Origin: Blakeslea trispora
Taxonomy: Eukaryota > Mucoromycota > Mucoromycetes > Mucorales > Choanephoraceae
DNA length: 64,000 bases
Assembly: GCA_025331445.1 (NCBI GenBank)
Contig: JAIWNE010000032.1
Location: 124,001 to 188,000, forward strand
Direction of reading: 5' to 3'
Positions within the stretch are counted from its first letter, which is position 1, and each line of letters begins with the position of its first letter. The translations under genes and the position numbers were made by a program. The notes beneath the pieces are model-generated. The model saw nothing but the letters and a program-made list of their open reading frames with translations, did not search any database and was not told where the DNA came from. Of this stretch, positions 1 through 64,000 are shown one piece after another.

Positions 1-2464
1 AAAACACTGATGGATCGAAAAGCCATCAGAGGATTGTGCAAAGAAAAAAAAATGAATAGCGAAATCATTCATTTCATTTGACTCCAAAGATACCTCTTGT
101 AAGTCTTTTTTTTTTCTTTTATTAAAAAAAACAACTTTTGCAAGCCTCAAATTAATATTCCCATATTTTTTGTTTTTGTTTTCTTTAATGCCGCTCACCA
201 TTTTTCTGACAGAAAATAAAAAAGAACCCTTTTGTCCCCTTTCCCCCACATTTCCCTGGTTACTATTCTAGATGAATGATAGCGATAGAACAAGCAGCCT
301 ATGTCTTTCTGGCCACTTTACAGCAAAGATCGAATTAACACAGCTACTGTATGCCACGAAACTAAAGTTTTGTTTATCGGCTTATATAATCATGCTTATT
401 TTATGGTGTAACAAAAAAAAAGCTTTTTTTAATTTGTAGATCTTTTCTCTCATGAATTGTTGAGAGAATAAAGGACACTTTTATCAACTCAATTTGGCTT
501 TAATGATAAAAAGAAAAAAAAGAATCCAGCAGAGAGTAAAATCAGACAAGCACAAAGTGTAGAGTGTTTCGATTATCGCGCCTTTCTTTCTTCTCTTGTC
601 TTTTTGGTCTCTTCTATTTTTGGAAATGGCCCAAGTCACTCCCTAGTTGACAATGCCAGAGAGAAATGGTTCGTGTTTGCATGTTTCAGTTCTGACTTTA
701 AAAACAAGTAAACATTGCCAAAGTAATCGCAACAAACAATCGTCATCAATTACTATGGACATCACCAATGAAATTGCTGCGAAACAATCCAAAGAAAAAC
801 TGTGAAAAGGTTAGTAACAACAAATTAGAAAAATCGATGCTTGAACCACATTCTAGACACAGCATACATCCCAACTTATTCTTGCTCCTGTACTATGTCT
901 TATTGGTGCTTTCATTTTTCAACTCTCACTCAAACAAACTATTCCTCACTACAGTTGCATTTTGCTCAATCTGATTTACTTGTTCACTTGAATAACGCTT
1001 TACATCAGCTCTGAAGGCTGGTTGCAACGAAATGCAATCTAGGCAGTTTCTCGGGTAAGACGTTCAGCAGCGTCTATTCTTTTAAGACCAATTCTTGGGA
1101 CCAATTGAAAGCCAGATGGACACAAAGATCTTAGCAGGTTCTAAAGAGAAAAAGAAGACATAACAGCATTGGCGAGAAAGAGCTTTGTAAATTCAATGAT
1201 GAAATCTAGAAGCGCTTGTACAAGGCATATGTACATTTTGTAGTGTCTCCAGACTTCAGATGCCAAGATAAAACGCAAGTCTTTCAGGACTTTACACATA
1301 ATCCTCGCATACAAGAGTGCTTGTACGTTAGCAAAGTGCATCTTCAGAGACTTCTTAGAACAGAACTAACGAAGCTTTAGTTTTTGTGTATTGTGAAAAT
1401 TACAACACTGATTGATATTTCATCAGTTTAAAATAAATGAAGATGAATTACTATGTATCGGCTTGTGTTTCATTGTTAACTGATTAAATTGCCTTTTTCT
1501 TAAATTGACACAAGAGCATCATTGCATAATCCTATTCTCTTTTCTTACCATGGGTCAAACAGCAGTAAACACTGTAAACGATTTATACTACTCATTTTCT
1601 CTTTACATGCCAAGAATGGAGGTTGAGTCTGTTTGTCTTGTCCAACAAACCAAGATGTACATTGATCTAGACTATTCCGCACAAAGAATAAACAAAGAAC
1701 AAACAAAGAATAAGCCAACAATCAATACATCAGTCAATGATATTGGTGATTAATGTGGTCATTTATTCTATAAGATAAAATAGAAGTAAAGCCTTTCCCC
1801 TAAAGATGTCTAGCTACACTGTAATCAAAGGATTCATGCATTGCTTTAGTGTCACTGACAAATCTAGAGCATTGAAACCAAACTTGACCTGACTTGACCT
1901 TTTTTTTCTTCTCTTTTTCTTTTTATTTGCTGACTGTGTTCAACATGAACTATCATTGCAACATCTGCAATCTTAGTTTTGAAAGCAATAAGAGTTTACC
2001 AAATCTTCCCAATTGTAGGCTTGATGTTTCAATGCCCTGGCTAAATCCCTCTGTAAGAACCAAACTTCCAGTAACACTTTTCTCATTGCAGGTATCATTA
2101 TTATGAACTTCCCCAATAAACTCGCTATCCATCGGCAAGAGTAAGAGTTGCTTTGTCTCTAGAATTGTTTCATCCGAGTGGTAAATTCGAACTTTTTTTT
2201 CCTGGCAATATGACTTTCATCTTTTGAGTCAAATGTGAAACCCAGAAAGTCCTGTATCTGTTTGTGAACTAAATCCCTTTTGTTGCAATTACTTCATCTC
2301 GAAGTGATGTTATTGAACATACCGATTTATTCGACGACAATCAAGAATAGGACGAACTTTGGTCTTTACTTGGATGGTAAACAAGTTGGAGAGAAAGCGT
2401 GCATCCTGGTTTAGGGAGCTTTCTATTATCTGTGATTTCAGGAAAGATTTACCTGCTTGTTAGT
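1..2464. other. gene-free AT-rich region
   Basis: No reading frame here has gene-like composition or a recognisable family. The open frames are short and rich in Phe, Leu and Lys, as expected of AT-rich noncoding DNA. It holds only homopolymer runs. It may contain older transposon debris, since recognisable debris starts just downstream. Confidence 0.6.
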
Positions 2465-2919
2465 CTAGTTCCGAATAGCTCGATGTTTATTCCTTCCTTC
2501 CAAGAGATAGATTGTTTGCTGAATTGAATGCAGCATCCTTCCTGGATGACTGACAATGGCCATCAATGCTTGATCTTTTGCTTCCTGTTGTCTTGGAATA
2601 GCTGCAGTGTTGCCCCTAAATATTTCATTTAGAATTATTTGGGGCTCTCTGTTCTCTTGACATTGTTGTCGCTCAAGTTGACTTATAGGCTCTCGTAATC
2701 TTTGAACTTCTGCTGCACATAACTCATTTAACATTTTTTGCCACGATGCGTGGCTTTAAAAGGTATAAAAAAATGGATACTAGAGTTTTGTTTTGCTTTG
2801 TATAAATCTGTAAAACAATGCGCGCTCTGAAGTCCTATGTCCACATCCTCTGTTTTTACTTCGCCCACTAGGCCATTGTGATAGTTACGACCTACAATCA
2901 TCAATCGTATACACATCAA
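2465..2919 (-). other. unidentified open frames, possible element debris
   Basis: Two adjacent minus-strand frames (89 and 63 codons) overlap slightly at 2728-2734. The first is Gln/Glu/Arg-rich and looks coiled-coil-like (many LERQQ/RQQEA-type stretches). I do not recognise either one. They lie just upstream of a dead IS630-type transposase and a LINE tail, so they could be remains of another element. A real host gene is less likely because no splice-connected start or downstream exon is visible. Confidence 0.2.
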
Positions 2920-3116
2920 GCATTTGATTTTGTAGATTCATTTGCCGAAAAATTTGTAAATTGATGTTTTTTGTATGACTTCTTTTGACAAGGTACAGTA
3001 CTTTGCGATCATTTTTGACCTTGAATGACTCAAGTGCATTTTACTTTTGTCCAAGTTAACATATTATTATTGACCTCCTATACGTTTTTATTCGCTCTTA
3101 CTTTTCCTCTTATCTC

Positions 3117-3799
3117 ATGCAACTTGAGGGGATTCTCTGCAATCAGAATTGCATCTTCATTGACGAAGCTGAATTCAATGTAAACATAATCAAAAGCAGA
3201 GCTAGGTCTAAGGCTGAAAAGCCTGCTTTTGTTGAAACCAAAACAAAACGGGCCACAAATATCACCACCTTGCTGGCTTTGTCGAATGATGGCATTGAAT
3301 CTTGTCGGGTCAAGGTTGTAAAAGGAGGAACCACTGGTAAATGATGACTATCCTAAAGTTTTCATACAATGACTAAACATGTAGTTGACATTGTTTGCTT
3401 GTTATCCATTGCATGTTTTTAGGCAAGATTTTCATGCAATTTGTTCAAGAACTTGTGGAGAACTTGGATTCTCATTGTACCGGGCTGTACCATTTTATAA
3501 TAGGTAATGCAAGAATCTATTACTATCTTGGTTTGTGTGATTGGATTGAGCAAAAAAAACAAGCACAAATTGAAGTATCTGCCCCCCCTTACTCTCCTTT
3601 TTTGAATCATGTCGAGGAGTGCTTTTCAAAGCTGAAGAACTATGTCAAGAAGCACCCTCTAAATGTTCAAGAAAGCCTTACGGCAAGAATCAAAGAAGGC
3701 AGCTACACAATTGCAAAAGGAGATTGTGGGGGCTGGGTAAGTCACAGCATTTCTTTTCTTGACAAATGCATAGGGATGTCAAAAAAAACTTGTAAGTAA
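3117..3799 (+). pseudogene. IS630/Tc1-type DDE transposase remnant, spliced, catalytic Asp lost
   Basis: Seen: exon 1 (3117-3336) carries the first catalytic Asp in a FIDEAEFNVN block, as in IS630/Tc1 transposases. Exon 2 (3423-3799) carries the blocks usually written D-N-A-x-x-H and PPYSPFLNPIEE, here IIGNARIYY and PPYSPFLNHVEECFSK. A GT...TTTTTAG intron (3337-3422, 86 bp) restores the frame exactly across the conserved KGGT-T-GK-I-F segment. The second catalytic Asp is Gly, while the third acidic residue (Glu) is kept. No N-terminal HTH is seen in frame, so the copy is 5'-truncated. Inference: a non-functional transposase copy whose ancestor was an intron-bearing eukaryotic element. Terminal inverted repeats were not found by eye. 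Confidence 0.75.
3337..3422 (+). other. intron in transposase remnant
   Basis: It starts GTAAAT, ends TTTTTAG and joins codons for Gly-Thr-Thr-Gly-Lys in frame. The stop codons inside it (from 3342) explain why the transposase appears as two separate open frames. Confidence 0.6.
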
Positions 3800-3834
3800 A
3801 TTTATTTAAAAAAAAATGTATGAGAGATCAATAA

Positions 3835-4940
3835 ATGTATGTCAACTCGGACAAAAACCAATTGCACTTGAGTCAAAACTATGACAGGCTTTGTGAAGCT
3901 CTCCATTCCACTCCCACTTTCACTGTTGTCATTCACTTACAATATCATGTAGGCAGATTCTACTTTGACGGGGCAACCTCTTTCCTGACGTGTATATACC
4001 CGGCTTTTTGCAAACCGTGTGATCTCACTTATGCCCACTTCATGCATGCTTTCTCTAAATCCTTGGACCACTACACAGGCTTTTCTCCCTCTAGCATATC
4101 TGAATCTTGTAATCTTCTCACATTCCTAGAATTACCACTCAGCGCTGGGTTCTCCAATATTCCTGATAATTACTGGAATGTCACCAAACGCCCTCGGGTA
4201 TTGTTAATGAAAAGCTTCTTCTATGTTGATGCTCGCAGACATTGTTTCGATTCTCTCTACCTGACAGACACACCCCCTTTTTCTCATTTGAGCGGAAAAC
4301 TGCGTCGAGACCTGCTCTCCAATGAGTTGTTAATGACTCCTCATCTTTTAGATGCCATCTCAACTCGCCTCCTGATTCTCTTGAGCCCCATCGACTTTAC
4401 GCTTTTCGTGAATTTACTGGTCTCTGCTCCGTTTTGGTTTGACACTTCAAGTCTGGAATTTTCCATGTCTCTTTTCTCGTCCTTTCTTCGTTCTGTCACT
4501 AGTGGCATCTCTTCGGAAAGCTGGAAATCCTTTTGGTTCCTACCTATGGCTCCATAATGTAGGTCTCTCTGGTTTAGGGTGATTTACAATAAACTTCACT
4601 CACAGAAGTCTATTGCCCTCTTTCGTTCCGATGTTCTTGCTTCCTACCTTTTCTGCTCGACCTCATTAGAGACAATACAATACTTATTAGTGGAATGTGC
4701 GAGGAAGTTGACCTTATGGAAGCTCATAATTTGCACTCAGTATCCTAATTTGAAGTTTCGGTCTGACCATATTATTCTACCCCTTGGTCTCTCTGGATTC
4801 CTCAACAGATCTCACCAACACTTTTCCGCCTACTATGTGCTGCCACCTTGAGGGTCATTTGGGCCTCTCATTGGGCCTTTGTTCGTCAAGGCACTCCATT
4901 CACTGAGTCTACTTTGATCTCCAAAATGATACGCCTTTGA
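3835..4940 (+). mobile_element. LINE (non-LTR retrotransposon) 3' end, degenerate
   Basis: Seen: a 240-codon frame ends at a TAA (4555-4557) and the same frame reopens immediately. Together they read like the C-terminus of fungal LINE ORF2: a W-K-S-F-W-x-L-P-M-A-P block, then W-F-R-V-I-Y-N-K-L, then E-T-I-Q-Y-L-L-V-E-C-A-R-K-L-T-L-W, matching the zinc-binding region found after LINE reverse transcriptases (zf-RVT). A frameshift near 4830-4850 moves the reading to the next frame, which continues with L-R-V-I-W-A-S-H-W and ends at TGA 4938-4940. The endonuclease and RT core are absent, so this is a 5'-truncated, mutated copy, as is usual for LINE insertions. It abuts the IS630-type remnant. Confidence 0.7.
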
Positions 4941-5522
4941 TAGTTACTACATTCTCTTAGCACACTGCTCTTTTGAAGCGTAACTATTTCAATTACTAAC
5001 AATCCTAATGATTTTACACCAAAAAAAACATGACATCTAAGGTCAGAAAGATCATAAAATACTGTATAATCCATTTAACAAGAAGATCAGACATAAAGCA
5101 TCTTGTGATATATGTGTTGTACAAGATGCAGAATAACAGTCTATCTTTACATGTGTAGACTGAAAGAGGGATAAAAGCAGACAGGGAATGTGTCTCTTGA
5201 GATCTCTTTATTTGGAAAGCGGAGATGGGAAGCTCATGAGGAAAAGGGCTTTTTTTTTTTTGCTTAGTTGCCACTTTGACTAGAGTGACAAGGTAGACTC
5301 AAAGAAAGAGAAAGCGAAAGAGAAAGACAGAAACTCAAGCAAAAGTAAAGACAGTTATAGAGACTAGTGATGTCTGTAAGTATTATTGTGGAACAAGATA
5401 GAAAATAGACTTTTTATTTAGGCGAAGAGAAAAAGTGTTAAACACGATAAAAAACTCTTCTTAAGGCAATCTGAGAAGGTATATGGTGGTTCAGATGCGG
5501 TAAATACTGTCAAGATACAGTT
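4941..5522. other. noncoding spacer
   Basis: No supported gene is present. It contains purine-rich GAAAGAGAAAG-type tracts (around 5298-5345) leading into the minisatellite. Confidence 0.5.
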
Positions 5523-5802
5523 GGATAGGCACATTTGGATAGGCACATTTGGATAGGCACATTTGGATAGGCACATTTGGATAGGCACATTTGGATAGGC
5601 ACATTTGGATAGGCACATTTGGATAGGCACATTTGGATAGGCACATTTGGATAGGCACATTTGGATAGGCACATTTGGATAGGCACATTTGGATAGGCAC
5701 ATTTGGATAGGCACATTTGGATAGGCACATTTGGATAGGCACATTTGGATAGGCACATTTGGATAGGCACATTTGGATAGGCACATTTGGATAGGCACAG
5801 TT
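5523..5802. repeat. 14-bp minisatellite, 20 tandem copies
   Basis: The unit GGATAGGCACATTT repeats head to tail 20 times (280 bp). The last copy has one substitution (CAGTT for CATTT). The base runs immediately before and after the array both read ACAGTT. Because 14 is not a multiple of three and the unit has no minus-strand stop in any phase, all three minus frames stay open across the array and read the same cysteine/proline-rich 14-residue cycle. These are by-products, not evidence of a gene. Near-perfect copy identity suggests recent expansion or homogenisation. Confidence 0.97.
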
Positions 5803-6065
5803 GGAAGCAGAGATGGAAGCAGAAATAGAGACAGAAGCAGGGACCCAGCAAGGCATCAGTAAAGGCATCAGCAAAGGCAAGTCTTAAGTTGTTTAGTAAT
5901 AGAGTCACCTCCAACAACAAAGCAAGACAAGAAAAGTAAGAACGCAGAGGGTAAGCCTTCCTTGACTTATTTTTTTGAATAAGCCAAAGAAGACTCAGTT
6001 CTGTTCGCACTATCCCAAATCCTTAGCAACTCCATACCAGTCAACTAACGAGGAATAGTACAAGT
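5803..6065. other. imperfect repeat and spacer next to the minisatellite
   Basis: It starts with degenerate GGAAGCAGARATRGA-type repeats (5803-5840) and a doubled AAAGGCATCAGYA motif (around 5850-5880). No gene is supported. Confidence 0.5.
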
Positions 6066-6284
6066 ATGTCTGTACCCGCTTCCTCTGCCCAGATCCCTAC
6101 AGGACACACTCATAGTGTTAACAGATCAGGCGGCGTAATTGCCCTCAGTCATTCCGACTTCAGTCCCAATACTAGAAAACGAGAGGTCGTTCGCGAAAAT
6201 GGACTAGATTCCGGTCGTAAGCCACTTTATATAGGATCAGGAAAGGCAGCATCAGTCTTTGTCCTTACCCCCCATCAAGCTTGA
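6066..6284 (+). CDS. orphan 72-codon reading frame in a GC-richer island
   Basis: The frame starts ATG-TCT-GTA and has balanced, protein-like composition (Ser, Gly, Arg, His, Val), unlike the Phe/Lys-rich junk frames around it. The DNA is visibly richer in G and C than its flanks. I recognise no family. It sits between the 14-bp array (5523-5802) and an 8-bp array (6371-6433). It may be an exon or relic of a mobile element, or a small lineage-specific gene. No introns, signal peptide or membrane segment are visible. Confidence 0.25.
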   Translation: MSVPASSAQIPTGHTHSVNRSGGVIALSHSDFSPNTRKREVVRENGLDSGRKPLYIGSGKAASVFVLTPHQA

Positions 6285-6370
6285 AGTAGAGGCAGAAGCA
6301 CCAAGAGAAGAAGAGAGAGGCAAGAGAGGCAGAGAGAACGCGTAAAAAGGATTTGTAGAGCTTGAAAGCA

Positions 6371-6433
6371 TTTGTAGTTTTGTAGTTTTGTAGTTTTGTA
6401 GTTTTGTAGTTTTGTAGTTTTGTAGTTTTGTAG
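6371..6433. repeat. 8-bp tandem repeat (TTTTGTAG)
   Basis: Eight head-to-tail copies of TTTTGTAG, the first lacking one T, with no mismatches. On the minus strand this reads as a Tyr-Lys-Thr-Thr-Lys-Leu-Gln-Asn cycle, which I treat as incidental. Confidence 0.95.
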
Positions 6434-8300
6434 ATGGAAAGGCACGCGTATTTTCTTCTTTTTTGTAGATAACGTTTTTTGCTCTTGGTGCAATAATAGA
6501 CTTGCGTAGATTGCAGATTTTTAGGCTATAAACGATAAAGCAAGTTAGATAACAGCATTATCAAAGAAGAGTATTTTGTTACTTGCCTTTGAGGTTGTCT
6601 GGGTGACAAAGTTTCAAGATGTAGTTGAGATGGCTTTGATAAAGAGAGAGAGAAAAAAAAAGAGGGAGAAAATGATCATTACGTTCTGTTTACTTCAAAT
6701 ACACACTGAAAAAAAAAACCAGTCATCCAATCAGAGCCTGGCATCTCTCCATTCACTTATCTATCAGTAAAAAGAAAAAAACATGTGATAACCAATAGAA
6801 TCAGTAAATTAGAGGGCGTTGAGAAGTAAACAAACTAAGAGATGCCATGCTATTTCATGCCGACATTCACTCTCCTGTATTTTTGATTGTGACAGCCAAA
6901 CTCCTCTTTAATTTGCAGTAATACTTGTCCAACAGGTCAGATAAGCCTAAAAGATGGCACTCGAGAAAAGAAGAAGAAGAGTGAAGAATGAGCAAGTACT
7001 GCTGTCATCTAAACAAAAGAATAATAAGCAGTTTCATTTGTACTCATCTGGGTTGAAAAGGCTATACATATATATAACTCCACAGAAGCTATCAAGCATA
7101 GCTTCCTAGCACTGGAAACTGAGATGAAGCCACCCATTCCTTTAATGGTAGGCAGTAGAGACCATTAAATGCAAAGTACCAGTAATCGGTACTATGCAAG
7201 TTATATCCTGTAACTTCATTAGCTTGGGCTTGCATGTATGTTTTCTTTTGCTCTTTTTCTGAGGAATATGTGAAAACAAAACAAAACAAAATAAAATAAA
7301 AAGGAAATCAATGATCGAGACAATCAAATTCTGTTCTTTGTGTGAGGATTGAGTCTTAAGATAGTCTTTGACTCTAATGCCATGTATAACTTGCTTAAAG
7401 CATGCTTGACAGCCAAATGAAGACAATGAGATAGAATTCTGATATTTTTGGAGCCAAACAAAATACACTTTAAAATCAGAAACACAAGCATATTGGAAAG
7501 TTCATATTAATAACAATAATAACCAGAAATAAATACTACATAACAGCCTCTCTAATAGAGATATACAGCATTTCTATAAACCGTTGCTTATAGTGCAGAA
7601 TGTCAATATAAAGAGAACACTAGTATACAACAATAGTATCTCAACCCTGTAAATCAAACACAGCTAATCCTCACAATCAGACAAGTAAATCCTTGGTACT
7701 TCCGATTCCAAAAGTACAGCATATGTCTTTCTCTCAAGAGAAAAAACCATCTTGACAGCTATCTCAGAGCCCAAGCATAAAAAAAAGAACAGAAAAACAA
7801 AGCTACACAGTTCTTGGATCCAGATCTTTACTAAAGACAAATAATGCATCTATAGTTGAATAGGATGGCTATTTCTCTTTCTTTAACCTGATGAGGTTTC
7901 AGTCAAAAGCACCTTTTTTTCTTGCTCCGCGTAAACCGGTGTTGGTTATGTGTCACTGCAATTGTATAGGAGATTTATATACGAAGTCGTTGTCTGCATA
8001 ATAAAGAAATTCCTTTCATATTGTTCATTCCTTTCGTTCTCTATTGTATCAGCTACACAAAGAAAGAAGGAGAAAAAAGAAGATGACGCATCTCGATTAC
8101 TGCGTTGTGTCGTCACCATAGAAAGGGGTCAATGAAATGCCATAAATGTTTACTGTACAAAAAGCCTCATTTTATTACCATGTATTTTGATTTTCTTTTT
8201 TATTGCTCCTTTTTTTTACACTTATACAGTCACACCGAATAAAGCTACATACGGCTAAAAATTTATAGGAATTTTTGATTATTTGTCTTTATAAAATTAC
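6434..8300. other. gene-free AT-rich spacer
   Basis: Only short low-complexity frames are present, with A and T runs and short AAAAC/AAAAT repeats (around 7275-7303). I see no supported gene or RNA. Confidence 0.55.
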
Positions 8301-8392
8301 GTATGTCTCCTAGAAAACAACAAAAATCAAACAGTGGAGCCGCTTCCGAGAATGCCAAGCGTGACGAGAATCTAAAAGATTCTGTTTTTTAG
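8301..8392 (+). other. possible intron or decayed 5' part of the chimeric transposase gene
   Basis: The segment begins GTATGT, a strong fungal 5' splice site, and ends CTGTTTTTTAG, a strong 3' splice site. Alternatively an ATG at 8303, in the same frame as the transposase, begins a short Lys/Ser-rich reading, but stops at 8390 (TAG) and 8402 (TGA) separate it from the main frame. The bases just after 8392 read A-F-I-D-S-E-K-Q-T-I in another frame, which resembles the start of a Tc1-type HTH. A small indel has therefore probably damaged the N-terminus. Confidence 0.35.
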
Positions 8393-8425
8393 GGCATTCA
8401 TTGACTCAGAAAAGCAAACCATTCT

Positions 8426-9925
8426 ATGCAAAAGATTGCAAACGTTGTTGAACTCAGCAAGGCAACTGTGCAGACTGTATTGAACCGTGTTGACCAAACT
8501 GGTACACCTATTGGCCGAACTAGTCCTGGGAGACCCAAAAAGTTGAGTGAAAGGGATACAAGAGGTCTTGAATTGATTGCGAGCCGCAACCCGTTTACCT
8601 CATATACTCAAATTAATATGGAGGCAAAGGCAAGTGGAATTGACATTCACCGAGATACTTTGATCAAGTATTTGAAGAACTTGGGCTCTGGTTCCTACTT
8701 TTCGGCACAAAAGCCAAGGCTGTCAGAGGAAAACAGATTGAAAAGGCTTCGTTGGGTTAAAGAGAGGGTCAACTGGACAAAGAATGACTGGAGACGTGTA
8801 GTTTGGTCGGATGAATCACGATTCACTGTTGAAGGCTACCGTGGAGGAGCCAGAGTGATCCGCAAGGCCGGAGAGAGATACCGTGCTGATCATGTTGCTC
8901 CTACAGCAAAGCGGGGAAGGGGCTGGTTTTGGGCAGGTGGTTTTGGTTCTTTGGTCTTTGTTGATGGCTCTGTAGATCAGGATGACTACATCAACATTTT
9001 GGCCAAAAAATTTATGCAATGGTTCATTGATTTGAACCAGAAGGAGGACACAAACTTCATATTGCAAGAAGACGGCGTCACCTGCCACACAAGTAAGTAT
9101 GCGACGTGGTGGAAAGACTCTCATCAGATCAACCGCTTCGACTTCTGGCCTCCACAAAGCCTTGATCTCAATCCAATCGAGCATCTGTGGAGCTCTCTCG
9201 ACAAGCTCATCGAAAAGAAGAGGTCTAATATTAGCAATGTTGATCAGCTAAAGGCTGCTTTAGAAGAAAGTTGGGGCCAGATCAGCCCTGAGCTTGTAGA
9301 ACGCTTAGTTGGCAGTATGCACAATCACTGCAAGTCTATAGTCGACACAGCATCCTCGCTGTTAAAAGTTAACCATCGAAGACAGTTGAGAAGAGCAGAA
9401 AAGGCAAAGAAATTAGTCGAATTCAGAAGCGAAGAGGTTGAAGACCAGATAAGAAAAGCAATTCAATTAAGCTACATCGAGAGTATGCTACAACAGTTCA
9501 GCTGCTGGGGAGAAACCCCTCACAAATTAGAAGAAGTCATGAGTTTGCTGAACGAAATGTATCATTCGAGCTGCAACAAGATCGTGAAATATATACAAGA
9601 TGCTGATTACTTTTTGCATCAGTTGTTCATGCCAGCTAAAGAAGATCCAAAGAAGCAAGAAGATATCATGAAGTATGTCATCGAGCTATGCATCATGTCG
9701 AAGCGTGTGCTGCCTTCTGAAAAAGACATCTTGATTAAGAAGATGGCAAGCTTCGACTTGCTTGACATTTTGGTCGTCGGCCTCAATAATGGCGCCCCAC
9801 ATATCTCGAAGAATGCTGCTGTCATGATCGATAAGTTTACAAAAATAAAAAGAAGCAGAAGCAGCAGAAAAGGAAGCAGCAAAGAAGGAAGCAGAAGAAA
9901 GAGAAGCAGAAGCAAAAGAAGTTGA
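8426..9925 (+). CDS. Tc1/mariner transposase fused in frame to a PP4R3 (SMEK/PSY2) fragment
   Basis: Seen: 499 codons. Residues 1-75 carry most of a paired-type helix-turn-helix (KIANVVELSKATVQTVL) and a G-R-P-K-K linker. Residues ~120-300 are the DDE catalytic domain: first Asp in VVWSDESRF, second Asp in ILQEDGVTCHTS (usual form Q-D-N-A-x-x-H), and Glu in LDLNPIEHLWSSL. All three acids are present. Tc1 proteins normally end soon after this, here near residue 310 (LVGSMHNHCKSIV). This frame instead runs on for about 150 residues (genomic ~9410-9840) that align with the ARM-like core of PP4 regulatory subunit 3: K-I-V-K-Y-I-Q-D-A-D-Y-F-L-H-Q-L-F, E-L-C-I-M-S-K-R-V-L-P-S-E-K-D and F-D-L-L-D-I-L-V-V-G-L. 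The last ~20 residues (Arg/Ser-rich) are read out of frame with the natural tail. Inference: either a captured host gene piece or an insertion into a PP4R3 copy. Whether it is expressed is unknown. Confidence 0.75.
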   Translation: MQKIANVVELSKATVQTVLNRVDQTGTPIGRTSPGRPKKLSERDTRGLELIASRNPFTSYTQINMEAKASGIDIHRDTLIKYLKNLGSGSYFSAQKPRLSEENRLKRLRWVKERVNWTKNDWRRVVWSDESRFTVEGYRGGARVIRKAGERYRADHVAPTAKRGRGWFWAGGFGSLVFVDGSVDQDDYINILAKKFMQWFIDLNQKEDTNFILQEDGVTCHTSKYATWWKDSHQINRFDFWPPQSLDLNPIEHLWSSLDKLIEKKRSNISNVDQLKAALEESWGQISPELVERLVGSMHNHCKSIVDTASSLLKVNHRRQLRRAEKAKKLVEFRSEEVEDQIRKAIQLSYIESMLQQFSCWGETPHKLEEVMSLLNEMYHSSCNKIVKYIQDADYFLHQLFMPAKEDPKKQEDIMKYVIELCIMSKRVLPSEKDILIKKMASFDLLDILVVGLNNGAPHISKNAAVMIDKFTKIKRSRSSRKGSSKEGSRRKRSRSKRS

Positions 9926-10157
9926 AGAAGTAGAAGTTGCACAAGTAGAAATAGCAGGATCAAGACGAAAGAGGTCAAGTTCAGAAGCTGAAGTTGAAGA
10001 CAGTGATAGACCTCACAAAGACATTAGGCTTGACGAAGATAAGTCAGAAATGTCGAGCCATCCAACGGCCTCGTCTTCGCAAAAGAGGTCCAGCCGTGAT
10101 GCTGAACTCGAAGACGATGACAGGCCCCAGAAAGGTGCCAGGCTTGGTCGAGAATAA
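9410..10157 (+). pseudogene. PP4 regulatory subunit 3 (SMEK/PSY2)-derived segment with acidic/NLS-like tail
   Basis: From 9410 to ~9840 it is in frame with the upstream transposase. After an A-rich slip site (~9841-9850) the natural tail continues in the next frame to TAA at 10155-10157. That tail begins with an Ala/Glu/Lys coiled-coil stretch (K-E-A-E-A-A-E-K), then has two copies of a ~24-residue module, K-R-S-S-x-x-A-E-(V/L)-E-D-x-D-R-P-x-K, and ends R-L-G-R-E. Basic/acidic tails of this kind follow the ARM core in PP4R3 proteins, which target PP4 to its substrates. The EVH1-like N-terminal domain of PP4R3 is missing. The frameshift would stop an intact tail being made from this copy unless the slip site is an unrecognised splice or a sequencing error. 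Confidence 0.65.
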
Positions 10158-13100
10158 AAAAAAAGTGTAAAAAAAAAAGAACGAATAGGTTAGGTTGGTG
10201 TTTGTTCCCGAAGGAGTCTGGAGCTTGTATGTTAGTTTGTCTAATGGCTGTTTGTACGGTGTTGGTGCTTTTCTGAATCTAAGTAATTATTGTACTATTG
10301 ATCTGTCTTTTGCATAGCCTTATGTTGCTTATGGTCATTGCAGTAGTAGCTGTCATTTCTGTTTTCTTTTGCTGTTCCCTCTTTAGCTTACCTAAATAAT
10401 CGATATCCATTAATGTGCAAGTAGCTATCCTAAAGATGGCGTATGGCTCAGTAATGGAATAGCTAATTACTATAGGCTTAAGTATGAAAGACATGTATGA
10501 CTTCACAAATAGATACATATGAATATATATATACGGCAGTAGATTAATTGACATAGACACTTTGCTACTTACTCCCTCATCAAAGTCAGCTAAGGTTGAT
10601 CTTGATATGGATTTAAATATAAAACTAGCAAAGTCAATTTTCGAGACTTGATCTGCTTCTTGTTTACAAAATATTCATTATTTGCATCTATCTCTATTCT
10701 ATACCCTCTTCACATTCTTATCTTTTACCCCAATTCAAGCAAACGGTGAAAGTGTAGTTTCTCTCTATGAATTTACCAGGACAAGCATGTTGTCCAGAGC
10801 CCTTTACAAGTTCTCTTTTCTGCTAATGAGTGTATCTACTTGGTATATAATTGGAGCAGAATTTACTCTTAGCATACCTTGTAGCTGAGGAGTCAGTTGT
10901 AAAGGCGTCGTTACATCTGCTGTTTCCCTCAACAAATTAATGAATCGAAGGGAAGAAAAAGAAAAAGAAGCATATTTCGTTATTTTATTGATTTTCATTT
11001 TTGAATCTTTAAAAGAAACAAAAGAGCATTTCGATTTGTTGACAAGATCTGTTTCATTGAGGGTAAATGCTGTCGCTTTTTTCTTTGCCAAATCAAACAT
11101 ACCAGGCGAAACCATTGCAAATACAATATTTCTCATTATTTTGTAACTGGCAAAGTATGAAATAGTTTATTCTTTGCGTAGATCAGTCTGTATCAATTGA
11201 TACCTTGATTCTTTGCAGCTGATACATAAAGACCGAATCTCCATTCTTAGTATGTAAAAAGAAGTGTTTGGCATGTATCACTGAGAATGATTACTGTTCG
11301 TGATTCTGTAGTAGAAAAAAAAGAGAGAGAGAGAGAGAGAGAATAAAGTGATATATTGAGATTATGTCAGCAAAAACATGCAAGTTAATCAACATTTATC
11401 TGTAAATATGTTTGTCTCAATATTTGGTCTGTTTCTACAGCTCATTTTGTTGGTTGTGCTTATGCTTTAGACAATTGTAGAGAAAGAGTCGCTTTATTAT
11501 TACAGAAGAAATGGGCAAAACTAAGGCTTAGTTTGATTCCAGTACGCTTGTTGGAGAATATCATTGGCAAAATGTCTCTGAGTATGCCTAAATTATCATT
11601 GCTTGTTGAATCTTTAGTACCACCGATAAAACAGAGCGCAATGTGTACATGACAATAAATTCAACACATTTTCTAGCTTTTTTTTAATTTATCGCTAACC
11701 ACTTGTTATATAATAGTTATTGACCCTTGTAAGGTATTTTAAAGCAAAGAATGACAGAGATAACATACAGAAAGCAACAAGGGGATCTGAACAAACAGAA
11801 TGTCAACTGTATCTGCTTCTTTATCGAGTAAAACGCAAATTAAAACTCAGTTAGATAGGTTCATGCATTCACATTCGTGACTTTAGTTGGAAACTATCAG
11901 CTATTCTCTTTCTTGCAACGAAAACTTGAAAATTTCGGCCAATCAGATTCTTGTAGTAATGAAGAAAGGTGGGCTAAACAATCTATGAGCCAATAAGCCC
12001 GAATTAAGGTTAAAAGCCGATCGATCTATAAGCATAATGCAAAGCTTAATTAAAATTCATGCCATGATTGTTTGGCTTGGGAGTATTTATACTTTCAAGT
12101 CATGTCTCTTGCTTTTTATATATAAAAAAAAAAGAATAACTTTTGTCTGAAAATAGAAAAAGACCGGGCGCCGAGATTTTAACCTTTTTTTTTGTTTTGT
12201 TTGTAAGGATTGCTCCAAATAAGGCTTGAAGAGCACCTTTGACTGAAACAAATTTAAGAGACGCGCTTCTATTGGATGACGCGACCTCGAATAGAAGCTT
12301 TTTCTCTTTCTTTTTTTATTTATATTGATTTGTGATGATATTTTATATACAAAAAGGAAAATAAGTAAGGCAGCAATCAATAGAATGAAAAAAAAAAAAA
12401 ATTTTTTTTTCTGTGCCTGATTTTCTTTCCAATTGTTGTCAAATTGTTCCTGACATAATAAACTCATGGCTTTGACGTCCTTGAAAAGCTTTTTTTTTTT
12501 TAAAAAAAAAAGGAGAAGATAATTTTTTCGCGCCTAATTATGACACATTGGCAATCTCCCATTTTTTTTTGTTTAGCAAGCTATTTTCTTCAATGCCTGC
12601 ATTAGACTTGTTGTAAAAGCTAGATGAACTGCTTTGTTTGTACAGGACATTTTAAAGAACTGATTGTCGCGTTTGTCAGTTATCTGATTGGTGATTATGA
12701 TTTTAATGTCTTTTTTTTCAGGTCACACAAGATGATATATTTGTCAACAGTGTTAGGTAAGACAAAATATAGCCTCTCTCTTTTTTATATATACAAAAAA
12801 AAAATCAACACAAAAGCATTATGACAAAGACAGACTTATTAGCATGTGGATAAAAAGTCCATCATTACCTTATTGATTCAAGCTTATATTGTCCTTTCTT
12901 TCGGATGTGCTAGTCTCTCTCTCTCTTTAAACACGGACACATTTGCATTGGACAGATAACCAAATTAAGAAATATACCATTCGTCTATGGTGAAGTTAAG
13001 AAACTACACTATTTCCAGAAATAGATTCCGAGACAAAGTATATACCATTTCTTAATGATTCTCATCATAGTTTGATCTACAAAACATGCATTTGACTTTT

Positions 13101-14065
13101 TTCTCTTATAAGCTAAAACACAATGAAAAAAAGCTTTGTAGAAGAGTTTATATAAAATGTAGAGTATGTGAAAGAAAGAGAGGGAATTTTATACAATAGC
13201 TGCGTGTGATTTTTACACTCACATGTCAACCACACACAAGCGAGCAATAATACACTGCATGATCCGATCTGAAAAAAAAAACTAAAGATCAAAAGCAACA
13301 GATCATAACAATGCAAAAAAAGAGGTACTTGTATCACATTCAAATACGACTTTTTTGGGTATCTTTGTCTCATAGATCTCAAGTATGGCCACTTGAAAGA
13401 ATTATGCAACTGATTTCATGTTGTCGTGGCTTTTTGTTAGTACAATCCAGATATGCAACCTATCTCCGGAAATAGTGGTCACCATAGCAACAAACTAGTT
13501 TGACATAATCATATATAAAAAGAATGTCAATCTGGTGGATAGCTGTAAAAGGAAAGTATGAATTTTAAATACTTTTGCTGATTATCATCTGTAAACTGGC
13601 TATCAGTCAGTGTGTAGCCATAAGATCTGATCGCAAACAAACAGAAAAAAACCTTAAATGGTTGCCTATCTTTATCACTTTGCCCAGTCAACGAAAGAGA
13701 GAAAAAAAAGCAAGTCTAGGTTATTTGTGTCTATAGCGAACAATGAAAAGAAAAAAAAAACATTCTATATGATTCTGTCCTATAAATATTTTCTATTGTT
13801 ATTTCTCTATACTTACCACTATGAAGATTGTATGGCATGAATAGTGCTACCCCAAAAAAAGCATCTCATTAAACTACTTTAAACCCAGCAATTAAAAAAA
13901 GTTCAGTCCATTTTAATACCAGAACAACAGGTATGGTTCTGTGTTACTTGCTATTTTCAAAGTTATTTCTAAAAATACATGTATATAAAAGAGATCAGTT
14001 TTTTTTTAATTTCTTGTCTTTTTTTCTTTTTGATAAATATATATATACAACAAAAAGCCAATTAG
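10158..14065. other. gene-free AT-rich spacer
   Basis: Nearly 4 kb with no gene I can support. It contains a (GA)n tract near 11325-11342, runs of A/T up to 14 bases (around 12390-12410 and 12488-12511) and many short hydrophobic open frames typical of AT-rich DNA. The last few hundred bases are presumably the promoter of the methyltransferase gene. Confidence 0.6.
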
Positions 14066-15383
14066 ATGGGAAATCAAGCGAGCAAAGTACTCGCCAACAG
14101 CTCAAATGGCAAGAAGAAGCGAAATGGTCTAACACATCAGCAAAGACCTTTATCTACTTCATCTCAAGGCAACTATGATTGGCTAGAGAACGACCCTTAT
14201 CCTAATAGAAGCAGTGACAATATTGATGCTGCCATCTCTGCAGTCATTTCACACCAACAGAAAAAGAATAGAAAAGCTACCATGTCTTCTCAACTGAGTC
14301 CCTCATCTGCCTTGACGACAAGCAATGCATTCAACAATCGACGTAAATCAATTTCTGAATTCTTTGCTAGACGAAAGCAGAGTTTGATCAGCATGAGTCC
14401 CTACAGTGGACAAGAAGATATGAAAGAATTTGATCGCCTTCAGAGACAAGTAAGAAGAGACGATAGACATACAAGGAAAACAAAATATGTGTATGCTCAT
14501 ACTATCTCTCATAGCATTACTTGTTAAAGAGTACTCGTAAAGGAAACACATGGGCACCTATTCAATCACCTAAAGTCATTGTCGAGGCAGGTACTCGAAA
14601 TGGCATTTGGGCTTTGGAGATGGCTACTCAGTATAGTAACTCTCAAGTACTTGGTCTTGATTTAAAGCCACCTGGTTTACAAGCAGGAAGTCCTTCTAAT
14701 TTGAGATACAATCAAACTGACATAACTGAATCCTGGCCAATGAACGATAATTCCATTGATTTGTAAGAAATGAAAGAATAAGAGAGAGAGAAAAAAAAAT
14801 TTTTTTTTTTTTTACTAACTTGTTCTATGGATAGTATTTTCCAGCGTAACATGTATTTGCACATCAAACAAGATCAATGGTCTAAATTATTAGAAGAAAT
14901 GTTTCGTGTCTTGAAGCCTGGTGGCTATGTTGAATTGCTCGAAGTAGAAGTGTGTCACCATAATCCCGGTCCTGTACAACAAGCATTTCAAACTTTCTTC
15001 AAAGATCAATGTAAAGAATTGCAACTGGATTTGAATTTTGCTGAAACTATGATGAGTGCCTTGCAAGAACTAGGCTTCATTGAGATTGAGAAACGAGTCT
15101 TGGATATTCCAATTGGTGAATGGCCTACTGAAGGAGGTAAAGCAATTTCTTAACTATGCAATTTCCGTCACTCATCTCTTCTATATTAGAATTGAAACAA
15201 TGTGGTTTCATTAACAAGGAAATTCAAAAGGCTTCACTCAAGTTGAAGAAAAATGTCTATGTTCCTAAATGGGGAATTTCCCCTGCTGATTATGATTTGG
15301 CTGTGAATGAGGTTTTAGACGAATTTGATGAACACCAAAGCTTCTCTCGATTTAATTGTTGGGTTGCAAGAAAACCCTTATAG
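14066..15383 (+). CDS. SAM-dependent methyltransferase with N-terminal myristoylation-like signal
   Basis: Four exons, 14066-14449, 14515-14762, 14835-15136 and 15190-15383, give 375 aa with continuous frame. Introns are 65, 72 and 53 bp, all GT-AG. Residues 1-~125 are Ser/Lys-rich and disordered, opening MGNQASKV, which fits an N-myristoyltransferase site (Gly2, Ser6, Lys7). The methyltransferase fold follows: motif I VIVEAGTRNGIWALEMA (middle Gly of the usual GxGxG loop is Arg), an acidic ribose-binding strand end LGLDLKPP, then FIFQRNMYLHI and V-L-K-P-G-G-Y-V-E-L-L-E. This class I layout is widespread in fungi (LaeA/UMTA-like and Mucorales-expanded families). The substrate is unknown. Myristoylation would place it at membranes, which is inference. 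It converges on the ING gene 180 bp downstream. Confidence 0.85.
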
Positions 15384-15564
15384 AACTTGTATTATATTAG
15401 ACTTAGAAGACAAATGTGTCAACCCCCTTTCATTCATTATTATTTTTTGTATATATATACTTTTTTTTTTAAGAAATTCCCAATCTTTAGACTTTTTAAA
15501 AAGAAAACATCTTTATTGCTTCCACCCCCTTCCTCTCTTTAGTGATAGAAATAATAAAAATAAA

Positions 15565-16718
15565 TCAAGATCGCCTATTCTTGCCTTTGTATTTACTGCA
15601 GTTATCACAAAACCATTTGCCTTTGGGTGCTGCCTTCAAATCGACACAAGCAATATGAAACCATTCAATATCGCACTAAAAAAAATCACCATTAGTTGTT
15701 ATAGAAACCAATTCATTTCTGTTAATTACATCTGCATTATCACAGGCCACCATTTCTCCATAAGAGACACCTTGACAGTAACAATAGACAGGCTCATTTG
15801 GATCAATGGACATATCTGTGTCAGATCTAGAAGAAAGGGAGTTAAACATTTGACCTCAAACTACTTTCTATTGTCTTTCTTACGTCTTTAGTTTACTGTT
15901 GTTTTTCCTTGAAGGCAATGTCTTTAGTTTTGTGGTTTTCTCGTTTTGTGTGGTTCTGCTTCTAGGTGTCTCTTTCAATGGTCTACTCAATAAATCCTCT
16001 TTGCCTATACGTCTCTCTAACAAACAATAAGAAAAAAAAACAAGCCTGTCTTGATATGATTTACTTACTCTTGACAGATTGTTTGTCACTCATTTTCTTT
16101 GTGATTTTTTCACCTAGAGACATTCTGGAATATTCACGTAAGCTTCTTGAAGAAGGCACAAGACCAGGCAAGGAAGCGATACGTATGGTGCCTATAGGAT
16201 GACTCTCTTCAAACTTGACTAAATCAGCATCCAATCGATTGCAATGACGATCCACCTAACAAAAGCAGTGTAAATAACCCCTACAAACACTCTTCATCCT
16301 ATCATTTACTGCATCCAATGTCACTTTAGCGAGAGCTGCCTTTTCGCTACTTCTTTGGACAGTTTCTTCCAACAGTTGAATAAGTTGTTTTAATTGAGTA
16401 AATCGATTGTTGGCGTCCAAGCGGTCAATATTATCAATCAAGTCAATAGCTGCTTTTGCTGTTGAACAAGTAGAGTCTGAAAGTGGCATAAGTCACAAAG
16501 TTCTTTTTTCCTTTTCTTGTTTTATATACCTTGTGCATATCCGTCCATCTCTTTTAAGAGCGTAAAGTTCTTTTGAAGGTCGATCTGTAGAGCTTCCACA
16601 ACTATAGAAAGAACAATGAGTCTAACAGAGTGCTTTATAAAGAACACATTTGTGTTTTGTTTTTACTATCAATGTAGTCATCAATGTAGATTAGACTATC
16701 AATAAGTGACTTGGACAT
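15565..16718 (-). CDS. ING-family PHD-finger chromatin protein
   Basis: Seven exons on the minus strand (16718-16667, 16601-16530, 16476-16310, 16255-16069, 16016-15884, 15826-15730, 15675-15565) join in frame to 272 aa. Introns are 52-65 bp. The N-terminal ING domain (residues ~1-110) shows the usual start [17 protein letters not shown], a central helical L-K-Q-L-I-Q-L-L-E and the [12 protein letters not shown] end. A basic linker follows. The C-terminal PHD finger is complete with C4HC3 ligands: CYC, VAC, ADC, WFHIAC, WFCDNC. It includes the Y-C-Y-C, G-E-M and W residues that form the histone H3K4me3-reading pocket in ING proteins. ING proteins recruit histone acetyltransferase or deacetylase complexes (yeast Pho23, Yng1, Yng2). 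I cannot say which paralogue this is. Confidence 0.92.
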
Positions 16719-17252
16719 GTTTTCGTGTATAGACAAAAGAAAAAAGAAAGATAAAGAAAATAGCAGTGCCTGATGAGAAAGTAGATTGAATCTCAACACA
16801 CTTTAGCCAATCATGTCTGTCTCTTGGGTTTGAAATCAAATACATGATGGAGGTGTATGCTTAAATACAAAACTATAAAGAATCTTTCCTGCTTTTCTTT
16901 TTTGTTGTCAGTTTCTTTGAAAATGAATGAGCCATTTCCGAATAAAATGTAGGTGCAACCCACACACATATTTCTTTATATGCCAACAAAGTAAAAAAAA
17001 AAAAAAAAATCTAGATTCAGTGAATGTCATGCAGCTTATTTTACTCTCTGGGTAGAGCAATAGAAATAACTTGTTTCATCAAGACAACCTCCCGTCTTTT
17101 TTATGATTGAATTATACGAATAAAAAGGATTCTTATGTTGTCATGATTTGATGTATGCTAAACTTGAATGCTTAATTTATTAATAAGTAACTAGAAGGGG
17201 GGGGGGTATATGCAATCTAACAAGCAAAATAAAAAAAAATAAAGAATTTTGC
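16719..17252. other. spacer between ING and PTC7-like genes
   Basis: Noncoding, with an A17 run near 16994-17010 and a G8 run near 17199-17206. It holds the ING promoter and the PTC7-like 3' UTR. Confidence 0.5.
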
Positions 17253-18405
17253 CTAATCAAATCTACGATCAGGAGAATCTTCACAGTCTTTAACAACAGC
17301 AACAATGACACTGATATCATCTGGCTTGCCTCCTTCCATCAAAAACCCTTCTTCCATAGCACGTCTCTGAAAGGGTGTATCCACTCTATGTTTAGATTCA
17401 CTGATTTCTTTCGCTGATTGACCCAAGATGTCAGATAATGTTTGTGGTTGAAGATTGCTGATACGAGGAGGACGGCCAGGTGCACCAGGAATGGTATGTG
17501 CATCTACATGAGCTCGCACGAGATGAAGAATGTCCTTGTCAAACAGATTATCATATAGACCATCTGTTCCCATGATAATAATATCGTTCTTTTGGACCTT
17601 AATGGTAAATGATTGAGCATGCGATGGCTTATCTCGAGACTGAATACCAAGCTGGTAAGGGAAATTGAATGCATGTTGTTGCTCCTCGCTTCTAAATAAG
17701 TAGTGGTTGTTACGAATGATCGAGATACCGCAATCACCAATATTGGCTACTCTCAATTCATCATGACGTAAAACGGCAAGACAGGCAGTGGTTGAGCCTA
17801 GGATATTATTCTTCCTGGCAGCCATCAGACTGTTATCGTAAGAACGCTGTAGGATATCCACTGGGTTAGCATCGTTATAGTCAAAGAATAATGGGTCTTC
17901 AATATCTTCAAATCGATCCATTTCAAGATTAGCATAGTGCATGAGTTGAGTGGAATACAAAGCCGAATCCGAACCTTGATATAGAAATTGATCCGTAAGT
18001 TACACCTGATCTCCGCTCATGTAAAACAAAATAAATAATTTTTTTTTTTTTTTTACCTGCTGTACTAGACCATCCACCAATACCATCTGCCACACCAATT
18101 GCATCAGAACGTCTAAAGTAAGCATCTTCACCTATCTGTGCACCAACAGAGGTATATGAATTGAATGTATGCACTGCCACTTGGTTGGCTCTACGCTTAG
18201 CAAATCCAGTTGCACCATGGCCAAATTTGAAAGAGGGTTTAGGCTTGGCCTGAGCAAAGAAATCAAACATTGGCAATGATTTTGAGTATTCAAAATGATT
18301 TTCTTGAACTAGGCTTAGTGCAGAAGGCGATGCTGTCTTTGATATCGATCGCTTCAGTATTGTTTGCGCTGTTGCTGCGGTTCTTTTGTTGATTGTGCTC
18401 AGCAT
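17253..18405 (-). CDS. PTC7: PTC7-like mitochondrial PP2C-type Ser/Thr phosphatase
   Basis: Two exons, 18405-18057 and 17974-17253, with an 82-bp intron give 356 aa. The N-terminus (MLSTINKRTAATAQTILKRS) is basic, Ser/Thr-rich and amphipathic, like a mitochondrial presequence. PP2C metal-site motifs are visible in order: EDAYF, VADGIGGW (metal-binding Asp and Gly), GSTTACLAVL, VANIGDCGISI, GTDGLYDN and GKPDDISVIV. The compact layout with no long linkers is that of the PTC7/PPTC7 subgroup, which acts in the mitochondrial matrix and controls coenzyme Q synthesis and mitophagy. The intron starts with a long A run (donor GTAAAA...). In yeast PTC7 an in-frame intron can be retained; here it is not a multiple of three, so that trick is not available. 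Confidence 0.92.
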
Positions 18406-21117
18406 GATGATAATAATAAAAAAAAGATAAAGAAAAAAAAAAGGAGTAAAAAAAAAAATTTACTTATAAACCTGACATGCCTTTTGAAAAACTCCGGCTT
18501 CAAATTCAAATTTGATTGGTTGATACAGACCAGTAGAATGGATGAATGAGACCCTTTTTTTTTTCTAAACTTCTCTGCTTTTTTTTTTTCTACATGTGTA
18601 GTGTTTATATATTCCTTGAAATGGTTTTGATAGAATCTATCCTATTGGATACTTCTTTAAAGGCAGCAATTTTTTATTATTATTGAGATCATGACAATAG
18701 CACAATTGGGATCAGTCGTATAATGGTTTCACTAAATAAAAGAGTTTGTACTATATGAAAGCTTATTGTTACTATCTCTTGATCTTATCACATGATCTAG
18801 ACTATCAGTAACAATGCAAGATGTTGTGAATTCAATGGTACAAGACAAGTATTTTTTTGTTTATAGGCGAACAAGAATAGCTTTTTAGGACTTGTTCAGG
18901 AGATTACAAACTAGACTTTGTGAAAGCAAGATTTTCTTTTTGGAATACACCCCGAGGATGTATTCTTTCCCCCTTTTTATATATATTTTCTCTCTTGGTC
19001 AGTTATTTTCTATCAGCCCTCGTATATTTCTGTAGGTTCTGCATTGATAACATCTTCTACAAGTAACATAGAGTCAACGCTTTCTGGAACTGCCTAAATT
19101 TACTACAGCTGGTATCTTTGCTTTAAGAATATGTATAGATAATTTAATCTAATCACTTGATAGTATGCTATTGAGTTTTATATCAAAATATTCAATATAG
19201 ACATGAATGAGCATTACTTGGATACATGAATTGAACATACAATCATGAGAAAAAGTAATTCAATATGGCTTCTTATTTAAAGACTATCTCTTTACATTCT
19301 TTTTATCATTATTTTGACAACAGTTTTAATAACTCATTTCGAATATTAAAAAAGGATATTTGGTTCAAATGAATAACTTGAGCATGAATTCATAATGAGC
19401 TATTATTGACTTGAGAGTGTCCTTATTCATTGTTTTCAGAAAAGACCAGACATAACTCAATTGGCCAAAAGTAATTCTTTCCTGAATCTTGTCACTTTTT
19501 ATTCTCACTCTTGATAGAAAGAGAATATTGTTTAATCGTTATAGTATCTAATATGACAGAAAAAAAAAACTAAAAGACTATATAATCTATGAAACCCCCC
19601 TCCCCCTTCAATGAGAGACCTTGTTTTCTATCTAGATATGTGTTTGATAGCAGAATTGTTTTGTTTGTTTTGTCTCCTTTTTTTTTAAAAGGTGGGTCAA
19701 ACAATAGTGCACAGATCTAAACCAAAAAAAAAAAAGAAATCAAGGGAAGCTTCCAGTTGAAACAAGGGAATTTTACTTTAACCAAGAACTGAAAGGACCT
19801 TTTTTTTTTTTATTTTTGCTACTAAGAAAACGCACTAAAAAAAAATAAAAAGACCCTTTTTTGCTTTTTATGGTTTATTTGTGTAATTTGATTCATACTA
19901 ACTTTGATTGTATTTATCAACCAAATGTCAATACTCACTCCTCTCGAGACAATCAGTTGTTTGCTCATTTAGAATTACTTTCAACTGATAATGTAATGTC
20001 TTTAGTATTTAGAGAACAGATTGAGCCTATTCAAATACACACAATCCCTTATAATAAGGCAAATGATGACTCTATTCAATAGTAATAATATATATATTTG
20101 CGTGAAACAGTTTGCTTTCTATTGCACATGGTCATGCCACACCTAACACCAATTGCCTGAGTTTCAGTAAATGTAGCTTCTATATTTGTTTGTTTATCTT
20201 TCTATCGGTTTTTGTTTTGGATCTGCAAGAACAAATGTTTCTTATTTCTTTGTTTTAAGCATTTGCTGGAATGAGGAAAACACAGATGATTGTTTTGGCT
20301 CTTTTTTTTTTTCTCGATTAAATTAAGCAAAGAAAACATGCAATTCAACCATTGACATAAAGTGAAATTACCTAAATTAGACATGTCACTCATCTTTTTT
20401 ACACTGACTCTCTCTCTCTTTTTTTTTTGAATCGAAACAACCCTTCCACACTTTCTCGTTATTTTCAAAGTCAGTTTCTCATTTAAGCGATAAATCTAAA
20501 ATGTCGTAATAAAGCAATAAATTTCTTCACCCCAAGTTTTTTAAAAAAAAAAAAGAGATGGATTTATGAATGATAACTTTCTTATATTAATGACACAACA
20601 ATTTAGGCTTTATCATGCGCTTGATTGATAATGCGAATTAATGCATCTGTTACAATTATTTCTGTGTTAGGATGATCATTAGCTGTTTAAGGGTTATATG
20701 AGTTACTCTGGGAGGTCACGCTATTAGAAAAAAAAAATAGATAAACATCAAAAAAAGGGATTTAGAGGTCATTTTTCAATAACATCATTGGCTGCGTTTT
20801 TTTTTCTGGGTGCTTTTCTTTCGCTCTCTGTCTGTCTGTCTGTCTTTTTAGGGCCGCTCCCGCTTGAGTTCTAAAAAAGATGTGATCAATGTTGTCGATG
20901 GCGCAATCTATGTCGTATTTGAGATAATATAAAATAGGCCTTAAAAAATGGCCTATAAAAGAAAAGATAAAGACATCACCTCTTCTTCTTCTTCTTTTCT
21001 TTTTCATATTGCCTCTCTATTATTTCATTGTCTCTTCCCCTCCCCCCTTTCTTCTTTATCTACATTTTTTTTTCTTTATTAATAGGGTGACAACTTTCTA
21101 GAATAATATAAAAAGAA
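18406..21117. other. intergenic region between divergent PTC7-like and sulfate transporter genes
   Basis: About 2.7 kb, divergent promoters at both ends. Many A/T homopolymers, (CT)n and (CTGT)n tracts near 20407-20422 and 20828-20845. A 73-codon frame at 19861-20082 is the only somewhat protein-like stretch and I do not trust it. Confidence 0.55.
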
Positions 21118-23482
21118 ATGTCCAGATACGACGATAGACAATTAAATGACATTGTTGTTGACTATGAAGAAACTTCTTACCGAGAACAAGCAAAAGAATT
21201 CTTGAATGAATTACCGCATCATGCTGCTGAATACATAGTCAGTTTATTCCCTATCATGTCTTGGATTCATCGTTATAATGTTCAATGGCTCATACGTGAT
21301 CTTATTGCTGGTTTAACAGTGGGTGTTGTTGTTGTACCTCAAAGTATGGGTTATGCTAAGATTGCTCAATTACCTGCTCAATATGGTCTTTAGTAAGTTT
21401 TTTTTTCTTTTTTTAGAATAATAACCAGAGAATCAATGAATGATTAACTTGTTCCATAGTACTGCTTTTGTGGGTCTTTGCGTCTATTGTTTATTTGCTA
21501 CTTCAAAAGATATCAGTATTGGTCCCACAGCCGTCATGTCTTTACTTGTCGGTCAAACCATCACACGAATCACAGCTGAAAATCCCGAGATTACAGGTCC
21601 TCAAATTGCCGTTGTCCTTTCACTTTTGACAGGTGCCATTGCCATGTTCATTGGTCTTGTCCGACTAGGTATCCTAGTGGACTTTATTCCCGGCCCTGCC
21701 ATTGCTGGTTTCATGACCGGTTCAGCCATCACTATCACCATTGGTCAATGGCCCAAGCTGTTTGGTATCAAGGGCATCAACACACAAGACTCAAGTTATC
21801 TCATTTTTGGCAACTTTTTCAAATACCTTCCCAACACCAAACTCGATGTGGCCTTTGGTCTAAGCGGCATGGTATGGCTTTACGGTATTCGTTATGGCTG
21901 TCAATACCTCGGCAAGAGATACCCAAAGCATGCCACCTTGTTTTTCTTCTTGAGCATCATGCGTAATGGTGTTGCTGTCATTTTTGGTACCTTGATTGCT
22001 TTCTTGATCAACATTGGCAAGACAACCAGTCCTATCAGTATCCTCAAGACAGTCCCTGCTGGTTTCACTGCCATGGCCGTACCCAGCATCAACACAAACT
22101 TGATCTCTGCCGTCGCTAGTTCTTTGCCCTCTGGTGTTATCATCTTGATTCTGGAACATGTGGCCATTGCCAAATCGTTTGGTCGTATTAATGACTACGC
22201 CATCAACCCTGATCAAGAAGTGATTGCCATCGGCTTCACCAACATCTGGGCTTCTTTCTTTGGTGCCTATCCTTCCACCGGTTCCTTTTCACGTACAGCC
22301 ATCAAGGCACGTTCAGGCGTCAAGACACCTATTGCCGGTATCTTTTCTGCTCTTGTCGTTGTCTTGGCTCTCTATGCATTGACACCTGCCTTTTATTATA
22401 TTCCTGATGCCACTTTGGCTGCCATTGTGATTCATGCTGTCTCTGATCTTGTCAGTGGTCCTCAATACATAAAGCGATTGGCACGTGTCTCTCTCTGGGA
22501 ACTGTTTGTCTTTGTATCCGCTGTCATCATCACCTTCTTCACTACAGTCGAATATGGTATTTATGTATCTGTCTGTCTCTCGATTGTCATCCTCTTGTTC
22601 CGTATCGCCCGTCCTCGTTTCTGGAGTCTTGGTCGTATTCCCTTAAACCAAAAGAGTGCCTCTACAGATAAATCTTTAGCAAATGAACAAAGCTATCTCT
22701 ATGTACCTCAAAGTCACCCTTCCCTTGGCAAGTTGGTTGAAGAACTTCCCTCGGGTATCTTGATGTGTCGTATTGATGAATCCTTTACCTATCCCAACTC
22801 TGGCTTTATTTCTGATCGTATCATCTCTTACTGTAAAGAACGTACACGTCGTCAACAGACTAACCTGTCCAAGGGTGACCGTTCTTGGAATGATGATTCT
22901 GATGCTGTCAAAGAAGCTCAACGTGCCAATCTCCCCCGATTGCATGCCCTCATTATTGATTTTGCCTCTGTCAATCGCCTTGATTCAAGTGGTCTTCAGG
23001 CTATTGTCGATGCTCAAAATGCTCTCAACCGGTATGCAGGTCATCATGTTGAATTCCATTTCTCAAATATCTTGCATCCCGGTATTCGCCGTTCTCTTAT
23101 TGTAGCTGGTTTCGGTGACCAACCTCGATCAGGTTACTATGAAGCTTATGTAAACCATCAACGAGAAATCTTACCGGTTGTGCCTGCCTCTCGTGATGGT
23201 CCTGTGTCTTCTCCTGTCGAAAGAAAAGAAGTTGCTGAGGCCAAGGATGAAGAAACTCCCAATATCAAGGAAGCTATTGTGGATGTGAAGTCAGATGGAT
23301 TCACAAGTGATGACGATAGCATCAGAACAGCCCGTTCTATTCCTTTACCTAAAGACAGATATCCCTTCTTCCATTGGAGTGCGGACGAAGCGGTTCGTGC
23401 TGCTTCTAAAAGTCTCATCTATCGTCCTCAAGATGATAACAGTAGCTCGTTAGACGAGCAAGAAGTTACTGCTAGTCACTAA
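21118..23482 (+). CDS. SulP-family sulfate permease with STAS domain
   Basis: Two exons, 21118-21392 and 21460-23482, separated by a 67-bp GT-AG intron, give 765 aa, the usual size for fungal SUL1/SUL2-type high-affinity sulfate transporters. The N-terminal cytosolic part precedes the SulP signature, seen as D-L-I-A-G-L-T-V-G-V-V-V-V-P-Q-S-M-G-Y-A, followed by about a dozen hydrophobic segments (residues ~65-510). The C-terminal STAS domain (~550-680) has L-I-I-D-F-A-S-V-N-R-L-D-S-S-G-L-Q, with the Asp-Ser-Ser loop. A Ser/Asp-rich tail with acidic clusters ends the protein. Codon use in exon 2 is C-rich in third positions relative to the neighbours, suggesting high expression. It imports sulfate across the plasma membrane for Cys/Met synthesis. 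Confidence 0.95.
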
Positions 23483-24091
23483 TGTATTATTTATTTCCTC
23501 TGCTTTCCATTTATTGTTATTGTTACATACATCTTAACCAACTTATTGTAAATATTCCTAAATAAAACCAGACAATCATTGTCACATCTTCATATGAAGG
23601 TTAAAAGAAAACACGTAGATAGGCCCAAACATTATCAATCAAATCTTTAGAGCATTTACTCAGTCCATACAATAAGCCTATCCTTTTCTTCTTTTTTTTT
23701 TGTCCCTACACTAGTTTCAATTTAAGGGGGATTACCCAAGGCACATGTTCAATGAAATTTAGAATAAGGACAAGAAGAGTATCAACATTGTCTTTATAGA
23801 CCTAAATATTCGTAAATCCATTATCCCTAAATCGATTGGCCATTGTAATACTCATTGAGCTGCAGAGAAACAAACAGAGACTTTTTTTTGAGTGCTTCAG
23901 ATGCTACCAAAGAAACAATTTTCTTTTTCTATTATAGACAACGGTATTGCTTGGTTAGCCCTCCTTTACTTTTCATGACAACAATAAGACTTGTTTTATG
24001 AGTATACGCCTCCTATAGAGTATATGAACTGTGTTTTTTTAGTCATTTTTTTTCTTTTTCTTTGGCTTTTATCAAAAAAAAAAGAAGAAGA
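23483..24091. other. 3' UTR and spacer after the sulfate permease gene
   Basis: It contains an AATAAA (around 23560), a plausible polyadenylation signal for the permease mRNA. No other feature is supported. Confidence 0.45.
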
Positions 24092-24409
24092 ATGACTGAT
24101 GCTTCAACAAGCTTATACGCACCGTACACTATTGTACTCCCAAATGGACAAACGATTGTAGAAAAGCCAATCAAGTGCTGTTTTAAACCATGTAAGTACT
24201 GTTCTTTTGTAGAATGTTTAAAATATGTTGTGCTGATTATATATGTTTTAGCCCAATCTTATCCTATAAAACATATCAATCAAGGACCATTGTGTGGTTT
24301 GGTAAGTGATACAAATGATCCATAGTTGAACATATCAAGTCTTTTTTTAAAACGTTCTATTTAGTTGGAACACTACTATAGAAGAGTCAAGAATTTCTTT
24401 TTTTGTTAA
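24092..24409 (+). CDS. small uncharacterised protein, three-exon model
   Basis: A plausible spliced frame: exon 1 24092-24191 (M-T-D-A-S-T-S-L-Y...), intron with GTAAGT...TTTTAG, exon 2 24252-24301, intron GTAAGT...ATTTAG, exon 3 24365-24409, giving 64 aa. Exon 1 reads protein-like (YAPYTIVLPNGQTIVEKP, then CC), exon 2 has a single Cys. I do not recognise a family. Two strong GTAAGT donors that keep the frame are the main support. The 3' end is uncertain; reading through the second donor would end at 24325 instead, and more exons could lie up to ~24600. Confidence 0.4.
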
Positions 24410-25786
24410 AGCACAATCAAGGTAATAAAGACATACATGCTTATAGAATAAAAGGTTTCCATCTCATTCTTTTTTTAAATGTATGCAGTACTAAATCAAG
24501 AACTGTTGCCAATTTGACTCAATTGATCCCTAGTCTTTTTCTTTTGAAACAAACAAAAAAAATAGAATATCGTTCTGTAGTTTACTTGTGTTTAGCTTAA
24601 ATGAGGATGTTCTTCACCCTTTCGAATCCCAAAATGTCCTTATCTCTTTATCAAACAAAACAAATGTCTTGAATATGTATTCTTAAATCCATCCAATGAG
24701 TATGATATTATAGTGCAGCAACCTTTTTTTTTTGGGGGGGGGAAAAAGCAAACTCCTTGATTTCTTTGGTAGATGGCAATTAATTTTATTAAATGCACCA
24801 ATCAAGCGAATAAGTACCAATTTTTTTATTCTTTTAGTAATAAAGTCAGTATATAATAAACAGTTCTGTTTCATTTTACTGTTGGATAAAAAAGAGAAAG
24901 ACTCTATAAAAGCATCCTTTAAATTGGATAAACTCAATGGATTTACAAGCAAATGAAATTTCTCTCCCCCTTTTATTTTATTCTTAAAAAGAACAAGTCT
25001 TTTAAAATCAAACATCTTTATGAATAGCTTTTTTCTTTTAAAAGAAAGTAACATTTGATTTTGTTTCACTGGTACAATTCATAAGAGAGAGAGATATTAA
25101 ATTTGGGGGGGGGGGATAGAAACAGTAATTTTGGTCGACTTTCCTTAAAGTTGTTTATCGTTTAATATTAAATTTAGAAATCATCAAAACACCTATTTAT
25201 TGTCTTCATAACAGTGGCTCTAATTTTTTTTTTCTGGGATGATGCAGAAAACCCTAAAAAAGAATCTATTATCATCTCTCTCCCTCTCTCTTTCTTATGA
25301 AAAATAGCAACCTTACTTGACGTTACTGTTCTGTCACCTTCTATAGTTACTAAGAATAGTACAAACTGTAAAAGCCGATGCCGATCCTACGTGTTACAAA
25401 CTATTCAGATTATTAACTTGGTCGTCACCTGAGAGAAAGTAATAGCGTGTGATAAAGGCAACGATGACTCTATTTCTCTTTACTGTCGTTTCTTTGAATC
25501 ACGATTTAGACATTTCCTATATCAAAGAAAGGAAAGGAGCATTTGGTAATTACGATAAAATACACAGCAGAAAAAAAAAACTTGTTGGCATAGGGATGAT
25601 CGAGGTGCCACGTTGTTTATACATTAAACTTTTGCGCATCATGTGCTGTTGTACATGTTTGAAACAAATAAACAAAAGCCATAACGCTTATTTGGTCCTT
25701 TTTTTTCTTTCTTTATTTCTTCTCTTTCTTTTTCTTTTATAGCCCAAAAAAAAACATTATAAATAAAAAATCATGTCTATTGCTCA
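24410..25786. other. noncoding spacer with G runs
   Basis: No gene is supported. It has a T-run/G-run/A-run junction near 24724-24746 and another G run near 25106-25116, unusual in this AT-rich context, plus a TTAAAAGAAAAAAGC-type region around 24990-25060. The last 300 bp are the presumed RGS-gene promoter. Confidence 0.5.
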
Positions 25787-26407
25787 ATGAATTTTACAAC
25801 ACATTATTCATTCACCTTAGAATCAGTCTTGAATCCAGAACATGAACATCATTCTAGCTTTATGTTATATCTCCATCACACATTTTGTACCGAAAACTAT
25901 AGTTTCTGGCAAGATGTACAAGACTACCGTCTCAATCCAACCTTGCCCATGTACCAAGCCATGATTGATACTTATATTGTACCAAATGCACCTCAAGAGA
26001 TCAATATACCGTGTGAAATGCGACAGGATATCCTCAGACAGTTTTCCGTGTGTTGTTTTGACCAAGCGGCCGAATCTATCTTGGAACTCATTCGAGTCAA
26101 CTCCTTTATACCTTGGTATCAAGAGAATCATTTTCGAAGAAAATCCATGGCCACTTCCATCTCATTTCCTGATCGTTGGAATTTGCTTTCCAAATCGACT
26201 TTGGACGATGAAAAGGTCGTGACGAGACCAAGTTTTGCCTCCTTAAGAATGGATGATGGCAGCAGTCCCATGTTACGCACTGTTTCTGCCGCCTCTATGT
26301 TTGATCTCTCTTTACAGAGTAAATCGAAAAGTCGAATTTCAAGTCTGTTGCAGCGAAAGAGAGAAGCTCTTTTGGTTCGAGTGAAAAGAACGTTTGTTTA
26401 TTCTTGA
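25787..26407 (+). CDS. RGS-domain protein
   Basis: Single exon, 206 aa. Residues ~8-115 fit a regulator-of-G-protein-signalling fold: T-L-E-S-V-L-N, F-M-L-Y-L-H-H-T-F-C-T-E-N-Y-S-F-W-Q-D-V (the F-x-x-(F/Y)-L...E-N...F-W signature), then Y-I-V-P-N-A-P-Q-E-I-N-I and a final helix S-I-L-E-L-I-R-V-N-S-F-I-P-W-Y. RGS proteins speed GTP hydrolysis by G-alpha subunits. Residues ~120-206 are Ser/Arg-rich and likely phosphorylated. No membrane segment or DEP domain is present, so it is a short, soluble RGS protein of the kind expanded in Mucoromycota. Its stop lies 9 bp from the stop of the convergent KH gene. Confidence 0.85.
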   Translation: MNFTTHYSFTLESVLNPEHEHHSSFMLYLHHTFCTENYSFWQDVQDYRLNPTLPMYQAMIDTYIVPNAPQEINIPCEMRQDILRQFSVCCFDQAAESILELIRVNSFIPWYQENHFRRKSMATSISFPDRWNLLSKSTLDDEKVVTRPSFASLRMDDGSSPMLRTVSAASMFDLSLQSKSKSRISSLLQRKREALLVRVKRTFVYS

Positions 26408-26416
26408 GTTTTCTCC

Positions 26417-27132
26417 TTAATTTCGAACACGATGGCCTCCTTGTAAAATAATATCTGTTGGACTTTGTCTTATCACTTGTTCTAGGAAATCAAAATCTTC
26501 CTCTTCTTGTACATAAAACTTTGTATCTGGAAAAGACAGAGCATATCGAGCATGTTTTTCCAAGAAATGAGATAATAAAGAAACTGCTTTTATAAACTCA
26601 TCTAATTGATCTTTGCCTGGTGCATGTATATAGATGAGGCGTTCAGTTGATCTCGGTAAAAAACTACTTTTGATGGCGATTTGTGTGTTTGTTCTTTGGG
26701 TGATGATGGCAAATGAATCTTCTGGATGATACAATAAGAGCTCTACCATACTTTCAGGTAAAACGAAATGCACACCAACCTAAAGTTATCAAGTCAATGA
26801 CATTCTCAAAAGAAAAAAAAAAGGCCATTTGTTTTTTTTTTTTTTACTTGTGGATTTTCTTCTAGTTCAAGACAACTCTTCCATACATCGGCCATTTTCG
26901 AACTTTGACCCCAAATATGAATCAGTCGACCCCACCTTTGAGTTGTCTTTATTTCAGATAGTCTGATTTGAACATGGTGATAGTTTTGAAGGTATTGAAT
27001 AGAGAGACCTTTTTTACCAAGAATAGATACTGCTAGCGATCTCGGTATGATGGCTCTCATATGAACGTTATAGTAATGCCGACTCTCAGCTGTTACAGTG
27101 TCAATCAGTTTATCTGCATTGGTCGAACTCAT
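26417..27132 (-). CDS. KH-domain RNA-binding protein
   Basis: Two exons, 27132-26848 and about 26779-26417, with a 68-bp intron, 215 aa. The start is the ATG at 27132; a longer reading would need a GTG. Residues ~25-90 form a type I KH domain: R-A-I-I-P-R-S-L-A-V-S-I-L-G-K-K-G-L-S-I-Q-Y-L, with the GxxG loop as GKKG, and R-L-I-H-I-W-G strand. A second, degenerate KH-like repeat follows (~97-170: V-H-F-V-L-P-E-S-M-V-E-L-L-L..., R-L-I-Y-I-H-A-P-G) lacking GxxG. The protein ends in I-I-L-Q-G-G-H-R-V-R-N. RNA target unknown; hnRNP K/PCBP-like fold is inference. Confidence 0.75.
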
Positions 27133-27436
27133 TAGAAAAATCACGTAAAGAAGAAAAAAATATATATATTAGCAGAGATTTTTTTTGGGTGTGGATTAGT
27201 GTTACTTGAGTTTTTTTTTTTTTTTTTTCATAAAGGGCATTGACCAGTCTAATTTTATGCTGATAAACTCAACCAACTGAATAGGCCAAACACCCATTGG
27301 TTAATAATGAGTCACGAATATCCAATGAAAACAAAGAAGGGGAGTTTTTTTTTTTTTTAATTTCATTTTTTTTAAGATAGATAATCAGGAGAAGATTGCT
27401 CTCTCTCTCTTTTTCTTACTCATTTTTTTTTCTATC
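27133..27436. promoter_or_regulatory. divergent promoter of KH and HOM2-type genes
   Basis: A 304-bp region between divergent starts, rich in T/A runs (T18 near 27211-27228, T12 near 27347) with two CCAAT-like elements (ATTGG at 27296-27300 and CCAAT at 27321-27325). No defined operator can be named. Confidence 0.4.
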
Positions 27437-28565
27437 ATGGCTCCTACAAAGAAAGTTGGTATTTTAGGTGCAACCGGTACTGTCGGTCAACGTTTCATTT
27501 TGTTGCTAAGTGAGCATCCCATTTTCACTATCCATGCTGTTGGTGCCTCTGCTCGTTCTGCCGGCAAGGCCTATAAGGATGCTGTGCGTTGGAAACAATC
27601 TCATCCTATTCCTGACCATGTAGCTCAGTTGATTGTCAAGCCTTGCGATGCTGAACTTTTTAAGGATTGTGATGTTGTCTTTTCAGGTCTTGATGCTGAT
27701 GTTGCTGGTGATATCGGTAAAATGAATAGAAAAGTATTTCCTTTTTATTATGATTAACATATGCCCTTTAGAAATGGCCATGTTGAAACAAGATCTTGCC
27801 GTCTTTTCAAACGCAAAGAACTATCGTCGTGACCCTACTGTACCATTGATTGTGCCTACTGTCAATGCGGATCATTTCGATTTGATCCCTCATCAGCGTC
27901 AACTCAACCAACTTCGAAAGGGTTTCTTGATCACCAATGCCAACTGTTCAACCACCGGTCTGGTCGTTCCCTTAAAGGCCCTTCAGGATGCTTTTGGTCC
28001 AATGTCACATATCATTGTTCATACACAACAGGCCATCAGTGGTGCTGGTTATCCTGGTGTACCTAGCTTGGATATTTTAGATAATGTTGTGCCTCATATT
28101 GGAGGTGAAGAAGAAAAGATTGAATGGGAAGTAGGCAAGATCATGGGTAGCTTGGCCAAGGACAAACAATCCTTTGAACTCTTGCCCAACACAGTTGTCT
28201 CTGCCACTTGTACTCGTGTGCCTGTCTTGGATGGTCATTTGGAGAGTGTGTCTGTCAAGTTTGCGAATGGAAGCCCCTCTGTGGAAGAAGTCTATCGGGT
28301 ACTTGAACAGTATCGTTCCGAGGCTGAGGCATTGGGTTGTCATTCCGCTCCTCAAAAGCCTATTGTTGTCAGCCATGATCCTGACAGACCTCAACCTCGT
28401 CTTGATCGTGAAAACCTAAAGGGTCAAGCTGTGACTGTAGGTCGTGTTCGTCCTTGTCCTGTCTTGGATATCAAGTTTGTCTTGTTGATTCATAATACTG
28501 TCCTTGGTGCTGCTGGTTCTTCAGTACTCAATGCTGAAATTGCTGTTGCCAAAGGCTTGCTTTAA
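27437..28565 (+). CDS. HOM2: aspartate-semialdehyde dehydrogenase
   Basis: Two exons, 27437-27716 and 27772-28565, with a 55-bp intron, 357 aa, the normal size. The N-terminal NADP-binding loop is [12 protein letters not shown]. The catalytic Cys lies in [10 protein letters not shown], and [11 protein letters not shown] is the substrate loop. The end [11 protein letters not shown] is typical of the fungal/archaeal-type ASADH. It reduces aspartyl-4-phosphate to aspartate semialdehyde in the pathway to Thr, Met and Ile. The protein lacks a targeting peptide, so it is cytosolic. Confidence 0.96.
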
Positions 28566-29049
28566 TCACTTTTTATATCTTAATTAGACACACACTATAC
28601 ATACATTCATTTAAAATAAAATCATGTAAATTTATCCATCTAATCTGTGGTTCTTTGTTTTAATTAACTGTTGTTTACCAATAGAATGTCTGTAATAAGA
28701 GATGAAATATATGTGAAATTGATAAAAGATAATAATGGAAGAGAAAACGTAGAGTGGGGGAAAAAGTAGAAGCATTGGATTTTATAATAATTGTCAAGTG
28801 TATCATCCTCACAAGTACAAAATCATGACACAGCAACCCCACCCAGTCATACCAAATTCGGACATTCAAACTTTAACTTGTTCCGGCCAAGTTCCGGTTC
28901 GTTAGATAGCATAAAGAATGTGTGTCCCAATTACAAAAGAATTCATACATTGTCAACATCACATAACCAAATGAGAGGGGGCGGGGGCGAAAGGATATTA
29001 AATTTTAAACAGCACACAGTAAGGAAGCTTTCTTTCGATTTGTAACAAA

Positions 29050-29805
29050 ATGGTATGTAATCAGATACATGCTAGAAAACAAAACGAGAAAAATAGAGAG
29101 ACAGACAGACAGAGAGAGAAAGACTATCATCCATCCATCCATCCATCCATGATTCAGTACAGAGGATCAACCCCCTTTCATTCAATCATGACGCCATAAG
29201 AGAAACAACAACTTTAACATGTCACTCATGGAATCCATGACAGCTCATGAACGATGTCCTGATTATTTCATGGGCTTGCATTTAGAGACCAAGAGAAAGA
29301 GAAGGCTCTTGTTCTTTTCTCTCTCTCTCTGTGTGTGTGTGGATCTCTTTCTGTCTGTCTTTCTCAAAGAAACATCACAACAGATCACTCAATTCTATCT
29401 TCCTCTCTCTTTTAGGCCGACGCTACTGTCACTATCAGAACTCGCAAGTTCCTCACCAACCGCTTGCTCCAACGTAAGCAAATGGTCGTCGATGTCATCC
29501 ACCCTGGTCTCCCCAACGTTTCCAAGGATGAACTCCGTACCAAGATTGGTAAGATGTACAAGGCCGAAAAGGATGTTGTTTCCGTCTTTGGTTTCAAGAC
29601 CCACTTTGGTGGTGGAAAGACCACTGGTTTCGCCTTGATCTACGATAACGTCGAAGCCTTGAAGAAGTTCGAACCCAAGCACCGTCTTGTCCGTATCGGT
29701 CTTGCTGAAGCTCCCAAGGGTGGTCGTAAGCAACGTAAGGAAAAGAAGAACCGTGAAAAGAAGTTCCGTGGTGTCAGAAAGTCCAAGAAGCCCAGAAAGG
29801 AATAA
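29050..29805 (+). CDS. RPS24: 40S ribosomal protein S24
   Basis: Two exons. Exon 1 (29050-29052) is only the ATG; a 363-bp intron (GTATGT...CTTTTAG) follows, and exon 2 (29416-29805) codes for the rest. The protein is 130 aa and starts [13 protein letters not shown], with the strongly conserved [11 protein letters not shown] and [15 protein letters not shown] blocks. The C-terminus is very basic. Third codon positions are almost all C or G (AAG, GTC, TTC), as in highly expressed fungal genes. The intron is by far the longest in the window's housekeeping genes and has (CCAT)5 and (AGAC)n tracts. A start codon alone in exon 1 is also known for RPS24 in animals. Confidence 0.96.
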
Positions 29806-30142
29806 GCTTCTTTATTTTCTTCTTTTTTTTCTTTATTTCACAACATCATCATGTTTTTGGCATAGAAAAAAGAGAAATATATATATGTTATAATGACAAA
29901 GCTTTGATTTTTTTTTGCAATTATTGTTTAAACTGACAACAACAAAAGAAAAAGAGAGGGAATGGTTTGGAGAGAGAGAGAGAATGCCAAAATAGAATAA
30001 TCAGTGATAGACTCATAAACAAATCTTGGTGTATTTTAAAACTGAACGCTTACATTCTCAAGCTTCAATCGATTGATATAAAAAAAAAGAGAGAAAGCGA
30101 TTCCCCCCCTTTTTTTTAGAGTACTTGTTTTATAAAAAGAAA

Positions 30143-31766
30143 ATGAAGTTGAGTGCATTATTGATTTCAACAGCTATTGTCAATCTAGTTGTTGCCTCAA
30201 AGACTATCACAGTTCGATTCACAGCTACCGATCGTAAAAAGTTCCATGCTTCTTCGCTAAGAGCCAGTAGCTTGGGTCGATTGATCAGTGCTCCTTTGGA
30301 AAATGTGGATTTGGCTTACTTGATTGATATTCAACTTGGTAATCATCATATTGGCTCAAGATGTGCCTATATATATATATAAAAAGAGTCATTAACTTTC
30401 TATATTTATATATATATAAAAGGTACACCTCCTCAACCATTTACCTTGTTGTTGGATACAGGTTCTTCAGGTACTTGGGTACCCATTCATGGTTGTGGAC
30501 GTTATTGTGGATATCCCGAAAACACCTTTAATCCTAACAACTCCTCTACATTCACACCATCCAACTTGCTATTCAACATCCGTTATGGTGAGGGATTCTC
30601 AAGAGGTTTCTATGGTAAAGATACCATGACAATCAATGGTGCATCCGTACCTAAAGTCGTAAGTTTTGAATTGTTTGATTTAATCATGATAATTCACGCA
30701 TGATAGAATTTTGCACTTTCTGATTATAATGATGGTGAATTGACGGCTGATGGAGCAGGTAAGACAAAGTATCGTCTATTCTTATACCAAACATGCTTCC
30801 ATCGAGTGACTGACTTGTAATTCTGATACTTTTAAACTGATTAGATGGTATTCTGGGTATCGGTCCTGATGCTCTTAGTGTCTATAACAATCCTGATAAG
30901 ACTGTCATTCCGACAGTAGTCACTACCATGTTTGAACAGAACATCATTGATCATAATGTCTTTTCCGTCTATTTCCAACCTGTCGAAGGAAACGATACAG
31001 AAAGACAAGATAAACGTATTAATGGTGAAATTGTGTTTGGTGGTTGTAAGTCCTATATTTATAGTGCTTTTTTTGTTTCTAAATTGTATTATAGATGAAG
31101 ATCGTCATATCATTGGTAATGTCAGCTATGTGCCTATTACCTCGGAGCCTTCCTTTGTGGTAAGCCCCTCCTTAATGCTTCTTTTATTTAAGAAAGATGA
31201 GTCCAATCTATTTTGTATAGAACTATTGGGCCGTCAATGTAGAAAAGGTGTCGGTTGGACAGAATTACACAAAGACATTTGCACCCAGCATGTCAGCCTT
31301 AGTTGATACAGGTAAATGGGAACAAACACACATAAACACACATAAACACATATTAACGTGTCATAATCTAGGCTCTACTCTAGTCTACCTTCCTAAAGAA
31401 GTCATGGACCATGTATTTGATGATGTGAAAGGTGCCCGTAAAGATTACTTGGGTCAATACATTGTACCTTGTAACTCTAAAAATCTTCCCAACATTACCA
31501 TCACTATGGGTGACCAAGACTTCATATTGACCTCTGATCATTATCTCATTACCTCGGGTGCAGTAAGTTCATGTTGGTAAATGAAAGAAAAAAACAACAG
31601 AAAACTCATGTATCCTTAGCTTGCTCTTTCCAATGACTCATGTTATACTTATATTCAAGAAAGTCCCTCTTTTGTGGATGTCATTTTGGGCTATGGGTTC
31701 CTTCAACAATATGTCTCGATTTACGATAATGAAAACAAGCGCATTGGTTTTGCTCAAAGAGCTTAG
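30143..31766 (+). CDS. secreted pepsin-like aspartic protease
   Basis: Eight exons (about 30143-30338, 30423-30658, 30708-30759, 30845-31045, 31095-31159, 31221-31311, 31372-31562, 31620-31766) keep one frame for 392 aa. Residues 1-19 are a signal peptide (M-K-L-S-A-L-L-I-S-T-A-I-V). A propeptide of about 40 residues is short compared with rhizopuspepsin-type zymogens. The pepsin fold starts at Y-L-I-D-I-Q-L-G-T-P-P-Q-P-F. Both catalytic motifs are present: LLDTGSSGTWVP and ALVDTGSTLVYLP. The flap Tyr lies in N-I-R-Y-G-E-G. Several N-x-S/T sites are visible. There is no C-terminal GPI or membrane tail (it ends I-G-F-A-Q-R-A), so it is secreted rather than a yapsin. Seven introns make it one of the most divided genes here. 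Confidence 0.92.
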
Positions 31767-31956
31767 AGTCTTTGTAATAAACATATTTATTTCTCTGAAC
31801 CACCTCTTCTATGAGTGTCTTTACAGTGACTGTGCTTGTGTGACGTGTAGTTTAGAAGATGGAAATGTAATTTTGACATTAAAAAAAAAAGTGCGTTTTG
31901 CTTAGTCACTTTCTCTCTCTTTTTTTTTCGTAAATATAGATAAAAGAAAACAAACC

Positions 31957-33265
31957 ATGTCCACAGAACCCACTTTAGAAACATCGGGTCAACAAAAGCA
32001 ACCTCCTGTCATTTTATGTATTGGTATGGCAGGTTCTGGTAAAACCACTTTTATGCAGGTAAAAAAAAAAAGTAATGAAATGTTAATCCATCCTCTTTAT
32101 AACACTCTCTCTTAAAGCGAGTCAATGCCTATCTTCATGAGAAAAAGACACCACCTTATGTACTTAATCTTGATCCTGCTGTCTCTTCGCTTCCTTTCAC
32201 AGCCAATATTGATATTCGCGATACAGTCAACTATAAAGAAGTCATGAAACAGTAAAGTGAGACAATGTCAAGGAATGATCCAATCTTATTCTATTTCAAT
32301 CTATAGATACAATCTCGGTCCTAATGGTGGTATCTTGACCAGTCTCAATCTGTTTACTACCAAGTTTGATCAAGTATTGAATTTAGTTGCTAAGCGTGCT
32401 CAAAGTGTGAGGTATATAGTAAAAAAAAAAGAGAGAGAGGAAGGCATATCTGATTTCTCTTTCATAGTCATGTTTTAGTAGATACACCTGGTCAGATTGA
32501 GATCTTTACTTGGTCAGCTTCAGGTGCTATCATTACAGACACATTAGCAGCTACTTACCCTACCATGATTGCCTATATCATCGATACACCACGCACCACA
32601 TCACCCGCTACCTTTATGAGCAACATGCTTTATGCCTGTAGTATTCTCTACAAGACAAAACTTCCATTTGTCTTGGTTTTCAACAAAACCGATGTCGTCT
32701 CTCATGATTTTGCAGTAGAATGGATGACTGATTTCGAAAAGTTCCAGCTAGCTCTGAGTCAGGATACGACTTACATGAGCAGTTTGATGTCCTCGATGAG
32801 TTTAGTGCTGGATGAATTCTACAATCATCTTAAAGTGGTCGGTGTCTCTGCTGTCACAGGGGCTGGTATGGAAGAGTTTTTTGCAGCTGTGTCAGAGGCA
32901 GCCGATGAGTATGAGACAGACTATAAACCCGAGATTGAACGTATGATTCGTGAAAAGATGGCCAAGGAAGAAAAGAACCGAGAAAAGCAATTAGATAAGC
33001 TGATGAAGGATATGAAAGTGTCTCAAGGTGCTGAAGTGTCTTTACAGAAAGAAGAAGAAGAAGGTAATTTGAAGAAGAGAATCAAATAACGGGAAGGACT
33101 TAATATTATTTAGAACAATGGCCTTCGGATGAAGAAGATGAAGATGAAGATGAAGATGAAAATCCATTACCCAGTGCCTCTAAATATCCTCCCTCAAAAG
33201 CACAAAGAGAAGAGGATGAGAAATTCAAACAATGGTTAAGCCATACAAAAGACAGTAGCATGTAA
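31957..33265 (+). CDS. GPN1: GPN-loop GTPase GPN1 (Npa3)
   Basis: Five exons (31957-32058, 32118-32251, 32307-32411, 32468-33063, 33114-33265) give 362 aa. The order of GTPase motifs is: P-loop G-M-A-G-S-G-K-T-T (residues ~23-31); N-L-D-P-A; the diagnostic GPN loop [16 protein letters not shown] (G3); N-K-T-D (G4). The C-terminal ~70 residues are a Lys/Glu helix then an acidic Asp/Glu stretch, as in GPN1 rather than GPN2/3. GPN1 with GPN3 is needed for assembly and nuclear import of RNA polymerase II. The last exon encodes the acidic tail [10 protein letters not shown]. It converges on SKP1, with 34 bp between stops. Confidence 0.95.
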
Positions 33266-33299
33266 AAGAAAAAAAAAAAGGTGTTTATTCTCTCTCTCT

Positions 33300-34005
33300 T
33301 TAACGATCTTCAGCCCATTCCTAAATCAAACATATAAGAGAATTGCTTAAATAAATCTTTTTTTTTTTTTGAGAATCTTACGTTTTCCTTTTTGATTTGT
33401 GCTTCTTCATCAGGAGTGAAATCATTGGTGATATTGAATGTTCTTCTAATCTCTTCAGCACTCTTACCCTTAATCATGTTGGCCACAGTCTTACAGCCAA
33501 CATCAAGAAGAGGCTTAATATCAAGGTAGTTGGCAGCCTAGATAACACAGTGAATATATTGAAGATAAGCCTTTTTCTCTCTCTTTGCTTACCAAGATAA
33601 CATCAAACAAAGTCTCTTGGTCAACTTCCATATACTTTTGATCCCATTCATCAATGTCTGTGTTGCGTCTCTCTTGGTCATCTTGAGTCACAGGATCATC
33701 ACGGTGATGAGTACACCACTCAATAACCTATATAAGCTATAAGCAGCTAACTCTTCTCCGTTTGTTTCTATCTAAACACTTACTTTAGTCAATACTTTAG
33801 AGGAAACATTAGGGAGAGGAATAGGAGCGTCTGAATCACCAATATCTAAACATTGATAAATTAATAAAAAAAACACGCTTTTTTCTTTTTTTTCTTTTTG
33901 TTTGCCATTACCTTCCAACATGTTCTTGATCAAAACAGAGCGTTCTGCAACATCTTTATCTACCTTGAATTGCTCAAGATCTGAACTTAAAAGAGTAACG
34001 CTCAT
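33300..34005 (-). CDS. SKP1: SKP1, SCF ubiquitin-ligase core subunit
   Basis: Five exons on the minus strand starting at ATG 34005 and ending at TAA 33300-33302, about 158 aa. Introns lie near 33911-33848, 33783-33730, 33597-33539 and 33380-33321. The N-terminal BTB/POZ-like fold reads [31 protein letters not shown] is next. The C-terminal SKP1 helix set ends [11 protein letters not shown]..., [16 protein letters not shown] and N-E-W-A-E-D-R, nearly invariant and used to bind F-box proteins. SKP1 bridges cullin-1 and F-box proteins. COP9 subunit CSN2, also in this window, regulates the same ligases. Confidence 0.96.
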
Positions 34006-34116
34006 TTTCTTTTTTTAAATAATAGGTGATAACAATGAAAAGAAAAAGAAAAAGAAGAAAAAAAAAACTATAGAGCCTGCAGAGAGTGAGTTTTTTCCTT
34101 CTGTACGTCACGGCCT

Positions 34117-34479
34117 TTAAAGTACCGATACATAAAAAGGGCTCAGCCCGTATATATTAATAACTTCAATAGGCTTGACTGTACAAGGACTAATTTGAGT
34201 TTTTTTCTCAGTTGACAAAGGCGTAGTTAAAACAAAGTGGGTTACCATGCCCGGACTGCTGAATATCATTGCTGGCAAAGACTTGTACGCTACAAAAGAC
34301 AATGTCACGTTATGCATGAAGGCTTCTGAGCATACAGTATGCTTGCCTTTGTCCTTTTTACTGACATCTGGCTTATGCATAGGAAACTAACAAGGACTTT
34401 ATTTTATTCTGAATACTTTAGGATTTTATACCTTGGTTTTTAATGCATGTGTCTTTGCTTGAAGTAAATGCTCACTCAT
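34117..34479 (-). CDS. uncharacterised 105-aa protein, two-exon model
   Basis: Exon 1 34479-34432 (M-S-E-H-L-L-Q-A-K-T...), a 45-bp GT-AG intron, then exon 2 34386-34117 in frame. The protein is not low-complexity: it has an M-H-K-P-D-V-S-K-K-D-K-G-K basic start, then alternating hydrophobic strands (V-T-L-S-F-V-A-Y, A-M-I-F-S-S-P-G-M-V) and a final V-I-N-I-Y-G-L. I do not recognise it. A small mixed alpha/beta protein such as an assembly chaperone is possible but unproven. It lies just upstream of SKP1 in the same orientation. Confidence 0.4.
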
Positions 34480-37400
34480 TTTGCTTCACTACTGCTGCAA
34501 AAACTTACAGCTGTGAATAATTTCTGTACGGTTTAAGCGAATAAATATGTCCATTTTTGCTTTGTGATGTGTGTTTTCAGTTTTAAATAAGCAGAAGCCA
34601 ATTACTTTATAATGCTATCAGACTACCTCTATCAACACCAATATTAGGTTTATCCTTTGCTGATTCTTAACTTCTTATTTTGTTAATGTGTTCCTTCCGG
34701 TTTTCTTTGACAGATAATAAAAGAGAAAAAGAGTTTGTTAGCTGTTGAAGATGCGATGTATGTAAAGATTGGTAATGGCTGCATATAGTACTTTCAGATT
34801 TAAATATACAAAAATGTTAGTTTTGAACCACTTACAAGCTATAAGGAGCACAACAATGTTATTAGTATTGTGTTAAGTGGAAGGCCTTTGAGAAATAAGT
34901 GGTCTTTCATTGTGATGATCTTAAAATAAGCTGTCATACTTGACTCTCTGCTAATTATTGCCGCAGTCATCTCTCATTGGAGAATTGAATAAGGCGATCG
35001 CATGACTAGTCTCTTATAGTATTGATCTATGGTTTTGAATAAAACTATAACAATAGAGCACATCAAATGAGACAATTTTGTAACAAAAAAATGAGGTAGG
35101 TAACGAAAAATAAGATCTTTATTGGAAACATATACACAGTGGATGAGGAAACAAACACATGCTAAGATAATTGACAATCTGTTGATGGTGTTGATATATG
35201 CTTGAGGGGCAAACTTGTTCTCAATTCATGCATCTTGAACAAGTCTTAAATAGGCCAATGTTTAACAAACTTTCTTTTTGTTTACACTACATGGCTTAGG
35301 AAGTATATTTAATGGACAATTAATTGTTTTGCACTTTGTCGTTCAGATCGCTAGTCTGGAATAAACGCAAGTCATTTGAAGAACCAACTGGACAGTTGAC
35401 GGTCTCGGATAAAAGAGAGTGTAACTTGAGCAAGGATTCAACCAGCTTCTTTTCTTTTTTGATGACTACATTCAGCTTATCGTATGTCTCTTTTTTAACT
35501 GCTCTCTTGGAATTTTAGATATTGCTTGACTGATTGAGATATCAGTTAGTTTGCGTTCCAAATGAATCCATTGAGGTCAATTTGGATGTTCCTTTCTGTT
35601 TGCTAAATTCCAAATACTCCAGTTTTGATATGGTAAGTTGATCCTCAAGCCAGGGTTTTTGTCGTCTGACAATATGTAATTTCAACTTGGCTTACTTCAG
35701 GACGAGACTGAATGCAATACAACATAGCCGCATTGTCAGATAAGCAACATGTGTTGATTGCAATTTTCTTGAGTAGATGTAGGAACCAGTCTTCGCTGAA
35801 CACACGTTGTGAATATCCGTAAGTTTTCAAGCTCTAGTATAAGCAACCATCGAAAACTGTTTAATACAGCATGTACAGTGGTTGCTGTATTTAAGGGACA
35901 AAAGTTCTCGAATTTATTTTCGGCAATGAGGTATTGCTACCAAAGGGACAAAAAGAAGCGGACGGTCTCATCCAGCAGATGACTTGAGAAGTTGTTTCAT
36001 CCCATAAATGTGGTTTCGCATGAAGTAGGGTAGAGACACACCAAGTATTTCACCTTCAGTTCCTGATAAGATGACACTAGACGCAATGTATGAGAATTGA
36101 ATGAAAACAGCACTGTTGGATCAGAAAAAAAAAGTATGCAAACCTTTTGATATTCTTTTTTTTTTATTGAAAAAATCAATCATGATTGATGATAGGGAAG
36201 ACTATCATTCTCCTATAAACCTCTTGACTTCTTTTGAAAAGCTTATAACCAATTTTTTTGAAGGCGAAACATTTGGTACTTACCTCAATGCATAGTCTTC
36301 CCTTTTTTCAGGCTCTGCAAGAACCTGACTCCTCTGTACACGAGTCTTCCCCATGTACAGAGGAGGCGGGCCAAGCAGTAGATGGTTTTTGCCGCCAAGA
36401 CCAAGGTACAGACCAAGGAGCAAACAGTTTCAAAAAAAAGACGAGCGACAAGAAGAACAGAAGACATATGGAAATATAATAATAAAACAAAGTAATAAAA
36501 GACAAAATATAATGAAGGAAAGTAAGTGAAAAAAATATGGCCTATTTATACAGAAACCAATTTCAGACTGAGGACAGATAAAATAGAGCAATGACATATG
36601 GGAGAATTCATGCTGAAGATACTCTATCAGCAACCTTGTTCGAGTTGGTTTCTTGGATAGCTATAGCGTCATGATCACTTGGACAGTTTGATTCATTAGC
36701 CATCCAGAGTACGCTACTTGCAACTCTCGCGTCAGAATATATTGTTATAAAGCTCATTTTTTTCTCACAATTTCTTACATTGTTTAGTTGTTTTACTTTG
36801 TCTTCTTGCCTCATAAAGTACCTGTTGTAGATTGTTTATTGAACAAAAAGAAAAAAGCATTGTTGACTAAAAAAAACTTGTCTGAATTAATCAATGTCTG
36901 TACAAAAGCAACTGTTTGCTGTGCCAACCTTATTCCTCGTTATTCATGCATTTTGTTTCATTTCTTCTTTCGCATTTATCAGAACACAAGAACAGAATAA
37001 AGCTATCTTATCACTCGTTTCTGTCTTTTATTAGTAGTCATTTCCCTTATTACACTTTTTTTTAGAGCCATGAGCATCTATTACACCAAGTTCAAAGTCA
37101 TCTCTGCGACTAACAAGTGGTAAGAAACGAGAGAATGGGAGAAAAAAGAAAAGAAAAGAAGAAGCTCTAACAAACCAAACTGGAAGCTGGAAGAAAAAGA
37201 GGATATATCTTTTCAATTGATGATGATAAAGTTAGTCTTTTCTTGGAAGCCGAGAGGGATCCAAGTTGGAAATGAATCAAAACCATCTCAAATGATAACC
37301 AAAGTACTTTGGGTTGACATGGATTGGAACATCATTATATTTCTTTATACCTCTTTATATTCTTAATGTATTGGTTTCACTCTAACTGGGAAAGATTAAG

Positions 37401-38325
37401 AAATTTCCGAGACCTATTCTTGACCGCTCTGTATCTTCTTGTTCCTAATATCTGTTGTTCCCCCTTGTTTGTCTTTTGCAAACCAACTTTTTCATGAATC
37501 ACTATGTCATTAATTTGAACAATGACACTGCATGATTGATTTCTTTAGTAGGAATACTGATGCATTCGCCATATAAAATTGTTGTTGACTAATCAAATGG
37601 ATGCAAGAGTATGTGGAAAAAAAAAGCCGGACTTTGGACAATAGTATTGAAGATTGACTGTGCTCTTGCCCTTCAACAAGCTCTTTTCTCTGAGGTTCAT
37701 GTCGTCTTGATGACAAAAGGCTGCCAAAATCTCAGGTTGAGGCATCTCTGCTTTTTTTTTCTTGCTTGCATCTGTGATTCTATTTCAACTATTCATTGAT
37801 GAATTTGCTTACGGACAATGTGTTGGTGTGTAAAGAACAGCTTAAAAGTAACAGTATTTACTGCAAACAATCAACGCCAACCTCTTTCTCTTCTTGTGCT
37901 AAGAATGGAGATTTGGTCTTCTGGTATCATTAAACAAATAAACAAGATGTAAACTGATACGGAACAAGAATGAATCTAGTTCGTCTATACAAGGAATAAA
38001 TAAACAATTAATATGCTTGCCAATGTGGACATGGATCATTAATGTGGCCAATCTGATTTATATCACAGAAAAAGAAAAGATTCTTTTCCCCTTTGTTTCT
38101 TTTCTCTAATTGTTGTACAAAATGAATACTCTGCACTCAAAGGTAAAAAAAGCTGTTCAGGAGATTAAGAGATATTTGTTAATGATTGCTTAAATCAATA
38201 CCATAGAAGTCTCTTGCTATTCATACTATATGCGAAAGAGATATTGCTTGGAGCAAAGTCATGTATCTTATCATGATTGTAGTCACCTATCTGTATTGAT
38301 CAAAGTGGATAGTTGTTCTTTCTTC
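34480..38325. other. gene desert, part 1
   Basis: Almost 4 kb with no recognisable gene. Short frames at 35324-35518 (+) and 35645-35830 (-) look slightly protein-like but match nothing I know. An AAGGGACAAAA motif occurs twice (about 35893 and 35943). A perfect hairpin is at 36330-36366. Purine tracts flank 37141-37165. Confidence 0.5.
36330..36366. repeat. perfect 12-bp inverted repeat (hairpin), 13-nt loop
   Basis: Arms CTCCTCTGTACA (36330-36341) and TGTACAGAGGAG (36355-36366) are exact reverse complements, separated by a 13-base C-rich loop. It is GC-richer than its surroundings. No T run follows at the normal distance for a bacterial-type terminator, and fungal genes do not use those. 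Confidence 0.8.
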
Positions 38326-38897
38326 TTACAGATGCGGTAACTCATTCGTTCAAGAGATAAAAAGATATCTGAGAAGCAGAAGACTAAAACAATGCCTACA
38401 CTTTAGGCTGTTTAATATTAGAGGCAAACTATACACCGTTTTTACAGAGACTGTGAAAAATGGCGTGCCCCAGCGGCATGCCAGTAATGAAGTCCAATTC
38501 CAAATAACAGATTACTATCTTGATGAAGAAGTAAAAGATTGTTTACTTATTGCTTACAATATATTTGAATTATCAAACGATGATGAACGCGTCTTAAAGT
38601 TCGTCCGCAAGACACACGATATATTAAGCAGTACTATGTCAAAAATTGTCTCTTCAAGTTGATGAATCAATCAATACTCACCCGACTAAAAACAAAAAGT
38701 AAGCCTTCTCAAGCTTGTACATCAAAGCCTTTAAGATAGATTTTTAGTTTGTTATTGATATAAGCTCTGTTGAGTATGATGCTACTGTAGGCAAATGTGC
38801 AAAGTCAGTAGAAGACAACAAGGCAACAAGAGAAGCCAAAGATGCATGGAATCTGATACTGATTACGATAAATCAAGACGTGCCAACCAATCTATAA
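38326..38897 (+). pseudogene. decayed or partial unknown gene
   Basis: An open frame of about 111 codons runs from after a TTCTTACAG splice-acceptor-like site (38326-38334) to TGA at 38660-38662. It is basic at first (K-R-Y-L-R-S-R-R-L-K), then D-Y-Y-L-D-E-E-V and E-L-S-N-D-D-E-R-V-L-K-F-V-R-K. A second open piece follows a TTTTTAG-like acceptor at ~38741-38748 and runs to TAA near 38895 with S-V-E-D-N-K-A-T-R-E-A-K-D-A-W-N. Composition is protein-like in both but I recognise no family and cannot join the two in a convincing spliced frame. It is probably a relic of a lineage-specific gene or element. Confidence 0.3.
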
Positions 38898-39300
38898 ATG
38901 ATTCAAACCTGCGATTCCTCCTGTTCCATGTCTATATTGATTTTGTTTGACAATGGCCTCTATGTTGCCAAGCACAAGCATTTATTTTCCATTCCAAAAC
39001 AAATACTCAATTTGCGAACACTATTTCTGATATACTTTGTCATGTTAAAGAATGAGACTATAGCATCCTATACCTAATCAAATATGACTTGTAACTCTGT
39101 AATTACACTTATGCATAAAGCAACACGAACATTCATGTATAGACAATTGTGAAATATATTAGTATAGCAACACCTGTGTACTGTATAAAACCTTCTTCTA
39201 CTCTGGAAGTTTAATAAAGCTATACAAAATTATCAAAAAGTACTTACAGGTAGTCTTTATTGTAACAACAACACAGGATACAACATGTCATTTGTTAACC

Positions 39301-39666
39301 ATGAAGAGAGAGTTCGGAAAACTAGCAAGCCATACTACTTCTGATTGGAGACATACTATAGACGTTTCCTTTAATCATGAACTTGGCGCACATAAGATCA
39401 ATCCTAGGGTTCAGTATATGCGTGATACTTATTATACTTCGCCCAGAGGCACAAAGTCAAAGATACCCCATCACCTCTTTGGTCCTCCTTCGCCCTTAAA
39501 CATGACTAGTACTATGACTACGCCTGCTGCACACGACAAAACTAGTGAGGTCAATGATATTGTCCATTACCAAGGTTATAATCTATATGGATATATACAA
39601 ACTCTGAATGACAAGCACTATAACAAGCAGGCAAGAAAGATCACAGATGAGAATCCGATGCAATAA
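39301..39666 (+). CDS. orphan 121-aa reading frame
   Basis: ATG at 39301 to TAA 39664-39666. The product has balanced composition with Thr, His, Tyr and Asn enriched (T-I-D-V-S-F-N-H-E-L-G, Y-T-S-P-R-G-T-K-S-K-I-P-H-H-L-F). It looks translated by composition, but I recognise no domain and no upstream exon. It sits in an otherwise empty 6-kb stretch, so it could be a small orphan gene or the remains of an element. No signal peptide or membrane segment. Confidence 0.35.
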   Translation: MKREFGKLASHTTSDWRHTIDVSFNHELGAHKINPRVQYMRDTYYTSPRGTKSKIPHHLFGPPSPLNMTSTMTTPAAHDKTSEVNDIVHYQGYNLYGYIQTLNDKHYNKQARKITDENPMQ

Positions 39667-40751
39667 CCAGTATACACTATGTTTGGTTTTTTATTATTCT
39701 TTAAAATCAAAAGATTGTTGTGTACCATTGAAAACATGATTATCTTCTTTTCGTTTTTCTCTTGCTGTTGTTAAGCCAGCCTTTATCATTATCGTTGTGT
39801 TGTTAAATGATAAACGAAGCGCTAACAAAATCTAATAAATTCATCCACTCATATCTTTGCAGTTTGACGAAAAAAAAAAGATTGGTTGAGTAGACATTTG
39901 TGTTCCTCAGCTGCAAATGTAACACATTATTGATGACAAATGTATTTTTCGCTCAGCAAAGAAAAAGAGGGCACCAGCTCTACTGTGCAAGCTTTTTCTT
40001 GATGACTAGAAATAAAACGACTTGACTCTGCTACAACAGTCAATTAGAAGCCTGACTTGACTCTCTAAATTGCTTGTTGTAAAAACAGATAAAGAAAAGA
40101 GTGTATCCCATGATAGGACAAAAGCAACAAATCCTTATAACAAGATAGCATATCACCTTTATCTGTTTATGTATCAAGAGCAGTATGAATATCAGACAGA
40201 GTTTTTTTTTTTTTTTCAATCATAGTTTAATTAGAATCAATCACAAGATCTTTCTTTTGCTCATTTTAGTAAGCATCTTTTGCCGCAGCATCTGTAAAAA
40301 AAAAGTGTCATATTCTTCGCGATAACCTTTTTTGTTTTGTTTTCGTTCTTTTCGCATACGTTGATAACAAATCTGTATATTTATTGCATGGTTTCAGTTC
40401 TCGGATAAAAGTTTACCTTTCTTCTTGCTGTCATATAAAGATATACCATTGTGAATTCCGTTGTTCGGAAGTGGAGAAAGGATTTCTTGGTCTCACACAC
40501 ATATAATAGTCCGAAAAAGTCTATCTCGTATAAATCCTGATGAACTTACCAAAATAAGGCTTCTTGTATAAATAGATGGTCTCTTTTTCCCTCTTTTTTT
40601 TTCTTCTTTAAGGGAATTTATCTCAATTAACGAAAAGATCAAAAAACAAAAAAAGAAACTTTTTCTTTATTGTTTTTGAATTCAATCTTTTCTATTACAC
40701 TTTAACTTGGCCGCAAATTTCGCTCAACACAGTACTCGTTCTCAAAAAGAC
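39667..40751. other. gene desert, part 2, and MFS promoter
   Basis: No gene is supported. T14 run near 40203-40216. The last 150 bases, with pyrimidine tracts around 40588-40610, are the likely promoter and 5' UTR of the MFS gene. Confidence 0.5.
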
Positions 40752-42603
40752 ATGGTATATGTTGCCCAAAACTTAGCAACAGAGTTGCCCGTTCTATCTT
40801 CTTCTGATCTGCAAGCCTCGAATGAAATAGAACGTGCAAATGATGCTGTTAAGGAAGAAGCTTCATATACCAGTTCTGAAGAAACTGCTAAAACAAGTGA
40901 GTCTCTGAAACTTTGTTTTGTTTTTTGATCTAACAGAAATAAAAGCATTTGATAACGAAAAGGACAAAGAAAACAATTTAATTGGTTTACCCGTTGCCGA
41001 AGATACAGAATTTGATGGCGGATACGGTTGGTTTGTTGTTCTTGGTGCTTTTTGTGTTCAAATTGCTAGTTTTGGAATTGTATCTAGCTGGTAAGTTGAT
41101 TATACAAAACAAACAACGCCAAGCAAGTGCTTATTGAATCAATTGTTTTTGATGCTTCCGTTGGTTCATTCTCACAAAAAAAAAGGGGTATGGCTTTTTT
41201 TTTCTTTGAGTAACAAGATCTAGATAGCTAATTTCTTTTTAGGTGTAATGCAAGATTATTTTGATCAGCATGTGTTTAAAGATGATCAAAGAGCACAAGT
41301 TAATCTCAGCTTTGTTGGTTCATTGGCCTTGATATGTATCAATGGTGCAAGTCCTCTCGTACATATAGCTATCAGTCGATTTGGGCTACAAACTGTCATG
41401 ATTGCCGGTTCGTTTCTCATTGTATTTGGGTTAGAGATGGCCGGGTTTGCTTACGAGGTTTGCGTTCTGTTTTACACAAAGATGAGTTTATTTTCTGAGC
41501 ATATTTTGGTTTAATTTGACTAGATTTGGCATCTCTATCTGACACAAGGTATCTTGTTTGGTACAGGTGCATCTTGTATGTATGTCGTTGTCATGACTGT
41601 CACGCCCCAATGGTTTACAAAAAACCGAGGCATTGCCTTGGGAATTGTCGCTGGTGGTTCTGGAATGGGTGGTCTTATCTTGCCATTCATTGTGACACAT
41701 CTCAATTTGACTTTGGGCTCCGGTTGGACCTATCGTATCTTGGGCTTTATCTGTCTTGGTTGCAGTGCTATAGCGTGCGCGACTGTGAAAGAGAGAATCC
41801 CTCAAAAGCGAGAAAAGAAGAAGCTGTCTGATGTCTTGCAACTGAATGTATTGCGCAACAGAAATTTCCTATTATTTGGTGTTGCATCTGATATTGCTTT
41901 ATTGGGCTATTTTATCCCATTCTTTTTCGTACCATGTGAGTTCCCTTGTCTTGAAAAACAAAAACGCGTTCATTATTCTAAACCATTTCTTTTTATCTAA
42001 TCATCTGTTTGTGTGAAAAAAAAATTAGCCTATGCTACTTATTTAGGTATGTCCGAAGCTCAGGGATCGGCACTTGTTTCTGTCATTTCTGCAACCAACT
42101 TTATTGGCCGATTGATTGCAGGGTAAGATTGACTAATAAATGGTCAAAGTTTGATCTTCCTATGACTCATGCTTTTTCTTTTTTTTTTCTCAATATACAG
42201 ATATTTAGGAGATCGCTTTGGAAAGTTGAACTCAAACATAGTGTTTACCTTGTTGTGTGCCATCAGTTCTCTTTTGATCTGGACATTTGCCTATAGCTAT
42301 GGTTCGATGATGGGATTTTGTGTTATTTTTGGCCTTTCGTGTGGCTCTTATTTTGTCATGATGTCGGCCATTTCTGTCAATCTTTTAGGCATGGATAAGT
42401 TTCCTCCTGGATTGTCTCTCTTATTGCTTTCAAACTTGATTGGTGTATTTGGTAGTAATATATCAAGTGCTATTGAAACTGCTGTTACCGACAGACCTTA
42501 TTTGACATATAAGTTGTTTGGAGGTTTTGCTTATCTGACAGGTGCTATTCTTCTTATTGTATTGAAGTTTAGACTAAACAAAAACCCCTTTGCAAAGATT
42601 TGA
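40752..42603 (+). CDS. MFS transporter, monocarboxylate-transporter (MCT/MCH) family
   Basis: Exons: 40752-40896, 40937-41090, (2-nt micro-exon 41186-41187), 41243-41457, 41524-41935, 42029-42122, 42201-42603. The product is about 470 aa. After a ~65-residue Ser/Glu/Lys cytosolic N-terminus, D-G-G-Y-G-W-F-V-V-L-G-A-F is the hallmark first-membrane-segment entry of the MCT family, which also keeps F-G-I-V-S-S-W-G-V-M-Q-D-Y-F. About 12 hydrophobic segments follow, with K-N-R-G-I-A-L-G-I-V-A-G-G-S-G-M-G-G and the inter-domain Y-L-G-D-R-F-G-K loop. It should carry monocarboxylates or related small acids at the plasma membrane; the substrate is unknown. Frame continuity at S-S-W-G-V needs the micro-exon (see finding). 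The 41457 donor is GTTTGC, a weak site. Confidence 0.88.
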
Positions 42604-42620
42604 GCGAATAAAAGATTCTT

Positions 42621-43470
42621 TTATTTCTTTTGTTGCAATAACTTTTCAATATCAGCTGCAATAGCAGTTGGTTCAGTCAAAGAAGAATACCGTTGAACTA
42701 CATTTCCTTCTTTGTCCACCAAAAATTTCTAGGATTTGTGTGTTACATTTAGTTTTTATATACTATGTATTTTTTTTGTACAAATTTACCTCAAAATTCC
42801 ATTTAATGCGTGTTAACCTAAGAAGAGTATAAGTCAATTTTCTTTTTGTCCATATGCTGTCTGATATCTACCCAAATAAACCTGGTTGACTGTTCTTCAA
42901 ATAATTGTAAAGTGGTGCTTCATTAGGTCCGTTTACATCGCTAGACAAGTCTTACAGTTCAGTTACAAGGCTTTCAAGGTTCTATGCTAATTCTTCTTTA
43001 CTTACAGCTTTGCAAGAAGAGGGAAACTAACGTCATAAGTAAGCTTGCAGAAATTCTCGATTTCTATCATCCAAAACAGTCAGGTTGAAGTCTTGATTTA
43101 TTTGTGTCGGATGTTAGTGCTTACCCTCGGGACCTCCTGGTTCTATAGAAAAAAACGAGTTTGGATAAATTAACAGATTGATTGCGCATTCGTTTAAAAG
43201 ATAAATTACCTTGACCCAAGAATTGATTGCATGGTGCTCCAACAACTTCAAATCCTTGGTCTTTGTACTTGTTGTATAATTCTTGAAGACCGTTGTATTG
43301 GCGAGTAAATCCACACTTGGACGCGACATTGACAAACAAAACCACCTAATCATGTCGAGTTATTTAAAGCAAATTCAAACGAATAGTGAACTTGCCTTTC
43401 CTTTCAAAGAGCCAAGATCCCAATCTTGGTTTTTAAGCGTTTTGACAGTCAAGTTGTATAAGGAAGACAT
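42621..43470 (-). CDS. glutathione peroxidase (GPx/thioredoxin-peroxidase type)
   Basis: The start is ATG 43470 and the TAA is at 42621-42623; at least six short exons give about 158 aa. Conserved blocks read in order: [13 protein letters not shown] (peroxidatic Cys rather than selenocysteine), [24 protein letters not shown], and I-K-W-N-F-E-K-F-L-V-D. It reduces hydroperoxides, probably with thioredoxin as in yeast Gpx proteins, in the cytosol or mitochondria. The first intron uses a GC donor (AAAG|GCAAGT) and TTAG acceptor. It is convergent with the MFS gene, only 17 bp between stop codons. Confidence 0.92.
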
Positions 43471-43594
43471 TTATTTACTGAAAAAAAAATGACAAGAGAA
43501 AAAAAAGAGAGAGAGAAAAACGAAGGAAAAAAAAATTAAATGTCCCAAAAAAAGAGAAAAGAAACCTCTATCACGTGCTTTTTATGGATGAAAA

Positions 43595-44714
43595 TTAAGC
43601 TTTCATTTCATCTTTTGTTTTTCTGGAACCAAAAATTGCAGTGCCTACACGAACATTGTTTGAGCCTTCTTGCAAAGCTTCTCTATAATCGCCCGACATG
43701 CCGAAGCTGGCTTCAAACACATCGAGTGCCAATTTGGCTTTGATATCGTCTCGAAGTTCAACAATTTTCTGTATAAAAAAAAGTCACTTTTTCATGCTCT
43801 TCCTTTTACTGATGATAGAGCTCACCTTGAAATCAGGATTATTAGCTGCATCGCGATCCTTCATACCAATGGTCATCAAGCCATATAATTCCAGAGAAGG
43901 ACAGTTTTCCTTAATGTGCTTACAAACGTCCAATGTTTCAGTAGGTTCAACACCGCTCTTGGCTATTTAAAACTAAATTTATTTCATTCATGCATGTATT
44001 TCTCGGAATTTACCTTCTTCACCACTTGTGTTGACTTGAACATACACCTTGAGCTTTTCCTTGCGCTCAACAGAGGTGCATGCCTTGTTCAGTGCATCTG
44101 CTTTCTTGGCACTGTCAATTGTTTCGACAATAAAGAGGTTTGGAATAGCTGCGACAGCCTTGCATTTGTTAGACTGAAGGTGGCCAATGAAATGCCAATC
44201 AATTGTAGTAGGTAACTAACAGATGATGTGTTTGTCAGCTTTAAAAAAAAAAGCAAAAATCTCGGACAATCTCTGTTTGTATCTCCTTTCACCTTTTGAC
44301 TCTTTTCGACTAACTCTTGAACCTAAAGTGACAAGTAATAAGATAAACTGTGTATTTGCAAGATCGATATAAACTAACATAATTTTCACCAAAGTGAGTT
44401 TGACCTGTTTTGGTAGCATAAGCAATGTCTTCTGCAGGCATGTACTTGCTAACAGCAACTAAGCGAGCCTAAAAGATAGGGATGAGTGGGCTCATGTGTA
44501 CTTTGAACTGAACCATGTTTACATTATTGTTGCCTTTAAGCTCGTCGACAGTCATTCGAACTTGCTTCAAGTTTTCAATCACTTCGAGTTCTCTTTCTGA
44601 AGGTGCAAGTGTAGACATGGTTTTGTAGCGGTGACAAGAATAAAGTGCTCGTTTATGGTTTGAGAGTAAAGTTAAGCTTTTTGCGACAACAGGATTTACG
44701 CGCAATATAAACAT
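43595..44714 (-). CDS. PLPBP: pyridoxal-phosphate homeostasis protein (PLPBP/YggS family)
   Basis: Multi-exon minus-strand gene. The ATG at 44714 opens a 32-residue basic, hydrophobic extension (M-F-I-L-R-V-N-P-V-V-A-K...) before M-S-T-L-A-P-S; this could be a mitochondrial presequence, otherwise translation starts at the second Met (44618). Family blocks: L-V-A-V-S-K (PLP Lys), F-G-E-N-Y-V-Q-E-L, W-H-F-I-G-H-L-Q-S-N-K, V-Q-V-N-T-S-G-E-E, G-L-M-T-I-G, S-F-G-M-S-G-D-Y-R-E-A, V-R-V-G-T-A-I-F-G. That is the yeast YBL036C/human PROSC fold, a PLP-binding TIM barrel without a known enzyme activity that buffers PLP. About 270 aa with the longer start. Confidence 0.92.
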
Positions 44715-44930
44715 TCAAAAAAAAAAGAAAACTGAAGCGGCTGCTTTTTACAAGATCCGCATTTTTAATTGAATACAAATATCTTTTTTATTATTTGATT
44801 TTTTATTATTTGAAACAAACCTATCAAAGGCTTTCTTTTTTTGTATTAGATGTAAGTCCTGTAGTATGTGAGTAATATGTAAATGGAAAAAAAAATGCAT
44901 AGAAAATATATGTATATATGTAAAAATGTC

Positions 44931-47251
44931 TTAGTCAAAAGAATCGCGACCACCACCAGCTCTCACATTGAGACCTGAGCCCTTTTTTGATAGCTTGCCA
45001 CTAAGACTTCTCAGTCCTCCGCTTGAACCATTGCCGCCTACCTGAAGATTTTTGATACCATCTTCAAAAGGCAAGCCAGAAGTAGTCTCGTCTTCAGTAC
45101 ATGCCTTCTTTGCGTAACGCTTAATGTCAGTTTTTGAGAGATGGATACGGAACGCTGTTTCCAACAATACACCTGGTTCAAGATACTTGTGAGGAATATG
45201 CAAGAGAAAAGCCAAGAGTTCCGAATTAGTAGGACACGAGGTCAACAAGTAATCCTTACAGAGCTCCATAATAGCCAGACTCACACGATAAAACACCTTG
45301 ATGCCTATCATAAAAAAAATGCATTAGCCTTTTTTTTTCTCTCCTTTAGATCATTCAATCTAACCTACCTTCGAAATAGAAAGCATCCCATACTCTTAAA
45401 ACGGATTCCCATGGTAAGGTCATCGTAAAGGCTGTCAAAAACCATTGAGCAATATACATAATAGGCATCACATCGTTTGCCTCTAGATGTTGAGCCAGCT
45501 TTGGATTGTGGTCTCTCAAGAGTTGACCAATAATATAAGCATCAATCCGTAATTGTGAAAGTGTGGGTGTAAAGTAGCCGTTCATGTAACGGTCAATAGT
45601 AGCTACCAGCAGCCAAAACGAATCTTCAACAGTCATGTGCATCAGCATTAAACCTGCTAATCGACCCATGCCTTGACAATATTCCAATTCTGAATTGTAC
45701 TGTGCATAAGCCTTTAACAGGCAACTAAGATCCTTTTGGCCCTGACCATGTTGATCCAAGAACTGTGTATGGTCAGGGTAGCAACGAGCAATGTCACGAT
45801 CAATAACATCATAAATCTTGATATGTGGTTTTTGCACTAATTTGTTAAACTGATTGTCTCTACGGTAATCAGCACTGCCAGCCAAAAATTGCCATACACG
45901 AGAGCGAACAGAAGCGGGAATACCATTGCGTACAAGCTTTTTGAATTTTGCATCCTTTTTGACAGTGCCAGCATCTAGCTTGTTAACAATAGATAGCCAT
46001 TTGAGTTCATTTTCCCGATATTCTTTCATTGATTTAGCAGACATGTTGGATCGACTCAGTCTCATTTGACTTTTTTTGACAAGGAAACCGTATTCATCAA
46101 CGGCCATGTCTTTATCGTAAGAAGGATTTCCATCTGCAGAAGTCCTATCTAATGAGCTGTTGCGCTGGCTACTATGGATACTACTGCCGTTACTTATGTG
46201 ACTACTTTTGTCATCACCATAGTCGTTATAACTACTGGTGCTGAAGCGACTACTGCTGTTGTTGCTAATATTATTAATGCTATTGCTGTTATGAATTATG
46301 TTACTGTTATTGTTATAAATGCTACTGTTGATGGTGCTTGTTCTGTTGATGGACTTATTTCGATCAACCGCGATAGGAGATGAAGATGGAGATGGAGAAA
46401 AGGGCTCTTCATCTGAGTAATCGATATTGAAAGCTGAGGTATCATAAGGATCTTGTGGTTTGAAGTCTGATTGAATAAAGTTTTCTTCTAGATGAGATGA
46501 GGATGAAAAATGAGATTCTTGCTGTAGTTGATGATGGTAATGCATGGAGCCTATGCTTTCAAAACTTTGCTTTTCCGCTGAGCGATAATGATTTGGATAT
46601 TGCGAATGCAAGTCAGAGCCTGAGGACAATGACTGTAATGAGTCTCGGAAAGTCAGGTGCTGCTGGTGATGTTGATGCAAAAAAGGATCTGTGCCATAAC
46701 TACTAATCGAGTTTCTATATTGCGAGTTATCTGTTGTAAAGTCCAAGTCGGCATCTAAAGATTCTAATACTCTTGGATCTAACTCGACAAAGTGTACATT
46801 CTCTGCATTGAAATTGCCAACAACACCTTCACAATATCCCATATAAATATCATCTTCAACATGTTTTAATACAATGATTCTCTCGCCTGAATTGAGAAGA
46901 AAGTAAGAAAAAGAAAAAAGAAAACAGCCTAATTTTCTCTCTAGAAATTTAACTTGCCTTGAAGATACATGAGTTCCTCAGGAGAATTGGCAAGCACATC
47001 AGCTTTAGATACACAAGCACCAAGTCCGCCTTTTTTTTTTTAAAAAAAGAAATTACAAAACATTGTAGGAGCAAAAATGAGATGAAAGCCATACCTCTTT
47101 CTGCAAAGGCTTTTAGCTCTGATAATCCCATATTATCCACATTGAATAAAGTGTTGTCGATAATCTCGGAAGGATCCTTCAGTAACTTTGCAATCTTCTC
47201 ATTCAACTCTTCCAAGTTTGCCGAGATGTGCCTCGTTACTTTTGGGTCCAT
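44931..47251 (-). CDS. SH3 and TBC (Rab-GAP) domain protein
   Basis: Five exons. The first (from 47251) encodes M-D-P-K-V-T-R-H-I-S-A-N..., a helical N-terminus. Exons 2-3 encode an SH3-like fold (A-N-S-P-E-E-L-M-Y-L-Q-G-E-R-I-I-V-L-K ... Y-C-E-G-V-V-G-N-F-N-A-E-N-V-H-F-V). A ~230-residue Ser/Asn/His-rich disordered linker follows. The TBC domain (~350-600) has N-G-I-P-A-S-V-R-S-R-V-W, the Arg finger I-D-R-D-I-A-R and the Gln finger E-L-E-Y-C-Q-G-M, so it should be an active GAP for a Rab GTPase. The linker DNA has AAC/AGC-type trinucleotide runs. Intron 2 uses a GC donor (CAAG|GCAAGT). Length about 700 aa; the specific Rab is unknown. Confidence 0.9.
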
Positions 47252-47929
47252 ACTATAGGTTTCGCAAGTGATCTGTACAGTTTCAGGAAAGCTAATTTAG
47301 CTATTTATATACTAGAATTTAAGGAGAGGAAAGGGTGGCTGAAGCAGCAATAATAATGAAGTAAAAGAAAAAAAAAGGGATAGGTATAAAGACACAAGAA
47401 AACCTGCTGTTTTACTATCATAGCAATAACCAATTGCGGAATTTTAATTCTATCATGTCGGACAGCCAATGTCCAAGTTAGATTCTGTTTACCCTAAGCT
47501 GTAAATTGCCTTCTGTCAATGCAAAAGCAACTGGAGAAAGAAAACAATCATTAATCGCACTCATAAGCAAATAAGCTTCGAACTGTTTTCTCATACTTTT
47601 TGCCTGAATTGAAAGAAGCTGATGGTATGAGTGCTGCATGAAAGTTCTCAAATAATAAATAAGCACGTTATTGTAGGTTTCCATTCATAGACTAAAGATC
47701 AAAACAGGAAGACTGCTGTGCTTTCAATCTCCTTTTATTGGCTATCGTGTATTGAAATTACTCTACTGTGCTACCCTAAAGACATTTCAACTGTCAATCT
47801 CAGCTAAGGTGATATCATTGAAGCCTATTTAAATCATAAACAACCATTGCCAGCCATGTTTAAACAAGAGTGATAAGAAACAAGCAGCGCAAAGTTAGTT
47901 AACAAAGAAAGGCTGGCTCAATTAAAAAA
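47252..47929. other. promoter of SH3-TBC gene and spacer
   Basis: No gene is supported. Only a poly-A run near 47367-47377 and short low-quality frames. Confidence 0.45.
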
Positions 47930-47944
47930 AACTGGTCTGTTTAA

Positions 47945-48062
47945 AATGAAAACGGCTTATTGTTTCGAAAATGGGTCATTCAATAAAAATGGGTCACTAA
48001 GACGAAAATGGTTCATTGTTTTGAAAATGTGTCACTTAATATAAGAATGGGTCACCAACAAA
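47945..48062. repeat. degenerate GAAAATGGGTCAYT direct repeats
   Basis: At least five related copies of an (A)AAATGGGTCA(T/C)T motif, each with 0-3 differences, are spaced about 20-25 bp apart, with a related ACGGCTTATT copy at the start. They lie next to an IS630-type remnant (48150-48600). The reverse complement ATGACCC appears at the remnant's other side (48594-48600), so these could be subterminal repeats of that element. Confidence 0.6.
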
Positions 48063-48149
48063 GAAATATGATGTATGCTTATTTATCTTGTTTCTTACAA
48101 TCCTTCTTCACGGCTCGAATATCACCGTCAGAACGTCAAGGAATGCTCT

Positions 48150-48600
48150 ATTCAGTTCTCGCAATCTTTTCTGCTGATGTGAAGTGATGCATTGTGAATA
48201 AGATCAGAGATTGTTTTCTTTTTCATTCTGCCTGACAAAAGAAAGATTGTTATTTACAACAGTCTTTAGTTTGGGTCATAACGCTTTGATCCGATTTAAA
48301 AAAAAAGGTGAATAAGGTGACAAAAAGAGAGAAGTCTATAACCACGTTGCCCAACCCAATCTTCAATAAGTGCAGCTTCTTGTGAGTGGATGCATTGTCA
48401 AGAACTAGATACTTGTAGCTCATGTTAGCCGCATCCAGTGTTATGGAGGACCTGCTCTATGTATTCAAGGAAGTCACTGCTGGTAATTGCCTTTCTTCTT
48501 GGGGGGTCTGAGATTTCTCACCAGTTTGAGTTCGTTTTCCACTGGAGACTACTAGGGGCGTACCATTTTTCGCAGCCACTTTAAAAGAGAGTATGACCCC
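48150..48600 (-). pseudogene. IS630-type transposase relic
   Basis: Read on the minus strand with several frame changes, blocks resembling the second half of IS630/Tc1 transposases appear: K-N-G-T-P-L-V-V, S-S-D-F-L-E-Y-I-E-Q-V-L, Y-K-Y-L-V-L-D-N-A-S-T-H-K-K (catalytic Asp in the D-N-A-x-x-H block) and L-I-E-D-W-V-G-Q-R-G-Y. Stop codons and shifts interrupt every frame, so it is old and dead. It seems unrelated at the copy level to the one at 3117-3799. Boundaries are approximate. Confidence 0.55.
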
Positions 48601-50248
48601 CCCTAAATATTATGATTTTAAGCTGTAGGTATTGAGTTATCTTGTCATAAACTAGAGCTATCAATTTGCAGTACTTCTTTGTTTTCCTTGATATAATTCC
48701 TATACTTCACCGCTAAAAAGAGAGAGTAACTTCAACATAATATGCAAATTCAAATTAGTTTGCCAGAAATTACAGTTGTTTGTTTACGAAACAAAGAATA
48801 CGTTTATGCTTTGAATGAGAGCAATAAAGAAAAGAGCCTAGAGAAGTCAAACAACCTTAAAAACAATAGCTGATGGCTATTGATTTGCAATTGCTAATTT
48901 TTTTTGTTTGATAAAATTACTTATTTGAACGACAAGTGATGCTTCCAGAAGGCTCTTGATGTATCGCTTCTGTTTAAATGTTCCATAGCCTTAGCACGAA
49001 CTGCACTGACTATGTGGCTAAATAGACTCCATTGATCTTCTTATGCTTAGTGCAACTCAATAAACATGATGGATGATGCTTCATATAAGAGCTGTATATA
49101 AAACAAAATGATAAAACTGGTTTACCCTTCAAAAGCAGATGGAAATAAGCATCACTTTGCAGAGTAGAATTTCAAAGCTTAATGTCAACATAAATACTTC
49201 AGGACTTGTTGTCAACTAGAAGAGGCACAACCTAGATATTGGATAATCAAGTATAAAATTATAGCTACACCAATCTGATAGACTTCACCTCTTAGTTGCA
49301 AGTAGCCCATTAAAGTATAACCCAAACACCAGTAAGTAACATCATAGCGAACTCTGACCGATTTGTCCCAACTACAATGAGATTGGCAATGGAATCGGTT
49401 TCGTTTAGATAAATCAGCCATAGCATCTAACGAAAACACCTTGCAGTTATTTTCAAACAAGATGAAGGTAGTATATTCTATCAAGTCAATCTTACAGTTA
49501 ATCTAGTCTTAGGTGGGAAGAACAGCGTACCTTTATCTATCGACTTTACGATAGCAACAAATTGGAGAGCCAAGATTAGATGCGAAAAGTATCCAGCATA
49601 GGGATATTGAATTCAGGAGATATGAAGACATTGCTTTAGGTCCAATCAGACCAGGATAGGAATGGTAAGAAATGATAACAGCATTCAGTCTGCTGAGAAG
49701 AGAATCAGATTCAAAGTCGGAATAAACAAAAAAAAAAGACAATTGCAGTAGAAACCGCAGTGAACAAATTCACGAAACAAGGAACAGAGAGGATGTGATG
49801 GGCTTCTCCACCTTACGAATTAGGCTTGGGGGACCCTTCTTTCAAAATTCTAAAGCTAAAAAGCATCTTGACAATGACACCCGTTTTCTTACAGTACAAG
49901 GAAATAAATCTATTATTATCTGTAACTGCAGCCTAAAGCTCTATCACCCTTATATCCTCTGTCTTTGTTTTGTTAATCAGGGCTGATTTGACTCATCTTT
50001 TGATTGGCTGGATTAAACCTTGAATCTTAAACGTAAATCACCATTATGTGTGTGACTGATTTTGGGAAAATGCTTCCCTGGTTTCTTAAAGCTGAATATC
50101 TACTATATTTGGTAAAATGATTTTTTCTCATTTCCCTTTTCTCTCTCTTTTTTCCTTTTCCTCTCACTTACTTCTTACTTGCTCTGTTCTTATCCTTTTA
50201 CTACTACTATCACTATCACTTCTTGGCTTTGGTTTTCTTAATCAAGAA
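48601..50248. other. gene-free spacer upstream of the AT-hook gene
   Basis: Short frames at 49212-49484 and 49533-49742 (both -) are not recognisable. The 100 bases before 50249 are strongly pyrimidine-rich (CTTTTCTCTCT), typical of fungal promoters/5' UTRs. Confidence 0.5.
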
Positions 50249-51361
50249 ATGTCTCAACCCATTAAAGTCTATCTTCATCCACCCTCTCCTACTACCAATT
50301 TAATATGTACATTACCTTCTGTAAAGTCATTATTTCCAGAGTCTATGGAAGAAGATGAAAGCACTACAACATTCAAGGGCGAACAAAGTCCTCCAAGGCC
50401 GTCAATACAGCAGCTTCCTAGTATTCGGGTGACTGAAGATGCTGATAGCCATTTGGATACCAATCATCGTCGATTAAGCTTTAGCAATAAATTAGATGCG
50501 ATTGAACCACAGCTAGATTCATTGTCGATCTCTACTTCACCTTATCAACAAAGTCCTATCATGAGTTTTTCCTCTCCATCTTCCACCACATCCTCCTTAG
50601 TAGGCTCGCCACTCATTTCGCCTATCAGTGATGGTCCATTTCTATTACCGCCACCGGATGCTAATACATTGCGTCGCTGTCGTTCTGTGTCTAATTCATC
50701 CGTTGCTTCATCACCTACACAATCACCTTACACATCCTTTTCTTTTCGTTCTCTATCAGAGCCTCCTACACTCAATCTTCCACCACCATCTGCAGAGGAT
50801 GATGATGACGAAGAGGATGATGAAGGCAGCAAAGGGGAGAAAAAGAAAAGCCGAATGGAAGAGTGTCATCCTGTTTTTGGACCCAAGAGAAAACGTGGTA
50901 GACCGCCAAATGCTTCTCGACCTGAGATTCAAGCTGACAGTAATTTCACATTTGTCAAGCCAACTGTTTGGGATGTCAAGCAGCAAAAGCAAACGTCATT
51001 CAGTCAACAAGAATCTCAATCCACAAGTCACCAGATAACTCATGCTTCTAATACCCCACACTTTGCCGAAAGCATTATTTTGTCAGAAGGCATCAATACT
51101 TTTACTGCAACCAACATGGACATGGCACTCAATATACCCAAAAAGAAGCGTGGACGAAAGCCAAAGAAACAGCTGGCAGGTAATTCTTGCTTTGTCTGGC
51201 GTGATTTGACCGCGCCTCGTGGCGCTAATAAAAAACAAGTGTCATCCAAAAGCAAGAAATCAGATACGAACATCACACATAGGAATACGACCATGAATAG
51301 CCATTGCAGTCAATTCAATTCTCTAGAAGATAACATGTCAATTGACAGCAATAAACAATAG
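50249..51361 (+). CDS. AT-hook nuclear protein
   Basis: Single exon, 370 aa, starting M-S-Q-P-I-K-V-Y-L. An in-frame ATG at 50117 would add 44 hydrophobic residues, but that DNA is a pyrimidine-rich leader, so the later start is preferred. Two AT-hooks are present: K-R-K-R-G-R-P-P-N (about residue 213) and K-K-K-R-G-R-K-P-K-K (about residue 305). They bind the minor groove of AT-rich DNA. The rest is Ser/Pro-rich disorder with many S-P sites, an acidic run D-D-D-D-E-E-D-D-E (about residue 195), and a C-terminal block F-V-W-R-D-L-T-A-P-R-G. No other domain. Probably a chromatin-associated regulator; targets unknown. Confidence 0.85.
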   Translation: MSQPIKVYLHPPSPTTNLICTLPSVKSLFPESMEEDESTTTFKGEQSPPRPSIQQLPSIRVTEDADSHLDTNHRRLSFSNKLDAIEPQLDSLSISTSPYQQSPIMSFSSPSSTTSSLVGSPLISPISDGPFLLPPPDANTLRRCRSVSNSSVASSPTQSPYTSFSFRSLSEPPTLNLPPPSAEDDDDEEDDEGSKGEKKKSRMEECHPVFGPKRKRGRPPNASRPEIQADSNFTFVKPTVWDVKQQKQTSFSQQESQSTSHQITHASNTPHFAESIILSEGINTFTATNMDMALNIPKKKRGRKPKKQLAGNSCFVWRDLTAPRGANKKQVSSKSKKSDTNITHRNTTMNSHCSQFNSLEDNMSIDSNKQ

Positions 51362-52298
51362 ATTGTTAATGGCACTTTTTTTTTCTTTCTTTCTTTTTTC
51401 TTTGATAGTCATTTTGATTCAAGTGGCTTTATGCCCTTTTAAGTCCAATTAAACAAAAAATGTCAATCTGTTGCAATTATGTTTTGCTCTCTAATCAAAA
51501 TTTATAAGCTATCTGTCAGCAGCTGGTAATCTTTTAATATCGTCATGTGTTTCGTTAGGACAAGTACCCTCCTTTCAATATGTTTTTTTGTGATATTCGC
51601 AACAAGATGCTGCAAAATTATGCTTAGCAAGTAACAGAGTGACTCTATACTTACATTTAACTCGTCTCAAAATTTTTTTGTTGGTCTCTTCAAGCATACA
51701 TTGCAAACTAGTCTCTGAATCCCTCTCAATGACTGTATGTAATGCAATTCTTTCTCAAAGTCTTTGTTGCGTATGGCTTTTTTTTACTTGTCTTTCAAGC
51801 TTATAATAACATGTTCAATCAAAATGTAATTGATCGTTTTCTTTATGTCTCTGTTAATTGAAATTTAGCGCCAATAAGCTTCTTTTTTATTTATCTTTTT
51901 CGAGAAAGAGAAACCAATGTTCCTAATTAGATAATTGATAGCAAAAAAATATATGTCTGTAGAACTACTGAGGATATCACACACATCTTTATTTTAACAC
52001 AGGATGCAAAAGGTACTTACGAACCAAAACAACAAAAATCGACGTTACTCAAATTCATACAAATGTCAAAAGTCAGCAATTAAAATACCGACTGCCAATG
52101 GCAATACTTCCCCCCCCTCCTTTTCTTTCTTTTACTCTAAATGAAGAAGTCATAAGTGTAGACATAAAAAGAAGATATCAGTTTGTCGCATAAATCACTG
52201 TCTCATAGCCTTTTGCAGCAGTACAAAATTAAAAGAGAGAGTATTATTTATAAATTCTTGAATTGATATATGCATGAGTTTGAATTCTCTCTTGTTGT
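51362..52298. other. convergent spacer between AT-hook and Raptor genes
   Basis: About 940 bp of AT-rich DNA with T runs and no gene supported. It holds two 3' UTRs. Confidence 0.5.
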
Positions 52299-53695
52299 TT
52301 AATGAGCAGAATATAACTGTAAAATAAAAGACAAGGTCAAATTTCATCTTGATGGCACATCATCTATTTTTACTTACAGTAATGTAGCCATCGTTGCCGC
52401 TTGCTGCCATTAGCATGAGATTAGGATGTAATGTGAGAGCACGCGTAGAAGATGTCTTTTGACCCAAGAAACCAGAGGCAGGACGAATGGTTGAAAGTCT
52501 ATTACCATCCATATTCCATACTTTGATGACTTGATCATCACCAGCACTGTTTATAATGTGTCAGTTATTGTTTCTTTTTTCGCTTTTTCTTTTCTTTCCT
52601 TACCTAGCAATCACATTGCTATGATCATGAACGGACAAAGCAGTCATTTCATTGTGTCGATGCGCTTCAATGGTTCTTAATGATTGTGACTCTCGAATAT
52701 CCCAAATCTTGATATCCCCTTCAAATCCACCAGACACAAGCTCACGATAACCTTCTCTTTGTAGATGAATACCAGTAACCCAAGCCTTATGTTCATCCCA
52801 TTTCTTGACACGACTTGAAAGATACACACACATTAGATCCTATTCTTATTGTAATATCTTATACTTACGCTTTGTCAGGACTTAAGCGACGATCATAAAC
52901 ACCAATTGAACCATCACCAAAACCTGCAACAATGATATTGCCATTAACTTGATCACTTGTGATACTTGTCACACAACCCATCGATTGAGTAGGAATGTCC
53001 TATAAAAGGATGAATACACTAAAAAAAAGTAGCAGGGAAAAAAATCATTACCATCACAGGCATCTCTTGATGTACATCCCATACTTTCACCACACGAGCA
53101 TCACCACCAGTAAACAATAAACCTCTTGCTTGGTGCCAATCAGTCACAAGACCACTTTGTCTTGAATTGCTTTTTTCCATATCTTTTAAGGCACGCCATG
53201 AACTAATCAACACAGCTTGTTCCTGATCACTGCCATCGTAATTTTTATAGACTCGGACAACACCATCATCTAAATTAATGAATTGTTTATGATCTCTCTT
53301 TTGAAAACAGTTTCTTTATTCTTTTTTTCTAAAACAAAAAAGAACCATTCCCCCCCTCTCTTCTTACCTGATGCAGTCAACAATAAGGCTTCATCTTCTT
53401 CGTTAATAAACTTCAAATCTGAAATACGACTGTGAGCAGGATTATGATTATCAATCACACTTAATGGAGTGCCAGTCTTCCAATCCCAAACACTTTAAAT
53501 AGAGAAAGATAATAAGTTAAAAATGTCTTTTAAAAGAGCAACTTACACTAGACAGTTATAAGCATCGGCAGCTACTAGATGAGGTTCGAATTGATGTAAG
53601 AGTAAAAGAGTTGCTTCTGTATCATTATACATTGAATTGATTTGCTCATCCCAACGGCTGTTCCCTACACGAAAGATAGGTCAATCATCATCATC

Positions 53696-53736
<41 letters not shown>

Positions 53737-56700
53737 TTTTCTTGATTTTTTTTACCTGCCATGCCTTTGGTTGCATTTGACTCTTCTAATATCTTTTCAT
53801 TTCGGCTTCTACGCCATTTGCGCTGGGTATATACTACACTTCCTGGTTCATCTGCTTCAGCAGCCTATATATATAAAGTCAATTTCCAATCCATTGCCTT
53901 GTAATAAAATAACTTTACTCTCATTTGAGGTTCGGTGAAATATTCACAACTCCAATCATAAAAAGTCGATGATAAAGGTAAAGCATGATCTTCTATCGTA
54001 TTAGGTTGTCCATGTTTTGATTGAGAGTTTTGTTTGGAGACTGTTGAGGCATGCACTGAGTTTCGATCACTGGATTCGGCTAGAGGAGAAGAAGGTGTTT
54101 GGGTTTCAGTGGTAGGGTTACCAAAGTTATAAATGGTACGTAAAGTAGAAGCAAAGGAAACGGATCGTGTCAATTTGGTAGGGCGTCTAGTACCCGTACT
54201 TCCAGAACGATGATCATCATAGAATGAGTGAGAGCGATCCATACTACTGTGTGGTTCTTGGTTATTTTGTTGGTGAGAAGCAGATTCTCGAGCCAGGTTG
54301 GATGCAAATTCACCAATCAAGGGAGTGCTGAGTAACAACAGATTGATATGATCCACGACAGCAGCGGCAGCCTTGGCTACCTCTGGATGAGGGTCCACAG
54401 AGAGGTTCAACAAGGCCTTCCAGATCACAGCATAGACAGAGTCATAGCTGGAGGAGCCGAAATGGTTATCGAGAGCAGCACGCCATTCAGACTGTCTTCC
54501 ACGCATCACCTTGCCTCGATCTTCACCAAAGAGAGAGCGTTGTGCCTGGTCTTCTTCAATGGTCTGACTAGCAGCTGCCAAAAATTTAGAGGGACCGGCT
54601 TGGTCTACGATGTGAGACAAGGCAACCACAAATTCTTTACGGACCATGGGTGAACCATCCGACATGACTGTCAAGGCTGAGATAGCAATATTGTGCTCAA
54701 TATTGACAATCTGTTCCGTCTTGTTGGGATCCGCTAAAAAGGTACCGAGAGCATACATGGCTGAAGCACGTACTTCAGGTACATGATCGCTTAAAAGAGC
54801 GCATAGTTTTTCGTGACCATTTTCAGCAATCGCAGCTGCCTTGGCCTCATTGTTATTCATCCAGACCTGAGCCAGGCAGAGACAAATCCATTGTCTCAAC
54901 AAAGGGTCAGGATCCTTGACATGAGCCAGACAGGCGCCAATTACATTCCCTCTCAAACAAGCCTGTTGGCCCATCTTGAAGTGAGTACAAAAGACAGACA
55001 GGATAAAGGCACTCATGGCACGATGTTCTGATACATGAGGTATGCTCAACATGGCATTGTTGGGTGTCAGTATATTGATAAAGTAAGCATAACCATGGTC
55101 TTTCAAGAGATCGTTTTGACAAGAACGATCGACAGCAAGGATACGAGCCCAGATAAATACCAAAACAGGTTTCAATTCAGCAGCTGGACTTTGCAACAAC
55201 TTGAGGACATAAGGGAAGATGCCGACGGAGAGAGCAGCATTGACTGCCCAGGGACCTAAATCTAAAAACCGACTGAGAAGAATCAAAGCCCTCAGTCGAT
55301 GGACCTGACTGAGCAAGACTTGTAGCACAATCGGGAGTTGTTCAGGTACCTTGGGATTGACGGCACCTTCCGATAGCCATACCTCAAAGGCAGTCAATTG
55401 CTCCGAAAAGAAAGAGCTAGCCTTGTATTCGTAGGCTGGACCGCCGGCTTCTGCTGCCTTGAGAGCAGGTAACTGGAAGAGACACATATCTACGGCCAAG
55501 TCCCAAGCTTGCCACATGGGGTGATCGTGTGTCTCTGGTAAGGCAGGTGTTGACATGGGCGTGCATTGATAGGATCTCATGATTCTCTCGGCCAACAAGT
55601 AATTTCTAAACATGGAGGCCACTGTCAAGTCCTGTCTGAACAGACGCTTAAAGAGTTCCGGTTGGTCTTGCAAGACACACCAAGCAATCGTATCTGTGAC
55701 AGCTGTGAAGATCCAATTCAACTCACCCAGAGGCGTACGACGTTCTGTAGAGCGACCCGGTAGCTGAAGGACCATCTCCATCGTGATATTGGATGTCAAC
55801 AAGGGGTTTCGCATGACTACCCAACGCAAAGACATTTCGATAGGTGTTGTCAAACAGGCTGTAAATACATCGGCCGGTAAGTCAGGATTCATGGGCAAGG
55901 TCTCTGTAGGACCGCAGGCAGCCAATTGAATACTGTCCTTCCATGAGACTTGTGCTGTCTCGTTATGGGATTGAAGCCGTTGTTGTTCTGAATCTCTCTG
56001 CTCAGCAAATCGATTGAAGGCATGAATGATGTTTCCTGCAGCCGAACAATCCCAAACATAAATCACAGGCGAGCCCAACCAAGACTGAAGATCAAATAAC
56101 GAAACAGGAATGTACTGTGTATAGTTTCGATTGAATACCCAAATTTCTCCACTCGTGGTTGGTTTGGGAACACCGTGTCCGTTGTAGTGAAACAAGATGC
56201 GTTCCTCCTTTGCGTTACGTCGCATCTGACAACAGACTTTTTTCGTTTCTTCCACAGAGGGATCGAGTGAGAGTTTGAAGCGAGTACGTCCGTTGATAGT
56301 CTCATACTGGTTGTGTAGGTTCTTTCCAATCGCCTCTAATGACTTTTGTGGCACAAGTAAAAAAGGGTCGATCCAACACTCTAATTTTGCACAAGGATTT
56401 GTCTTGACGACATCTGGAGGATCGGTGCCAATATTCAAACATACCACCAAAAGGCCTATATTAAATGGGAGGGTGGGTTAGGTGCACTCGCTTTATTCGC
56501 TTTTCTTTTACAACTTGAAACCTGATACTGTTTTGATTCTCTCTCGTAGTCTCTATATAAAAAGAGGGTGTTGAGTAGACTAATAAAAAATAATCATTTT
56601 TTTTTGCTTATTTACCCAGTCCTTTAGAGCATTTCGAGTAGATGAGGTTGATTTGGTAGTTGTGTCATGTCTCTTTTCTGAAAAATAGAGAAAGCGAATG

Positions 56701-56870
56701 ATGTCTTCTTCGTAAAATTCTTGGTCGAAACCATGGCGCACTTGGCTCTGGATAGGACTGGTCACTCTTTCTGGTTCTGCCAAATCTGTTCTATGTTCTC
56801 CATTGACAAGTGTAGAAGAAGTACTTCGAGCATCTTCATTACTCGAGTCTGCTTGTGTTGCAGTGACCAT
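52299..56870 (-). CDS. KOG1: Raptor/KOG1, TORC1 scaffold subunit
   Basis: Starts at ATG 56870. A ~85-residue N-terminus and a small exon (D-W-R-L-R-E-R-I-K-T-V-S) lead into the 53865-56450 region, a long exon. The Raptor N-terminal conserved (caspase-like) domain reads C-L-N-I-G-T-D-P-P-D-V-V-K-T-N-P-C-A-K-L-E-C-W-I-D-P, H-Y-N-G-H-G-V-P-K-P-T and V-I-Y-V-W-D-C-S-A-A-G, keeping a His and Cys at the caspase dyad positions. HEAT-like repeats follow (~450-700). After exons with M-R-A-A-E-A-D-E-P-G-S and S-R-W-D-E-Q-I-N-S-M-Y-N-D-T-E-A, seven-bladed WD40 repeats occupy the C-terminus (V-K-V-W-D, I-K-I-W-D, I-K-V-W-N), ending I-T-L-Y-S-A-H. Stop TAA 52299-52301. About 1,300 aa. Raptor presents substrates to TOR kinase. 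One intron holds (ATC)n(CT)n at 53684-53732. Confidence 0.95.
53684..53732. repeat. (TCA)n(CT)n microsatellite in a Raptor intron
   Basis: About five TCA units run into roughly 16 CT units, within the intron that splits G-M-A-G from N-S-R-W. Read on the gene's strand this is an AG repeat followed by TGA. It should be polymorphic; effect on splicing unknown. Confidence 0.9.
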
Positions 56871-57367
56871 AGTGATATAAAAAAAAATAGTAAAAAAATA
56901 AAATAAAAACAGCAATAACAATACAATAAAAAAAAGATGGTGCAACTGAGTTTTAAATGATCACCAAGACAACCCTCTTGTTTCATCTTGCTTGCATTTC
57001 ATCCTATCCAATGCGTTGCCATGTCAACTAGTTTGTTAAGCTGGTTTTTGCTTCCGTTTCCTCGACTTTTGATGCTTATCTCAAAATAAGTGTTATATTA
57101 TCATTATTCAATGAAAGAAGATTATTCATTTAATCCCTTGCTTGTACTTATCTTGACGATGCTTTCTTAAAAAAAAGTTGTTCTGCTTGCTGAATTATAT
57201 ATCACCATTGTATAGGAAAGGATTTGACAAAAAGATCCTCTCTCTTTTCCGGTGCATCTTAAGCCAATCAAAATGTAATATTATGCAATTTTCAATTTAG
57301 AGATTTAAAAATTATTGAACGCGATACTTGCTTTTCTTGCATTTTTTTTTTAAACAATTCAATAACA
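56871..57367. promoter_or_regulatory. divergent promoter region of Raptor and CSN2
   Basis: About 500 bp between two divergent start codons. AT-rich, with CCAAT-like elements (AGCCAATCAA near 57261-57270, TATCCAATGC near 57004-57013). No specific regulator site can be named. Confidence 0.4.
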
Positions 57368-59171
57368 ATGAGCGACGACGATGACTTTATGCTTGAAGAT
57401 CAAGAAGAAGTAATTGCCTTTAGAGAAAGAGAAAGATTGAATAATTGACACCATGTAGGATTATGATTTTGACTATGAAGATGACGATGAAGAAGAACCT
57501 GATGTTGATTTAGAAAACAAGTATTACAATGCCAAAGGTTGAAAAGAAAAAAAAATAGTTTCCACACTGCTTTATTGACCAAGAATAATTAGCCAAAAAG
57601 GAAGATGATCCAAAAGAAGCTATTCGAGAATTCCAAAGTGTAGTTGATACTGAAGAAGAAAAGGGTGATTGGTAAAGAAAAAGAAATATGAAAAAGAAAA
57701 ACGAATTAACATGTAGACCAAAGGGGATTTAAAGCTTTAAAGCAAATGACAAAAATATCATTTCAGCAGAATCAACCGGATGATGTAACTATAGAATTCA
57801 GTGTTATAACATTCAGCTAACAATCCAAATAGACGCTGAAATACTATCGTCAATTGTTGACTTATATCAAATCAGCGGTGACCAAGAATTACAGTGAAAA
57901 GAGTATCAACAACATTCTAGACTTTGTCTCCTCTGCTGATAATATGGCTTTTATGGAGCAATTCTATCAGATCACTTTGGATTCCTTGGTAGAAATAAAA
58001 AATGAGCGACTCTGGATGAAGACGAATCTTAAGCTGGCTAAACTCTGGTTAGACAGAAAAGAGTATGGTCGCCTTCAAAAGATCCTCAAACAGCTCCATA
58101 CAGCCTGTCAAAAGGATGATGGTACGGATGATCAAAGGAAGGGAACTCAGTTGTTAGAGATCTTGGCCTTGGAAATCCAAATGTATACCGAGACAAAGAA
58201 CAATAAAAAGCTAAAGGTAAAAAAAGAAACCTAGAATTTTCTCTAATGATTCAATCCCTCACTTATTTTTCATGATAGGAACTCTACCAACAATGTCTCT
58301 CGGTAAAATCAGCTATTCCTCATCCACGCATTATGGGTGTCATTCGTGAATGTGGAGGCAAGATGCATATGAGTGAAAGTAAGTGACTAACGATTTCTAA
58401 GGGTCATCCTAATGTACAATGCATAGAACAATGGGATGCTGCCCAAACTGATTTTTTTGAATCCTTCAAGAATTATGATGAAGCAGGTAGCCCTCAGCGT
58501 ATTCAGGTGCTAAAGTATCTAGTGTTGGCCAATATGTTGACTGAGTCTCAAATCAATCCATTTGATTCACAAGAGACAAAGCCTTACAAGAACGATAAAG
58601 AAATTGAAGCCATGACGAATCTCGTCAGTGCCTATCAGAGAAAGGAAATCAATGAATTCGAACATATCTTGAAAGGTAAAGTATATATGTCACGTAGTAT
58701 AAACTGGTGTATTCATACTTCATAGTCAACAAGAATGCCATTATGGGTGATCCTTTTATTCAAGCCTATATTGATGATGTCCTAAAGACCATTCAGACTC
58801 AAGTGTTGATTAAGCTCATTAAGCCTTATACAAGCATTGGCATTGACTTTATTTCCAAAGTAAGCAGTGTCAAATACACTTTATCTATTTTTCTAATAAC
58901 ATAGACTAGCAATTGAATATTCAAGCAGAACAAGTAGAAGAGTTATTAGTCAGTCTTATTCTGGATGATCGTATTCTCGGTAGAATCGATCAAGTCAATC
59001 AACGTTTAGTATTAGACAAAAGGTAAAAAAAAAAAGTGTAAATATGAAATTGTACATGTATTTATAGTTTTTCATAATAGAACAACCGATGATCTCAAGT
59101 ATGAAGCCTTGGAGACATGGTCTTCTAATGTAGTTGCTTTAGGCAAGACAGTGATTGGTAAAGCATGTTAG
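57368..59171 (+). CDS. CSN2: COP9 signalosome subunit 2
   Basis: About ten exons starting [11 protein letters not shown] and ending K-T-V-I-G-K-A-C at TAG 59169-59171; about 440 aa, like human CSN2 (443). The acidic N-terminus [13 protein letters not shown], then Y-Y-N-A-K, E-E-K-G-D-W, F-K-A-L-K-Q-M are nearly invariant in CSN2. Helical repeats ([18 protein letters not shown]) lead to the PCI domain (I-A-L-I type region with [19 protein letters not shown]). CSN2 anchors cullin in the complex that removes NEDD8 from SCF ligases. The stop codon overlaps the stop of the convergent VTA1 gene. Confidence 0.95.
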
Positions 59172-60271
59172 AGACCAAAATTATTTTGCTGATTAAAGCC
59201 AATTTCATTCAATGCAGCCAACAGTTGAACACGGGCTGTCTTGATGTCATCATAATCCAATGCACTGATAGCCCATTTGGCATTCTTTTGAGCTTGAGCT
59301 ATATTGACTGTAGCCTGTTGAGAGATTTGAGAGATTTGAGAGATTTGAGAGACAGCAGGGACAACAGGAGCGACAGGAGCGACAGGAGAAGACACAGGTG
59401 GAAGCATATCAGCATCACTCGTTCTATCGATTGTCACAACAGGAGGTTGAGCAGATGGAGGTGAGAGTGGTGCAGTAAAATTAGAGGGTGGGCTAGGGAA
59501 TTCAGAGATAACAGGTATCGTATTGTCTTTTAATACATCTTGTTCTTCTGTTTGCTCATTGGGCGGACCGGGCGTAGGCACTCGTCCTTCGCGTAATGCT
59601 TTCATGATATCCGTGGCCTTCCATTTTGCATATTTGATTTTGGATTCTACCTACAATCATCCCTTAAGTCTCTCTCTCTTATGCGTAGACATTCATTTTT
59701 TCTTTTTTACCTCAGCATCTAATTCACCAAACACCTTCAAGAGTTCTAAAAAGATAGAAGCAGCAAGAAATGTCTTGGCTGTCTTTCTAATTATTTTTCA
59801 TTAAGTACTTTTAACATTAATGTTTCTTTTTTCTTTTTTACTTGCTAGCCTTTCCAGCACGGTCTTCGTTGTCTGCATTTAAAAATACTTTCAGGGCGAA
59901 ATTCTCGACATGAGCATAACCCACTAGATCGTTCGTAATGGCTTCGTCATCAATGGTTTTCTTTTGCTATTCAATATATCAATAACTATAGGTTTATATA
60001 GAGAGCGAAACTTTTGTTGTTGTTTTTTCTTTACTGCTTCAAGTGTATCCAATAGTTGAAAAAGGTAATCTTTTGTTTCTTTTGTTCTAGCACCTTTTGC
60101 CATGGCTAATTGAGCAGCATAGTATTGAGCTATCAACAGATGAGTTTACATGTTTGCATGTGTTGTTGATGAGCCTTTACCATAGTAAGATACAATGGGA
60201 TCTCGGTTAGCTAATTCTTGTGCACGTTGTATATAAGGTGAAATGAACTTGAGTTCAGTTGGAATATTCAT
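59168..60271 (-). CDS. VTA1: VTA1/LIP5, activator of the ESCRT ATPase Vps4
   Basis: Starts M-N-I-P-T-E-L-K-F-I-S-P-Y-I-Q-R-A-Q-E-L-A at 60271. About 285 aa in several exons. The N-terminal tandem MIT-like region shows Y-Y-A-A-Q-L-A-M-A-K, N-A-D-N-E-D-R-A-G-K-A-S and T-A-K-T-F-L-A-A-S-I-F-L-E-L-L-K-V-F-G-E-L, then K-I-K-Y-A-K-W-K-A-T-D-I. A Pro/Ser/Val-rich linker holds short DNA repeats that encode Q-I-S-Q-I-S-Q-I-S and A-P-V-A-P-V. The C-terminal VSL domain (A-Q-K-N-A-K-W-A-I-S-A-L-D-Y-D-D) binds and oligomerises Vps4 for multivesicular body sorting. Stop TAA 59168-59170 overlaps CSN2's stop. Confidence 0.94.
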
Positions 60272-60344
60272 TATGCGGGGAAAATAATAATAATAATAAA
60301 AAAAGAAAAATGGCTTTATTTTTTTTTTATGATAAAGTTTCTTT

Positions 60345-62552
60345 TTACTTCTTGTCTTCATCGTCATCACCTATTTCAAATACTTTTGTCACCTCTTTAC
60401 TTTCAAACGCCTCAAGAGCTGCTGTCAGTCTATCATTCACAGCCAATACAATATCTAAAAAAGATTTGTTATTAACAATTTCTCGAGAAAGAAAAAAAAA
60501 AAGACAAGTTTATACCTAAGTTCGAGGAGGACAATTCGGGTATTTTAGTACAGAATAACTGATGAAACTGTTTGCATTGGTCTAAACTGAGAGAATCATC
60601 CGCTTGTTCCAGTTGCTCAGTATAATCAATAGCCTGTTGAATCATCGATGCCATATCTATTGCTTTTGGTGCTGGTGTTGATTTCTTCACTTTGCCTCCA
60701 GTCACAGCAGCCAGCCGTTCTTCCAATGTCAATCGAGCAGTTGCTTGAGACAGCTGAACAGGTGTTGGTGAGTGTGTTTGTTTGGATTGTGCATTTTGGG
60801 TACATTTGGCCAACATTTGATGATGCAACATCATTCTATCATGATCATGATCCTATTTTACTTATTAGCACAGTGACATGTCAGCAAAAAGCAATCTTAC
60901 AGGTGTGTGAATATCAATATAGGTCATGGTATGGTTCATCTGAAGAGAGGCAGCCAATGCCATAAATCCTGCCATTTCAATTGCATGGTTATCAGACAGA
61001 TCCAATCGAATCAATGATTTGTTCTGAGGCAAACTTTCAGCCAATGCAATGATAGCTAATGTCTCCTTTTTTCTTATTAGTATCATCAACCTCTGCTATT
61101 CTTTATTTAGTCTTTTATACATACCTTCCGTTAATAAGCCTGTATTGGCCAAACATAGATTTTGAAGTGTTTGATTCACGTTCAGTGCTTGAGCCAGATG
61201 GATTATCTTAATAAAGAAATAAATAAGCATCATTCAATGTTTAAGAACATGAAGCACTTACACCTTCAACATGGGGTTGACATAAAGGATTGCCAGCAAG
61301 ATCCAATTGTTCTAGGTGTTGATTATATCTTAAGGCTTCACCCAATAGATGGCATGATTTTGCATCCACCTTACATTCGCGCATTGAAAGTTGTTTTAAC
61401 TGTTGATTTCGTCTTAAGGCCTGAGTAATATACTGCATACCGTAAGCATCGATCTCTTGGTAATCTAAGCTGAGAAAGCGAAGGCCATGTAGCTGATGGC
61501 TATCATAGTCACGCAGCATGATACCAATGGATAAGGCACCCTGTTGACTCAACAGACGGTGTTGTCCAGCAAGAGAGAGATGACGGAGGTTGTTGTCTTG
61601 GTTCCGTATCTTGCTGGCCAAAACCTCAAGCTGTGCTGCCTTGAGTGGACATCCATCCAAGATCAGCTGGCTTAATGAGTTGGTCTTTTGAAGGGTGGCT
61701 GCTGCTAAATATTCCAGACTCTTTTTGTCAGGCTGTGTATACGATAGATTCAGACTGACTAATCGATTCGACTGTGATATAGATTGTTTAGAAATAAGAC
61801 TGTTTTCAAAATAAATACCATTACCTTTTTTAGATAGATTGCAAGGTACTTAAATCCTTGATGTGTCAATTTAGGGTGATGAGCTAGACTGAGATGTGTG
61901 ATATGGTCATGATAAAAGAGTGTATGGGCCAGCATTTTGATAGTCTAGAAATTGAATCAAGTTAGATGATGATGCTTTTTCATCCATCCTGTCTTCTCAC
62001 CTCATCTTCTAATCCACAGTCATCCAACACAAGTGTCTGAAGACCGAAATCAACCGACAGTAGATCGCATAAAGGTCTTAAATGAGATGCATTCAGCAGT
62101 TGATTGGATAGATCTAACCGAGTTAAACAACTGGTTTGTGCCTGAAAAAAAAACAATGCGTCAATTCCTATCAGAATGAAGATTGTTCATTCTCTTACTG
62201 TTAAGATAGCCACCAACTTGTCAATGGTCGGTTCTTGCTTTTGTTGACAGATAGACTCATACAGAGCCAAAAGTTGAGCACAGGACTCTACCTGAATAAG
62301 CTCTGTGTTGGCTCGGATCACTTTCTCGGTCACCACATCATCTCGCTTAAAGACATACTCGGTTGTCATGTGGATTGGAAACCGAACTCGCCGGATCAAT
62401 TTTGGTTGTAGTTCATCGTCGATCGATCGATCCTCTGTTGGTTTACGGAAAGAGCCGAAAAGTTGAAGACGAGGTGTGTTTGAGTCAGAGTTGAGTTTGG
62501 AAAACCAAGATGAGGTATTGGCTTGAGTCTGTCGAAGTATACTTTTGGTCAT
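60345..62552 (-). CDS. leucine-rich-repeat protein, PPP1R37-like
   Basis: Starts M-T-K-S-I-L-R-Q-T at 62552, ends F-E-I-G-D-D-D-E-D-K-K at 60345. Multi-exon, roughly 640 aa. A basic N-terminus precedes R-R-V-R-F, an RVxF-type PP1-docking motif (about residue 53). Ribonuclease-inhibitor-like LRRs follow (L-T-R-L-D-L-S-N-Q, L-Q-T-L-V-L-D-D-C-G-L, L-R-H-L-S-L-A-G, L-E-Q-L-D-L-A-G-N, L-I-R-L-D-L-S-D-N and others). The C-terminal ~160 residues are Gln/Thr-rich then a helical and acidic region. Position of RVxF before LRRs and the repeat spacing match human PPP1R37. Role as a PP1 regulator is inference. Confidence 0.8.
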
Positions 62553-63068
62553 CGGCTTGGAATAGCGTTCCCAAAAAAAATAGAAATAATGGCAAAAAAG
62601 AACAATAATTACATTTTTTTTTCATCTTGGAGGGGACCTTTTTGTTGCCATAATGATTCTTTTATTGGTTCATTTCAAACTTGTACTACTTGAAAGTTAT
62701 CTGAGGAATAATGGTGGCAATAGGTACTGAACTGGTATGTGTACGAGCAATAATGATAGAAAGGAGAAAAAGGTAACAAAACGCAATAGCCTATTGTTAT
62801 TTCAAGTACATGATGCGATATTACAGAAAATGATAGCCATGATATCTCCTTAGGGTAGTTGATTGGCTGAGGAGGGTAAATTTCACTATGTAACAGAGAA
62901 AGAACATCTTTAATAAAACAAAAAAAGGGGGGAAGTGCAAACACACAGAGAATAAATACTACATCAATTTGGCAATGTCCTATGTTGTATATAGAGTACA
63001 CATAACAAAGTTGCCAAACAATGGAAGTGCATACTAATCACAATCTATTACCAATGTTTTATTTTATT
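62553..63068. other. promoter of the LRR gene and 3' UTR of the amidotransferase gene
   Basis: No gene or RNA is supported; AT-rich with a few poly-A/T runs. Confidence 0.45.
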
Positions 63069-63909
63069 TCATTGAGTGATGAATTCAATGGCTTTTTCTG
63101 CAAACCAAACATCCTCCATTTCCTCTGGAGCAGTCTCAGTCACATGCAAAAAGTGATCTGCTTCATCTGGCTTCAAGACACCCGATAATTTTCGGTAAAT
63201 AATCATAGTTCTCATAGTCTCTCGACTGAACTCTGGGTGTCCCTGAATTGTCAGGCACTGACCATCAAGAGAGGCTGTTAGATGATAAGGAGTATTGCCT
63301 TCAGTATATCCTAGAGCAACATAGTTGGGTGGTAACTGAATCACATGATCTTGGTGAAATTGGTTGATGCGAATGAACGTCTTGTCTGTCTTGAAAAATG
63401 CCTGGCCTTCTCTTGTCAATTGAACCTGATACCAACCTACCTATTGAAAGCAAAAGAAAAAAGAGAGTCAATGTATACCATACATCTAGACATAGAATCA
63501 AGCACTTTACTTCCCAGCCAGCCTTGTTTCGGCCTGTCTTGCCGCCAGCAGCCCGTATCATCACTTGATGTCCAAAACAAAAACCAATCAACTTTACTTT
63601 TTCTCGATAATCTGTCTGTACAGTGCGAACAAAGTCAACCAACTTGAGAATCCAAGGATCGTCGTCATGCGCATTGTGTTTAGAACCTGTCAAAATGATA
63701 GCGTCGTATTTTTTGTCTTCAATGTCTTGATAGGAAGGAAATTCCTGACGATGCACAACGTTAAAGGTATCCCAAGTAATCTCGGTTGATTGACTGGCTT
63801 TCTCAAATAGATATCGATATTGTTCTACATAGTCCCCTGCGCGTTCTAATACTTGGTCCATAGGAATATCATTGACCAAAAGTGCTAAATGAAGTTTTGT
63901 CTGTGTCAT
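63069..63909 (-). CDS. class I glutamine amidotransferase-like protein
   Basis: Two exons, 63909-63511 and 63440-63069, 70-bp intron, 256 aa. Starts M-T-Q-T-K-L-H-L-A-L-L. Seen: I-L-T-G-S-K-H-N-A-H-D-D (oxyanion region), G-F-C-F-G-H-Q-V with the nucleophilic Cys, and Q-G-H-P-E-F with His-Glu, so the full Cys-His-Glu triad of GATase1 is present. The lone domain, without a synthetase partner, matches the fungal group of YLR126C-type and GMP-synthase-amidotransferase-like proteins whose acceptor is unknown. Some act as gamma-glutamyl peptidases. Cytosolic; no targeting signal. Confidence 0.88.
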
Positions 63910-64000
63910 GCTTTTATATGTTAGTTTGAAAAAAAAAAAGTGAAAAACCAGAAAATCTCTCTTTTTTTTTATATATACATTTAAATGACGCATAATGTCG
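63910..64000. other. promoter end of the window
   Basis: The 91 bases upstream of the amidotransferase start hold a T/A-rich tract and no gene. The window stops here, so the promoter is not fully shown. Confidence 0.4.

Follow-up and report, generated by a model that had tools for sequence, protein, structure and literature searches.

In Caenorhabditis, the F-box A2 genes captured a Tc1/mariner helix-turn-helix by insertion followed by exonisation through splicing, and PMC12062965 describes these genes as expressed and their helix-turn-helix as being under purifying selection. With regard to the other partner considered here, PMC7776573 reports that target recognition by R3 in Drosophila is carried out by its EVH1 domain, with the Smk-1 domain also implicated. 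We analysed a window of 64,000 nucleotides from the fungus Blakeslea trispora (C212:124001-188000 of a 37.2-Mb assembly of 285 contigs), in which an earlier note had described a Tc1 transposase continuing in frame into a segment of PP4R3 (SMEK/PSY2). A literature search found no paper pairing "transposase" with "PP4R3", and the Tc1-PP4R3 pairing appears to be unreported in the literature searched; we read it as a random event. The chimera is very probably an incidental read-through, produced when a deletion joined a decayed Tc1 element to a duplicated short PP4R3-like gene. In the rest of the window, 10 further long open frames between 15319 and 56477 were scanned (12 frames of 190 codons or more were listed, including the fusion), and seven gave Pfam matches, namely PP2C phosphatase, sulfate permease, RGS, semialdehyde dehydrogenase, ATP_bind_1, TBC RabGAP and Raptor; these are ordinary host genes.

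The open frame of 499 codons was borne out, counted from the ATG at 8426, as was the order of a Tc1 transposase followed by a PP4R3 segment, with Pfam matches above the curated cut-offs. HTH_Tnp_Tc3_2 was matched at residues 57 to 123 of the fusion (E 8.8e-12) and DDE_3 at residues 131 to 283 (E 5.9e-11), and the transposase half also matched the Sleeping Beauty catalytic domain 5cr4, its nearest solved structure (E 1.6e-28). The second half, for which the note had proposed a check against PP4R3/SMEK, matched PP4R3 (PF04802, SMK-1) at residues 314 to 472 (E 1.6e-16), with a score of 60.5 bits against a cut-off of 27, over model positions 86 to 240 of 497 only. Both homologies are far beyond chance. 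The three DDE-triad acids were indeed found, as the invariant columns D136, D223 and E259, which we take to be the catalytic DDE triad. The stretch described in the note runs to 10157, but the fusion frame stops at 9925; positions 9841 to 10157 are a PP4R3-like tail in another frame, and the stretch from 9849 to 10157 is open in a frame other than that of the fusion.

When the whole frame was compared with its own genome, at least 87 matches were obtained (85 of 480 candidates scored), comprising 80 to the Tc1 part only (some being pieces of one copy), six to the PP4R3 part only and the window itself as the sole match spanning both halves. The Tc1 copies without a PP4R3 part that the note had suggested looking for are plentiful, and the joined unit itself did not recur among these matches. 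At the protein level, none of the 120 matches listed out of 147 covered more than 63% of the fusion.

The locus carries a short PP4R3-like gene that has been duplicated, and represents a third copy beside those on contigs C24 (locus L021) and C112 (locus L026); the coordinates of its features are collected in Table 1. By blastn, the left block matched L021 at 89.0% over its whole length and L026 at 92.5% over 6767 to 8227, and a shorter query (7001 to 8227) gave 89.0% and 92.2%, respectively. The left and right blocks match consecutive parts of these same two loci, with the Tc1 sequence between them. CTTATA is the last sequence in common with the paralogs; the element then begins with CAGTCACACC, as it does in Tc1 copy L003. 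The corresponding TA in the C24 copy is 40 bp 5' of the ATG at L021:2221, the exact insertion TA being uncertain by one repeat unit in a leader that is built of short repeats. Of the note's proposals, insertion of an element into a PP4R3 copy has base-level support, provided that a later deletion is included. Just 5' of the PP4R3-like duplication, window positions 5755 to 6967 matched contig C201 at 95% (L022, 301 to 1535) and contig C2 at 92% (L023, 4635 to 5825), and short repeats stepping by 14 bases were observed beside this common block at approximately 5573 to 5721; the block and the adjoining repeats are a mosaic of duplicated segments.

Table 1. Features of the chimeric locus, with positions numbered from the first letter of the window
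Feature	Position	Strand	Basis or detail
Duplicated block, left (upstream and leader of the PP4R3-like gene copy)	6169..8227	+	blastn
TA dinucleotide, left Tc1 insertion point	8225..8226	+	Alignment with L021, L026 and L003
Tc1-like element remnant	8227..9334	+	Left end CAGTCACACC present; right end, ~200 bp, missing
Transposase gene start region, own ATG 8303	8303..8404	+	Closed by TAG 8390-8392 and TGA 8402-8404
Chimeric open frame	8405..9925	+	506 codons stop to stop; first ATG 8426
18-base deletion site, DDE core	8918..8923	+	Gap at ~8919 vs L002, L003 and L004; protein alignment
Deletion junction, Tc1 coding sequence / last 7 bases of PP4R3 intron	9334..9335	+	Adjacent blastn matches, alignment
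Duplicated block, right	9335..10925	+	91.7% to L021, 87.9% to L026 (blastn)
TCTATAG, intron remnant with 3' splice site	9335..9341	+	L021 sequence, protein P0005
PP4R3-like exon (ARM/SMK-1 start)	9342..9840	+	PF04802 positions 86-240 of 497
PP4R3-like charged tail	9841..10157	+	Stops: 9925 (fusion frame), 10157 (tail frame)

Tc1 copy L003 matched the whole of 8224 to 9334 at 89.9% identity. In the relatives L008, L009 and L018 the full design is TA-CAGTCACA...TGTGACTG-TA, with lengths of 1,330, 1,327 and 1,201 bp, respectively. The remnant has the left end and TA at 8225 to 8235; the right-end motif TGTGACTG was not found near it, the nearest in the window being at 28430. It has neither two terminal inverted repeats with TA on both sides nor a complete DDE core, and is a remnant by descent rather than a whole element. 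The Tc1 ends were located by alignment and motif, an inverted-repeat search of 6500 to 12500 having recovered none of them (the 25 longest of its 43 pairs were mostly A/T-rich) and the same search of L003 and L005 likewise having returned no Tc1 ends.

The start region of the transposase gene is closed by two nonsense codons, leaving a frame of 29 codons from the element's own ATG upstream of the fusion ATG. In our reading of the alignment, TGG tryptophan-type codons stand at both positions in L003, L005 and L008; this comparison used L003, L004, L005 and L008, the left part of L002 being rearranged and uninformative there. Because of the TAG at 8390 and the TGA at 8402, the fusion frame starts inside the N-terminal part of the transposase. 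The DDE domain, intact-looking in the note, has lost six codons (18 bases) from the interval between its first and second Asp, bases that L002, L003 and L004 all retain. Among the best 30 of the 120 matches listed, the 27 other aligned transposases did not have this gap. The absence of a stop at the transposase end was confirmed, the element having been cut 12 codons before its own stop when compared with L003, and no stop interrupts the 506 codons of the chimera, against five, four and two stops in the three nearest Tc1 copies. An intact transposase is ruled out by the two nonsense codons, the 18-base deletion in the DDE core and the missing right end. As a separate observation, the nearest Tc1 copy, L002 on contig C233 (1055 to 2000 and 2639 to 2821), is itself rearranged, its left 183 bp being inverted and lying approximately 640 bp from the rest of the element.

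At the right junction, an exon starting with TCGACACAG comes directly after TCTATAG. The 3' splice site was placed right after TATAG because protein P0005 reads ILEF-DTASS there, with DTASS beginning at residue 232 of 496, and the residues SI at the joint are the seven intron bases read through. Subtraction puts the lost host sequence at approximately 1.18 kb relative to L021 or 1.23 kb relative to L026, and the lost right portion of the element at approximately 200 bp relative to L008. A blunt right junction and numerous Tc1 copies (the 80 Tc1-only matches above) might be expected if a mis-join in the assembly had set a Tc1 copy beside a PP4R3 paralog. We consider such an artefact very unlikely, however, since both flanks differ from the C24 and C112 copies as one distinct diverged copy, the Tc1 piece carries changes and a deletion of its own, and on the left the element begins with a proper Tc1 end next to a TA.

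The 165 codons of the PP4R3 exon align without gaps to L021 and L026. From approximately 9840 the tail is shifted out of the fusion frame, with an A-run and repeat units that vary among the three copies. The GAA/GCA-rich tail repeat (L021 3865 to 4011, L026 4536 to 4750, window 9841 to 9925) varies in length and frame and is longest on C112. Two Blakeslea trispora proteins, P0005 (C24) and P0006 (C112), are 88 and 90% identical to the PP4R3 half, their matches covering about a third of the fusion. Both contain EVH1_PP4R3 at residues 10 to 100 and PP4R3 at residues 152 to 390; an N-terminal EVH1-like domain was not among the Pfam matches of the fusion, and the start of the PP4R3 domain was also absent. 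P0121, the 150-aa model deposited for this locus, begins inside the PP4R3 exon and does not include the transposase. It skips positions 9703 to approximately 9848, and the first part of the tail is likewise skipped in P0006; these skips probably represent predicted introns.

The PP4R3 profile matched seven places in the genome, and the PP4R3 exon was located by protein motif in all seven loci. One of these, on C114 (L025), covers positions 56 to 495 of PF04802, and the six others, including window positions 9342 to 10157, cover only approximately 86 to 247. The search for a full-length PP4R3 in the same genome has therefore yielded a candidate, in that the C114 gene looks like full-length PP4R3 if its exons are read jointly. 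The shortened PP4R3-like family has members on C24, C112, C201, C2 and C124 (L021 to L024 and L026) and in the window; P0005 and P0006 have retained EVH1 but not the later ARM part, and each terminates in a charged tail. That a single fungus has such a small family of shortened genes may merit a study of its own.

Selection was assessed separately for the two halves. For the transposase half, changes were counted at sites within 8405 to 9334 at which L002 and L003 are alike but differ from the window, giving eight synonymous, 22 nonsynonymous and no nonsense changes. Six of these 30 changes are common to L004, and without them the counts were seven synonymous to 17 nonsynonymous. The proportion of 8/30 synonymous fits neutrality at four transition weights (p 0.51, 0.84, 1.0 and 0.84), and purifying selection on the transposase-derived part was thus not found. 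For the PP4R3 half, sites in the 165 exon codons at which the window differs from a base common to L021 and L026 gave 12 synonymous and 16 nonsynonymous private changes, on a branch that includes time before the insertion. Against neutrality these gave p values of 0.007, 0.026, 0.090 and 0.146 at transition weights of 1, 2, 4 and 6, respectively, and the higher weights were trusted more because 22 of the 28 changes are transitions. The dN/dS of the PP4R3 half was 0.34 and 0.28 versus the paralogs, and 0.24 between the paralogs; the difference between the two halves was not significant (Fisher p 0.27). Private changes in the exon relative to the flanks numbered 28/495 versus 79/2149 in the window copy (ratio 1.54, p 0.057), 4/495 versus 47/2149 on C112 (ratio 0.37, p 0.045) and 8/495 versus 25/2149 on C24 (ratio 1.39, p 0.38), so that the rate of change in the exon of the window copy is not below that of its noncoding flanks. 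There is no clear present constraint on the window copy, by tests that are weak and on a branch that includes pre-insertion time. Of the purifying selection across the junction that the note had proposed to look for, the transposase half, being neutral, gave no sign, whereas in the PP4R3 half the outcome (p 0.007 to 0.146) depends on the transition weight and covers pre-fusion time.

The in-frame union of the two halves is not remarkable by chance. Two coding frames are in register one time in three, and the probability that no stop arises was 0.23 to 0.25 among the 30 transposase-half changes and 0.21 to 0.38 among the 28 PP4R3-half changes, depending on the transition weight. At 0.23 to 0.25, the open frame in the transposase half needs no selection to explain it.

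We also considered whether the fusion could be a domesticated regulator, in which the old PP4R3-like promoter would drive the chimera, the helix-turn-helix would bind DNA and the ARM segment would recruit or titrate PP4. The long frame from an ATG, the three acidic residues and HTH_Tnp_Tc3_2 have all been kept, as has the upstream region of the old gene, and the dN/dS of the PP4R3 half against its paralogs is low enough to be counted in favour. We nevertheless find this reading scarcely credible: the transposase half is at a neutral ratio with six codons gone from its DDE core, the start region and the EVH1 part are lost, the tail is frameshifted, the 29-codon frame opened by the ATG of the element lies upstream of the fusion, and the fusion occupies a single place among the at least 87 genome matches, with a deposited model that omits the transposase. 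The suggestion of a domesticated regulator, set against the neutral transposase half, the damaged DDE core and N terminus and an exon evolving no more slowly than its flanks, was not supported. Equally hard to credit is a putative new species-specific, DNA-tethered PP4 decoy or recruiter, expressed from the kept PP4R3-like promoter and made up of a Tc1 helix-turn-helix, a broken DDE fold and the first part of the ARM core, that would be too young to have left a signal of selection. Capture of a host PP4R3 piece that the element then carries, as the note's "captured host piece" would have it, could account for transposase and PP4R3 being contiguous in one frame but is exceedingly improbable, and within the element was rejected on account of collinearity on both sides and the missing right end: the PP4R3 part sits in its native place, collinear with the paralogs through 1.6 kb of downstream sequence, there is no right terminal repeat nearby, and no second joined unit was seen among the at least 87 matches (85 of 480 candidates scored).

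Incidental read-through, then, would have arisen in four steps. A block carrying the PP4R3-like gene lies, as collinearity shows, in at least three places, and a Tc1-like element entered a TA of the leader, approximately 40 bp 5' of the start codon as placed on C24. A deletion would next have removed the roughly 200-bp end of the element together with 1.18 to 1.23 kb of the gene, including the start codon, the EVH1 part and the upstream introns, with its endpoint seven bases before a 3' splice site; the resulting state is visible in the alignments, whose order and cause given here are the probable ones. The coding frames of both halves fell in register by chance. Decay has left its marks, namely the two nonsense codons, the 18-base deletion, the neutral-ratio changes and the out-of-frame PP4R3 tail, and the chimeric frame would be what decay has not closed so far.

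This explanation is supported by the collinear flanks, by a left TA followed by CAGTCACACC as in L003 and by a right junction seven bases from an annotated splice site, as well as by the marks of decay, the missing right end, the neutral ratio in the transposase half, the exon-to-flank counts, the single match spanning both halves and the deposited model that omits the transposase. Counted against it are the 506-codon open frame, the dN/dS of 0.28 to 0.34 in the PP4R3 half, the departure from neutrality at low transition weights, the lack of a significant difference between the halves and the retention of the 5' side. Most likely, no functional protein is made from the chimeric frame. Transcription is conceivable because the old gene has kept its 5' side, and at most this kept side may drive a putative chimeric transcript. 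The locus illustrates, base by base, that a single transposon insertion and a single deletion can create a long in-frame chimera by accident, and it warns that a frame left open through two domains does not in itself constitute evidence for a new gene.

Compared with known systems, the transposase half resembles Tc1-like elements in having HTH_Tnp_Tc3_2 and DDE_3, three acidic residues, and a TA and CAGT left end in the remnant. Unlike whole elements of this kind, it lacks a right end, has a DDE core shortened by 18 bases and has a start region closed by two stops. The other half resembles the short PP4R3 (SMEK/PSY2) paralogs P0005 and P0006 in its ARM-start exon and charged tail sequence and differs from them in lacking the EVH1 domain and the start of the PP4R3 domain and in having its tail out of frame. 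As in SETMAR, KRABINER and Caenorhabditis F-box A2, in the account given in PMC12062965, transposase sequence has become joined to host coding sequence after a nearby insertion. For F-box A2, that paper describes exonisation, expression and purifying selection on the helix-turn-helix, whereas the joint in Blakeslea trispora is a genomic deletion with a neutral transposase half.
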